A DNA stretch of 40,057 nucleotides from Vulcanisaeta sp. (GTDB lineage: Archaea > Thermoproteota > Thermoprotei > Thermoproteales > Thermocladiaceae): assembly GCA_022014875.1 (NCBI GenBank), contig JAKMAE010000002.1, positions 1-40,057 on the forward strand, written 5' to 3'. The translations under genes and the position numbers were made by a program. The notes under the pieces are model-generated. The model was given only the letters and a program-made list of their open reading frames with translations, was not told the DNA's origin and ran no database searches. Positions 1 through 40,057 of the stretch are shown here, piece after piece (the first letter of the stretch is position 1; the number at the start of each line of letters is the position of its first letter).

Positions 1-8
1 TTATAATC
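1..8 (+). promoter_or_regulatory. TATA box of the tRNA-Thr gene
   Basis: The sequence TTATAATC at the very start of the window lies about 25 bases before the first base of tRNA-Thr, the normal archaeal TATA-to-start distance. The upstream BRE would be outside the window. Confidence 0.5.
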
Positions 9-28
9 AAACATCATAGAGAAAACAC

Positions 29-105
29 GCCGCCGTAGCTCAGCCTGGTAGAGCGCCTCACTGGTAATGAGGAGGTCCCGGGTTCAAATCCCGGCGGCGG
101 CTCCA
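29..105 (+). tRNA. tRNA-Thr (anticodon GGT), no intron, CCA encoded
   Basis: A full cloverleaf can be drawn. The acceptor stem pairs GCCGCCG (29-35) with CGGCGGC (95-101). A D arm with GG follows. The anticodon stem pairs CCTCA with TGAGG around the 7-base loop CTGGTAA, giving anticodon GGT for threonine. The T arm is CCGGG/CCCGG with TTCAAAT. T102 is the discriminator and CCA (103-105) is encoded in the DNA. There is no intron. It decodes ACC and ACU. Decayed transposase-like sequence begins within a few bases of its 3' end. Confidence 0.95.
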
Positions 106-109
106 ACAC

Positions 110-633
110 TCAATTCCTTTTATGAGGTTGCGAGGTCTTGTTTTGTCTCGTGGGTGTTTCACGTTGATTTATACGTGACTGTGTTGTGGATTTAATGAGC
201 TGCAAGTGCCTCGGTTCATCCCCTAGGGAGGCATGTTTTTCTCTATCTCTATCTTTACTGCCCAGTGCATGGGCACCAGGTCCCTTGGTGCCTCGAGTCC
301 GCAGTTTCTTACAAACCATTACTCTTCCCTTTCGTTGTGTTAGTTCGTGCCCGCACACTGGGCGTGTTGTACTCGGTAGTCTTCTGAATTCGTATGGTAC
401 TCGGCGACCAGGGCTAGGTATGGCTCGCCATCCTTAAGCCCAATCATTGCAAACCCAACATCACCGCCTTCCTTAATCCTATCAACGACCCATTTGGGCA
501 TTGGGACCTCAACAACGAAGCCAGGCTCGCTCCTACAGACTTGGCGCAACCTAATGACACTGCCCCTAAAGTCAAGAATCACCGGCGCACGATGCCTGTG
601 GGCAGTGAGCGATGATACCCGAGGATGGGGCAA
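110..633 (-). pseudogene. Decayed IS605/TnpB-like transposase remnant
   Basis: No intact gene covers this stretch. On the minus strand the segment around 400-600 translates to a conserved-looking run containing VVEVPMPKWVVDRIKEGG and then DGEPYLALVAEY. This resembles the beta-rich wedge region found upstream of the first RuvC motif in archaeal TnpB proteins. A second minus-strand segment nearer the tRNA (about 190-340, with GDEPRHLQL) looks like a TnpB C-terminal tail in another frame. RuvC residues and the zinc ribbon are missing, so this is read as a transposase that has lost its middle. The family call rests on resemblance from memory. An unrelated degenerate gene is possible. Confidence 0.35.
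208..292. repeat. Two hairpin-forming inverted repeats in the relic
   Basis: Two inverted repeats lie close together. The first pairs GCCTC (208-212) with GAGGC (228-232), with the palindrome CCCTAGGG inside. The second pairs GGCACCA (272-278) with TGGTGCC (286-292) around a 7-base loop. If the flanking remnant is TnpB, this is where its right end and guide-RNA scaffold would be expected. That link is inference. Confidence 0.45.
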
Positions 634-732
634 GTCCCGACAGGAGATGAACGGTGATTAGACACGCCGAGATGAGGGGAACGGGTGATCGTTAACCACC
701 AATCTTTAAAATTATGAGGGAGCATATAATGC

Positions 733-788
733 TGGGGTGATGATTCGGGGTTATCTGATTCCTGATGAGGGCATCCTAATCTGATTTA
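733..788 (+). ncRNA. Box C/D sRNA (2'-O-methylation guide)
   Basis: All four boxes occur in order with archaeal spacing: C box GTGATGA (737-743), 11-base guide, D' box CTGA (755-758), 3-base spacer, C' box CTGATGA (762-768), 12-base guide, D box CTGA (781-784). A TATA-like element (CTTTAAAAT, near 703-712) lies about 26 bases before the predicted 5' end. Such RNAs bind L7Ae, Nop5 and fibrillarin and direct methylation of the base paired to the fifth guide base before D or D'. The D guide (769-780) contains GGGCATCCTA, exactly complementary to 10 bases of the tRNA-Val encoded at 32219-32311. The D' guide would pair with ATAACCCCGAA; I do not recognise that target. Confidence 0.85.
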
Positions 789-814
789 TTCATGTGGTCG
801 CGACGTAAAGCCTA

Positions 815-1360
815 TCAATGGCGGTTCATTAGTTCCGCGCTGAAGCCTAGCGCCCATAGTAGGTTTGGGTACACAATCATTCGCTCCATCCCGCCTGGCC
901 CTAGTCCTAGGTATGTCCCTGTTATGTACAGTGCTAGGGCGATTAGGCCCATTGTCCCCAGTACTGGCCAGAGCGCCTTGCCTGGGCTTCTTGAGATTCT
1001 TGCTGCTGGGTATGAGGAGATTGAGGCGAATAGGAATGCTATTAATGCGAATATTAGGTGAAATGGGTGCACTGTCTCGGGGAATATACCAACACCCGCT
1101 GCCCCTATTCCCGTGAGCGCTATTGTTGTTGCCAGTGCCTTGCTTAGTTGTGTGAGTAGTGCTGAGGCTATTATTAGGAGGAGCCCCATTACTATTATTG
1201 AGGAATTGAATATGATTGCCGTGCGCCCAACGCCTAAGTCGCTTATATAGTTCATGGATACGCTATAGCCTGGATACAGCGCCTCAGTCACCAACATCGC
1301 TAATAGAAACTCGGATACGCCAATGAATATTAATAAACCGGCAGTACTTACCCTATTCAC
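815..1360 (-). CDS. DUF998 family integral membrane protein
   Basis: The product has 181 residues and six hydrophobic segments, so it is almost entirely membrane-embedded. DUF998 hallmarks are visible: NYISDLG after the first helix and a GIFPE...HPFH motif between helices three and four. The family's biochemical role is not established, so none is assigned. The start is a GTG at 1360. A TATA-like stretch at about 1383-1391 is 26 bases upstream, which fits a leaderless mRNA. It is transcribed away from the NOG1-like gene at 1469, and the C/D sRNA ends just beyond its 3' end on the other strand. Confidence 0.8.
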   Translation of the reverse strand: MNRVSTAGLLIFIGVSEFLLAMLVTEALYPGYSVSMNYISDLGVGRTAIIFNSSIIVMGLLLIIASALLTQLSKALATTIALTGIGAAGVGIFPETVHPFHLIFALIAFLFASISSYPAARISRSPGKALWPVLGTMGLIALALYITGTYLGLGPGGMERMIVYPNLLWALGFSAELMNRH

Positions 1361-1468
1361 GCCACTTTGCTTTTTAGTAAGGTATTTAAAAACATGTACT
1401 ATATAGTCTATGTATATTGCTGAAAACGTTTATTAAGGGGTCGCAGTGATAGTGCCAGGTCATTACTA

Positions 1469-2506
1469 ATGCTTAAGCTACCGTACATACCCACCAGTGA
1501 GGAGTTGTGGAATGGTGTAGTTGGTATTTACTTTAGCCTGCAAACCAAGAGCCCGAGTGTTGAACCTGGTATTGATAGGTTGACGAGGCTTGAATTGAGG
1601 AGGGTTAAGGAGGTTCGGAAGTACTTATTCAATACCTTTAGGGACGTAGCCCTGGGCATGCCCTTCCTCGATTCTCTACATCCATTCTATAAGGAGTTGA
1701 TTGAGTTACTGATTGACAGGACTATGTATAAGCACTCCCTCGCTAAGGTTGGTCATGCCACGAAAGCCGTGGCGTCCATCTACAGGGACGCCGTCATTGC
1801 AATCAAATCAGCAACTGCAAGGGAGGACATAGTTAAGGCGCGCAGGAAGTTCCTTGCCAGGATTAGGGACTTAATAATGGATCTAAAGCCCGAGTTGGAC
1901 TTCCTGAAATCCGCCGCTATAAAGCTCGAGAAACTACCCGATATAGACCCGGGATTATTCACCATCGTTGTTGCGGGGATGCCCAATGTTGGTAAAAGCA
2001 GCTTCGTTAGGTGTGTGAGTAGTGGTAAGCCTAAGGTTGCCGAGTACCCATTTACAACGAGAGAGCTGCACGTTGGCCACTTCACAGTACTTAACGATGT
2101 TAAGGTACAGGTAATAGATACGCCGGGGCTCCTTGATAGGCCATTAAGCGAACGCAATAGGATTGAGCTACAGGCAATATTAGCACTTAGGCATTTGGCC
2201 AGTGTTATCGTATTCATAATAGACCCAACAAACCACAGCGGTTATTCACTGAGCGAGCAAATCAACCTGTTGAGGGAGGTTAGGTCCAGCTTCAAATCAC
2301 CAATCATAGTCCTGCTAAACAAGACCGATATAGCCACCGCCGACGAGGTAAATGAGGCATTAAGCCGCATAAGGGGTGTTGATGAGTCATTGGTCACTTT
2401 CCAGGTATCGACTATAAATTGCAATGGTTGTAGGGACGTTATTAGGTATGTCGTGGATAACCACGTAATACCCAGAATGATCGAGGCACTGGGTAAGTCG
2501 CGCTAG
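1469..2506 (+). CDS. NOG1-like GTPase (Obg/HflX class)
   Basis: This 345-residue TRAFAC GTPase is probably involved in large ribosomal subunit assembly, as NOG1 is in eukaryotes. The first 165 residues are helical, like the NOG1 N-terminal domain. The G domain follows: G1 GMPNVGKSS (about 171-180), G3 DTPG (about 219), G4 NKTD (about 282). It is much shorter than eukaryotic NOG1, lacking the long C-terminal extension, as is usual in archaea. The ATG follows an AT-rich promoter (TTTATTAA near 1429-1436). The next gene in the same direction begins 43 bases downstream and may be co-transcribed. Confidence 0.85.
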   Translation: MLKLPYIPTSEELWNGVVGIYFSLQTKSPSVEPGIDRLTRLELRRVKEVRKYLFNTFRDVALGMPFLDSLHPFYKELIELLIDRTMYKHSLAKVGHATKAVASIYRDAVIAIKSATAREDIVKARRKFLARIRDLIMDLKPELDFLKSAAIKLEKLPDIDPGLFTIVVAGMPNVGKSSFVRCVSSGKPKVAEYPFTTRELHVGHFTVLNDVKVQVIDTPGLLDRPLSERNRIELQAILALRHLASVIVFIIDPTNHSGYSLSEQINLLREVRSSFKSPIIVLLNKTDIATADEVNEALSRIRGVDESLVTFQVSTINCNGCRDVIRYVVDNHVIPRMIEALGKSR

Positions 2507-2549
2507 GCCAAGGTCAAAAGTTATTAGGTAAGCAATCCACAGTGAGGCG

Positions 2550-3083
2550 ATGCAGATCGCAATTGCCGCCCACAGCGGCGATGTAGATCTTAAGGTTGAG
2601 TCAATGGTCAGGGACTTCCTAAAGGAGCTATACTCACGATGCCCAAGCTCGACACTGCTCCTTGGGGGTTATTGGGGCTTGATGAAGCTCGTGGTTGATG
2701 AGGCGTTAAGGCTTGGTTTCAAGGTCGTGGTTGTACTACCCCTGGAGAGGCACGACGTTGAGTTACCGAGCGGCGTTGTTAGGATTGACAGCGGTTGTGA
2801 ATTTAGGTGTAGATCCGTGATCCTGGTTCGGTCGGGTGACGTACTTGTCTCGCTCGGTGGTGGTGTTGGTACAATGATCGAGATGATGCTGGCCTACGCA
2901 ATGGGGAAGCCCGTTTACGCACTCGTGGGGACTAGCCTAAGCAGTGATAATTTCCCTAAAGCATTCCCTGAGTATATAGATGATAGGAAGGTGGTTAGGA
3001 TTAAGTACTTCACAGACCCAATAAGGCTTGCAGAGGAGGTCTGTAGGGAGAGGCCCGCCAGTATCAGGACGATGTTTGGCTAA
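2550..3083 (+). CDS. LOG/TIGR00725-like Rossmann-fold protein
   Basis: The product has 177 residues with two hallmarks of the LOG / 'lysine decarboxylase-like' superfamily: GGYWGLMKLVVDEA near residue 38, and GGGVGTMIEMMLAY near residue 105, which corresponds to the PGGxGTxxE nucleotide-binding motif. Relatives include nucleoside 5'-monophosphate phosphoribohydrolases and proteins of unknown role (TIGR00725). The older label lysine decarboxylase is not supported by biochemistry. The first residue of the usual PGGxGT motif is Leu here, and the Glu is retained. It lies between the GTPase and PhoH-KH genes on the same strand. The exact substrate cannot be read from sequence. Confidence 0.7.
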   Translation: MQIAIAAHSGDVDLKVESMVRDFLKELYSRCPSSTLLLGGYWGLMKLVVDEALRLGFKVVVVLPLERHDVELPSGVVRIDSGCEFRCRSVILVRSGDVLVSLGGGVGTMIEMMLAYAMGKPVYALVGTSLSSDNFPKAFPEYIDDRKVVRIKYFTDPIRLAEEVCRERPASIRTMFG

Positions 3084-3123
3084 TGCAGATAAGGATTTAA
3101 AGCCTTAATTTTATTCATGATCG

Positions 3124-4251
3124 ATGTCGTCGTTATTGGATAAGGTTAAACCAATGAGCATAGGGCAGGAGAGATTGATTAATGCGCTTAAGGATACGCG
3201 GAACGAGATCGTCGGGGTCTTCGGCCCAACCGGCACGGGCAAGAGCCTGATATCCTGCGCATACGGCATATCATCGGTCCTGGCCGGTACGTATAAGAAG
3301 TTCATAATAGCGAGGCCCGTGGTGGATGTTAGCACCGGTAAATCACTGACGCCAGAGGAGCTCGGCGACCTGTATTATAAAATCGCCGGTGCATACCTCG
3401 AGGACATACTCGAGGGGTTCATAAGTAGGGAGGAAATAATGAAGCTCCTTCAGGACGGCAAGGTAATCGTCACCGACGTTTCATACCTCAGGGGTAGGAC
3501 GTTCGATGACTCCTTAATATTCCTAGATGATGCCCAGAGCACGCAGCCTGAAAATGCCGCTGAAATACTCATGAGGATTGGTAGGAACTCACGCTTGATA
3601 ATCGCCGGCGACCCGGTACTGCAGAGACCAATCGGTGTTGAGAAGGATGGGGCAACGCTGCTTAGGGAGGTGCTTCTTAACGAGGAGAACGCGGTTGTTA
3701 TTGACCTGGGGTTGAAGGACATAGTTAGGCCAGGGGCTAAGCGGGGCATTAAGGTCGCCTTTGAGTTGAGGATGAGGAAGAGGGACTTGAGCAATACCGA
3801 GAGGCAATTGCTCGATTTAATAAGGGTGCACGCGCCGGATGCCGACGTGATAACCGTCATAGAGTTCAAGCAGGAGAAGGAGAACCTAGGCATTAAGAGT
3901 GAGAATGTACCCGATGCGTTAATAATTGCGAAGGAGGGTCACCTGGGCAGGGTTGTGGGTAAGGGTGGAGAGAGGATAAAGGCCATAGAGGGCGAGAGTA
4001 ATTTAAAAATCAGGACTGTGGAGATGAACCTCAACTTCAAGGAGTGGATAAGGGCCCTACACCCCGTTGGTTGGATCGGTAAGCACATTGTCGATGTCGA
4101 CTTCGCAGGGCCTGAACTAATGGTTACCGTTAAGAAGAACGCCTTCGGAGCATTCGTAGGGCAGAAGGGCGCCTATATTAGGCTGATTGATAGGGTGTTA
4201 AGGCGGTTGATAAATGTTGGTGTTAGGGCGATGGAGAGCGAGAGTGAGTAG
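3124..4251 (+). CDS. PhoH-like ATPase with two C-terminal KH domains
   Basis: The 375-residue protein joins a PhoH-type P-loop ATPase to RNA-binding KH domains. Walker A is GPTGTGKS (about residues 36-43). The Walker B and sensor region is IFLDDAQS...IIAGDP, the PhoH signature. The first KH loop is GKGG (about residue 279) and the second GQKG (about residue 345). Archaeal relatives often carry an N-terminal PIN nuclease; this one does not, so it is an ATPase with RNA-binding modules only. A role in RNA remodelling or decay is inferred. The ATG at 3117 is out of frame, so 3124 is the start. Its stop codon abuts the stop of hxlB on the other strand. Confidence 0.85.
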   Translation: MSSLLDKVKPMSIGQERLINALKDTRNEIVGVFGPTGTGKSLISCAYGISSVLAGTYKKFIIARPVVDVSTGKSLTPEELGDLYYKIAGAYLEDILEGFISREEIMKLLQDGKVIVTDVSYLRGRTFDDSLIFLDDAQSTQPENAAEILMRIGRNSRLIIAGDPVLQRPIGVEKDGATLLREVLLNEENAVVIDLGLKDIVRPGAKRGIKVAFELRMRKRDLSNTERQLLDLIRVHAPDADVITVIEFKQEKENLGIKSENVPDALIIAKEGHLGRVVGKGGERIKAIEGESNLKIRTVEMNLNFKEWIRALHPVGWIGKHIVDVDFAGPELMVTVKKNAFGAFVGQKGAYIRLIDRVLRRLINVGVRAMESESE

Positions 4252-4866
4252 TTAAAGTACCTCAATATTCGCGTGCCTAGACTTCACATCCTCCTCGGTC
4301 TTCCCTAACCTATACATAAGCTCGGCTATTACTGCATCGAGCATGACCATGGCCGTGTCCTCAAATAACGTACCCAATGGGGCTAGGGGCTCATGAAGCC
4401 CCAGTATCTGCCTTGCGAAGTAATCATCCATCTTAGCAACCTTGGTCCTACCAGGCACCTGGACTACGATGTCTGCATAACTGGCCAGTGGTGAGTCCCT
4501 ATAACTCGTTATTGCAACGACCTTAGCCTTCATCTTCTTAGCCGCTTCCGCCGCCGCGACGACCATGGTGGTCGTACCACTACCCGAAATAGCCACAACC
4601 ACGTCGTTCTCCCCAACACTAGGTGTTATCGTCTCACCAAGTACGTATGACCTAAAGCCTAGATGCATTAATCTCATGGCGAACGCCCTACCCACAAGCC
4701 CTGACCTACCCGCACCAACCACTAAAACCTTCTTCTCACTCCTATACGTATTAACTAGCAAATCCACAAACGCCGCCACATCCTCAATCCTTATCACATT
4801 GAGCGCATTCAGTATAAAATTCCCTATCTCAAGATATGCATTCCTGAAGTACCGAAGATCCTGCAT
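4252..4866 (-). CDS. hxlB: 6-phospho-3-hexuloisomerase (SIS domain)
   Basis: This 204-residue single SIS-domain protein interconverts D-arabino-3-hexulose 6-phosphate and fructose 6-phosphate. In archaea this step belongs to the reverse ribulose monophosphate pathway that makes ribulose 5-phosphate. Family motifs are clear: [16 protein letters not shown] near residue 53, [21 protein letters not shown] near 79, and a C-terminal [12 protein letters not shown] helix. The length matches known PHI enzymes. The usual partner, hexulose phosphate synthase (hxlA), is not adjacent. The gene is convergent with the PhoH-KH gene with no spacer. Its ATG at 4866 follows an AT-rich stretch at 4885-4900. Confidence 0.9.
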
Positions 4867-4981
4867 CCGTAGTAAACGTACTTGAAAAAAGTATTTATTA
4901 ATTACCCCGCGTCGAGGATGCCGTTATTGCTAATCCGTAATAATCGAGCATTTGTAATACCTTGTTTTCGCGGGGGATATG

Positions 4982-4990
4982 TTTATATAG
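4982..4990 (+). promoter_or_regulatory. TATA box of the pyruvoyl decarboxylase gene
   Basis: TTTATATAG with a G/A-rich BRE-like stretch before it puts transcription start near 5010. This gives a short leader with a G-rich Shine-Dalgarno-like run (GGGGG, 5028-5032) just before the ATG at 5035. This is one of the few leadered genes here and helps choose the ATG over the TTG at 5026. Confidence 0.55.
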
Positions 4991-5034
4991 GGGGTTGACT
5001 CGGTTCACTCAAAAAACGTAAACAATTGGGGGAA

Positions 5035-5463
5035 ATGATCGCCCAAACCTTACCCGGGTACGGGAGTAGGGAGAAAAGCGCATTGGTGTATGGGATACAC
5101 GTGTATGGAAACTTATATGGTTGCGACAAGGAACTACTCAAAGACGAGATCTACCTAACAAAGGTGGTTCGGGAGGCGGCCGAAGTCGCAGGCGCAACTG
5201 TGGTGTCGACCTTTTACTACAAATTTGGGGTCCATGGCGGTGTGTCTGTGGTGGCTATAGTTGCCGAGAGCCACATATCAATACACACATGGCCCGAGTA
5301 TGGCTATGCAACGGTTGATGTGTACACTTGCGGTAGCCACACGAAACCCATGGAGGCATTTAAATACATAGTTAAGAACCTTAAGGCCAGTAGGTACGAG
5401 GTCTTTACGTCAGATCGGTCATACTACGTAGATGGTAAGGTCGAGGGTGATACCGTGAGTTGA
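5035..5463 (+). CDS. Pyruvoyl-dependent AdoMet/arginine decarboxylase proenzyme
   Basis: This is a 142-residue proenzyme of the archaeal and bacterial short AdoMetDC family (SpeH type). It self-cleaves at the Glu-Ser bond in AESHISIHTWPE (Ser79 from this start) to create the pyruvoyl cofactor. The downstream Cys in VYTCG and the conserved His residues are present. In Crenarchaea a close paralogue has become an arginine decarboxylase feeding the agmatine route to polyamines, and the two differ subtly. Sequence reading alone does not separate them, so no gene symbol is given. An in-frame TTG at 5026 is an alternative start, but the ATG has the better-placed G-rich ribosome-binding run. Confidence 0.85.
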   Translation: MIAQTLPGYGSREKSALVYGIHVYGNLYGCDKELLKDEIYLTKVVREAAEVAGATVVSTFYYKFGVHGGVSVVAIVAESHISIHTWPEYGYATVDVYTCGSHTKPMEAFKYIVKNLKASRYEVFTSDRSYYVDGKVEGDTVS

Positions 5464-5481
5464 ATACTGCTTTACCACATT

Positions 5482-5520
5482 TCTTCTCAAAATCATAACT
5501 TTTTCTATTTTATATTTTTA
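5482..5520. terminator. T-rich intergenic terminator region
   Basis: The short gap between the convergent decarboxylase and ATPase genes holds three T runs (CTTTTTCTATTTTATATTTTTA). Archaeal polymerase terminates at such oligo-T tracts without a strong hairpin. It probably ends the plus-strand transcript. Confidence 0.5.
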
Positions 5521-7602
5521 GTAATTCCTCAGGAACTCCCTCACCACGTAAAGCCTGGCTAAATGTATCGGTCTTACCCCCTGTCTAATAACCAACGCCC
5601 TGTAACGACCACTTAATAGCCAATCAACATCGTCATTACTAATACCGCTGATCATTGTTGATAAGTGCGAGACATATTGATAACCACCGGATAACGCAAT
5701 AATTACACCCATGTTCTCCAAAACACCTGGGTCTAGAACGTCCAGTGGTGGTTGAAGGAGTACTATCAACGCAACACCGAATTTCCTAACCTCCCTAACC
5801 AACCTAGTCAACACACCCTCAACACCCAACGCACGCAACTCGCTGGGTAGCCCGATCACGCTGTGCGCCTCATCAATGAGTATTATGTACCGCAGGGGAC
5901 AGGGCGGTACCTTACACGACGCAGCTGCCCTCTTAAACACGGTGAGGAGGATTAGGGTTGTTAAGTACCTATTTAATTCCTCGTGAACCACGTTACTCAT
6001 TACGAATACGACATCGTCATTGAGTAGGTCATCCACATTAATTGTATTTCCATGATCGTAGTAATTAATCAGTATTGCTAAGGAGTTGTATAGGTTGTAG
6101 TATGCCTCCCTAAGGATTGGGTCACTAGCTAGATCCTCCAGGTACTTAACGATATCGCCTATACTATTCACGTAGTTACCGCGAAGCAGCGCCATGCGAA
6201 GCAAAGCACCTTCTGGCCCCAACGACAATAAAGGGCTCATCATTCTTATGGCCTCGATGGTTACGTCCAAGTCCCTACTCACTACCTTAACCTCACCTAG
6301 ATCGACATCTCTAATCCTAATTAGCCTCGAAAGCATTCTGGCATGTCCGTGCGGGTCGATAATCACCACCCTAACCCGGTCACCCAACCTCCTCTTGACC
6401 TGGTAAACAATGCTCATGGCTAGGGTCGTCTTACCGGACCCGGTAGGCCCTATAATTAACATGTGCGGGCTCGACCCATGGAAAGACCAGTAAACATCAT
6501 TGCCGTCAATATCCTCGCCGATGATGGCCAGGCCCCCACCATCATCACTAATGTTTAGGAAGAATGGCGTGAATGCAACTAGGTCCAGCTCCATGGACCA
6601 GGCCTTGGTGTTGCCTATTGCTAGTACCTTCGATATTGATGGGGATGGTACCCACCTCCACTTAAACGATGCGTCAAAATCAATGGTACTCGCTAAGTAA
6701 ATTGAGTATGCACCTTCACCCCTTTGGATCCTCCTGACCGTATTCTCAAAATCCTTATACCTAATGAAGTACTTAACGTGCCTAAGCATTAGGAATTTGC
6801 CATAGGCATTGCTGGCCCTGTTCTTTATTCTCTCCGGCACGTCGTTATTGACCCATAATGTTAATACTACGTGAGCATTGGCTCGGCGAATCCTACCTGC
6901 GGTACTTAACGTCTCCATCCTTACCGTTGAATTATCAACAAGCCTCGTCGCCCGCATATCGCTTACAACCTCGTGATTAAGCCCCATTTTGACAACGAAC
7001 CTTTTACCCGCGTAATCAGCTATGGAGTATGCCAGGTAAAATAACGGTACTGCTGCAAGGACGTAAGCGGAAATCAGTATGAGAGGGGGAACTAACAGTA
7101 ATATGATGAAGGGCCTAGCAAACGATCTCGACGTAACACGCATCCTCATGGCATTTGCAAGCTCAAAACCGCTTATCCTACGCACGACTATACCCAACCT
7201 GGTTAGTTCAGGCATTATACTGCCCCATGCCTTTTCGTCAATACCGATTATGTAGTCCCTGGGCGTTAATACGATGAAGGCCCTATACTGAGCGAGGAGG
7301 TTTATTAACGCTCGCCCCCTCGCAAGTGCCTCCTCAAATGATTGGGAAGCTGTTATGGGTGTTGATAGCACCTTAAGGCCGATTACCCTTTTACCATCAA
7401 TTTCAATGCCCGATAGGCTCATCTTCACGTACCTAACCGGCTCGCCATTGTTCAGTAATATGCGGATAACATCCCTATTTTCCACCAAGTCCTTAATCAA
7501 CACTAAAGGCACCAATACGTTTATGACCACTAGGTATATCCTATGGTCTACGAAGTAGGTTATGGCGAGGATTATCGATGAAACAATGAGTTTAGTCCTC
7601 AC
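5518..7602 (-). CDS. Membrane-anchored HerA/VirB4-like ATPase
   Basis: The product has 694 residues. Hydrophobic segments cover residues about 1-36 and 155-190, so it is probably anchored by four helices with a cytosolic region between. The C-terminal half is a HerA/FtsK/VirB4-superfamily motor: Walker A GPTGSGKTT near residue 386, DPHGHA after the next strand, and Walker B ILIDEAH near 575. Membrane-tethered hexameric ATPases of this kind pump DNA or protein across membranes. CedB of the crenarchaeal DNA-import system is one example. The gene overlaps the upstream HerA-like gene by 11 bases, so the two are translated together. Whether it is a CedB/TedB relative, a TraG-like coupling protein or something else needs a profile search. 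Confidence 0.75.
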   Translation of the reverse strand: MRTKLIVSSIILAITYFVDHRIYLVVINVLVPLVLIKDLVENRDVIRILLNNGEPVRYVKMSLSGIEIDGKRVIGLKVLSTPITASQSFEEALARGRALINLLAQYRAFIVLTPRDYIIGIDEKAWGSIMPELTRLGIVVRRISGFELANAMRMRVTSRSFARPFIILLLVPPLILISAYVLAAVPLFYLAYSIADYAGKRFVVKMGLNHEVVSDMRATRLVDNSTVRMETLSTAGRIRRANAHVVLTLWVNNDVPERIKNRASNAYGKFLMLRHVKYFIRYKDFENTVRRIQRGEGAYSIYLASTIDFDASFKWRWVPSPSISKVLAIGNTKAWSMELDLVAFTPFFLNISDDGGGLAIIGEDIDGNDVYWSFHGSSPHMLIIGPTGSGKTTLAMSIVYQVKRRLGDRVRVVIIDPHGHARMLSRLIRIRDVDLGEVKVVSRDLDVTIEAIRMMSPLLSLGPEGALLRMALLRGNYVNSIGDIVKYLEDLASDPILREAYYNLYNSLAILINYYDHGNTINVDDLLNDDVVFVMSNVVHEELNRYLTTLILLTVFKRAAASCKVPPCPLRYIILIDEAHSVIGLPSELRALGVEGVLTRLVREVRKFGVALIVLLQPPLDVLDPGVLENMGVIIALSGGYQYVSHLSTMISGISNDDVDWLLSGRYRALVIRQGVRPIHLARLYVVREFLRNY

Positions 7603-9304
7603 CCATGATCACCCTAGACAGCAAACCCATGTACTCAGGGTCGCCCTTCATTGCTAATTCAATCAATGATTTAACGTCATAGCCAAGCTTATTACCTAGG
7701 TCCAGGACCTGGGGCAATATTACGGGGTCGAGCGCCCTACCGAACCTCTTCACCATAGCCCTCACATAATCAATGTCGTGCGCCCTATCGAGCATTTTCT
7801 CATAAATCGCCCTGGAAATCCTTGCGTAGTCGTAATTATCATTATTGAGTAAGTACGCCTTAACGGTGAAGTCCAAGTCATGGTAATAAAACTCGAGCGG
7901 TCTCAACCTAATGAGGTCCTCAGCATTAACCCCAACTAGGCTCGAGGCCTCCATCGAGGACTTACCATTCAGTTTAAATACGGCGTAGTGACCAACTATG
8001 TCGAGGACGTTACGCTTAATATCGAGCGGGTTCTGGGTTATTAATATGAACGTTATGTTATCGTGCCTACCCTCCCTGATTAGTTTTTCAATTATTGTCT
8101 CACCAACAACGTACTTACCAAGGATTCTGTGAGCCTCGTCAATCACGACCAAAGCATTCCTCAATCTACCCCTTATCATCTCTAGGAAGGTGAGTATGAA
8201 CACTATGCTTGCCGCCTGCGATAGGTAATAAAGCGGTGCCGTGTTGATGATTAATAACCGAGATTTAAGCGCATCATTACTTATAGCAGTCCTCATGAGC
8301 GCCTTCACCATCAACCTCCTTATCCTCCTCCTCACCGCAGCTATGGCGTTTAGATAATCATTCCTTCTGTATTCCTGCTCGAGATCGGTCAATACCCGGT
8401 ATAGATCGTGTATGTCATTGCTGGCTAATCTTTCGAGGGCCTTCTCCAGGATCTCCAGTTGTATGAATGAGAATCCCTCATTATCCTCGTTGTATATGTA
8501 CGAGGCTGCTTGGACCGCGACCGCGAGCAGCTCGCTCGCCCTGTGCCTAGGCAGGGCTAGGGGGTTAACGGCAATGTCTACGCCGGGCACGGCCACGTAA
8601 CCACGTCCCGCAAAGAATAGCGAGTACTCGCCAGTCATGTCGAATATCACTACCTTATTGAATGAACCCCTAGTCAACGCTGTGTTTACGACGTTCCTAA
8701 CCAACGTGGTCTTGCCGGAACCTGTGCTGCCAAGAACGATTAGGTGCCTCCTCATGTCGATGTCTATCGGGTAGTACCTAGTCATGACCATACTGCCCGG
8801 CGGTGGCGATGGCCTAAGCAGTGCGTCTATGTTTCTCCTAAGTAGTGAAATAGGGGCCTTCCTACTGCACGATAGTACATCCATGCCTGAACCGCCCGAC
8901 CCCCTGAGGAATAGTGAGTATGAAATTGTGGTGTTGCCTAGGCCGCATAGGGTCAGGACCTTCGCCACGTTTGTCTCGATTTGAGGTATGTCGTTTATAC
9001 GTACCTCTGTGAATTGTGTTGATACGTTATTAATAATGCTCAGCGTTACCCCCGTCGGTAAAGGCTCCAGGTAATCCCGCCAGGCGTTTAATGCCTGCAT
9101 TATGTACTCCCTATGTAGGCCTTCGAGCAATGGTACGTGGCGTGGTGTATGTAGTAATACTAAGCCGACTTCGTCGATTATCGCCGTCATCCTAACTCCA
9201 CGTAGTGATTGGGCTACGTCCCATGCGTTAATGGGCTTCCTAACCCGAAGCCCAACCAGTAACTTACCACCCATCTTCACCAGGCCCGAGCTCAAGCTCT
9301 GCAT
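7592..9304 (-). CDS. HerA-like (DUF87) ATPase
   Basis: This 570-residue soluble protein has a divergent 180-residue N-terminal region, then a HerA-type motor: Walker A GSTGSGKTT near residue 192, FDMTGEY after strand two, Walker B VVIDEAH near 388, and LITQNP sensor sequence. HerA proteins translocate double-stranded DNA, usually with NurA in end resection, but no nurA lies here. Instead the gene is locked between a tiny hydrophobic protein (41-base overlap at its start) and a membrane-anchored ATPase (11-base overlap at its end). That suggests a membrane transport role rather than break repair. It could also be one of the many lineage-specific DUF87 ATPases of unknown job. Confidence 0.75.
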   Translation of the reverse strand: MQSLSSGLVKMGGKLLVGLRVRKPINAWDVAQSLRGVRMTAIIDEVGLVLLHTPRHVPLLEGLHREYIMQALNAWRDYLEPLPTGVTLSIINNVSTQFTEVRINDIPQIETNVAKVLTLCGLGNTTISYSLFLRGSGGSGMDVLSCSRKAPISLLRRNIDALLRPSPPPGSMVMTRYYPIDIDMRRHLIVLGSTGSGKTTLVRNVVNTALTRGSFNKVVIFDMTGEYSLFFAGRGYVAVPGVDIAVNPLALPRHRASELLAVAVQAASYIYNEDNEGFSFIQLEILEKALERLASNDIHDLYRVLTDLEQEYRRNDYLNAIAAVRRRIRRLMVKALMRTAISNDALKSRLLIINTAPLYYLSQAASIVFILTFLEMIRGRLRNALVVIDEAHRILGKYVVGETIIEKLIREGRHDNITFILITQNPLDIKRNVLDIVGHYAVFKLNGKSSMEASSLVGVNAEDLIRLRPLEFYYHDLDFTVKAYLLNNDNYDYARISRAIYEKMLDRAHDIDYVRAMVKRFGRALDPVILPQVLDLGNKLGYDVKSLIELAMKGDPEYMGLLSRVIMGED

Positions 9305-9416
9305 CGATTACCACCTCGAAGTCGCCATATTCATGCTCATATTGGCCTACGGCTTTGCTACGATTCCTCCACCCAGCTACTGCGCTGACCATCAACGCGA
9401 GGAGCCAGCGTTTCAT
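9264..9416 (-). CDS. Small hydrophobic protein heading the ATPase operon
   Basis: This is a 50-residue reading frame beginning MKRWLLALMVSAVAGW. It has one short membrane segment or signal (residues 3-15), then a polar, acidic tail. The ATG at 9416 sits about 26 bases after the TATA-like ATTAAATACG on this strand (9438-9447), exactly where a leaderless gene should start, and the frame runs into the start of the HerA-like gene. Promoter placement and coupling are the evidence; I recognise no family. It could be a membrane partner of the ATPases or merely a leader peptide for the operon. Confidence 0.5.
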   Translation of the reverse strand: MKRWLLALMVSAVAGWRNRSKAVGQYEHEYGDFEVVIDAELELGPGEDGW

Positions 9417-9437
9417 GTGTGCGGTATTACTATACAC

Positions 9438-9447
9438 GTATTTAATC
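9438..9447 (-). promoter_or_regulatory. TATA box of the HerA-like ATPase operon
   Basis: Read on the minus strand the element is ATTAAATACG. Its centre is 26 bases from 9416, the first base of the small ORF, and no other clear TATA box lies closer to the ATPase start at 9304. This places all three genes in one transcript. Confidence 0.5.
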
Positions 9448-9499
9448 AATACGGTTCATTAGAGAGCCGATGCACCCAGCCTGGTGTCCAGGCGGGACG

Positions 9500-10051
9500 T
9501 TATACGGCTTTAGTTCTAGACGTGCCCTGTAGGAAACGAAGCTTTCTACTCAATTTCTCACTACATACAGTGCAGAAACCTGGTCCCTTGTTGTCGGTAT
9601 CCTCCAACGTGTTGCTGAAATACATCACGCACCTCGGGTTGCTGCAGTGCTCAAGGCCGAATGCGTGGCCAAGCTCGTGCAGTACCTCCTTAAGGATTCT
9701 TTGATAATAAATGTTTGCATCGCCAACAAGCCTTTTCGTGAACACTACGGCCAGGCTACCCTCGATACGGGCCACGCCGAAGACGAAGTTTAGGCCTCTA
9801 ACATAGCCGTCGTCATTGATTATAAGCACAACCTTGTCAAAGCCCTCGTAATTCCTAACCCTGGGTTCTAGGTAGTCGAGTAGTTCGTCAGCCCTTACCT
9901 GGCCCCTCCTCACATCCCTGAACTGGGACTTTAGGCCCTCGAAATCCGTCTTCCTAACCTGAACCGTAACCATATTGCCTAGGTAATGCTCAACCCATCT
10001 AGGGAATTCACTAGGTAGGTCAACCTCGGTCAGTATCAACACCCTAACCAC
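9500..10051 (-). CDS. amzA: Archaemetzincin-type zinc metalloprotease
   Basis: The extended archaemetzincin motif is intact: HELGHAFGLEHC, a second Cys just before VMYFSN, and a C-terminal CTVC pair. The three His bind the catalytic zinc and Glu is the general base; four Cys form a structural zinc site. These are archaeal peptidases of unknown natural substrate. The longest frame starts at 10081, but a TATA-like element at about 10085-10097 predicts transcription from about 10065, and the family normally begins at the first strand (VRVLILTEV). The GTG at 10051 is therefore preferred; the ATG at 10069 is an alternative. A C/D sRNA lies immediately upstream on the same strand. Confidence 0.85.
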   Translation of the reverse strand: MVRVLILTEVDLPSEFPRWVEHYLGNMVTVQVRKTDFEGLKSQFRDVRRGQVRADELLDYLEPRVRNYEGFDKVVLIINDDGYVRGLNFVFGVARIEGSLAVVFTKRLVGDANIYYQRILKEVLHELGHAFGLEHCSNPRCVMYFSNTLEDTDNKGPGFCTVCSEKLSRKLRFLQGTSRTKAV

Positions 10052-10098
10052 TATGGAGCCACCAGGCATTTCATAGCCCATTGCTATTAAATTATTAC

Positions 10099-10155
10099 GG
10101 ATTCAGTACGGGCATGGTCTTCACGCGATCAGGCACGCTCGTGCTTCATCACAAT
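10099..10155 (-). ncRNA. Box C/D sRNA
   Basis: Read on the minus strand: C box GTGATGA (10152-10146), 13-base guide AGCACGAGCGTGC, D' box CTGA (10132-10129), 4-base spacer, C' box GTGAAGA (10124-10118, one base off consensus), 11-base guide CCATGCCCGTA, D box CTGA (10106-10103). Spacing is normal for archaeal guides. The D guide would pair with TACGGGCATGG and methylate the second G of GGG. The D' guide is nearly self-complementary (GCACG/CGTGC), which is unusual because it could fold on itself. I do not recognise either target. Confidence 0.75.
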
Positions 10156-10181
10156 TAGTAAATACTACTACCAACTACTCA

Positions 10182-10379
10182 TTAATGAACCCTACCCCTC
10201 ATTACCCAGCAGTACTTAATCACGACATCATGAAACATTGCCGGGTTCATTACGGGGCCCGCACCCCCATTATAGTGGATATACGTGCCATAAAGTAAGT
10301 GGACCTTAAACCACCTGTACTGAAATGAATCTATCACAGCTTCGTTACAGCATCTATGGTTCATGCAGTGATTAATCAT
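10182..10379 (-). CDS. Possible small Cys/His/aromatic-rich protein
   Basis: The 65-residue frame begins with a CMNHRCC cluster and continues with aromatic-rich sequence (YRWFKVH, YGTYIHY). Codon use looks like the neighbouring genes, and the Cys/His cluster could bind a metal, but I know no family for it. Promoter support is weak (ATAATTG-like at about 10403-10410). It may be a genuine lineage-specific gene, the end of a decayed one, or chance. Confidence 0.3.
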   Translation of the reverse strand: MINHCMNHRCCNEAVIDSFQYRWFKVHLLYGTYIHYNGGAGPVMNPAMFHDVVIKYCWVMRGRVH

Positions 10380-10665
10380 GTCGATCTCAGTCAGAACCGC
10401 CGCAATTATTGGTAATGATTTACGTCAGGTCATATTATGGAAGAACTTTAAGTATTTATTTGCATACACATGCGGCGAAGCGCAAAACGCCGTAATCATT
10501 AATGATGCACAACGCCGGTCTATATAACCCTGTGGGCTCGGTGTTGGGGATAACCGTAAGTAATCATTGCTTGACCTATACGTCGCTGGGTGTTGTGCTC
10601 GGCGAGGATTAGTAAAATTTGATTGAGGCCCATGGTTAATGAGGCGGTGGGTTAACCTCCCATGT
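10380..10665. other. Gene-free stretch before cobA
   Basis: No convincing gene is seen. A strong TATA-like TCTATATAACCC at 10519-10530 points rightward to a start near 10550; read leftward (GGTTATATAGA) it would start near 10498. The only leftward frame nearby codes 24 residues. An unrecognised short RNA between 10550 and 10660, antisense to the end of cobA, is possible but has no box C/D or H/ACA signature I can see. Confidence 0.3.
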
Positions 10666-11427
10666 CTAATACACCTTCTCATACTTCATGCCCGCCATTT
10701 CCATTGCCCTAAGCCCCTGCTGTACGACGTCGCCTATCACGATTACCGATGGGTTTTCCACCGTTACCTTTCCCGCAACTATGCTTCCCAGCGTCGTTAT
10801 TACCACTTTGTTACCCTCCATGAATGCCCTGGTCAGGATAGCGACTGGGGTCTCTGGCTTCAAACCCCCACTTATTAATTCACGGGCTATCTCGCCAATC
10901 CTCGAGGCGCCCATTAACACGACTATCGTATTGACGGCCGTGGCCAGTCTTTGAAAATCCACGAACCTCCTACCCTTGCTAGGATCTTCAGTCCCAGTCA
11001 CTATGGCGACGGAACTCGATACCCCACGTAGGACTAGGGGTATTAGGAAGGACTCGGGCACGGCTATTGCGGATGTAACGCCTGGAATTACCTCGCAGGG
11101 GATGCCCGCGCCAAGCACGGCTAGGCACTCCTCAAAACCCCTTCCGAAGAGGAATGGGTCGCCACCGTGTAGTCTAAGTACGACCTTGCCCTCGCGCGCC
11201 TTATCAATCATTAACTTTATTATCTCGTCCTCCTCCATGGCGTGCCTACCCGGCTCCTTACCTGCGAAGACAAGCTCTGCGCCGTTCCGCGCATGCCTCA
11301 ATGCCGTCCTTGGGATTAATCTATCATATATGATGACGTCAGCACCCCTAATAGCCTCGAGGCACCTAAGCGTTAACAAGCCCTCATCACCGGGGCCGGC
11401 CCCAGCAATTACTACCTTACCAACCAT
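10666..11427 (-). CDS. cobA: Uroporphyrinogen-III C-methyltransferase
   Basis: This 253-residue SAM-dependent methyltransferase adds methyl groups at C2 and C7 of uroporphyrinogen III to make precorrin-2, the branch point to sirohaem and cobalamin. The tetrapyrrole methylase fold is complete: GAGPGDEGLLTL near residue 8, YDRL near 34, LHGGDPFLFGRG near 84 (SAM site), IPGVTSA near 115, and a late PVAILTRA motif. It has no siroheme-synthase or HemD fusion. HemD, CbiX-like, CbiB and CobQ genes elsewhere in the window serve the same route. The ATG at 11427 appears leaderless, with a TATA-like element (TCTAAAAAG, minus strand) at about 11448-11456. Confidence 0.93.
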   Translation of the reverse strand: MVGKVVIAGAGPGDEGLLTLRCLEAIRGADVIIYDRLIPRTALRHARNGAELVFAGKEPGRHAMEEDEIIKLMIDKAREGKVVLRLHGGDPFLFGRGFEECLAVLGAGIPCEVIPGVTSAIAVPESFLIPLVLRGVSSSVAIVTGTEDPSKGRRFVDFQRLATAVNTIVVLMGASRIGEIARELISGGLKPETPVAILTRAFMEGNKVVITTLGSIVAGKVTVENPSVIVIGDVVQQGLRAMEMAGMKYEKVY

Positions 11428-11468
11428 CTGACCTAAATCTTAAAGTGGCTTTTTAGACCTACTTAGGT
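11428..11468. promoter_or_regulatory. Overlapping divergent promoters, cobA / PTPS-family gene
   Basis: The whole 41-base gap holds two TATA-like elements pointing away from each other. CTTAAAG (11439-11445) serves the plus-strand gene and TCTAAAAAG (11448-11456 on the minus strand) serves cobA. Each lies about 26 bases before its own start codon, so both mRNAs should be leaderless and the two promoters cross. Confidence 0.5.
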
Positions 11469-11894
11469 ATGCCCACGGAGGAGACCTGCCTATCACTAAG
11501 GCTGGGGTTTTCAGGTGCGCATAGGGTTAGGTTTAGTGAGGTTTACGGCAGCGTTCACGGCCACAATTACGACATTACGGTTAGGTTCTGCGTTAGCGGG
11601 AGGAGGGACCTTGTCATAGACATTGATAGGGTTAGGCATGAGATGGAGAGGCTTATTGATACCCTCGATGGCAAGTACCTGAAGTCGAGTAAGGAGTACG
11701 TAAGGGACGTTGGCCCTAACGAGTACGTCGAGATCCCCTGCATACCGGAGGGCGTTACTGGTGAGTGCGTGGCCTGGTACATACTCGATTATGTACGCAA
11801 CGTACTAAGTAGGCTTGGTGTTGATGGAGTATTTAACGTGCAAGTCATTGTCTGCGACTCACCAATTAATTGCTTCGAGGCTAGATTTTCCTGA
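11469..11894 (+). CDS. 6-pyruvoyl-tetrahydropterin synthase family enzyme
   Basis: This 141-residue T-fold enzyme has the three zinc ligands H18 (FSGAHR), H30 and H32 (HGHNY) and the later Glu in TGECVAWY. The catalytic Cys of PTPS (six residues before the HGH) is replaced by Glu24. The Cys of QueD (four before) is Tyr26. Replacement of Cys by Glu is the mark of the PTPS-III group, which makes 6-hydroxymethyl-dihydropterin, a folate/pterin precursor. Other archaeal subgroups feed archaeosine synthesis. A pterin role is favoured over archaeosine but not proven. It is divergent from cobA, and its last 14 bases overlap the end of the VWA gene. Confidence 0.8.
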   Translation: MPTEETCLSLRLGFSGAHRVRFSEVYGSVHGHNYDITVRFCVSGRRDLVIDIDRVRHEMERLIDTLDGKYLKSSKEYVRDVGPNEYVEIPCIPEGVTGECVAWYILDYVRNVLSRLGVDGVFNVQVIVCDSPINCFEARFS

Positions 11895-13206
11895 TTATTT
11901 GGGCGAGGCTTTCGCTGGTTAATTCGTTTATCTTTATTGTGTCGATTGTGTTCTCAATAACGCTGTTTTCCCCACCAACTAGTAAGGCCTTGACGGACCT
12001 AAACATGGCCTTGGCCTTGGTGAGTACCGACGGGTCTAGGTTGTCGTCCTCCCCATCGGTTATTATCACGAGTTTGTAATCCCTTAGGTAGGCCTTATCC
12101 GACGCATCCTGTATCGCAGCCTTAACAGCGTTTGTTATGTCAGTACCGCCTAGGGGTATCAATGCCAACAGTGTCTTGATTATGTCCTTCTTATTCGTCA
12201 AGGCTGGGTACACCTGCTGATCGAAGAATCTAACCACTAGATCGCCACCCCTCATCGCTAGGGCCACGGCGAGCGCTGTGGCCCACGTTATCTTACTCAC
12301 CGCTCCGATCTCGAACATGTTCACGTTAACCGTGTAGAACATGGAGCCGCTCTTGTCAATGAGCATGTATATCCTGGGCCTCTTAACGGCCTTTCTCTCC
12401 CTGACGAGTACGTTACCCATGGCTAATCTATATGCAAATATGGGCTTTGCGAACTTAAGGAGGAGCCTCTCGCTTGGTATCATGTCCCTGAACTCGGAAG
12501 CCCTCGTCATCCTCTTCACACCACCTATCACACCTGCGCGTTCCACGTCCGTGTCGCTTGCAGTATCGATTACGTACCTGGCGCCGGTTATTAATTTAAT
12601 CAGGGAGTTCAGCATCGATATTAGTCTAAACCTGTATGGGTCTATGTCCGTGCTTAGTAATAAATCAGCCACCTCGTGACCAACCGACTCGCCAAACAGC
12701 ATCTTAACCCTATTCACGGTATCGCTGACCTTCCTCATACTACCCATGTAGAAGTTTATTAACGACTTTATCTCCCGTTCAAGGCTAGCCCTACTTTCTC
12801 TCGATGTGTCACTCCCCCTGTTGATTGCCGACTCCACCACTTGCCTAAATGCCTCATTCCTATCCATCTTGCTCAACACGCTGTTGTAGACCTTGAGGAG
12901 TTTAACCGCCATGATCCTAGACAACCTACCGTTTAGCCTGGTTATTCTCGCTACTTCATTATAGGCCTCACTCCTTATATATGTAGTTACTATGAACCTC
13001 CATACCGCCATCTCCAAATCCTCGTCCTCACTCGGCATTCTAAGTATTGGTTGCCTGTAATGTACGTAGAAGGAGTCCGCAAGGACCTCCTGCCTCATCT
13101 TATCTATATAACCTATAGAGTGCCTACGCGCCTCTATAAGTACCTCCCTAACCCTGAACCTGGTGAGCTGATCCTCATAATCCACGTTTGCGAGAACCCC
13201 AGGCAC
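11881..13206 (-). CDS. VWA-domain protein (CoxE/MoxR-partner type)
   Basis: The 441-residue protein has a mostly helical N-terminal 270 residues followed by a von Willebrand A domain with a full MIDAS metal site: DKSGS near residue 284, GGTDI near 352 and ITDGEDD near 382. Proteins of this shape usually work with a MoxR-type AAA+ ATPase in maturation or remodelling of metal enzymes or membrane complexes, and the two genes are usually neighbours. No MoxR gene is present in this window, so the partner must be elsewhere. The end overlaps the convergent PTPS-family gene by 14 bases. Confidence 0.75.
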   Translation of the reverse strand: MPGVLANVDYEDQLTRFRVREVLIEARRHSIGYIDKMRQEVLADSFYVHYRQPILRMPSEDEDLEMAVWRFIVTTYIRSEAYNEVARITRLNGRLSRIMAVKLLKVYNSVLSKMDRNEAFRQVVESAINRGSDTSRESRASLEREIKSLINFYMGSMRKVSDTVNRVKMLFGESVGHEVADLLLSTDIDPYRFRLISMLNSLIKLITGARYVIDTASDTDVERAGVIGGVKRMTRASEFRDMIPSERLLLKFAKPIFAYRLAMGNVLVRERKAVKRPRIYMLIDKSGSMFYTVNVNMFEIGAVSKITWATALAVALAMRGGDLVVRFFDQQVYPALTNKKDIIKTLLALIPLGGTDITNAVKAAIQDASDKAYLRDYKLVIITDGEDDNLDPSVLTKAKAMFRSVKALLVGGENSVIENTIDTIKINELTSESLAQIIRKI

Positions 13207-13273
13207 TAATAGTTAATGCGTAGCGTCCTTAATAAAACTTATTACTTAGTACTTAATTTCCCATATGAAATAT

Positions 13274-14341
13274 CTATATATTGTACATATCCAGGATCAA
13301 TTGCTCTATTAACCCCCTTAGAGTTCCAGACGCCCTCTCATACCCCATATCGACTATTAAGTAAGCCGCGGCGTCTAGCATGACCAGTGAGTATATGTAA
13401 TAGAACCAATTAAACACCCTAACCCCCCTCACAATCAATTGGAGACCCAATAACCTACTGCCTCTGTGTATAACCTTACCTATGATGTCGCCATCGCCGT
13501 AGTGATAGGCAATCCTTGATGATGAAACGTCCCTAAACGCCGAACCTAGCTCCTCCCTTGTCAAGCCTATGGATAGGAATGACCAATCCCGTGAAAAGCC
13601 AACCTCTAGTCGAGGCATTGCAGGTATTGAATCAATAATGCCCAAATCCCTCAATGCCAACAACTTTCCCCTAATCACCAATTGGTAATCCCTATTAACT
13701 ACGTACTCTAGACCACTTAAAGGATCCCTCATCACGAAGCCCCTACCCAGTGTTTCGCCGGTGAAATCACCAGTAATTACTGGTGTTACGACGTTATAAT
13801 CCGTAGTTACACAACCATCGTAGGCCTGGGCCCTATTGATCGGTAGGGACTTAACGAGATCGCTATCTATGGCTAAGGGGGGACTTAGGATGATTGAGCC
13901 CCCAATCTCGGATATTAGGAGCGATATTTCCAGGTTTTTACCTGGGTCTCTGCCGTTGATTATGTATCTTGCGGGGCTGGGTGTGTCGATGTACACACTT
14001 AGGCAACCACCTAGGCTTGGGGGTGTGATTTCTGAGCCGGCAATCACCCTATCGTACTTATTGCCACGCCCATTCGTAACGATTTCGTTGTTTTTAGCGA
14101 TGATTAGGGAGCTTATGTCCGTGTTAACGATGTGTATGCCCAATACATCCTCGAGATACCTCCTCGTGAATAACCTGGTCGATTCCCTACTAACAATACC
14201 AAGCGATGCATGTGGTTTTAAGTCCATAAATACCACATCACCACGTACCCCGGTGTATACCGTAACTTCATGCCCATCCTTAGCCATGTAATACGCATAC
14301 ATGGCAGTTCCTGGGTTCAACCCAGCAATGGCCACCTTCAT
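13274..14341 (-). CDS. Degenerate FAD/NAD-type disulfide oxidoreductase-like protein
   Basis: The product has 355 residues. The N-terminus (AGLNPGTA...GHEVTVY) is a dinucleotide-binding strand-loop-helix with a Glu after strand two. The last 80 residues (YHYGDGDIIGKVIHRGS...LLGLQLIV) resemble the dimerisation domain of CoA-disulfide reductase/NADH oxidase proteins. The middle shows no second glycine-rich NAD motif and no redox-active Cys, so ordinary disulfide or NADH oxidase chemistry looks unlikely. It may keep FAD binding or only the scaffold. It is divergently placed from the amidohydrolase at 14416. The function is unknown. Confidence 0.55.
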   Translation of the reverse strand: MKVAIAGLNPGTAMYAYYMAKDGHEVTVYTGVRGDVVFMDLKPHASLGIVSRESTRLFTRRYLEDVLGIHIVNTDISSLIIAKNNEIVTNGRGNKYDRVIAGSEITPPSLGGCLSVYIDTPSPARYIINGRDPGKNLEISLLISEIGGSIILSPPLAIDSDLVKSLPINRAQAYDGCVTTDYNVVTPVITGDFTGETLGRGFVMRDPLSGLEYVVNRDYQLVIRGKLLALRDLGIIDSIPAMPRLEVGFSRDWSFLSIGLTREELGSAFRDVSSSRIAYHYGDGDIIGKVIHRGSRLLGLQLIVRGVRVFNWFYYIYSLVMLDAAAYLIVDMGYERASGTLRGLIEQLILDMYNI

Positions 14342-14415
14342 GACTCCTGATTATTTAGGAACAAAGATATTTAGACTTACCTTAAAGCATCCTTAATCGC
14401 GTAGTGGTTAGGTGG

Positions 14416-15585
14416 ATGAGGCGGGTAAGCATTAAGTCACGGTATGCACTAATTGGTGAGGACCTGGAGGTGGTCAATGACGCCGTAATAGACACCTCCG
14501 ATGGCGAGATCGTGGGTGTAGGTAAAGTACCGGGTTACGTAAACGTGATCGACCTAGGCAACACAATCCTAGTGCCACAACTAACCAACGCGCACATACA
14601 CGTGCTTGATTATTTCCTGATGGGTCTGTATAAGAGGTACTATATCGATGACCTAGTTGGGGCGCCGTACGGTCTTAAGTATCATTATTTACATAAGGCA
14701 AGGCCCGAATCCCTAAGGAGTGGTTTGTCCCATGTATTTCGTAGGGTCAGGAGGTACGGTGTTGGTTGCTTACTAACAATAATCGAGTTCGGCACGCGCT
14801 TTGCAGACGTGGTCCTTGAGGAAGCCCGTAAAGCTGGACTATGCATAGTACCGTTGGCGGAACCGAGCGTGTTCAGGGTTTACGTACACCTGAACGAGGA
14901 GGAGGATGTCGATGAAACCTTCGAGAAGGAGGTTAAGTACTTCATCGATAGGGGGTTTGGCATATCGCTAGTGTCACCGCTTAACTACAGTATTGCGGAG
15001 TTAAGGCTTGTGGCGAGGCTGGCCGGTTCCCGTGGTTTATTAATTAGTACTCATGTTTCGGAGACCGAGGATGCCCACGCAGATGGTGATTTAGATAGGG
15101 CATTGGGCACGCTCATCACGGGCAACACAATGCTGGTTCACCTAACACAACTGGGTGTTGATGAGATACTCAGGTTGCCAAAAATACCGGTGACGCTGAG
15201 TCCCCGGTCCAATGCGGAGTTCGTAAATAGGCTTCCAAATGTTGATGCAATGCTGAGGGCAGGCCTGAGGCCGGTCATCGGTACGGATAACGTTGCCCTC
15301 ATCGAGCCGGATCCATGGGGGGAAATCCGCTTCCTGAGGTACGCCATGGCTGGGAGCGCCGTGCTGAGACCTGTCGATTTGCTTAAGATGGTTACTTCGT
15401 GGGCTTGGTCCTGGGGGTTCGGTTACGTATTGAGGGAGGGATTACTCATGAGGGGGATAGCCGTGGGTGTGGCGTATGAAGATTTAAGCGCTGATTATAT
15501 TTATGACTACTTAGTAACGCGGGCATCAACCAGTGATATTATCTACGTGATAGATGGGCCGGAGGTTGTGAGGGTTGCGGATTAA
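14416..15585 (+). CDS. Amidohydrolase (cytosine deaminase / SAH deaminase-like)
   Basis: This 389-residue protein has the TIM-barrel amidohydrolase metal site: H60 and H62 in NAHIH, H213 in THVSETED, a later His in LVHLTQ, and D291 in GTDN. This layout fits the mononuclear COG0402 branch (cytosine, guanine, S-adenosylhomocysteine and triazine deaminases). The substrate cannot be read. An in-frame GTG at 14404 is an alternative start: TATA-like CTTAAAG near 14381 would place transcription right at it, while the ATG at 14416 has a GGTTAGGTGG run before it. The last four bases overlap the convergent GH57 gene. Confidence 0.75.
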   Translation: MRRVSIKSRYALIGEDLEVVNDAVIDTSDGEIVGVGKVPGYVNVIDLGNTILVPQLTNAHIHVLDYFLMGLYKRYYIDDLVGAPYGLKYHYLHKARPESLRSGLSHVFRRVRRYGVGCLLTIIEFGTRFADVVLEEARKAGLCIVPLAEPSVFRVYVHLNEEEDVDETFEKEVKYFIDRGFGISLVSPLNYSIAELRLVARLAGSRGLLISTHVSETEDAHADGDLDRALGTLITGNTMLVHLTQLGVDEILRLPKIPVTLSPRSNAEFVNRLPNVDAMLRAGLRPVIGTDNVALIEPDPWGEIRFLRYAMAGSAVLRPVDLLKMVTSWAWSWGFGYVLREGLLMRGIAVGVAYEDLSADYIYDYLVTRASTSDIIYVIDGPEVVRVAD

Positions 15586-17363
15586 TGTATCTTGATTGTC
15601 TTCATGATTGGTGTTCTTGATTTAGGTGTTAATAATGAAATACTCATGCTGCCTGCACGGTCAATCCTGATGGAGCTCGATGAATTACTGGCAATCCTAA
15701 CGTTGTACTCGAGGTTCGTCTCCTGCGACTCGACATTAATTATTAAATTTGCGTCTTTAACCCACCTATTACTTATGACCACCTCGATATGGTCCCCATC
15801 CTCGATTATTCTTAGCTTTAATGCTGATAATGCGTCGTCTACCATCTTCACGGTATTGAATGCCCATGAACCGACGTGTTCCATATTTACGAAATCGGCC
15901 CAGTAATAATCGCTGTCCAAAGTCATCGCAAGGGACATCCTCAATTCATCATCCTCACCAAAGACCTCCTCATAAACCCTCCACTTACTGATCGCTAACT
16001 GCGCCATCGACCAAAGCCTCGATTGCACATCAGCCCTCTCACTAATCCACTTACTCGGTGAGCCTAGCCACGATGTCGTCGGTAATTCATCAATCCTCTC
16101 GTGTGCCTCGTCGATTATTATGGAGGGCTTGATTGGTAGTATGTAACCGTCAACCCCAGCTCTCGATAGGTAGAGGATTATTTTCTCAAGGAGTAGGGCC
16201 GCGTATGGGTTTGGCGTTGGTAGTACCATCCAATTCTCCCCATCAAGCGCTACTGTCACCACACCATCCTTTGCGTACTCGCCCCGCGTCATTACCTCAA
16301 TTATGAACCGCCTGGCATTTACATCTGCCTCCTGTGCATTACTCGCCTTATTGAGGTGGAAACTAAGCAGGTCGCTGAGCGCCGTGTCCCTGAATAGTAA
16401 TGTTAAGCAACCATGCCTATATAACCTAAACAATGAGTCCCTATCCCTCACCTTCTCACCCAGGTGGTAAACACCGTCAAGCACCGTGTACCTGATACCC
16501 TCGCTGCATAGAATGTCGACTAGCTTCTCGGAAAAGTAAAGCTCGGGTAACCATGCACCGACAGCCTCAACCCCAAGAAACTGCTTTGTAGTTTCTCTAC
16601 CAACCCTTAATTCCCATTTAAGTAGTTCCTCGACACCGTACTTCTCAATTAAGTAACCAGCTATTGGGTGCGCTATGAAGCTCGTCAAGACCTCTATGAC
16701 CCCCTCCCTAGCTAATCTTGAGTATGTCGTAAGGGCCTCCCTTATGAGCCCCATCCTAGGGTCACGAGGACTCACGTACTCGATGAAGTCCTTACCCTCG
16801 AGAAAGACACCGTTATTTAACGCATCACCCCACTGCAGCAGTAGGCTCGGGCTTAGGTTGTATGCGGCCGAGACCCTGTACTTATCAATCAACCTGGCAT
16901 GGAGTAGGTAAGGCCCAACGTCATACAGTGGCTGTAGTTCCGATGACCAGGTATGGTGGAAGGCCCAGGGCCCGTGATAATGACCATTTGGGTACCTGTG
17001 TATTGGTTGGTGATTGTGGAACACGAGGACGAGCCTAGTCGGTGATTTGGGCCTCTCAATAACCATCACCGGCACCCTATACTCACCACCGCAGCACCTA
17101 ATTACTATCTCGTAGAGCCCCTCATCCCACAGCTTCACGTAATCGATGTAATCAAACTCAGGCGGTATTGCCTGAAGCACCCGCCTAGACACCTCCTTTG
17201 AATCCCTCATTATCACGAAATCGACATCCTCCCTACTCACCAACCCCCTAATCCTAACGTTTATCTCCACGTCCTCCCCGGGTTCGTACAGTACCTTATC
17301 TGTCGTTACCTCAATCACTGCCCTATCCATGGTTATGACTTTATAAGTGCTTTTTGCATTCAA
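15582..17363 (-). CDS. Glycoside hydrolase family 57 (alpha-amylase/glucanotransferase type)
   Basis: This 593-residue retaining alpha-glucan enzyme shows GH57 conserved regions: HNHQP near residue 116, GAWLPE with the nucleophile Glu near 274, ALDGENW with the acid/base Asp near 377, and TTSWLGS further on. Residues 1-100 form a beta-rich N-terminal domain before the catalytic barrel, and about 90 C-terminal residues are again beta-rich. There is no signal peptide, so it should act in the cytosol on glycogen or maltodextrins. It is divergent from a winged-helix gene and a glycogen-synthase-like half gene, which supports an alpha-glucan role. Confidence 0.85.
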   Translation of the reverse strand: MNAKSTYKVITMDRAVIEVTTDKVLYEPGEDVEINVRIRGLVSREDVDFVIMRDSKEVSRRVLQAIPPEFDYIDYVKLWDEGLYEIVIRCCGGEYRVPVMVIERPKSPTRLVLVFHNHQPIHRYPNGHYHGPWAFHHTWSSELQPLYDVGPYLLHARLIDKYRVSAAYNLSPSLLLQWGDALNNGVFLEGKDFIEYVSPRDPRMGLIREALTTYSRLAREGVIEVLTSFIAHPIAGYLIEKYGVEELLKWELRVGRETTKQFLGVEAVGAWLPELYFSEKLVDILCSEGIRYTVLDGVYHLGEKVRDRDSLFRLYRHGCLTLLFRDTALSDLLSFHLNKASNAQEADVNARRFIIEVMTRGEYAKDGVVTVALDGENWMVLPTPNPYAALLLEKIILYLSRAGVDGYILPIKPSIIIDEAHERIDELPTTSWLGSPSKWISERADVQSRLWSMAQLAISKWRVYEEVFGEDDELRMSLAMTLDSDYYWADFVNMEHVGSWAFNTVKMVDDALSALKLRIIEDGDHIEVVISNRWVKDANLIINVESQETNLEYNVRIASNSSSSIRIDRAGSMSISLLTPKSRTPIMKTIKIH

Positions 17364-17426
17364 TCATTAGTGACGGCGCAAAGCACCGGTGAAACTTATT
17401 AAGGAGCCACGGGTAATGGTATCACT

Positions 17427-17666
17427 GTGGAAGGAGTGCACGAGTCAAAGATGAGGAGTATAATGCAGGCTTTACATTCATTGGCGGCTATTGATAGGGA
17501 GAGGGCTGTAAAGATTGAGGATTTGGCGCGGATTGTCGGTTTAAGTGTCGAGGAGGTTCGAGACGTAATTAATAAACTCAGGGTTCTTGGTTATGTGAAC
17601 CTTGTGAATGATTACGTGCACTTAACAACGACGGCAATAATAAAATTAAGTAGTATTTATTGTTAA
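17427..17666 (+). CDS. Small winged-helix DNA-binding protein
   Basis: This 79-residue protein is essentially one winged helix: helices at residues 10-45 with the recognition segment LSVEEVRDVINKLRVLGYV, followed by a two-strand wing. A GTG start at 17427 is about 26 bases after TATA-like TTATTAAGG (17395-17403) and would be leaderless. The ATG at 17451 is an alternative. It is divergent from GH57, and its stop overlaps the beginning of the next gene, so it could regulate this sugar cluster. Confidence 0.65.
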   Translation: MEGVHESKMRSIMQALHSLAAIDRERAVKIEDLARIVGLSVEEVRDVINKLRVLGYVNLVNDYVHLTTTAIIKLSSIYC

Positions 17667-18241
17667 ACACCGTGGTACTTAAGGTACTGCACATAAGCAC
17701 GGAGTACCCACCGCATAGGGTCGTAGGCTCGCTAGCGTTTCAGGTAAGGGACTTAGTCACCAGGTTGTCGAGTAGGTACGAAATACACCTGGTGCACCCA
17801 GCGGGCTTTGAAGGTAGTTACATGGATGGGGGTGTGCATGTGTACGCTGTTCGTGATATGTGGTTTAGCGATGTCGTTGCGTACATGCACTTCCTACTTG
17901 TTGAGGTTTCGTCTAGGATACCGTACATGGTGCCCAGGGACATAGGACTCATACACTCTCATGATTGGATAGCGAGCGTCATAGCCAAGGTCCTGTCACA
18001 AAGGCTCAAAATACCGTACATAGCCAGTGTATACTCGACAGAAACGATGCGGTCGGGTGGCATTAGGAACCTACTTAACCTGGCAATAATGGATTGGGAA
18101 AGATACGCCTTCTCCTCGGCACTCTATGTAATAGCCCATAACAGGCCAGTGTACGATTCGCTTAGGAGGGATTATGGGATTGAGGCCCTCGAGATCAAGT
18201 CAATAGAGGATGTCGAAAAAATCTATGACAATGTACAATGA
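17660..18241 (+). CDS. GT-B glycosyltransferase N-terminal half, C-domain absent
   Basis: The 193-residue product matches only the first Rossmann domain of a glycogen-synthase-like glycosyltransferase: HISTEYPPH at the N-terminus, then VRDLVTRL, and the HSHDW motif about residue 95. The second Rossmann domain, which binds the nucleotide sugar, is missing, and only about 190 noncoding bases separate it from sir2. It therefore lacks the catalytic cleft of a full GT5/GT4 enzyme. It may be a truncated gene, a stand-alone accessory subunit, or half of a split enzyme. Starts: TTG 17660, overlapping the previous stop, or GTG 17672; both imply translational coupling with the winged-helix gene. Confidence 0.65.
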   Translation: MLNTVVLKVLHISTEYPPHRVVGSLAFQVRDLVTRLSSRYEIHLVHPAGFEGSYMDGGVHVYAVRDMWFSDVVAYMHFLLVEVSSRIPYMVPRDIGLIHSHDWIASVIAKVLSQRLKIPYIASVYSTETMRSGGIRNLLNLAIMDWERYAFSSALYVIAHNRPVYDSLRRDYGIEALEIKSIEDVEKIYDNVQ

Positions 18242-18264
18242 TGGGTCATGTTCGTTAAATACGT

Positions 18265-18325
18265 AGTACATCAGCCACCAACGCGGTCATCAACTGCTCA
18301 GTCCGTCGTCAGCACATCACGGTAT
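18265..18325 (-). ncRNA. Box C/D sRNA with a 16S rRNA guide
   Basis: Minus strand: C box GTGATGT (18320-18314, last base off consensus), 12-base guide GCTGACGACGGA, D' box CTGA (18301-18298), 4-base spacer, C' box TTGATGA (18293-18287), 12-base guide CCGCGTTGGTGG, D box CTGA (18274-18271). The D' guide is complementary to CCGUCGUCAGC, a nearly universal segment of 16S rRNA (around E. coli 1059-1069, from memory). The methylated base would be the U in CCGU, about position 1062. TATA-like AAATACTTAAC (about 18346-18357, minus strand) fits a start near 18326. The D guide would pair with CCACCAACGCGG, target unknown. Confidence 0.85.
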
Positions 18326-18430
18326 TATGGGTAATAACTAGGGTTAAGTATTTTTCTCAACCCTAAACGTTATGGCATAGTGCTTCGAATAAATATATAA
18401 ATACATTGAAATTTAATATTGCAGCTTAAC

Positions 18431-19213
18431 ATGGACCCGGAGGTGAAGTGTGATATTAAGGGTATTGAGGAGGCTGCCAATATTCTATTGAGGTCTAAGC
18501 ATGCGATTGCATTTACTGGTGCGGGTATATCCACGGAGTCTGGAATACCCGACTTCAGGGGGCCCCAGGGCTTGTGGAAGCAGTACAGTCCTGAGATTGC
18601 CACGATAGATTACTTCCTGCAACACCCGAGGGAGTTCTGGCTTTTTTACAGGGTGAGGATGAGCACCATATTCACCGCCAAGCCCAACAGGGCGCATAGG
18701 GCATTGGCTGAGCTGGAGAGGATGGGTGTGATTAAGGCGGTCATTACGCAGAACGTCGATGGACTCCACCAGGCCGCGGGTTCTAAAAACGTGATTGAGC
18801 TTCACGGAACTATGAAGAGGGCTGTGTGCATGGCCTGCGGCCGTGTATACCCCATCGATGTCGTCATTAGGAAAATAGATAGTGGACAAATACCACCACT
18901 CTGCGATGAGTGTGGCGGTGTTCTTAAACCGGACGTTGTATTGTTTGGAGAGCCCGTTAAGGACTTTGACAGGGCTCGGGAACTGGCGCTGATGAGCGAT
19001 GCCGTACTAGTCATAGGTTCCTCACTGAGCGTTTACCCAGCAGCATACATACCAATCTTCGTAAAGGAGATGGGTGGTAAAGTAATAATAATAAACCTAG
19101 AACCCACAGAACTCGACTACATAGCCGATGTAATCATTAGGTGCAGGGCAGGCGATGCTATGGAGTTGCTCCTTGAGAAAATAGTCAGTGCCAAGAATCG
19201 GGAAGTGCCCTAA
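18431..19213 (+). CDS. Sir2 family NAD-dependent protein deacylase
   Basis: The 260-residue sirtuin has GAGIST (NAD binding), GIPDFRG, TQNVDGLH, the catalytic His in ELHGT, and a zinc ribbon CMAC...CDEC between them. Sirtuins remove acyl groups from lysine, using NAD; in Sulfolobus Sir2 acts on the chromatin protein Alba. An in-frame TTG at 18419 is possible, but the ATG at 18431 with ACATGGACCC context is preferred. The strong TATA-like AATATATAAATAC (18390-18402) puts transcription near 18422. It is convergent with the M16 gene, and the gap contains a perfect 17-bp inverted repeat. Confidence 0.9.
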   Translation: MDPEVKCDIKGIEEAANILLRSKHAIAFTGAGISTESGIPDFRGPQGLWKQYSPEIATIDYFLQHPREFWLFYRVRMSTIFTAKPNRAHRALAELERMGVIKAVITQNVDGLHQAAGSKNVIELHGTMKRAVCMACGRVYPIDVVIRKIDSGQIPPLCDECGGVLKPDVVLFGEPVKDFDRARELALMSDAVLVIGSSLSVYPAAYIPIFVKEMGGKVIIINLEPTELDYIADVIIRCRAGDAMELLLEKIVSAKNREVP

Positions 19214-19239
19214 AGATAACAAACTACTCAATCGGGCCT

Positions 19240-19336
19240 TAAATATTACATGAATAATTCTTCAGTATTATAATTATGCGTTTACGTATACATTACGTAT
19301 AAGTGGAATATTCTTGCAATATTCATGTAATATTTA
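19240..19336. repeat. 17-bp perfect inverted repeat framing a 97-bp AT-rich element
   Basis: TAAATATTACATGAATA (19240-19256) is repeated exactly in inverse at 19320-19336. The right copy includes the stop codon of the M16 gene. Inside lies a 9-bp direct repeat TTACGTATA (19282-19290 and 19293-19301) spaced 11 bp, each containing the palindrome TACGTA. It could be a miniature transposable element with terminal inverted repeats, a bidirectional terminator between convergent genes, or a protein-binding region. No transposase or target-site duplication is evident. Confidence 0.7.
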
Positions 19337-20518
19337 TGAGGGCAGTATCATGGACCACACACCGTCGGTGATGAGGTCGCTCACGTCATTCCTGAAGTAC
19401 GTCTCGAGTAGTTTATTGAAGTTATCAATATCGTGCATGCCTACTTTCAATTCCATGTAGCTTATGGACTCCGCGATTTGGGCGGGTCTTCGTGTGTAAT
19501 CATTAATTAAGTATTTGAAGTAGTTAAATCGTTTACTCAGGTAATACTCATTTGTAAATATATCACCGACGTTCCTAAGTGCGGCAACAACCTCCTCCCT
19601 AACTTCATCAATGATATTCACATTAACTGCCGACACCAGTATTTGGTAGTAATAAACGCCGGGCAGGAGGTCCCTATCCATGTCGACCGCGTATGTTAAA
19701 CCCCTATTCCTAAGTCTCGATATTAAGTATGAACTCAAGCCATTAACTAAGTGAAACTCTAATAATGATGACTTAACCATAAGTAGGTATGGGTCTCTAT
19801 TATCGAGTGTTATGTACCATGAGTACGATAGGTAGGCCGCATCGGTATGTCTCCTCACGATTATAGGGCCGCCCTTACCCATTGAGGGTGTCTTCTTAGG
19901 CCTTGAGGCGCCATACCACTTACCGAACATGCTCGTTATCTCGTTGATGGGGATATTCACGGGACCGACGATGCTCAGCACCATGTTATCCGGCGTGTAG
20001 TACGATTCTAGGAAGTCCTCGAGGTCTTTCGAGTCTATTGATAGAATGCTCTCCTCCAGACCTATTACGGGATCCCCGTAGTCACTATCACCGAATAATG
20101 CCCGTGGTCCTAGGTCGTAAATTAACGTATCCGGGTCATCACTCCTCATCCTCAGTTCAGACAGCACGACCTGTCTCTCCTTCTCCAAATCCTCCTCATT
20201 CACTTTCTTATTGGCGAACATCCTATAGATAAGTTTGAGCAGGTCCCTTAATCCGCTTGGTATTACCTCGAATACGTACATCGTTAAGGTCCTCTCCGTA
20301 TATGCGTCGGAAACCCCTCCCAACCCCTCTATCTCTAGGTCTATATTCGGGTACCCCCTGTAAATGATGTGTTCCGCCAGGTGTGAAATACCTCTTTTAC
20401 CTGCCTCCTCATATATTGAACCAATGCCAACACCCAACGCCACGCCTACCGTTGATAAGTCCTTCCTATCGTATATAATCAACCTAAGTCCATTGTCCAG
20501 GGTGACGTATTGATTCAT
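19334..20518 (-). CDS. M16 family zinc peptidase (pitrilysin/MPP type)
   Basis: The 394-residue single-unit M16 protein has the inverted zinc motif HLAEH near residue 45 and the distal Glu in the helix ending VLSELRM about 75 residues later. Single-unit M16 proteins usually form dimers that enclose a degradation chamber. The frame is open up to 20566, but the ATG at 20518 directly precedes the conserved first strand (TLDNGLRL) and is about 26 bases after TATA-like CTTTTAAAG (minus strand, 20541-20550), so it is preferred. The gene ahead (20560) is on the same strand and ends inside this promoter. Confidence 0.85.
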   Translation of the reverse strand: MNQYVTLDNGLRLIIYDRKDLSTVGVALGVGIGSIYEEAGKRGISHLAEHIIYRGYPNIDLEIEGLGGVSDAYTERTLTMYVFEVIPSGLRDLLKLIYRMFANKKVNEEDLEKERQVVLSELRMRSDDPDTLIYDLGPRALFGDSDYGDPVIGLEESILSIDSKDLEDFLESYYTPDNMVLSIVGPVNIPINEITSMFGKWYGASRPKKTPSMGKGGPIIVRRHTDAAYLSYSWYITLDNRDPYLLMVKSSLLEFHLVNGLSSYLISRLRNRGLTYAVDMDRDLLPGVYYYQILVSAVNVNIIDEVREEVVAALRNVGDIFTNEYYLSKRFNYFKYLINDYTRRPAQIAESISYMELKVGMHDIDNFNKLLETYFRNDVSDLITDGVWSMILPS

Positions 20519-20559
20519 TGCGGCGATTATTTTTAAAGGCCCTTTAAAAGAAAAACCAA

Positions 20560-20901
20560 TCAACAAACCCTCTTTCCTACCTGTTCATCCTGTGGTTTAT
20601 CGATCGTTATTATCGCCGGGTTCTTCTCATCGCATGTGGCCAATATCATGCCCTGGCTCTCATAACCGAATATCTTCCTGCTCTCGAGATTCGCAACGAC
20701 TACAACGTACTTATTAACTAGGTCCTCGGGCCTATAGAACTCCGCCAGGCCCGTGATTATTTGCCTCCTCTCATCCCCAAGATCCACTATTAACCTTAGG
20801 AGCTTTCTGGAGCCCTCAACCCTCTCCGCATGTATTACCTTACCGACCCTGAGCACTACCTTGTCGAAATCCGCCTTAGTTATAGTCCTAGTGGAGGACA
20901 C
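20560..20901 (-). CDS. Stand-alone tRNA-binding OB-fold protein (CsaA/MetRS-beta type)
   Basis: The 113-residue protein matches the tRNA-binding domain found at the C-terminus of MetRS and in CsaA, Arc1p and EMAPII. Seen motifs are LRVGKVIHAERVEGSRKLLRL, QIITGLAEFY, VANLESRKIFGYESQGMILA. In archaea this domain is often encoded separately as the MetRS beta subunit that helps capture tRNA, so this is the likely job; the CsaA chaperone label is an alternative. The GTG at 20901 is leaderless if TATA-like ACTTAATAATC (minus strand, about 20922-20932) is used. Confidence 0.85.
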   Translation of the reverse strand: MSSTRTITKADFDKVVLRVGKVIHAERVEGSRKLLRLIVDLGDERRQIITGLAEFYRPEDLVNKYVVVVANLESRKIFGYESQGMILATCDEKNPAIITIDKPQDEQVGKRVC

Positions 20902-20998
20902 GGTTTATCTAAAGCCTAGATTATTAAGTATTAAGTATTGTCATTATGTTGGTGTTTATGTGTAAAATATTTATTAGCCAGGGACTTTTGGCAAAAAT

Positions 20999-21520
20999 GT
21001 GGTTAAGAGACACCCCCTAAGTAGTAAGGACATTAAGGAGTTGAGCAATGCCGTTGGCGAATTAGGGCCTGTGTTTAGGAATGCCGAGAAGGTGGAGGTT
21101 TATGAATTGAGTGATCAAGTAACGATCTACATAATCGACAATAAGCCACTGGTTGCTAAATTGGTGGTTAAGATGGATGAGAAGCAGAGGGAGTACGTCA
21201 TACCCCTCCTAACGTACTTCTACCTGAACCCCACCTACATACCGAGTTACCCAACAATAGTGGTTGACGACGGCGCAGTGCCTCACATAGTGAATGGCGC
21301 GGACGTCATGAGACCAGGGATTAAGGAGATAAACGGCGAGTTCGAATACGGCGATGTAGTTCTAGTTAAGGATATGAAGGGTAGGTACATAGCCATTGGG
21401 ATCTCGTTGATGTCCGCGAGCGAGATGAGAAGTATTACTAGGGGTAAGGTCGTGAAGGTAATACATCACCTGGGAGATAAATTGTGGAACCTAGCCCAGG
21501 AACTACTTAAGTCCAAGTAG
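20999..21520 (+). CDS. PUA-domain RNA-binding protein (MCTS1/COG2016-like)
   Basis: The 173-residue protein has a helical and beta N-terminal domain, then a PUA fold (GAVPHIVNGADVMRPGI near residue 97, then YGDVVLVKD). This arrangement matches the archaeal homologues of MCT-1/DENR-type translation factors. These bind RNA and in eukaryotes act in initiation and ribosome recycling. The GTG at 20999 is in frame, while the overlapping ATG at 20997 is not. TATA-like AAATATTTATTAG (about 20963-20975) fits a leaderless start. Its last 18 bases overlap the end of the kinase gene on the other strand. Confidence 0.8.
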   Translation: MVKRHPLSSKDIKELSNAVGELGPVFRNAEKVEVYELSDQVTIYIIDNKPLVAKLVVKMDEKQREYVIPLLTYFYLNPTYIPSYPTIVVDDGAVPHIVNGADVMRPGIKEINGEFEYGDVVLVKDMKGRYIAIGISLMSASEMRSITRGKVVKVIHHLGDKLWNLAQELLKSK

Positions 21521-22234
21521 TTCGAGGAGTCTTAGGAATGACTCATCATCCCTCCTCGCCTTGTACTCCCTAATACTTAAGCGCAGCTCCTCGGGGTTTA
21601 CGTGGGCCCCAATCATTGACCTAACCCTATCCTGAAACTGGCCCCTGCCCATGATTAAGGCATTGAGTAATTGAGAGACATTACTAACCCTCTTATTCAA
21701 ACTTGCGCTTTCAAAATCTATTATGTAGGCCTTATCGTTCACTACCATTACGTGGTCCTGAGGCCTACTTAGCTCGTTGTGTGCGAGGCCAATAATATCA
21801 AGCCTACGGCATTGCCAAAGCAAGTCCTTAATAACGCCCCTTAATTTGACGGGGCTGGCGACCTCTAGGTACTGCTGTAGTGAGACGCCGTTTATAAGCT
21901 CCATGACGATTACGTTACCCATGTAATTAATTAATCGGGGGCCAACCGCAACCGAGTTGGCAAGCCTTAGGTACTCACCCTCCCTACTAAGGCTTGGCCT
22001 AGAGGCGTCGGGCCGCCTAACCTTACATGCGTAGTATTCATCACCAACCCTGCACTTAAACACGAAGCTGTTCTGTCCCTTACCGAGCAATCTAACACCT
22101 ATGAACTCTACATTGCCGTAACTTACCAATTCATTAACACCGAGCACCTCAAGGTCGTTAATGACAAGCCTTAGGTAACTCTCCGGGCAGTTAATGCGTT
22201 GGCATATCCTAATTAATGGCTCGTAATTCCCCAT
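21503..22234 (-). CDS. Predicted Ser/Thr kinase (RIO/Bud32-like, COG2112)
   Basis: The 243-residue protein begins with a short winged-helix-like region (about residues 1-45), followed by a minimal kinase: GKGQNSFVFKC glycine loop near residue 51, catalytic Lys in ACKVRR near 70, catalytic-loop region LAHNELSRPQDHV near 150, and the metal-binding Asp in IIDFESA near 172. DFE in place of DFG and the shortened C-lobe are typical of archaeal RIO/Bud32-like kinases. The substrate is unknown. It overlaps the convergent PUA-protein gene by 18 bases. Confidence 0.75.
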   Translation of the reverse strand: MGNYEPLIRICQRINCPESYLRLVINDLEVLGVNELVSYGNVEFIGVRLLGKGQNSFVFKCRVGDEYYACKVRRPDASRPSLSREGEYLRLANSVAVGPRLINYMGNVIVMELINGVSLQQYLEVASPVKLRGVIKDLLWQCRRLDIIGLAHNELSRPQDHVMVVNDKAYIIDFESASLNKRVSNVSQLLNALIMGRGQFQDRVRSMIGAHVNPEELRLSIREYKARRDDESFLRLLELLGLK

Positions 22235-22281
22235 AGCAGCCTTAAAACACTGATTTAAAAAGTACTTAATGCTTCACATCA

Positions 22282-22337
22282 CCAATTGATGAGAAGACAG
22301 GCCTCTGAGTATTGATGAGGAATCCGGTGCTGATTTT
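22282..22337 (+). ncRNA. Box C/D sRNA
   Basis: All boxes are good: C box TTGATGA (22286-22292), 12-base guide GAAGACAGGCCT, D' box CTGA (22305-22308), 3-base spacer, C' box TTGATGA (22312-22318), 11-base guide GGAATCCGGTG, D box CTGA (22330-22333). TATA-like TTTAAAAAG (22254-22262) sits about 26 bases before the 5' end. Predicted targets are AGGCCTGTCTTC and CACCGGATTCC; I cannot place them. The D box abuts the TATA-like element (TTCTTAAAAG, 22335-22344) of the next gene, so read-through could produce a leadered mRNA. Confidence 0.85.
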
Positions 22338-22361
22338 CTTAAAAGACCCGAGTCACTACCC

Positions 22362-23078
22362 GTGGGGCCTGTAATATTTACTCCGCGGACTGAGGCCTCA
22401 CTAGCGCTGCTGAGGAACGCGCTACCTATGTTGATTAGGCGCCTCGGTAATGTCGCACTGCCTCTACCTAGGGAGTTCTGCAACGTGGCTGTTGCCAACC
22501 CAGGCGCCGCATTGGAACTACTCAGGAGAGAGTTGGGCGAAGCCTTCGTGAGGCTGTGGGGCTGGTTACCTGAGTTCTTTAGGGAGGTAATGGTTGACTA
22601 CCCACATGCCAAATTCTATTGTTACTACGGCATTGAGGAATTGAGGAGATCGGTGGATACCGCAGTTGATATTGCGAGGCTTGTGCTCCGGCTTAGGCTT
22701 GGCGCCAAGGTTGATTTAAATGATTGGTTAAGGCTGTTTAATCAAGCCTCGGCCAGGGTTATTGATGTACCGCGTGATTACGTAGCTGTGATAGACGATT
22801 ACGTGACCCTGCAAATACTTAGGCGAAGGCGGGGCTCCCTCGACATTGTAGCCCTGGGGCCGCCCATACCAACGCCCATTGATTTGCTCGAGTTAATCGC
22901 TATGGGCGTCTTGGACAGGGAAAGGCTTGCCGAGGTTGTGCAGTTCGTTGTTAAGTACGTGGGTGATTACGTAGTGCTTAGTAGGGATTTGACGGAGGCG
23001 TTCTCGAGGCTCGTGAACGATAAGGACTACCTCTCCCTGATCCGTTCTCTTGGCCTTTACCCGCATCAATTAGTGTGA
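22362..23078 (+). CDS. Unrecognised helical protein
   Basis: The 238-residue product is mostly predicted helical, rich in Leu, Arg and Val, with no signal peptide, Cys cluster or nucleotide-binding motif. A short GPPIPTPIDLLELI segment near residue 168 stands out. The GTG at 22362 lies about 23 bases after TATA-like TTCTTAAAAG (22335-22344), so it is probably leaderless. Codon use matches neighbours, which supports a real gene. Its 3' end overlaps the tail of the ferredoxin gene on the opposite strand by about 100 bases. I do not recognise the family. Confidence 0.6.
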   Translation: MGPVIFTPRTEASLALLRNALPMLIRRLGNVALPLPREFCNVAVANPGAALELLRRELGEAFVRLWGWLPEFFREVMVDYPHAKFYCYYGIEELRRSVDTAVDIARLVLRLRLGAKVDLNDWLRLFNQASARVIDVPRDYVAVIDDYVTLQILRRRRGSLDIVALGPPIPTPIDLLELIAMGVLDRERLAEVVQFVVKYVGDYVVLSRDLTEAFSRLVNDKDYLSLIRSLGLYPHQLV

Positions 23079-23253
23079 TTACTATTGCGGAGTAGGGACA
23101 GTTTAGCTGGCATGAGAAACACCCTGAGCAGACCGCCTCATTCACTACGTAGGCCCTGTCCCTAAGCCTGCCCGTTAGTACCCCCTTGGGGCATATAGTC
23201 CAGCATATGCCACAACCAACGCAATTATCCAAAACCTCTACCTTGATCCTCAC
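22978..23253 (-). CDS. Small 2[4Fe-4S] ferredoxin
   Basis: The 91-residue product has two full CxxCxxCxxxCP motifs: CVGCGICWTICP near residue 11 and CSGCFSCQLNCP near 43. It is therefore a bacterial-type electron carrier with two [4Fe-4S] clusters. The frame is open upstream to 23562, but that part is antisense to proS. The GTG at 23253 starts the ferredoxin strand (VRIKVEVLDN) and is about 26 bases after TATA-like AATTTAAGTA (minus strand, 23274-23284). The C-terminal 30 residues are Gly/Ser/Arg-rich and overlap the end of the unknown gene. Confidence 0.85.
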   Translation of the reverse strand: MRIKVEVLDNCVGCGICWTICPKGVLTGRLRDRAYVVNEAVCSGCFSCQLNCPYSAIVITLIDAGKGQENGSGRGSPYRSRASRTPPSNPY

Positions 23254-23271
23254 CGTGGTATACCGCGGCCC

Positions 23272-23288
23272 TGTACTTAAATTATTTC
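23272..23288. promoter_or_regulatory. Shared TATA element, ferredoxin / proS
   Basis: The near-palindromic ACTTAAATTATTT sits 25-28 bases from both the ferredoxin GTG (23253) and the proS ATG (23305). Each start would be leaderless. One AT-rich element can therefore serve two divergent genes. Confidence 0.45.
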
Positions 23289-23304
23289 CGGCCCCGTCAA
23301 CGTA

Positions 23305-24819
23305 ATGCTTTTTAAGGCCTTTATAAAACCCGAGCCGGGGATTCTTATTGCCAAGCTTCAACTTATCAAGGCTGGTGAGCAGAGGTCTAGGGAGAAGTGG
23401 AGGGGAAACTTCACTGAGTGGTTCAACTGGGTAATAATGGAGACCGGGCTTTATGACTATAGGTACCCCGTTAAAGGTGCCTATGTATGGAGGCCTTACG
23501 GCATGAAGGTTAGGAGGCTCGTTGAGGCATACATAAGGGCTGTCCATGACGAGACCGGGCATCAGGAGGTTTTATTCCCAGTGTTCATACCCTACGAATT
23601 CTTCTCAAAGGAGAGCGAGCACATTAGGGGCTTTGAGAACGAGGTTTTCTGGGTCAGTAAGGGTGGTACCGGTGAGGAGAGGCTCATCCTTAGGCCTACG
23701 AGTGAGACCGCCATTATGCCCATGTTCAAGCTCTGGATCAAGGACCACACAGACCTGCCATTCAAGGTCTACCAAATCGTGAATGTCTTCAGGGCTGAGA
23801 CCAAGGCCACGAGGCCGATGATTAGGCTGAGGGAGATCTCGATGTTCAAGGAGGCCCATACAGCCCATGCCAATAGGGAGGATGCGGAGAGGCAGGTGAG
23901 GGAGGCCGTGGGGATTTACAGGAAAATCTTTGATTATCTGGGCATACCCTACTTAATAAGTCAGAGACCTGAGTGGGATAAGTTCGCCGGTGCTGTTTAT
24001 ACCATAGCCTTCGACACGGTTATGCCCGACGGTAAGACGATGCAGATTGGGACCGTTCATTACCTAGGCACCAACTTCTCCAGGGTCTTCGATGTCAAGT
24101 ACCTGACGCCAAACGGCACCTGGGAATACGTGCACACAACTAGTTACGGGATCTCCGAGAGGGTTATTGCAGCCATGATAGCCCTGCACGGTGACGATAA
24201 GGGCCTGGTACTCCCACCGAATGTGGCGCCTATACAGGTCATCATCGTGCCTATAATGTACAAGGGCACGGAGGATGCAATACTTAGGGAATCTAAGTTA
24301 ATCAGGGAGGAGTTGGTAAATGCCGGGTTTAGGGTTGAGATTGACGATAGGACCGATAAGACGCCGGGTTGGAAGTATAATTACTGGGAAATGATGGGTG
24401 TCCCGCTTAGGATAGAAATAGGCCCTAAGGACGTGGAAAGTAAGCAAGTCGTTTTAGCTAGGAGAGACACGCTTGAGAAGTACGCCGCACCCAGGGATGA
24501 GGTTGTGGAGGCCGTTAGGTACGTGCTAAACGAGATCAGTAATAACCTGAGGAATTCGGCATGGTCGTTCCTCAGATCCATGGTTGCCAAGGCAACATCC
24601 ATCGAAGAGGCCAGGGATAGGCTCAATAAGGGCGGTGTCGTGGAGGTGCCCTGGAGTGGCGATAATGAGTGCGGCATGAAAATACAGCAAATACTCGATG
24701 CCGACGCATTGGGTATACCCATCGATGAAGATGCAAGCAAGGAAATAGGTGGGTTGAGGGACCTCGCCTGCAGCGATAAGCAGGCGAATTACTGGCTTAG
24801 GATTGCTCAACGCTACTAA
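23305..24819 (+). CDS. proS: Prolyl-tRNA synthetase (archaeal/eukaryotic type)
   Basis: The 504-residue class II synthetase charges tRNA-Pro. Visible motifs: motif 1 region [13 protein letters not shown] near residue 52, [10 protein letters not shown] (proline pocket) near 132, motif 2 [10 protein letters not shown]...[13 protein letters not shown] near 160, and motif 3 region [20 protein letters not shown] near 280. The anticodon-binding domain follows, then the C-terminal zinc-binding-type domain. The first 35 residues ([14 protein letters not shown]...) look unlike the family's usual start. No in-frame ATG, GTG or TTG lies between 23305 and the conserved region, so this start stands. A TATA-like CTTTATAAAA inside the frame (about 23318-23327) is puzzling. 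Confidence 0.93.
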
Positions 24820-24911
24820 GCCTAGCCAGGGCCCACCCAATACAGGTCTCGTTTTACAGGGATCGTTGAGATCAAAAAGCTTAAAACATAGGTATTGATT
24901 GCCGAAACGTA

Positions 24912-25664
24912 ATGAGACCCCTGTTAGCGATACTTATCATAATCGTTACAGCCGCGGTTTTGGCGACCGCATACGTCGTAGTGACTAACCAGAACGCACC
25001 AACGACGGCCCTCTTAAACGCAAGGAAGTTACTGGGTAGGAATGTTACGGCTACGTACTACGTAACAATTACCCAAGCAGGTACGGTGATGGGAAATGTG
25101 TTCCCAGGGGCACCGCCTAATTTCGTGTTATTGAGCGGTGAAGTAACTATCTCAAGAACCCCCTTAATGGATGCCGTGGTGATAAACGGCACACTATCAC
25201 CAATGCTACTTAAGGCTGTTATTAAAATTAATGCTGCACTTTGGAGGTTTGATGATGAGCTTTGTTATGCATCTAGGGCCGAGTTCATGGGCATACAATC
25301 AATTACTCATTGTATTCACTATATAAACCTTACGAGGGGCTATGTAGCGGTACTAAATGAGAGCAGGTACATAGGTAGGGGGTCCTGGAATGGCGAAACC
25401 ACGTACTGCTTCTCATCACTACTCACGGTAAACCCGGGCAGTACTTTTGGCGATTTATTTAAGGCACCCCTCATCATCAATGTAACGAAACTCTGCCTAC
25501 TCACTAACGGTGTCCCCGCGAATGCCTCGGTGTATATATACCCAGCTCGGCAGTATCCCTTTGGTGGTTTCGTGATAGGCATTAACATAACCCTGGTCAA
25601 TTACTCATTCGTATTCAACCAGGAGGGTTTTGCGCAGGTCACGGGAGGTTTAATCCCTGGTTAA
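24912..25664 (+). CDS. Secreted/membrane-anchored glycoprotein-like protein
   Basis: The 250-residue protein has an N-terminal hydrophobic helix (residues 4-24) and the rest outside. The exported part carries eight N-X-S/T sequons and four Cys, features of archaeal surface proteins that are N-glycosylated and disulfide-bonded. No known domain is visible. The ATG lies about 25 bases after TATA-like GCTTAAAAC (24880-24888). Its end overlaps the convergent DUF357-cytidylyltransferase gene by 26 bases. It could be a substrate-binding or cell-envelope protein; the function is unknown. Confidence 0.65.
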   Translation: MRPLLAILIIIVTAAVLATAYVVVTNQNAPTTALLNARKLLGRNVTATYYVTITQAGTVMGNVFPGAPPNFVLLSGEVTISRTPLMDAVVINGTLSPMLLKAVIKINAALWRFDDELCYASRAEFMGIQSITHCIHYINLTRGYVAVLNESRYIGRGSWNGETTYCFSSLLTVNPGSTFGDLFKAPLIINVTKLCLLTNGVPANASVYIYPARQYPFGGFVIGINITLVNYSFVFNQEGFAQVTGGLIPG

Positions 25665-26352
25665 ACCTGCTACTTATTGCCCTCAATATCTTAGTAGTAC
25701 TACATAGTGGACAGTCGAGGTAATCGCTGAACCTAACCACCTGTACATCATCCAACCCCCTTTTCTTGAGTTCACTCCTTATTGATTCCTCACTAAATGG
25801 TTGGTTAGGCCCCAGCAATATTATGTTGGGCCTCTCCTCCTCGACCACCCTAAACATGTCACCCTCATAACCAAGCCTCGCCTTATGGACATAGACAATA
25901 CTGCTCAAGACCTCTAACCTCTGGTTTTCGGGTATCACGACATCCCTACCCTTGATTCTCCTGACCGTTGAGTCCCTGGCCACGACCGCGACGACACGGC
26001 CAAGGGACCAGGCATGCCTTAGGTAGGCTATGTGGCCTGGGTGTATTATCTCGAAGGTGCCTGCCACGAAGACCTTATTACTTGCCCTACTCAATAACTC
26101 GTCAGTCCTACCCCAACTAAAATGCGCAATGCCGAGTAACCTCAACGCATCGAGTAGGCCTTCGGCGTAGGCTATGGTTGCCAACGCCGTGAATACGTCA
26201 CCCCTTGACAGGTAGTAAATTGAGTCCTTAAGGTACGCCCTAGCTATCTCGACAACCTCATTTTTAACGCCCTCCCTCTCTATTTGTTCAATTGCGGCGG
26301 CGACGTTCCTTATATAAGCATCAATCCGAACCTCTGGGTTCATACTTTCCAT
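25639..26352 (-). CDS. DUF357 + cytidylyltransferase (archaeal FAD synthase-like)
   Basis: The 237-residue protein joins an N-terminal helical DUF357 domain (residues 1-80) to a nucleotidyltransferase with GTFEIIHPGH near residue 98 (HxGH motif) and STTKILRAI near the end. The transferase resembles archaeal RibL FAD synthases and glycerol-3-phosphate cytidylyltransferases, so AMP or CMP transfer to a phosphorylated substrate is likely. The frame is open to 26394, but TATA-like TTTATTAATAATT (minus strand, about 26374-26388) places transcription at 26352, exactly at an ATG. Confidence 0.8.
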   Translation of the reverse strand: MESMNPEVRIDAYIRNVAAAIEQIEREGVKNEVVEIARAYLKDSIYYLSRGDVFTALATIAYAEGLLDALRLLGIAHFSWGRTDELLSRASNKVFVAGTFEIIHPGHIAYLRHAWSLGRVVAVVARDSTVRRIKGRDVVIPENQRLEVLSSIVYVHKARLGYEGDMFRVVEEERPNIILLGPNQPFSEESIRSELKKRGLDDVQVVRFSDYLDCPLCSTTKILRAISSRFNQGLNLP

Positions 26353-26485
26353 GATCCGCGACCCACTACTAAGAATTATTAATAAACCCTTCACTGACGG
26401 CTCCCTGCCCTAGAAAGTATGAGGTCTCGCATTTCGTGATTAAGGAGTGATGATTTTTACCTAGGTCAATATTTAACGTTCTGAT

Positions 26486-26995
26486 CTACTCCCTGAGTAT
26501 TTCAAGGGAGATGAAGGTTTTAGTATCCTCAACGCCCTCCATCATGCTCAGTACCCTGAGTATGTCATTGACGTTTACCTCCCTCGTTATTAGTACTAAG
26601 TCATAATCGCCAGAGACCCTGTATGCCTTCTCGACGGGTAATTCCTTAATCTTCTCATAAACTATGCTTCTATACCTAGGCTGCACCTTAACGAGAATTA
26701 TCGCCTCATTCGAGCTCATCCTTAAAACCCTCAGCGCCTTCTCGGTAACGTCAACGAACTCCCGCCCCGTCCTTATTAAGCCAAAGTCCTTGAGCTTCTT
26801 TAAGTGAACACTCAATGCCTGCCTGGTCATGCCCAACTCCCTAGCCAACTCGTCTTGATCCGCGTATACTGTGTATACCTTGAGTGGAACAGCCTTTTTA
26901 AGTAGGTACTGTAGAACCTGAAGTTGCCTCTCCGTTAGTTGCCTCTCGATTTCCGTAGGGGTTGATCCCCCGCTTAGCGATGTTGTCGAAGCCAT
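26486..26995 (-). CDS. Lrp/AsnC-type transcription regulator
   Basis: The 169-residue regulator has a winged helix (LTERQLQVLQYLL... QDELARELGMTRQALSVHLKKLKDFGLI, about residues 20-75) and a C-terminal RAM-like ligand and oligomerisation domain with the typical VSGDYDLVLI near 128. Proteins of this class regulate amino-acid metabolism and often their own genes. A perfect short inverted repeat lies between its TATA box and start (27011-27026), a plausible autoregulatory operator. The first 18 residues are Ser/Thr-rich and may be disordered. Confidence 0.85.
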   Translation of the reverse strand: MASTTSLSGGSTPTEIERQLTERQLQVLQYLLKKAVPLKVYTVYADQDELARELGMTRQALSVHLKKLKDFGLIRTGREFVDVTEKALRVLRMSSNEAIILVKVQPRYRSIVYEKIKELPVEKAYRVSGDYDLVLITREVNVNDILRVLSMMEGVEDTKTFISLEILRE

Positions 26996-27010
26996 AGTAA
27001 TCTACCAAAA

Positions 27011-27038
27011 TAGTGCAATGGCACTAGTATAAAAAGGT
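27011..27038 (-). promoter_or_regulatory. TATA box and candidate operator of the Lrp-like gene
   Basis: On the minus strand CCTTTTTATAC (27027-27038) is a TATA box placing transcription start near 27007. Directly downstream the perfect repeat TAGTGC-AATG-GCACTA (27011-27026) covers the initiation site. A dimeric HTH protein bound there would block transcription. Confidence 0.5.
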
Positions 27039-27119
27039 TATTTCTAAATATTACGGGACGGATAATCAAATAATCCAACGTAAAAATGTAAACTTAGGTT
27101 GCTGGCGTCATTGATGTTT

Positions 27120-28079
27120 TTAATACATCAGTGGAAGTACGGCAATCCTCATGGCAAGTAATGCTGACACTATTATTAATGCGATGGCTGTGGATACATC
27201 GAATAACTTAATGGATAATCTGAGGGCTGTGGAATCAAGCCCTCTACCTCCTCCAATAATCCTGTACCTACCCACCTTCTCCAGGGTCACGCCAAGCGCG
27301 CCCGCGAAGGCGGCCATCGGCCAGCCCGAGTTGAGGCTCTGTACCTTGCCATGCTCACGAAGGGCGACTCTGACGCTACCTCTCCAATCCAGCCCTGTGA
27401 GGAATGAGGCTATTGCTATTACAACCACGGATAGCCTGGCAGGTATGTAATTAAGCGCCGTATCGATCATTGCCGAGAACCAACCAACATCCTCATACGG
27501 CCATCCCCTGTAACCAACCATGGAATCCATGGTGTTGGACAACCTCTGCAGTAGCGCTCCGGGTAGTCCAAGTATTGCATAGTAGAATAATGGCGAGAGG
27601 AACCCATCGACGAAGGACTCAGACATGCTCTCAATAACCGCAGACACCAGGTGCTCAGGGTCAAGCTCCCAAACATTCCTCCTAACTATCTCCTGGGTCA
27701 GGGATCTGGCCCCATCAAGATCCCCGAGCTCGATCTTCCTAAGTATCCTAACGGCGTAATCCCTCATTAACTTGTACGAGAACGTGAGCTTAAGTATGTA
27801 TGCGTATATGATGAATCCGGCGATGATGTTTATCATGAGCAATAACCTGGGTATGAGGTAGTAGGTGGCGAGGATTGGGATGACCGAGACAAACCAGAGC
27901 AGGGCTCCAAAGCCCTTACCGCCCGGCCTAAACAACCTACTCGATACTTTCCCACAGAGAACTACGGGGTGTATGATCAATAGGGGCCCCCTAGGTTCGC
28001 CTAGTGTAATGTCCATGAGGAACGCGATCACCATCGCTGCAAGGTAATACTCAAGGGTCGATGCGTCCATACGCATCAA
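27120..28079 (-). CDS. cbiB: Adenosylcobinamide-phosphate synthase
   Basis: This 319-residue integral membrane protein makes adenosylcobinamide phosphate by adding aminopropanol phosphate to adenosylcobyric acid, late in cobalamin assembly. Family features are present: MDITLGEP...HPVV near residue 20, five or more hydrophobic segments, SMSESFVDGFLSPLFYYAILGLPGA and NTMDSMVGY in the middle, and GWPMAAFAGALGVTLEK near the end. The start overlaps the upstream CbiX-like gene by four bases (28076-28079), so the two form an operon. CobQ, which makes its substrate, is at 37105. Confidence 0.92.
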   Translation of the reverse strand: MMRMDASTLEYYLAAMVIAFLMDITLGEPRGPLLIIHPVVLCGKVSSRLFRPGGKGFGALLWFVSVIPILATYYLIPRLLLMINIIAGFIIYAYILKLTFSYKLMRDYAVRILRKIELGDLDGARSLTQEIVRRNVWELDPEHLVSAVIESMSESFVDGFLSPLFYYAILGLPGALLQRLSNTMDSMVGYRGWPYEDVGWFSAMIDTALNYIPARLSVVVIAIASFLTGLDWRGSVRVALREHGKVQSLNSGWPMAAFAGALGVTLEKVGRYRIIGGGRGLDSTALRLSIKLFDVSTAIALIIVSALLAMRIAVLPLMY

Positions 28080-28684
28080 TGCCGTAGGTGCTTGGTATTA
28101 TTAATTAACCAGCCCAGGGAGCTCCTGAAGTAGTTTATGAAGCTGTCGAGCCTAAACAACGGTTTTTCCACGTAGGTATTGGGGCACAGGGCCCCCGTGA
28201 CTTCTAATATCCTTTTATAGATGGTACCGTTTGCGAATAAGACAGGTATTACCCTACCCGGGCAGTCCCTGCTCAATACTTCTTCGAGCCTTGGTTTAAC
28301 CATTAAATAGGCGATATTGACCAAACCAAGATTAGCCACCTCCTTTAGAAACCTCGGGTCATCATTGCCGTGTAATACGTAAAGTCCAGGGCCTAGGCCC
28401 AGGAGGAATTCCCTAACCCTGGGCCAGTCAAGGAGGGGTGGTGAGGAGTAACCAGTTGTCGAAACGGCTCGGTCATAATCACTTCCATACCCAATAAACA
28501 GGGGTATGTAGATATCACCGTGAACTTCATGGACGAGGGGCCTCGCGTGGGATATAAAGGCGTACGATACATTAGCCCTCCTGGCGAAATAGTCCACGTC
28601 GCTTAAGTAATCGGGGTCTTCGGACCCATGGAGTACGATCACGATGTTCACTCGCCTCACCGCTTGATGATTTTGCTCAGCCAT
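28076..28684 (-). CDS. CbiX-like two-repeat chelatase homologue
   Basis: The 202-residue protein begins with VLHGSEDPDY and later repeats YVLHGNDDPRF; each is followed by a second motif (YIPLFIGYGSDYDRAV and VIPVLFANGTIYKRIL). It thus looks like two tandem copies of the half-size CbiX/SirB chelatase fold that inserts cobalt into sirohydrochlorin or related rings. The metal-binding His of the HGS motif is kept in both, but the second conserved His (normally in a GxH motif) is not seen in either. It may be a divergent cobaltochelatase or an accessory protein. Coupling to cbiB supports a cobalamin role. Confidence 0.6.
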   Translation of the reverse strand: MAEQNHQAVRRVNIVIVLHGSEDPDYLSDVDYFARRANVSYAFISHARPLVHEVHGDIYIPLFIGYGSDYDRAVSTTGYSSPPLLDWPRVREFLLGLGPGLYVLHGNDDPRFLKEVANLGLVNIAYLMVKPRLEEVLSRDCPGRVIPVLFANGTIYKRILEVTGALCPNTYVEKPLFRLDSFINYFRSSLGWLINNTKHLRH

Positions 28685-28763
28685 GGATTACGTACCTGCT
28701 AATAAGATTTGCCCTGCCATAACCGCTACGTGGAGGTTAACGGTTTAAATACCTGGGTTGATT

Positions 28764-29540
28764 ATGTGGTTCGTGAGGAGTAGGGTTGTGTCATTGATTC
28801 TTTATTACCCAGCCACGCTAATAATCGTGGCCCTGGGCGTCATAATGGCCATGGTATTGCCCGGTCAATACGCCGTAATTCCCGAGTTTGTCCTATCACT
28901 GATCTTTATATACGTATTGGCGAGACTACGCCGTGGATTGGGGATTGGTTATTCATATATAATCTCGGTCCTAGCCATAATACTCATGGGCTTCGCATCA
29001 ATATTAGTGATAAGGCCTGAGGAGATATTGAACACGGCCCTTTCACAGATGGGTCGGGGCGTCGTTGAGGGCTTCGCATACGTCATCATCTACCTATTCG
29101 CATCATTACTCCCAGATAGTGTTACCGACCTTGTTGGGACGCTGCCCATGTTCATACTAGTCACGGCTATAGCAGTTCTCGAGCTTAGGCTCCGGGACTA
29201 TTTATTGCTGAGTATCGTAACTGGTGTTATCGGGATTGGCGTGTCAACTGTGGCGTTATCGATAATTTACAGGAAGCTCGTTGTTACGTATGGCCTATCC
29301 GCAATGACTATGGGATTGATGGGTTCGTTATTGACGGCGTCGTTCATGGGGATGATAAAGAAGCCTAGGAAGCCTATGCATTTACTTAACTTTCTATTGA
29401 CGCTCTACGCTGTCTATGAATCACTGTGGTTATTAATACCCATGCCGCCCATACTGGTCATGGATGGCGTTGGTATAAACAGGCTGGGCCACTTCGTTAG
29501 CTTTGCCGCAGGCTTCATAATTGCAATGTTTATAACCTAA
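28764..29540 (+). CDS. Polytopic membrane protein, possibly rhomboid-like
   Basis: The 259-residue protein has about seven hydrophobic segments. Near residue 178 is YGLSAMTMGLMGS, and near 243 GHFVSFAAGFIIAMF. These resemble the GxSx and H...G...G motifs that form the Ser-His dyad of rhomboid intramembrane proteases. The second residue after Ser is not the usual Gly, and overall similarity is low, so this is a proposal. A TTG at 28758 is an alternative start; TATA-like GTTTAAATACC (28742-28752) places transcription close to the ATG at 28764. A second membrane protein follows 14 bases downstream. Confidence 0.5.
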   Translation: MWFVRSRVVSLILYYPATLIIVALGVIMAMVLPGQYAVIPEFVLSLIFIYVLARLRRGLGIGYSYIISVLAIILMGFASILVIRPEEILNTALSQMGRGVVEGFAYVIIYLFASLLPDSVTDLVGTLPMFILVTAIAVLELRLRDYLLLSIVTGVIGIGVSTVALSIIYRKLVVTYGLSAMTMGLMGSLLTASFMGMIKKPRKPMHLLNFLLTLYAVYESLWLLIPMPPILVMDGVGINRLGHFVSFAAGFIIAMFIT

Positions 29541-29554
29541 TAGGGCCTAGACCC

Positions 29555-29950
29555 ATGATGAGTGGGCAGTCGAGGGTTAGTAATTGGCTTTGGGTGATTG
29601 GCATCGGCCTAATACTGTACCTAATCAATGCGAGCATGCTGATTTACTACCAAGCGCTTTATTACCAAAACCCAGGTTCAATTGAGTTCCTAACCTCCGT
29701 ACTTCCGACATACTCAAGCCTTATTAATAATGCGTTTCAGTCGGGCTTATTCGGTGTTTTAGGCGTTATCTCCATAATAATCACGTTAGTTATGGCTTAC
29801 ATAACGGCGGGCATTGCAATAAGCAGAACTGCCGGTGTCAGGGCCAAGGCGTCACTGGTGATGCTAGCTATTATCCAGTTGCTCATGGGTAACCCTGGAT
29901 TTGTGATAGGGCTCATACTGGTTTTGGTTGGGTCTTTATTGACGAGGTGA
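29555..29950 (+). CDS. Small three-to-four-helix membrane protein
   Basis: The 131-residue product has hydrophobic segments at about residues 10-32, 60-88 and 98-128. No signature residues are recognised. It lies between the rhomboid-like gene and a sugar-nucleotide epimerase, and its stop codon overlaps the ribosome-binding site of the epimerase, so the three genes and hemD look like one operon. The function is unknown. Confidence 0.6.
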   Translation: MMSGQSRVSNWLWVIGIGLILYLINASMLIYYQALYYQNPGSIEFLTSVLPTYSSLINNAFQSGLFGVLGVISIIITLVMAYITAGIAISRTAGVRAKASLVMLAIIQLLMGNPGFVIGLILVLVGSLLTR

Positions 29951-29955
29951 TTGTA

Positions 29956-30906
29956 ATGAGGGTGCTCGTGACGGGAGGCGCGGGTTTCATGGGCTCATTC
30001 CTAACGGAGCGCCTCGTTGATGATGGCTTCGATGTGGTGGTAATAGACAACCTAAGCTCCGGCGATTTGGGTAGGTTGGGGAGGGTTATCGATAGGGTAT
30101 TCTTCGTGAAGGATGACCTAAAGATGCCGAGCAGGCCAGACGTATTCCGTGACGTAGATGCGGTATTCCACCTGGCGGCAAATCCCGAGGTTAGGGTTTC
30201 GGTCACCGAACCGGGTATTCACTTTAACGAGAATGTTGTAGCCACGTTCAACGTGCTCGAACTTGCTCGTAAGTACGGCGTTAAGACGATAGTCTATGCC
30301 TCATCAAGCACCGTCTATGGTGACGCAAAGGTACTACCAACGCCGGAGGACCACCCAATACAGCCGATAAGTGTCTATGGCGCGGCTAAGGCTGCTGGTG
30401 AGATAATGTGCTCAACGTATGCGAGGCTTTATGGCATTACATGCGTCATACTTAGGTACGCAAACGTGGTAGGACCAAGGTTAAGGCATGGCGTGATACA
30501 TGACTTATTGATAAAGCTCAGGGAGAACCCTAGTGAGTTGGAGGTCCTCGGGGATGGGACTCAGGAGAAGTCATACATATACGTGACGGATGCTGTGGAG
30601 GCCACGGTGAGGGCTTGGAAACATGCAAGTGGCGGTGGTGTCTATGTGTATAATGTTGGTAATTGGGATACCGTGAGTGTTAGGGATATCGTAGGCATAA
30701 TCACCGAGGTAGCGGGGGTCAGGCCTAGGGTTACGTATAGGCCGGCGACGCCGGACGGTAGGGGGTGGTTGGGCGATGTTAAGAGGATGTGGCTCTCGAT
30801 AGAGAGGATCGTTAGAGAGGTTGGTTGGAGACCAACCGTAAATAGTAGGGACGCGGTAAGGCTGGCGGCGGAGGCGTTATGTAGGGAGCTCGGTGTATGT
30901 AAATGA
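29956..30906 (+). CDS. NAD-dependent sugar-nucleotide epimerase/dehydratase (GalE-like)
   Basis: The 316-residue extended short-chain dehydrogenase has the GGAGFMG NAD motif at residue 7, FHLAANP near 71, the catalytic Ser in ASSSTVYG near 117, and YGAAK as the Tyr-Lys pair near 142. It most resembles UDP-glucose 4-epimerase and related dTDP-sugar enzymes, so a role in surface glycan precursor synthesis is likely; the exact sugar cannot be read. The ATG at 29956 follows GAGGTGA (29944-29950), a Shine-Dalgarno run; GTG 29947 is an alternative. Its stop overlaps the hemD start (ATGA). Confidence 0.85.
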   Translation: MRVLVTGGAGFMGSFLTERLVDDGFDVVVIDNLSSGDLGRLGRVIDRVFFVKDDLKMPSRPDVFRDVDAVFHLAANPEVRVSVTEPGIHFNENVVATFNVLELARKYGVKTIVYASSSTVYGDAKVLPTPEDHPIQPISVYGAAKAAGEIMCSTYARLYGITCVILRYANVVGPRLRHGVIHDLLIKLRENPSELEVLGDGTQEKSYIYVTDAVEATVRAWKHASGGGVYVYNVGNWDTVSVRDIVGIITEVAGVRPRVTYRPATPDGRGWLGDVKRMWLSIERIVREVGWRPTVNSRDAVRLAAEALCRELGVCK

Positions 30907-31604
30907 CTAAGGTTTTGATACTTAGAGCACGGGACAAGATTAAACCAATACAGGTGAGAGGCATCGATATCGTGCAGATACCAGTCATATACACAGTACC
31001 CAACGAGGACGTTATAAGGAGCGTTTCTCTGGCGGACGTTGATTACGTGGTGGTCATGAGCTCAGCTGTAATTAAGTACGTCAAGGACAAGCTAACGAGC
31101 GAGTTGGGCAATAGTGCTAAAATCATTGGTGTTGGCCCAGCAACGTGTAACGTAATTAGAAGGCTGGGGCTTAACTGTGAGTTACCGCGTGAGTTTTCGA
31201 GCTACGGTGTTGTGGAGTATATGAGTGGCTTAAGCCGCGGTAAAGTGGCCATACTAAGGTCAGGCAGAGGCAGCGATTACGTGAGGACCGAGCTGGGCAG
31301 GCTGGGCTTCGAGGTCGTTGAGTACCGGGTTTACGACGTGGCTGTAGACCCCACGGCAGTTGAGCTAGCCTGTAAATTACTGGACCTCGTAGATATTGTG
31401 GTGTTCATGAGCCCAATGACGTACGAGGCAATCAGCGGGTGTGCCAAGAAAGCCCTTGCTAGTAAGGTCGTTATCGCGATTGGTAGGACAACGGCGATGA
31501 GACTTGCTATAGACGGTATAGAGACGTTAACGCCCAGCGAGTACACACAGGACGGTGTATTAAAATTAATTAATAAATTAATTATCACGAATAATAAAGG
31601 CTGA
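30903..31604 (+). CDS. hemD: Uroporphyrinogen-III synthase
   Basis: This 233-residue enzyme closes hydroxymethylbilane to uroporphyrinogen III, with inversion of ring D. HemD diverges greatly in sequence, but the two-domain pattern is clear: VVVMSSAVIKYV near residue 49, IIGVGPATCNVIRRLG near 74, ILRSGRGSDYVRTELGRLGFEVVEYRVYDV near 118, VVFMSPMTYEAI near 160 and VIAIGRTTAMRL near 185. It starts inside the stop codon of the epimerase gene (ATGA). It supplies the substrate of CobA, encoded at 10666. Confidence 0.85.
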   Translation: MTKVLILRARDKIKPIQVRGIDIVQIPVIYTVPNEDVIRSVSLADVDYVVVMSSAVIKYVKDKLTSELGNSAKIIGVGPATCNVIRRLGLNCELPREFSSYGVVEYMSGLSRGKVAILRSGRGSDYVRTELGRLGFEVVEYRVYDVAVDPTAVELACKLLDLVDIVVFMSPMTYEAISGCAKKALASKVVIAIGRTTAMRLAIDGIETLTPSEYTQDGVLKLINKLIITNNKG

Positions 31605-32218
31605 ATTACGAAGCCCGCCTACTCAACACGGCCAGTGTGTTAACCGTTAGCTCTGGACTTATCCTCAATACTGCGACACGCCCATCGGCAGTATTCGTGA
31701 GTAATGCCTATGCATAGCCCTGGCTTCATTGTGAGGGCACGAGTAGGTACGCAATAAATGGGTACGTCGCGAGGATTGATTGTAAAATCTCGACGAGGCA
31801 GGGCGCGGTCTATGCCTAGGGTCCCAATGCTTTTAAATTGAATCATCACATTAATTACGTGGTGATGACACTCCGCTTTGCCGATAAGTGAGGAGTTTCC
31901 CTCACACTGACCGCTTATTAACCGCTTATTATCACTAATTTTAACCACTGTTAAGTGATGAGCGCCTGAGTCACCGATGAATGACGAGCTTTGCCAACGC
32001 TGACCTCTCCCCGTAAAATCCAAAATATTACAGGGTGTTGGCGCCAGGCCGGTTTTGTGCATTACGAGGTTTAGACCGCACGAACCCATGGAACTATGAC
32101 AGACAATGCACGGCCCAGGAAGGCGAGGATTAGACATGGCCACGCTTAGGAAGCCTTACAAACCGACAGGTAAAGCGACCTGCCAAATCTTGATGGGGAA
32201 AATGTAAGATGATGTTCC
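31605..32218. other. Gene-free relic or structured region beside tRNA-Val
   Basis: About 610 bases hold no convincing gene. The longest frame (31640-32143, minus strand) has unusual composition and reads like a shadow. In the plus direction the part from about 31975 to 32208 reads, through several stops, into sequence that reminds me of the tails of crenarchaeal TnpB-type transposases, so it may be a decayed insertion element. Three inverted repeats stand out: TCATCAC/GTGATGA (31843-31849, 31862-31868), GTGAGG/CCTCAC (31888-31893, 31900-31905), and ATCACT/AGTGAT near 31931-31965. A structured RNA is the alternative. Confidence 0.35.
31910..31931. repeat. 11-bp perfect tandem repeat (two copies)
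   Basis: ACCGCTTATTA occurs at 31910-31920 and again at 31921-31931 with no spacer. A two-copy tandem of this size may be a slip duplication in unconstrained DNA or a pair of protein-binding sites one helical turn apart. Confidence 0.6.
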
Positions 32219-32311
32219 TGGTGGGCCCGCCGGGATTCGAACCCGGGATCTCCCGCGATCTCATGCCTGGGGCATCGTCAGGCGGGCATCCTACCGCTAG
32301 ACTACGGGCCC
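32219..32311 (-). tRNA. tRNA-Val (anticodon GAC) with an 18-base intron
   Basis: Minus strand. The acceptor is GGGCCCG/CGGGCCC with discriminator A and encoded CCA (32219-32221). The T arm is CCGGG/CCCGG. The anticodon stem is CCCGC/GCGGG. The loop has 25 bases in DNA; removing 18 bases (32258-32275) leaves CTGACGC, anticodon GAC, with the intron at the canonical 37/38 position. The precursor forms a bulge-helix-bulge: bulge CGA, 4-pair helix CTGA/TGAG with one G-G mismatch, bulge ATC, and an intron stem TGCC/GGCA. TATA-like CTTAAAAAGA (32331-32340) is about 25 bases upstream. Confidence 0.92.
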
Positions 32312-32412
32312 GATACCAAGTATTGCCGTATCTTTTTAAGGTTTCTGCCCCGAGGCTTATTCTATTGGGTAAGAATAGTTCTTTAAGTTCACTTGGTCGT
32401 TGTTTACTTGAT

Positions 32413-33377
32413 ATGGTGGACATCGTTGCTCTTGGGGAGCAGCTTGTTCAGTTCAATGCCGTGACGGACGGGCCCTGAGGCATGTTGTGTATTTTGAAAA
32501 GCACGCGGCGGGCAGCGAGGCCAATGTCTGCGTTGCTGCCGTGAGGCTTGGCGTTAGTTGCGGCTTGATCACTAGGCTTGGTATGGATGAGTTTGGCCTG
32601 TACATATATAATTGGTTGAGGGGTGAGGGTGTTGATGTTAGCCACATTAAGTTTGACCCGGAGAGGCCGACAGGTATATACTTCGTGCAGAGGAATTACC
32701 CATTACCTGGCATTAGTGATGTTGTTTATTACAGGAGGGGCTCTGCGGCGTCTGCCCTGAGCCCTGAGGATATTGATGAGGAATACATAGCCAGTGCACG
32801 TTTATTCCACACAACGGGCATAACGTTGGCGATAAGCGATAGTGCTAGGGAGACCGCCAAAAGGGGCGTTGAGGTTGCCAGGAAGAACGGTGTCCCTGTT
32901 TCGTTCGATGTTAATTACAGGAGGAAGCTTTGGCGCAATGCTGATGATGCTGTTAGGGCCTTCATGGATATTTTAAGGTTTGTCGATATTTTATTCCTAG
33001 ATGAGAATGAGGCAGATTTACTCCTTGGGGTTTCCAACCCAGTTGATGTCTTTAGGGAACTGAGTTCGCGTTTCGGTATAGATAGGGTAGTTCTTAAGCT
33101 TGGTTTGAGGGGCTCTATTATTAATTGGAAAGGTAAAGTGGTTAGGGTTGATGCGTATAGGGTACCCGTTAAGGACCCAATAGGGGCTGGCGATGCCTAT
33201 GCGGGTGTTTTTCTAGCATCAATACTTAAGGGGTTCAATGTTGAGGATGCGGCAAGGAGGGCCGCTGCCGCTGCCGCAATGGTCGTCATGGTGAGGGGTG
33301 ATGAGGAGAACCTGCCCAGGGAGGAGGATTTGGAGAAATTCCTGTCTGGTTATGGCAGGCAGGTTGATTTTAGGTAA
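32413..33377 (+). pseudogene. kdgK: 2-keto-3-deoxygluconate kinase (PfkB), -1 frameshift after codon 21
   Basis: The protein would have about 321 residues like known archaeal KDG kinases: N-terminal MVDIVALGEQLVQFNAV, then YFEKHAAGSEANVCVAAVRLG, with the catalytic GAGDAY near the end. The N-terminal 21 codons are in one frame, ending GGG CCC TGA (32470-32478). All the rest is in the -1 frame, resuming CTG AGG CAT GTT (from 32475). One extra C in the CCC run would restore the family sequence GPLRHVVYFEKH. Either one base was lost by mutation or sequencing, or ribosomes shift here. The kinase phosphorylates KDG in the semiphosphorylative Entner-Doudoroff branch. TATA-like CTTTAAG (32380-32386) supports the ATG at 32413. 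Confidence 0.85.
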
Positions 33378-33435
33378 GGCTGTGCTTAGGGTCTACGGAT
33401 TGGTTTAAATATGTAGCCTTCCTGATAAGTAAAAT

Positions 33436-34077
33436 GTGCGTAGGGCCATAGTGGTGGGCGTTAATGAGGTTGGGATCTTCGTGGCCAGGTTACTCGTCAG
33501 TAATGGCTATGATGTGGTTATGATATCCAGGAATGAGGATGAGGCGAGGGTGGGTAAGGGCGTTCCTGCCTACGTGTACATAGGCGACCCAACGAGTGAG
33601 GCTTTACTGGTGAAGGTAGGCATTGACGAGGCAGAGCTTTTAGTGACGCTCTGCGACGATGAGACTAATCTAAGGGTTGCTGAATTGGCCAAGTCTCACG
33701 GTGTCCCCACAATAGTGGTGCTTAATCATGATAAGGGGAGGTATCTAGATAAATTTATTGAGTTAGGCGTGGTGGTTATACCCGTCGTCGACGCCGTCCT
33801 ATCAAAAATCGCCAATTACCTAAAGTTCCAATTTAAGCAGTTGTTGTTTTCTGACGAGAATGTTCAGGCGTATTACGTAGTCATAAGTTCAGAATCACCC
33901 TACGTGGGGAGGAGCGTTAATGAGGTGGCTAGGAAGTGCAATGTGGCGATACCGTTATTGATCAGGGATGGGGAGGTAGTCCTTGTGAAGGATGACCTAA
34001 GGATTGAGGCTAACGATAAACTACTCATTGTTGGCGAGAAGGACTCCGTCGTAGATTGCGTAGAGAAAATCTACTAG
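33436..34077 (+). CDS. TrkA-type NAD-binding potassium channel/transport regulator
   Basis: The 213-residue protein has a TrkA-N (RCK) Rossmann domain (IVVGVNEVGIFVARLL at the N-terminus, GDPTSEALLVKVGIDEAELLV near 55) and a TrkA-C ligand domain (about residues 140-213, with GRSVNEVA and NDKLLIVG). Such proteins bind nucleotides and gate K+ or other cation carriers. No transporter is co-oriented with it; the convergent APC permease overlaps its end by 53 bases and could be a partner, but that is speculation. The GTG at 33436 lies about 27 bases after TATA-like GTTTAAATA (33402-33410), so it is leaderless. Confidence 0.85.
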   Translation: MRRAIVVGVNEVGIFVARLLVSNGYDVVMISRNEDEARVGKGVPAYVYIGDPTSEALLVKVGIDEAELLVTLCDDETNLRVAELAKSHGVPTIVVLNHDKGRYLDKFIELGVVVIPVVDAVLSKIANYLKFQFKQLLFSDENVQAYYVVISSESPYVGRSVNEVARKCNVAIPLLIRDGEVVLVKDDLRIEANDKLLIVGEKDSVVDCVEKIY

Positions 34078-35377
34078 TCATGTGTATTACCAGGCCGATT
34101 AGGACCCATGTAGTCACAACCGCTAAGTATTCTGGCTTAACCAGGGCTATAAACAGCAGGGCTGTTGTGTAGAATATGGATCCGACCAATGACACAATAG
34201 GTACCTTAACGCCGCCCAGGGCCACTTCAGGCGTGCGGAAGTAGCTAACGAGCTCCCTCTCCGCATTCCTAAACCTAGCCAGGGAGACCATCGTCATTAG
34301 GTACACGATTATCGAGGCTATGCCGTACGAGCCCGCTATCAATTCGACACTGCCAGGCACCACGAAGAGCATGGCTATCACTGAGGATATTACAATGGCG
34401 ATGTAGGGGGTCCTGTACCTGCCATGTACCTTGCCTAATACCCTCGGTAATAGCCCATCCTCACCCATGACGTACATGCTCCTCGAGAAATCCACAATAC
34501 CTGCATTAACGGCTATCAACAATACTATGGCTACCGAGATCGCTACGTACGTACTCAGGGCCGCATTACGTATTAAATGCCTAGCCAAGGCACCTATTGG
34601 GTCGTTAATGCTTGATGAGATTATGGTTACCGAGTTGGTAAGTAGGGCGAGTAGTGATAGTGCGAGCGCCACCGCCGTTGAGAGCGAGGAGACGCTAATT
34701 ATGGCCCTTGGCACGGACACGAACGGCGTTAACGCCTCACCCGTTGATTGGGCAATAACGTCAATGCCTATGTAACCCCTTATTGAGTAGGCCAAGCCTC
34801 TAATCACATCGTTAATAGAGACGTGCATGCCCAATACTACGGGTGATCCCCTCGGCAGTATTGTTGCGTATCCTATCGTTAATAGCGTGAATATACCGAG
34901 CAGGTCGATGGTTAGTAAGGCTAGGTTAAACCTGGCCGAGGTCTTTATACCGAGTATGTTGATCGTCATTAACGCCGCTATAATGGCCATTGCCGCCAGG
35001 GAGTTCACGGGCCACATGGACAATGGAGGGATTAAGCCGCCGAGGTAATTAACGGCGCCCAACGCGCCGTAGGCAATCATCAGTATTTGGTCGAGACTTA
35101 ACAACCAACCTGCCAGAAACCCCATTAAGTCACCAAGTTCGCGCCTTACGTAATAATACGCACCGCCTGTTCTCGGTATTGCACTACCGAACTCGGCATA
35201 TGCGAGACCGGCAATCCACATGGATAGCGACCCCAGGATCATTGTTATGGCCAATGACTGGCCTGAGTACAGAGCCACTATACCAAGCAGGAAGTAGTAG
35301 GTTGAGGACACGTCGGAATAACCCAACGCTATCAGGTCGATTGTTCTAAGGTCCCTCTTCAACCACGTTACCCTCAT
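34025..35377 (-). CDS. APC superfamily amino acid permease
   Basis: The 450-residue protein has about twelve membrane segments. The first is broken as in LeuT-fold carriers (ALGYSDV), and a conserved PRTGGAYYYVRRELG stretch links helices two and three. It resembles archaeal amino acid/polyamine permeases (YhdG/YkfD type) that import amino acids with H+ or Na+. The substrate cannot be read. The frame is open to GTG 35392; TATA-like GTTATTAAAC (minus strand, about 35407-35416) places transcription near 35386, so the ATG at 35377 is preferred. It overlaps the TrkA gene by 53 bases. Confidence 0.85.
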   Translation of the reverse strand: MRVTWLKRDLRTIDLIALGYSDVSSTYYFLLGIVALYSGQSLAITMILGSLSMWIAGLAYAEFGSAIPRTGGAYYYVRRELGDLMGFLAGWLLSLDQILMIAYGALGAVNYLGGLIPPLSMWPVNSLAAMAIIAALMTINILGIKTSARFNLALLTIDLLGIFTLLTIGYATILPRGSPVVLGMHVSINDVIRGLAYSIRGYIGIDVIAQSTGEALTPFVSVPRAIISVSSLSTAVALALSLLALLTNSVTIISSSINDPIGALARHLIRNAALSTYVAISVAIVLLIAVNAGIVDFSRSMYVMGEDGLLPRVLGKVHGRYRTPYIAIVISSVIAMLFVVPGSVELIAGSYGIASIIVYLMTMVSLARFRNAERELVSYFRTPEVALGGVKVPIVSLVGSIFYTTALLFIALVKPEYLAVVTTWVLIGLVIHMTSRFSLRNLRRSPSRQQ

Positions 35378-35490
35378 CAACGGGTCTTCCACGTATTGGT
35401 TCCTTAGGTTTAATAACTATTCACGAATTTTCCACATCACATTTCATGGGCATACCTTTTAAGTACCGCCGTTGTCGATGCCCGACCGAT

Positions 35491-36057
35491 ATGAAGGCCT
35501 GGGTAATAGGACTAGTAATAGTGATAATAGTAATAGCAGGGATCGCGGCCTACCTAGTACTAAGCGGTGCGGTACCAGGTGTATCAATTAGGCCAGGCGC
35601 CACAGTAGCCCCAAGTAGTCAAGTGTATGTTTACCTAACTGATAAGCCGGTGAAGGTGGATCACCTATACGTAACAATAAGCAAGGTGTTGTTCCATAGG
35701 GAGGGCGGTGGTAATGAGACGTGGGTCTCCTGCTCCCTGACCGGGACGACCTTCGACCTAGCGCAGTTAGTAAATACGAGCCAACTAATGGCCCAGTGCT
35801 CCCTACCCAATGGGACGTACAACATAATACGCCTAGTGGTGGTCAGTGTGCAAGCCGTCGTTAATGGGCAGACGTACAACTGCACCTTACCGAGCGGTAG
35901 GTTTGAAGTACCGCTTGGGCCCAGCCCAATAATCGTCAATGGCACTAGCTATGACGTTACCGTGGACTTCGGCGCCGTGAACAACGTCGTAATGACCGGT
36001 AATGGTAAATGCATCGTAATGCCTGTGATACACGTTTCCGTTAAGAAGCACTCATAA
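35491..36057 (+). CDS. Membrane-anchored DUF4382 surface protein
   Basis: The 188-residue protein has one N-terminal membrane helix (residues 4-26), then an exported beta-sandwich-like domain. VYVYLTDKPVKVDHLYVTIS and the later LPNGTYNIIRLVV are typical of DUF4382, a family of secreted proteins of unknown role. Five N-X-S/T sequons suggest glycosylation. The frame is open back to 35446, but TATA-like CCTTTTAAG (35456-35464) places transcription near 35486, so the ATG at 35491 is the start. Confidence 0.8.
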   Translation: MKAWVIGLVIVIIVIAGIAAYLVLSGAVPGVSIRPGATVAPSSQVYVYLTDKPVKVDHLYVTISKVLFHREGGGNETWVSCSLTGTTFDLAQLVNTSQLMAQCSLPNGTYNIIRLVVVSVQAVVNGQTYNCTLPSGRFEVPLGPSPIIVNGTSYDVTVDFGAVNNVVMTGNGKCIVMPVIHVSVKKHS

Positions 36058-36129
36058 TCCTAAGCAAAAGCAAATTTTCAAAATTAAACTCATTCCCCTC
36101 CTTTCTCCTATATGCAACGTAGCTTCACT

Positions 36130-36160
36130 AGGGTTGCAATAGGGTTGCCGTTTAGTTGCA
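36130..36160. promoter_or_regulatory. Three GTTGC repeats at 11-bp spacing upstream of an HTH gene
   Basis: GTTGC occurs at 36133, 36144 and 36155, exactly 11 bases apart, with the first two inside longer AGGGTTGC repeats. An inverted copy (GCAAC) lies at 36114-36118 and another direct one at 36190-36194. The array is about 20-50 bases before the TATA-like GTTAAAGG (36180-36187) of the HTH gene at 36211. Helical phasing upstream of a regulator gene suggests a cooperative operator. Confidence 0.5.
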
Positions 36161-36210
36161 CGTGGAACTTTACGACATGGTTAAAGGCTGTTGCATAGCC
36201 TAGATCATCG

Positions 36211-36519
36211 ATGCGTAGGAAGAGGCCTAGATCCAGGATTGAGATATATGCAGACATAGTGCTTGCGCTGGATAGGGTAGGTTCCTGTGATAGGTTAAGT
36301 AGGTTGGCATTGATGGTGGGGGTTCCCTACGATAGGTTATTGCGGTACTTAAGCGAGTTAAGGAGACTGGGTCTGGTTAGGTGGGATTCGTACTACGGGG
36401 TGTCCCTGACGAATGACGGTGTTAACTACGTAATAAGGGCACGGGGCGATAGGGATACGCTAGTTGCTGCCCTTACCGCCCTTGTCCAGGGCGTTACCAG
36501 GGCCGCCACGGAGGATTAA
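36211..36519 (+). CDS. Winged-helix regulator
   Basis: The 102-residue protein is a one-domain winged helix (RIEIYADIVLAL... RLSRLALMVGVPYDRLLRYLSELRRLGLVRW, then a YGVSLTNDG wing) of the kind found in archaeal plasmid-like and chromosomal regulators. The ATG at 36211 is about 27 bases after TATA-like GTTAAAGG, so it is leaderless. The phased GTTGC array upstream may be its own operator. Its last 60 bases overlap the end of the opposite-strand membrane HTH gene, so the two transcripts would pair at their 3' ends. Confidence 0.75.
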   Translation: MRRKRPRSRIEIYADIVLALDRVGSCDRLSRLALMVGVPYDRLLRYLSELRRLGLVRWDSYYGVSLTNDGVNYVIRARGDRDTLVAALTALVQGVTRAATED

Positions 36520-37044
36520 AACATTCGTTACACCGGCCCTCCTCTTCTCAATTATACCCTTTGCCTCAAGTCTCTTAACCAACCTGGAGACTTGGTACTT
36601 ACTTAGCCCTAATTCACGGCCAAGCTCTGCCTGGGTTATCACGCCACCCCTCCTGCGTATAACTGAAATTGCCGCCCTCTCCATATTCGTTAGCGCGACG
36701 TTGGTGAAGTCATGGTTCCTCATTAACGCCGTGTCGGTTATGTCATTGTCGGCTACGTGCCTTTTATGTCCAGCAATTAATGATGAGTAAATAAGTACGG
36801 ACGCGATGGATGAAAGCGCGGCCGTCATTATCAAGCTCATGACGATTTCGTAGGCCATGATGGGGGTTATGTATGGTTGTATGAAACCTACGGTCCTAAC
36901 CACACCCTCGGGACCCACCACCACGATGGGGATCCTTAGGAGCAATGCGTTGTAGAGCTTGATTACGAGGTACACCACCAAGGCGGCCAGGGCCAGCCCA
37001 ATCCAGAACCTGTGGTCTCTCAGGGAGGTGCCGGTGCTTGCCAT
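36460..37044 (-). CDS. Membrane-bound MarR-like HTH protein
   Basis: The 194-residue protein has two N-terminal membrane helices (about residues 12-31 and 57-88), then a cytosolic winged helix: ERAAISVIRRRGGVITQAELGRELGLSKYQVSRLVKRLEAKGIIEKRR (about residues 120-170). Archaeal membrane-anchored regulators of this shape are common but their signals are largely unknown. The start at 37044 and cobQ at 37105 are divergent and share an AT-rich promoter core. Its 3' end overlaps the winged-helix gene. Confidence 0.8.
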   Translation of the reverse strand: MASTGTSLRDHRFWIGLALAALVVYLVIKLYNALLLRIPIVVVGPEGVVRTVGFIQPYITPIMAYEIVMSLIMTAALSSIASVLIYSSLIAGHKRHVADNDITDTALMRNHDFTNVALTNMERAAISVIRRRGGVITQAELGRELGLSKYQVSRLVKRLEAKGIIEKRRAGVTNVLILRGGPGNALDKGGKGSN

Positions 37045-37063
37045 AGTTGCCTAGGTTAACTCC

Positions 37064-37084
37064 GTGGAGGGTTTTTATTTTCTT
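37064..37084. promoter_or_regulatory. Shared AT-rich promoter core, membrane HTH / cobQ
   Basis: GTTTTTATTTTCTTTTTC is the only AT-rich stretch in the gap. Its centre is about 26 bases from both the minus-strand ATG at 37044 and the plus-strand ATG at 37105, so it can act as TATA for both leaderless genes. Confidence 0.4.
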
Positions 37085-37104
37085 TTTCTGGAACGGATAC
37101 TGGG

Positions 37105-38592
37105 ATGGCCAGTATTTACCTAGTGTCTACAATGAGCGATTCGGGGAAGACCACGTTGGTGACCGCAATACTTAGGTTGCTAAGTAGGAGGGGCCTGCGC
37201 GCAGCGCCGTTCAAGGCCCAGAATATGTCGTTGAATAGCTACCCAACAATTGAGGGCGGTGAAATAGCCCTGGCCCAGGCAATGCAGGCCTACGCGGCTG
37301 GCTTACTACCGAGCGTGTACTACAACCCAGTATTGATAAAGCCAATGGGCATGGATAAGGCTGAGTACGTGATCCTCGGCAAACCAAGGGCGCAACTAAC
37401 CTTCAGTGATTACCTCGCTGATAGGGACTTTAGGAGACTTGTTGTGAAGGCGGTGAGGGAGGGCGTAAATAAGTTGCGTAGGGATTTCGACGTAGTCGTT
37501 GGTGAGGGTGCTGGGTCGGCCTATGAACCCAACCTAGCGAGTAAGGACATCGCCAACTTCAGGCCGGCTGAGTGGCTCGGTGCGGGGGTTTTCGTGATAC
37601 TCGATATTGATAGGGGCGGCTCCTTCATACAGGGCCTTGGCTTAATGAGGGCCTTACCACCCAGGTGGAGGAGGTTGGTTAGGGGGTTCATAATAAATAA
37701 GTTCAGGGGCAACCCTAGGCTCCTTGACGACGCGATTAAGTGGCTTGAGAGTAGGACGGGGAGGCCCGTGATCGGCGTCTTACCTTACATCGAGGATTTG
37801 TGGCTCTGGCCTGAGGACTCCATGGACCTTAGACCGCTCGGTAATGGTCCGCTGGACATAGCATTGATTGCGTACCCCTACGTATCGAACTTCAACGATA
37901 TCTACCCATTGATCCTGGAGAGTGACGTAACCGTGAGGATTGTACGTAGTCCCCAGGAGCTTGGGGAGCCGCACATGGTCATACTGCCCGGCTCTAAAAA
38001 CGTCATTGCCAGTATCGAGTGGATGAGGAGGACCGGCATGGACAAGGCCCTGGCTCGGATTAGGGGCTCAGCCGTCATTCTGGGCATATGCGGTGGTTTC
38101 CAGGCCCTTGGTAAAATAATAAGTGACCCGCATGGACTGGAGGCCGGCGCACCAGGTACTTACAGGGGGCTTGGTTTCGTAAATGTGAACACGGTCTACG
38201 GTGTTGAGAAGGTGGTTTCGCTATCGAGGGCCATTGGGTTAGTCGGTGACATCGAGGGTGTCGAGATAAGGGGTTACGAGATACATAGGGGCATTCCCCA
38301 ATACGTCGGCGATAAGCCGCTGGTTGTGATTAAGGAGAGGAATGGGGAGGCGGTTAATCAATTAGACGGGGTGTTTAGGGAGGATGAGTTAATAATTGGA
38401 GTAACACTCCATGATTCCCTAGGCGACCCCGCGTTTAGGGAATTCGTGCTTAACATAGCCAGGGAAAACGCTGGCCTGCCTAAGCGTAGGTCTTCCTTAT
38501 CGAGCATTGACCTACTACTGAGTCAAGTTGACAAACTTGTTTCGGTAATTAAGGACTCACTCGATGTAGACTTTATGCTGAGCTCTAGTTAA
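37105..38592 (+). CDS. cobQ: Cobyric acid synthase
   Basis: The 495-residue ATP- and glutamine-dependent amidase aminates four side chains of the corrin ring to make cobyric acid, the precursor used by CbiB. The N-terminal dethiobiotin-synthetase-like domain has P-loop STMSDSGKTT, APFKAQNMSLNS and VGEGAGSAYEPNL. The glutaminase domain has the nucleophile Cys in GICGGFQ (near residue 330) and the His in GYEIHRG. All motifs look intact. The ATG is leaderless relative to the AT-rich core at 37064-37084. A neighbouring membrane HTH gene is divergent, but a regulatory link is not shown. Confidence 0.95.
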   Translation: MASIYLVSTMSDSGKTTLVTAILRLLSRRGLRAAPFKAQNMSLNSYPTIEGGEIALAQAMQAYAAGLLPSVYYNPVLIKPMGMDKAEYVILGKPRAQLTFSDYLADRDFRRLVVKAVREGVNKLRRDFDVVVGEGAGSAYEPNLASKDIANFRPAEWLGAGVFVILDIDRGGSFIQGLGLMRALPPRWRRLVRGFIINKFRGNPRLLDDAIKWLESRTGRPVIGVLPYIEDLWLWPEDSMDLRPLGNGPLDIALIAYPYVSNFNDIYPLILESDVTVRIVRSPQELGEPHMVILPGSKNVIASIEWMRRTGMDKALARIRGSAVILGICGGFQALGKIISDPHGLEAGAPGTYRGLGFVNVNTVYGVEKVVSLSRAIGLVGDIEGVEIRGYEIHRGIPQYVGDKPLVVIKERNGEAVNQLDGVFREDELIIGVTLHDSLGDPAFREFVLNIARENAGLPKRRSSLSSIDLLLSQVDKLVSVIKDSLDVDFMLSSS

Positions 38593-38668
38593 TACCTCAA
38601 TCACATCCGTGAATTAATTGTTGTTTTATTGATCGCATTTAAAAGCGACAATGGGCATTGCGAGGTGT

Positions 38669-39742
38669 ATGGCTAAGGGACCAGAAAGGAGGGAGCCCTA
38701 CTTCCACCCCGCCGTGCTGGAGTTCGAGAGGATGATTGCCGACAGGGATAAGTACGTGGAGTTCCTCAGGGAGTGGCTTAGTTACTCATGGAGGTGGGCT
38801 AGGGATGAGAAGTACAAATTAGTGTTTAGGGTGCAGGCCACAATAATAGATGCGTTGAGGGAGTTCCTAAACTCCAGGGGTTTCACGGAGGTCCTGGCGC
38901 CAATAATAGGCCCAGTTACGGACCCTGGCATTAGGGGCGCTAAGCAAGCCACGGTAGACTTCTACGGCATGGAGTACAAGGTAATGTCCAGCGCCATACT
39001 TTATAAGCAGTACATGGCGGCCTCGTTGGGCAAGATATACTTCCTAAGTCCAAACATCAGGCTTGAGCCGATCGACAGTGTCTTCACTGGTAGGCACCTC
39101 GTCGAGTTCTACCAACTCGACCTAGAGGTCTACGGCGCCACCTATAGCGACGTCATGGACCTGGCGGAGGACATGATAATATATGTGATCAAGCGTGTTA
39201 AGGAGGAGCACGGCAAGGAGCTGGAGACAAAGTTGAATAGGCAATTACCCGACTTCAGGAAGCCCTTCATTAGGTATACCCATAAGGAGGCTGTGGAGCT
39301 CGTGAACGAGTTAGGCTGTAAGAACCCGCCAAATACGGAGATTAGGTGGGAATGTGAGAAGCTCCTCTCTGCCTATCATGATAACCCGTTCTTCATCACC
39401 GACTACCCCAAGGGCGCCAGGGGGTTCTACGACCGTGAGGACCCACAGAGGCCTGGTATACTTAGGGATTTCGACATGCTATACCCAGAGGGCTTCGGCG
39501 AGGCAATCAGCGGCGCGGAGCGTGAGTACGAGCCGGTCAAGGTGATAGCTAGGATGAGGGAGGGCGGTGAGGACCCGAATAAGTACAGGTGGTACCTAAC
39601 AATGCTTAAGGAACTCTACCCACTCCAAACTGCCGGTTTCGGCATTGGTATTGAGAGGCTGACGAGGTATGTGTGTGGGCTAAGGGCTGTTTGGGAGGCT
39701 AGGCCATACCCCAAGGTGGCTGGTATTGGGCCGACGCCATAG
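38669..39742 (+). CDS. AsnRS/AsnA-like class II synthetase without anticodon domain
   Basis: The 357-residue protein has the class II core of aspartyl/asparaginyl-tRNA synthetases (RVQATIIDALREFLNSRGFTEVLAP near the start, HLVEFYQLDLEVYG, and motif 3 GFGIGIERLTRYV at the end) but no N-terminal OB-fold for the tRNA anticodon. Similar archaeal proteins (the Pyrococcus abyssi AS-AR type) make free asparagine from aspartate and ATP, so asparagine synthetase is the likely activity. TATA-like TTTAAAAG (38638-38645) places transcription at about 38668, so the ATG at 38669 is preferred over the one at 38651. Confidence 0.85.
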   Translation: MAKGPERREPYFHPAVLEFERMIADRDKYVEFLREWLSYSWRWARDEKYKLVFRVQATIIDALREFLNSRGFTEVLAPIIGPVTDPGIRGAKQATVDFYGMEYKVMSSAILYKQYMAASLGKIYFLSPNIRLEPIDSVFTGRHLVEFYQLDLEVYGATYSDVMDLAEDMIIYVIKRVKEEHGKELETKLNRQLPDFRKPFIRYTHKEAVELVNELGCKNPPNTEIRWECEKLLSAYHDNPFFITDYPKGARGFYDREDPQRPGILRDFDMLYPEGFGEAISGAEREYEPVKVIARMREGGEDPNKYRWYLTMLKELYPLQTAGFGIGIERLTRYVCGLRAVWEARPYPKVAGIGPTP

Positions 39743-39786
39743 AGCCTCGGGAAAATGCTATTAAATAAGTGAGTTCTCCGTACTTA

Positions 39787-40057
39787 ATGCCTGAGGAGAT
39801 CTTCGTAACGTCGGTGGTGGGCAGCTTCCCAAGGCCCAGGTGGTTGATCGAGGCCTTCGATAAATTCAACAGGGGTGAGTTGAGTAAGGAGGAGCTGGAT
39901 GAGTACCTAGACGATGCGGTTAAGTTGACGGTTAAGGAGGAGGAGTTGGCGGGCCTTGACGTGATCACTGACGGCGAGCAGAGGAGAACTAGCTTCGTCT
40001 CTTTCGTGGCACAGAAAATACCTGGCTTCAAGCTGGTTTACGTCACAGACATAAATC
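39787..40057 (+). CDS. Cobalamin-independent methionine synthase-like (MetE), 5' part
   Basis: Only the first 90 codons are in the window. They contain the MetE opening VGSFPRPRWLIEAF and the later GLDVITDGEQRR, both typical of the short archaeal MetE C-terminal-domain proteins that methylate homocysteine. Catalytic zinc ligands would lie beyond the window edge. The ATG at 39787 is about 22 bases after TATA-like ATTAAATAAG (39760-39769). The gene continues past 40057. Confidence 0.8.
   Translation, partial: MPEEIFVTSVVGSFPRPRWLIEAFDKFNRGELSKEELDEYLDDAVKLTVKEEELAGLDVITDGEQRRTSFVSFVAQKIPGFKLVYVTDIN

Follow-up and report, generated by a model that had tools for sequence, protein, structure and literature searches.

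What do two ATPases of the HerA/VirB4 type, encoded one after the other behind a tiny gene, do for an archaeal cell? The genes lie on the minus strand of a 40,057-nucleotide stretch of DNA (hereafter, the window) from a Vulcanisaeta MAG, which is 80% complete and whose nearest named relative is Vulcanisaeta sp. JCM 14467. The host is a heat-loving archaeon. In a preliminary description, the locus was read as an operon of a tiny membrane protein and two ATPases, called P1 and P2 here, and was proposed to encode a DNA-transfer or envelope machine with a CedB-type motor. The features are listed in Table 1.

Table 1. Genes, motifs and predicted signals of the operon and its flanks, in window coordinates
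Feature	Position	Strand	Description
Inverted repeat CACC-N6-GGTG(CATC)	9469..9486	-	Operator-like, predicted; upstream of the TATA-like box
TATA-like box TTAAATA	9439..9445	-	
Small gene (P0003)	9264..9416	-	50 aa, ATG start; TTG at 9449 is a possible alternative start
P1	7592..9304	-	570 aa, ATG start; HerA/FtsK-superfamily ATPase, assigned to the Ted HerA-like branch
P1 Walker A, GSTGSGKT	8708..8731	-	Residues 192-199; essentially invariant in 7 orthologues
P2	5518..7602	-	694 aa, GTG start; TedB-like (VirB4/CedB-side) motor, membrane-anchored by prediction
P2 first hydrophobic segment	7483..7590	-	Residues about 5-40; Kyte-Doolittle peak at residue 22 (2.31)
P2 second hydrophobic segment	7009..7119	-	Residues about 162-198; Kyte-Doolittle peak at residue 165 (2.65)
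P2 Walker A, GPTGSGKT	6427..6450	-	Residues 385-392; conserved in 5 of 5 intact orthologues and common to TedB
amzA	9500-10081		Archaemetzincin (M54 peptidase) gene; flanks the operon
speD	5026-5463		Flanks the operon on the other side

The three overlapping genes constitute one conserved operon, in which the small gene comes first and is followed by P1 and then by P2. The overlaps of 41 bases (small gene and P1) and 11 bases (P1 and P2) behind a TATA box, as first described, were confirmed by the ORFs of the window, and an AT-rich box resembling TTAAATA precedes the operon in most of the relatives. Since the TATA-like box lies only about 23-26 bases upstream of the ATG codon of the small gene, the mRNA of the operon is probably leaderless. 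Leaderless transcripts are common in Thermoproteota. In 9 genomes, including those in which amzA has been displaced by a methylase gene, an inverted repeat similar to that of the window precedes the operon. The CACC-N6-GGTG repeat matches the window only once, at this site. A search of 12 genomes gave 17 matches (7 for a reversed control pattern), six of which are at this operon, and no clear wider regulon emerged from this pattern search.

Is this operon common in Vulcanisaeta and in other genera of the order? The amzA-operon-speD arrangement was found in all ten Vulcanisaeta genomes in which the place is readable (the window and nine others). In one of the nine, G021, the locus is broken and the ATPase domain of P2 is gone; thus, the system can be dispensable. 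As for the other two of the 12 Vulcanisaeta genomes, the contig of G023 breaks off within the gene, and the completeness of G022 is 54%. The ORFs of P1 and P2 are intact and co-linear at the same place, with 52-62% identity, in several other genomes, so these long ORFs are not due to chance. P2 is frameshifted in G025, while the frameshifts in G016, G017, and G020 also affect adjoining housekeeping genes and are probably sequencing errors. The three-gene order, for which conservation across Thermoproteales had been suggested as a check, thus holds within the genus but not beyond it: no full-length P2 was found in the seven further genera of the order, nor outside Vulcanisaeta in a phylum-wide sample of 300 genomes, and P1 was not found in the other genera of the order that were searched. 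The P2 and P1 profiles detected no relatives on viral contigs, and tblastn of P2 against plasmids gave no match. Four weak matches of the TedB profile to viral contigs concern the ATPase core and were given no weight.

P2 is TedB-like along nearly its whole length and not a generic HerA. Pfam and PDB searches with P2 reached the shared ATPase core only. A profile alignment to a set of TedB proteins was found to be far more extensive (hhalign, 99.9%, 1.8e-35, 515 columns). When separate groups were compared, the TedB variants came out on top (216 and 169), against 102 for canonical HerA. The N-terminal domain alone matched the pooled TedB set (97.0%, 9e-11) but not HerA (0.1%), and no match to the N-terminal domains of CedB and CedD was detected by the same kind of comparison. 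Both Walker A and Walker B (IDEAH, residues 576-580) are conserved in the five intact orthologues and are common to TedB. In a tree of ATPase domains, P2 joins TedB with a support of 92/85, which drops to 83/65 when two more rows are included, and it stays on the TedB and CedB side of the trees with 86-90/71-79. The branching with TedB is thus consistent, while its support is moderate and not strong.

The preliminary description held that one of the ATPases is membrane-anchored, and the prediction points to P2. Its two hydrophobic segments fall at the positions seen in TedB proteins, whose first and second peaks lie at residues 10-19 and 162-197, respectively. The peaks of Pyrobaculum calidifontis TedB are shifted to residues 55 and 208 because the start of its ORF is over-extended. 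Near residue 165, no peak of comparable strength is seen in the CedB and CedD examples. A motif R-I-Q-x-G-E follows the second hydrophobic segment of P2 and has looser counterparts in TedB. Thus, the expected CedB-type motor was largely right as to the CedB/VirB4 side, though P2 is specifically TedB-like and nearer to TedB than to CedB.

P1 matches Pfam DUF87 (2.3e-14), and it aligns with the HerA-like proteins of Ted loci (hhalign, 99.6%, 4.5e-24). In the tree, its ATPase domain falls into one clade with these Ted ATPases (98/94), while canonical HerA and CedD are found elsewhere. By these comparisons, P1 is a member of the Ted HerA-like group. The notion that both proteins might match only generic DUF87 ATPases can be dismissed, since P2 and P1 match Ted proteins. 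P1 has its own N-terminal (about residues 1-180) and C-terminal extensions, and profile comparison of its N-terminal domain with those of other families gave no match. The Walker B sequence IDEAH (residues 388-392), like Walker A, is essentially invariant in 7 orthologues. AlphaFold with limited alignments gave no confident structure for either protein (mean pLDDT 42 for P1 and 37 for P2).

In each of the nine genomes compared, the small ORF is uninterrupted; it ends inside P1. Outside the P1 overlap, its dN/dS values are 0.08-0.38 where finite (nine genomes; one pair saturated). Thus, the gene encodes a real protein under purifying selection. The conserved part is an acidic C-terminus, (D/N)VELELE, whose conservation is partly shared with P1 because this stretch overlaps the start of P1. 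The N-terminus is short and weakly hydrophobic, and the hydrophobic start is absent in two relatives. In nine orthologues, the best 19-residue hydropathy is only 0.07-0.73 and no conserved transmembrane stretch was found. The tiny membrane protein of the preliminary description therefore stands as a gene, but its assignment to the membrane is not supported by these hydropathy profiles.

How does the pair compare with a complete Ted system? According to PMC9905601, the Ted system of Thermoproteales consists of TedA, TedB, and TedC with HerA-like and ParA genes. I identified the Ted locus of P. calidifontis (L034), a pilin gene followed by a gene for a seven-helix TedA, because the pilin carries at residues 20-24 the AVA|QA cleavage site published there. 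At a Vulcanisaeta Ted locus (L040), the HerA-like gene comes first, followed by tedB and then tedC, and the first two overlap by 8 bases. This is the order of the overlapping P1-P2 pair, which is thus the two-gene motor unit of such a locus, lacking the genes for the pilus. The TedC pilin, the seven-helix TedA channel, and ParA found at Ted loci are all missing near P1-P2: in none of the genomes is the pair linked to a gene for a pilin, a channel, ParA, or a relaxase-like protein, and the operon is surrounded by housekeeping genes that also flank it in relatives. The pair also differs from Ted in the extra N- and C-terminal parts of P1, in the small leading gene, and in its one fixed chromosomal place, whereas Ted loci are scattered. 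The concern that no pilus partner co-occurs is thus borne out for linkage but not for the genus, as TedB-like genes are located elsewhere than the operon in 7 of the 12 Vulcanisaeta genomes. TedB was undetected in several genomes that have the pair, all of which are incomplete. In the genome of the window, only a TedB remnant (the last 38 residues) was found, at a contig end beside two CRISPR-repeat-like sequences, and there was no match to TedC or TedA in this 80% complete assembly. Taken together, the sequence comparisons make the assignment of the pair to the Ted motor lineage well supported, and the DNA-transfer ancestry proposed at first was right because P2 is TedB-like and P1 corresponds to the Ted HerA-like ATPase.

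Other systems were compared with the pair as well. The Ced system also has two HerA/VirB4-type ATPases from one DNA-transfer family, at least one of them membrane-anchored. However, P1 lies apart from CedD in the tree, and no CedA or CedA1 is found near P1-P2. The CedB model gave 50.7 bits for P2 (cut-off 700) and the CedD model 46.0 bits for P1 (cut-off 600). Since these family models match nearly every genome through the ATPase core alone, CedB and CedD were used only as references in the trees, with Sulfolobales sequences only. As to the HerA-NurA/Mre11-Rad50 end-resection module, it has the HerA/FtsK ATPase core in common with P1 and P2, but HerA forms a separate clade and the N-terminal domains of P1 and P2 match HerA at only 0.1-0.2%. 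The repair herA is a separate gene on another contig (C62), in front of mre11 and rad50; no nurA was detected on C62, a contig with 211 bases ahead of herA. P1 and P2 have neither a HerA-type N-terminal domain nor a linked nurA, mre11, or rad50, and the locus does fall outside the NurA-HerA model, as had been surmised. The TedB/CedB side, where P2 is placed, is treated as VirB4-like in the literature. P1 also matches the bacterial VirB4 model TIGR00929 (1.2e-12), but the model was matched in part only and far under its cut-off, and there is no VirB2/VirB6-like gene near the pair. In Pyrobaculum, TedB-side ATPase genes (L052, 749 aa with a 453-aa ATPase; L048, 496 aa) branch beside P2 and TedB. 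At L052, a second ATPase comes next, as in the P1-P2 pairing, but its sequence has diverged greatly. The order of the genes and their neighbours are not those of the operon, and no small leading gene was seen.

What, then, might the operon do? Somewhat better than even, in my estimate, is the reading that it encodes a membrane-anchored two-motor DNA translocase of the Ted lineage, uncoupled from pilus genes and fixed in one genus. P2 would be a TedB-like ring ATPase that its two hydrophobic segments hold at the cytoplasmic side of the membrane, and P1 would be its Ted HerA-like partner, extended at both ends. Hexamers or other rings may be formed, and the conserved small protein of about 50 residues would be an accessory subunit or one acting in assembly. 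The comparisons above establish the lineage, the order of the genes, the predicted membrane segments, the integrity of the ATPase motifs, and the conservation. It may be that P1 and P2 use ATP to drive DNA along the membrane or across it, delivering it to a Ted pilus or channel whose genes lie elsewhere or to some other membrane channel, and that the cell uses this in DNA exchange or in repair by recombination. A pump with two motors is reasonable because CedB and CedD are both required for DNA import in Sulfolobales, as shown in Saccharolobus (PMC11868833), and the operon looks like a separated DNA pump because no pilus or channel genes adjoin it. A stricter form, in which the two Ted-lineage motors and the small subunit are a membrane DNA pump in their own right, with neither a pilus nor a VirB6-type channel belonging to it, and were kept as a core chromosomal system of one genus once the conjugation-like apparatus had disappeared or become dispensable, is rather doubtful.

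Are P1 and P2 instead spare Ted motors, paralogues acting in trans with the TedC pilus and the TedA channel as CedD acts beside CedB? The presence of TedB in more than half of the Vulcanisaeta genomes and the joint requirement for the two Ced ATPases suggest so, but in the genome of the window no Ted pilin and only the TedB remnant were detected, and the pair occurs more regularly across the genus than Ted does and is unlinked to it; I regard this as possible, though it is not what I would expect. A pump handling the cell's own chromosome at the membrane, like FtsK/SpoIIIE or repair HerA, and not working from cell to cell, is unlikely. Such a role would suit the FtsK-HerA superfamily membership of both proteins and the fixed, housekeeping-like locus without an envelope partner, but a canonical HerA with Mre11 and Rad50 already exists in the cell, the N-terminal domain of P2 is TedB-like, other genera lack the pair, and G021 has lost part of it.

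The best defence match of both P1 and P2 is PADLOC mad8 (5.2e-25 and 1.7e-21), and a mad2-like methylase gene (4.7e-23) lies directly upstream of the operon in two genomes, as might be expected of an anti-virus or anti-plasmid module with DNA-translocating ATPases near a DNA methylase. However, the mad8 model also recognises genuine TedB and the HerA-like protein of Ted, so the match is at the fold level. The window and four other loci have no such methylase gene, neither a nuclease nor any further Mad gene is encoded nearby, the set of defence genes that accompanies the ATPase in MADS/HerA-type systems is not seen, and the locus lacks the variability of defence islands. I consider a defence role very improbable. 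Nor does it seem at all probable that the operon is a decaying remnant of an integrated Ted-like element with no present function: pilus genes are indeed missing and P2 is deleted in G021 and frameshifted in G025, but the ORFs are intact and co-linear elsewhere, the ATPase motifs are invariant, and the 50-aa gene is under purifying selection.

No earlier description of the pair was found in a search of mostly open-access papers, though PMC9905601 may depict it as a distal component of Ted. Ced and Ted are interpreted as conjugation machines that were domesticated for the exchange of DNA. If the favoured reading of a separated two-motor translocase is true, a fixed Ted-lineage pair apart from pilus and channel would mean that the motors can be retained on their own. 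The three genes would also offer a compact target for asking in which direction the ATPases move DNA, into or out of the cell, whether motors of the TedB type act in pairs, and what the HerA-like partner contributes.

The TedB-like motor gene P2 of the operon is damaged in one related genome and perhaps in a second. In G021, the deletion takes out residues 153-664, and the product therefore lacks the ATPase domain; the neighboring HerA-like ATPase gene P1 is likewise broken. The P2 frameshift in G025, whose genome is 99% complete, is either an error or a true split of the gene.

It was found that a mad2-like methylase gene separates the archaemetzincin gene amzA from the operon in two genomes, while the window has no such gene. 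G016 and G017 have what look like degraded copies, and G021 perhaps has one too. A sequence resembling CACC-N6-GGTG(CATC) precedes the operon in nine genomes. This inverted repeat is possibly an operator; a pattern search of 12 genomes revealed no clear regulon.

Features at the operon and at related loci
Feature	Location	Strand	Basis
Inverted repeat CACC-N6-GGTG, then CATC	window 9469-9486	(-)	sequence
P2 with ~1.5 kb deletion	G021, L046 9187-9885		
P2 split by frameshift near residue 65	G025, L042 8321-10391		
DNA methylase gene, ~524 aa, mad2-like (4.7e-23)	L035 6210-7784; L037 5504-7075		
Canonical herA-mre11-rad50 operon	own genome, contig C62, L165 212-5777		
TedB C-terminal 38 residues	own genome, contig C104, L190 11087-11260		
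Distinct TedB-side ATPase, 749 aa	Pyrobaculum-group genome, L052 6479-10824 (span of locus)		
Distinct TedB-side ATPase, 496 aa	Pyrobaculum-group genome, L048 9093-10583		

In the window's own genome, no nurA was seen on the contig carrying the canonical herA operon. Close to the TedB piece, the end of its contig has two copies of a 24-mer resembling a CRISPR repeat; the piece is either a remnant of a Ted (DNA-exchange) locus or an artefact of the metagenome-assembled genome. Elsewhere, the 749-aa ATPase is accompanied by a second ATPase, with a pilin-like gene a few kb off. Ted-like loci of putative V. moutnovskia (L036) and V. distributa (L038) encode TedB and ParA as well as a T2SSE ATPase and a TedC-like pilin with two helices, the latter locus additionally having a HerA-like gene and encoding a 1444-aa multi-helix protein.
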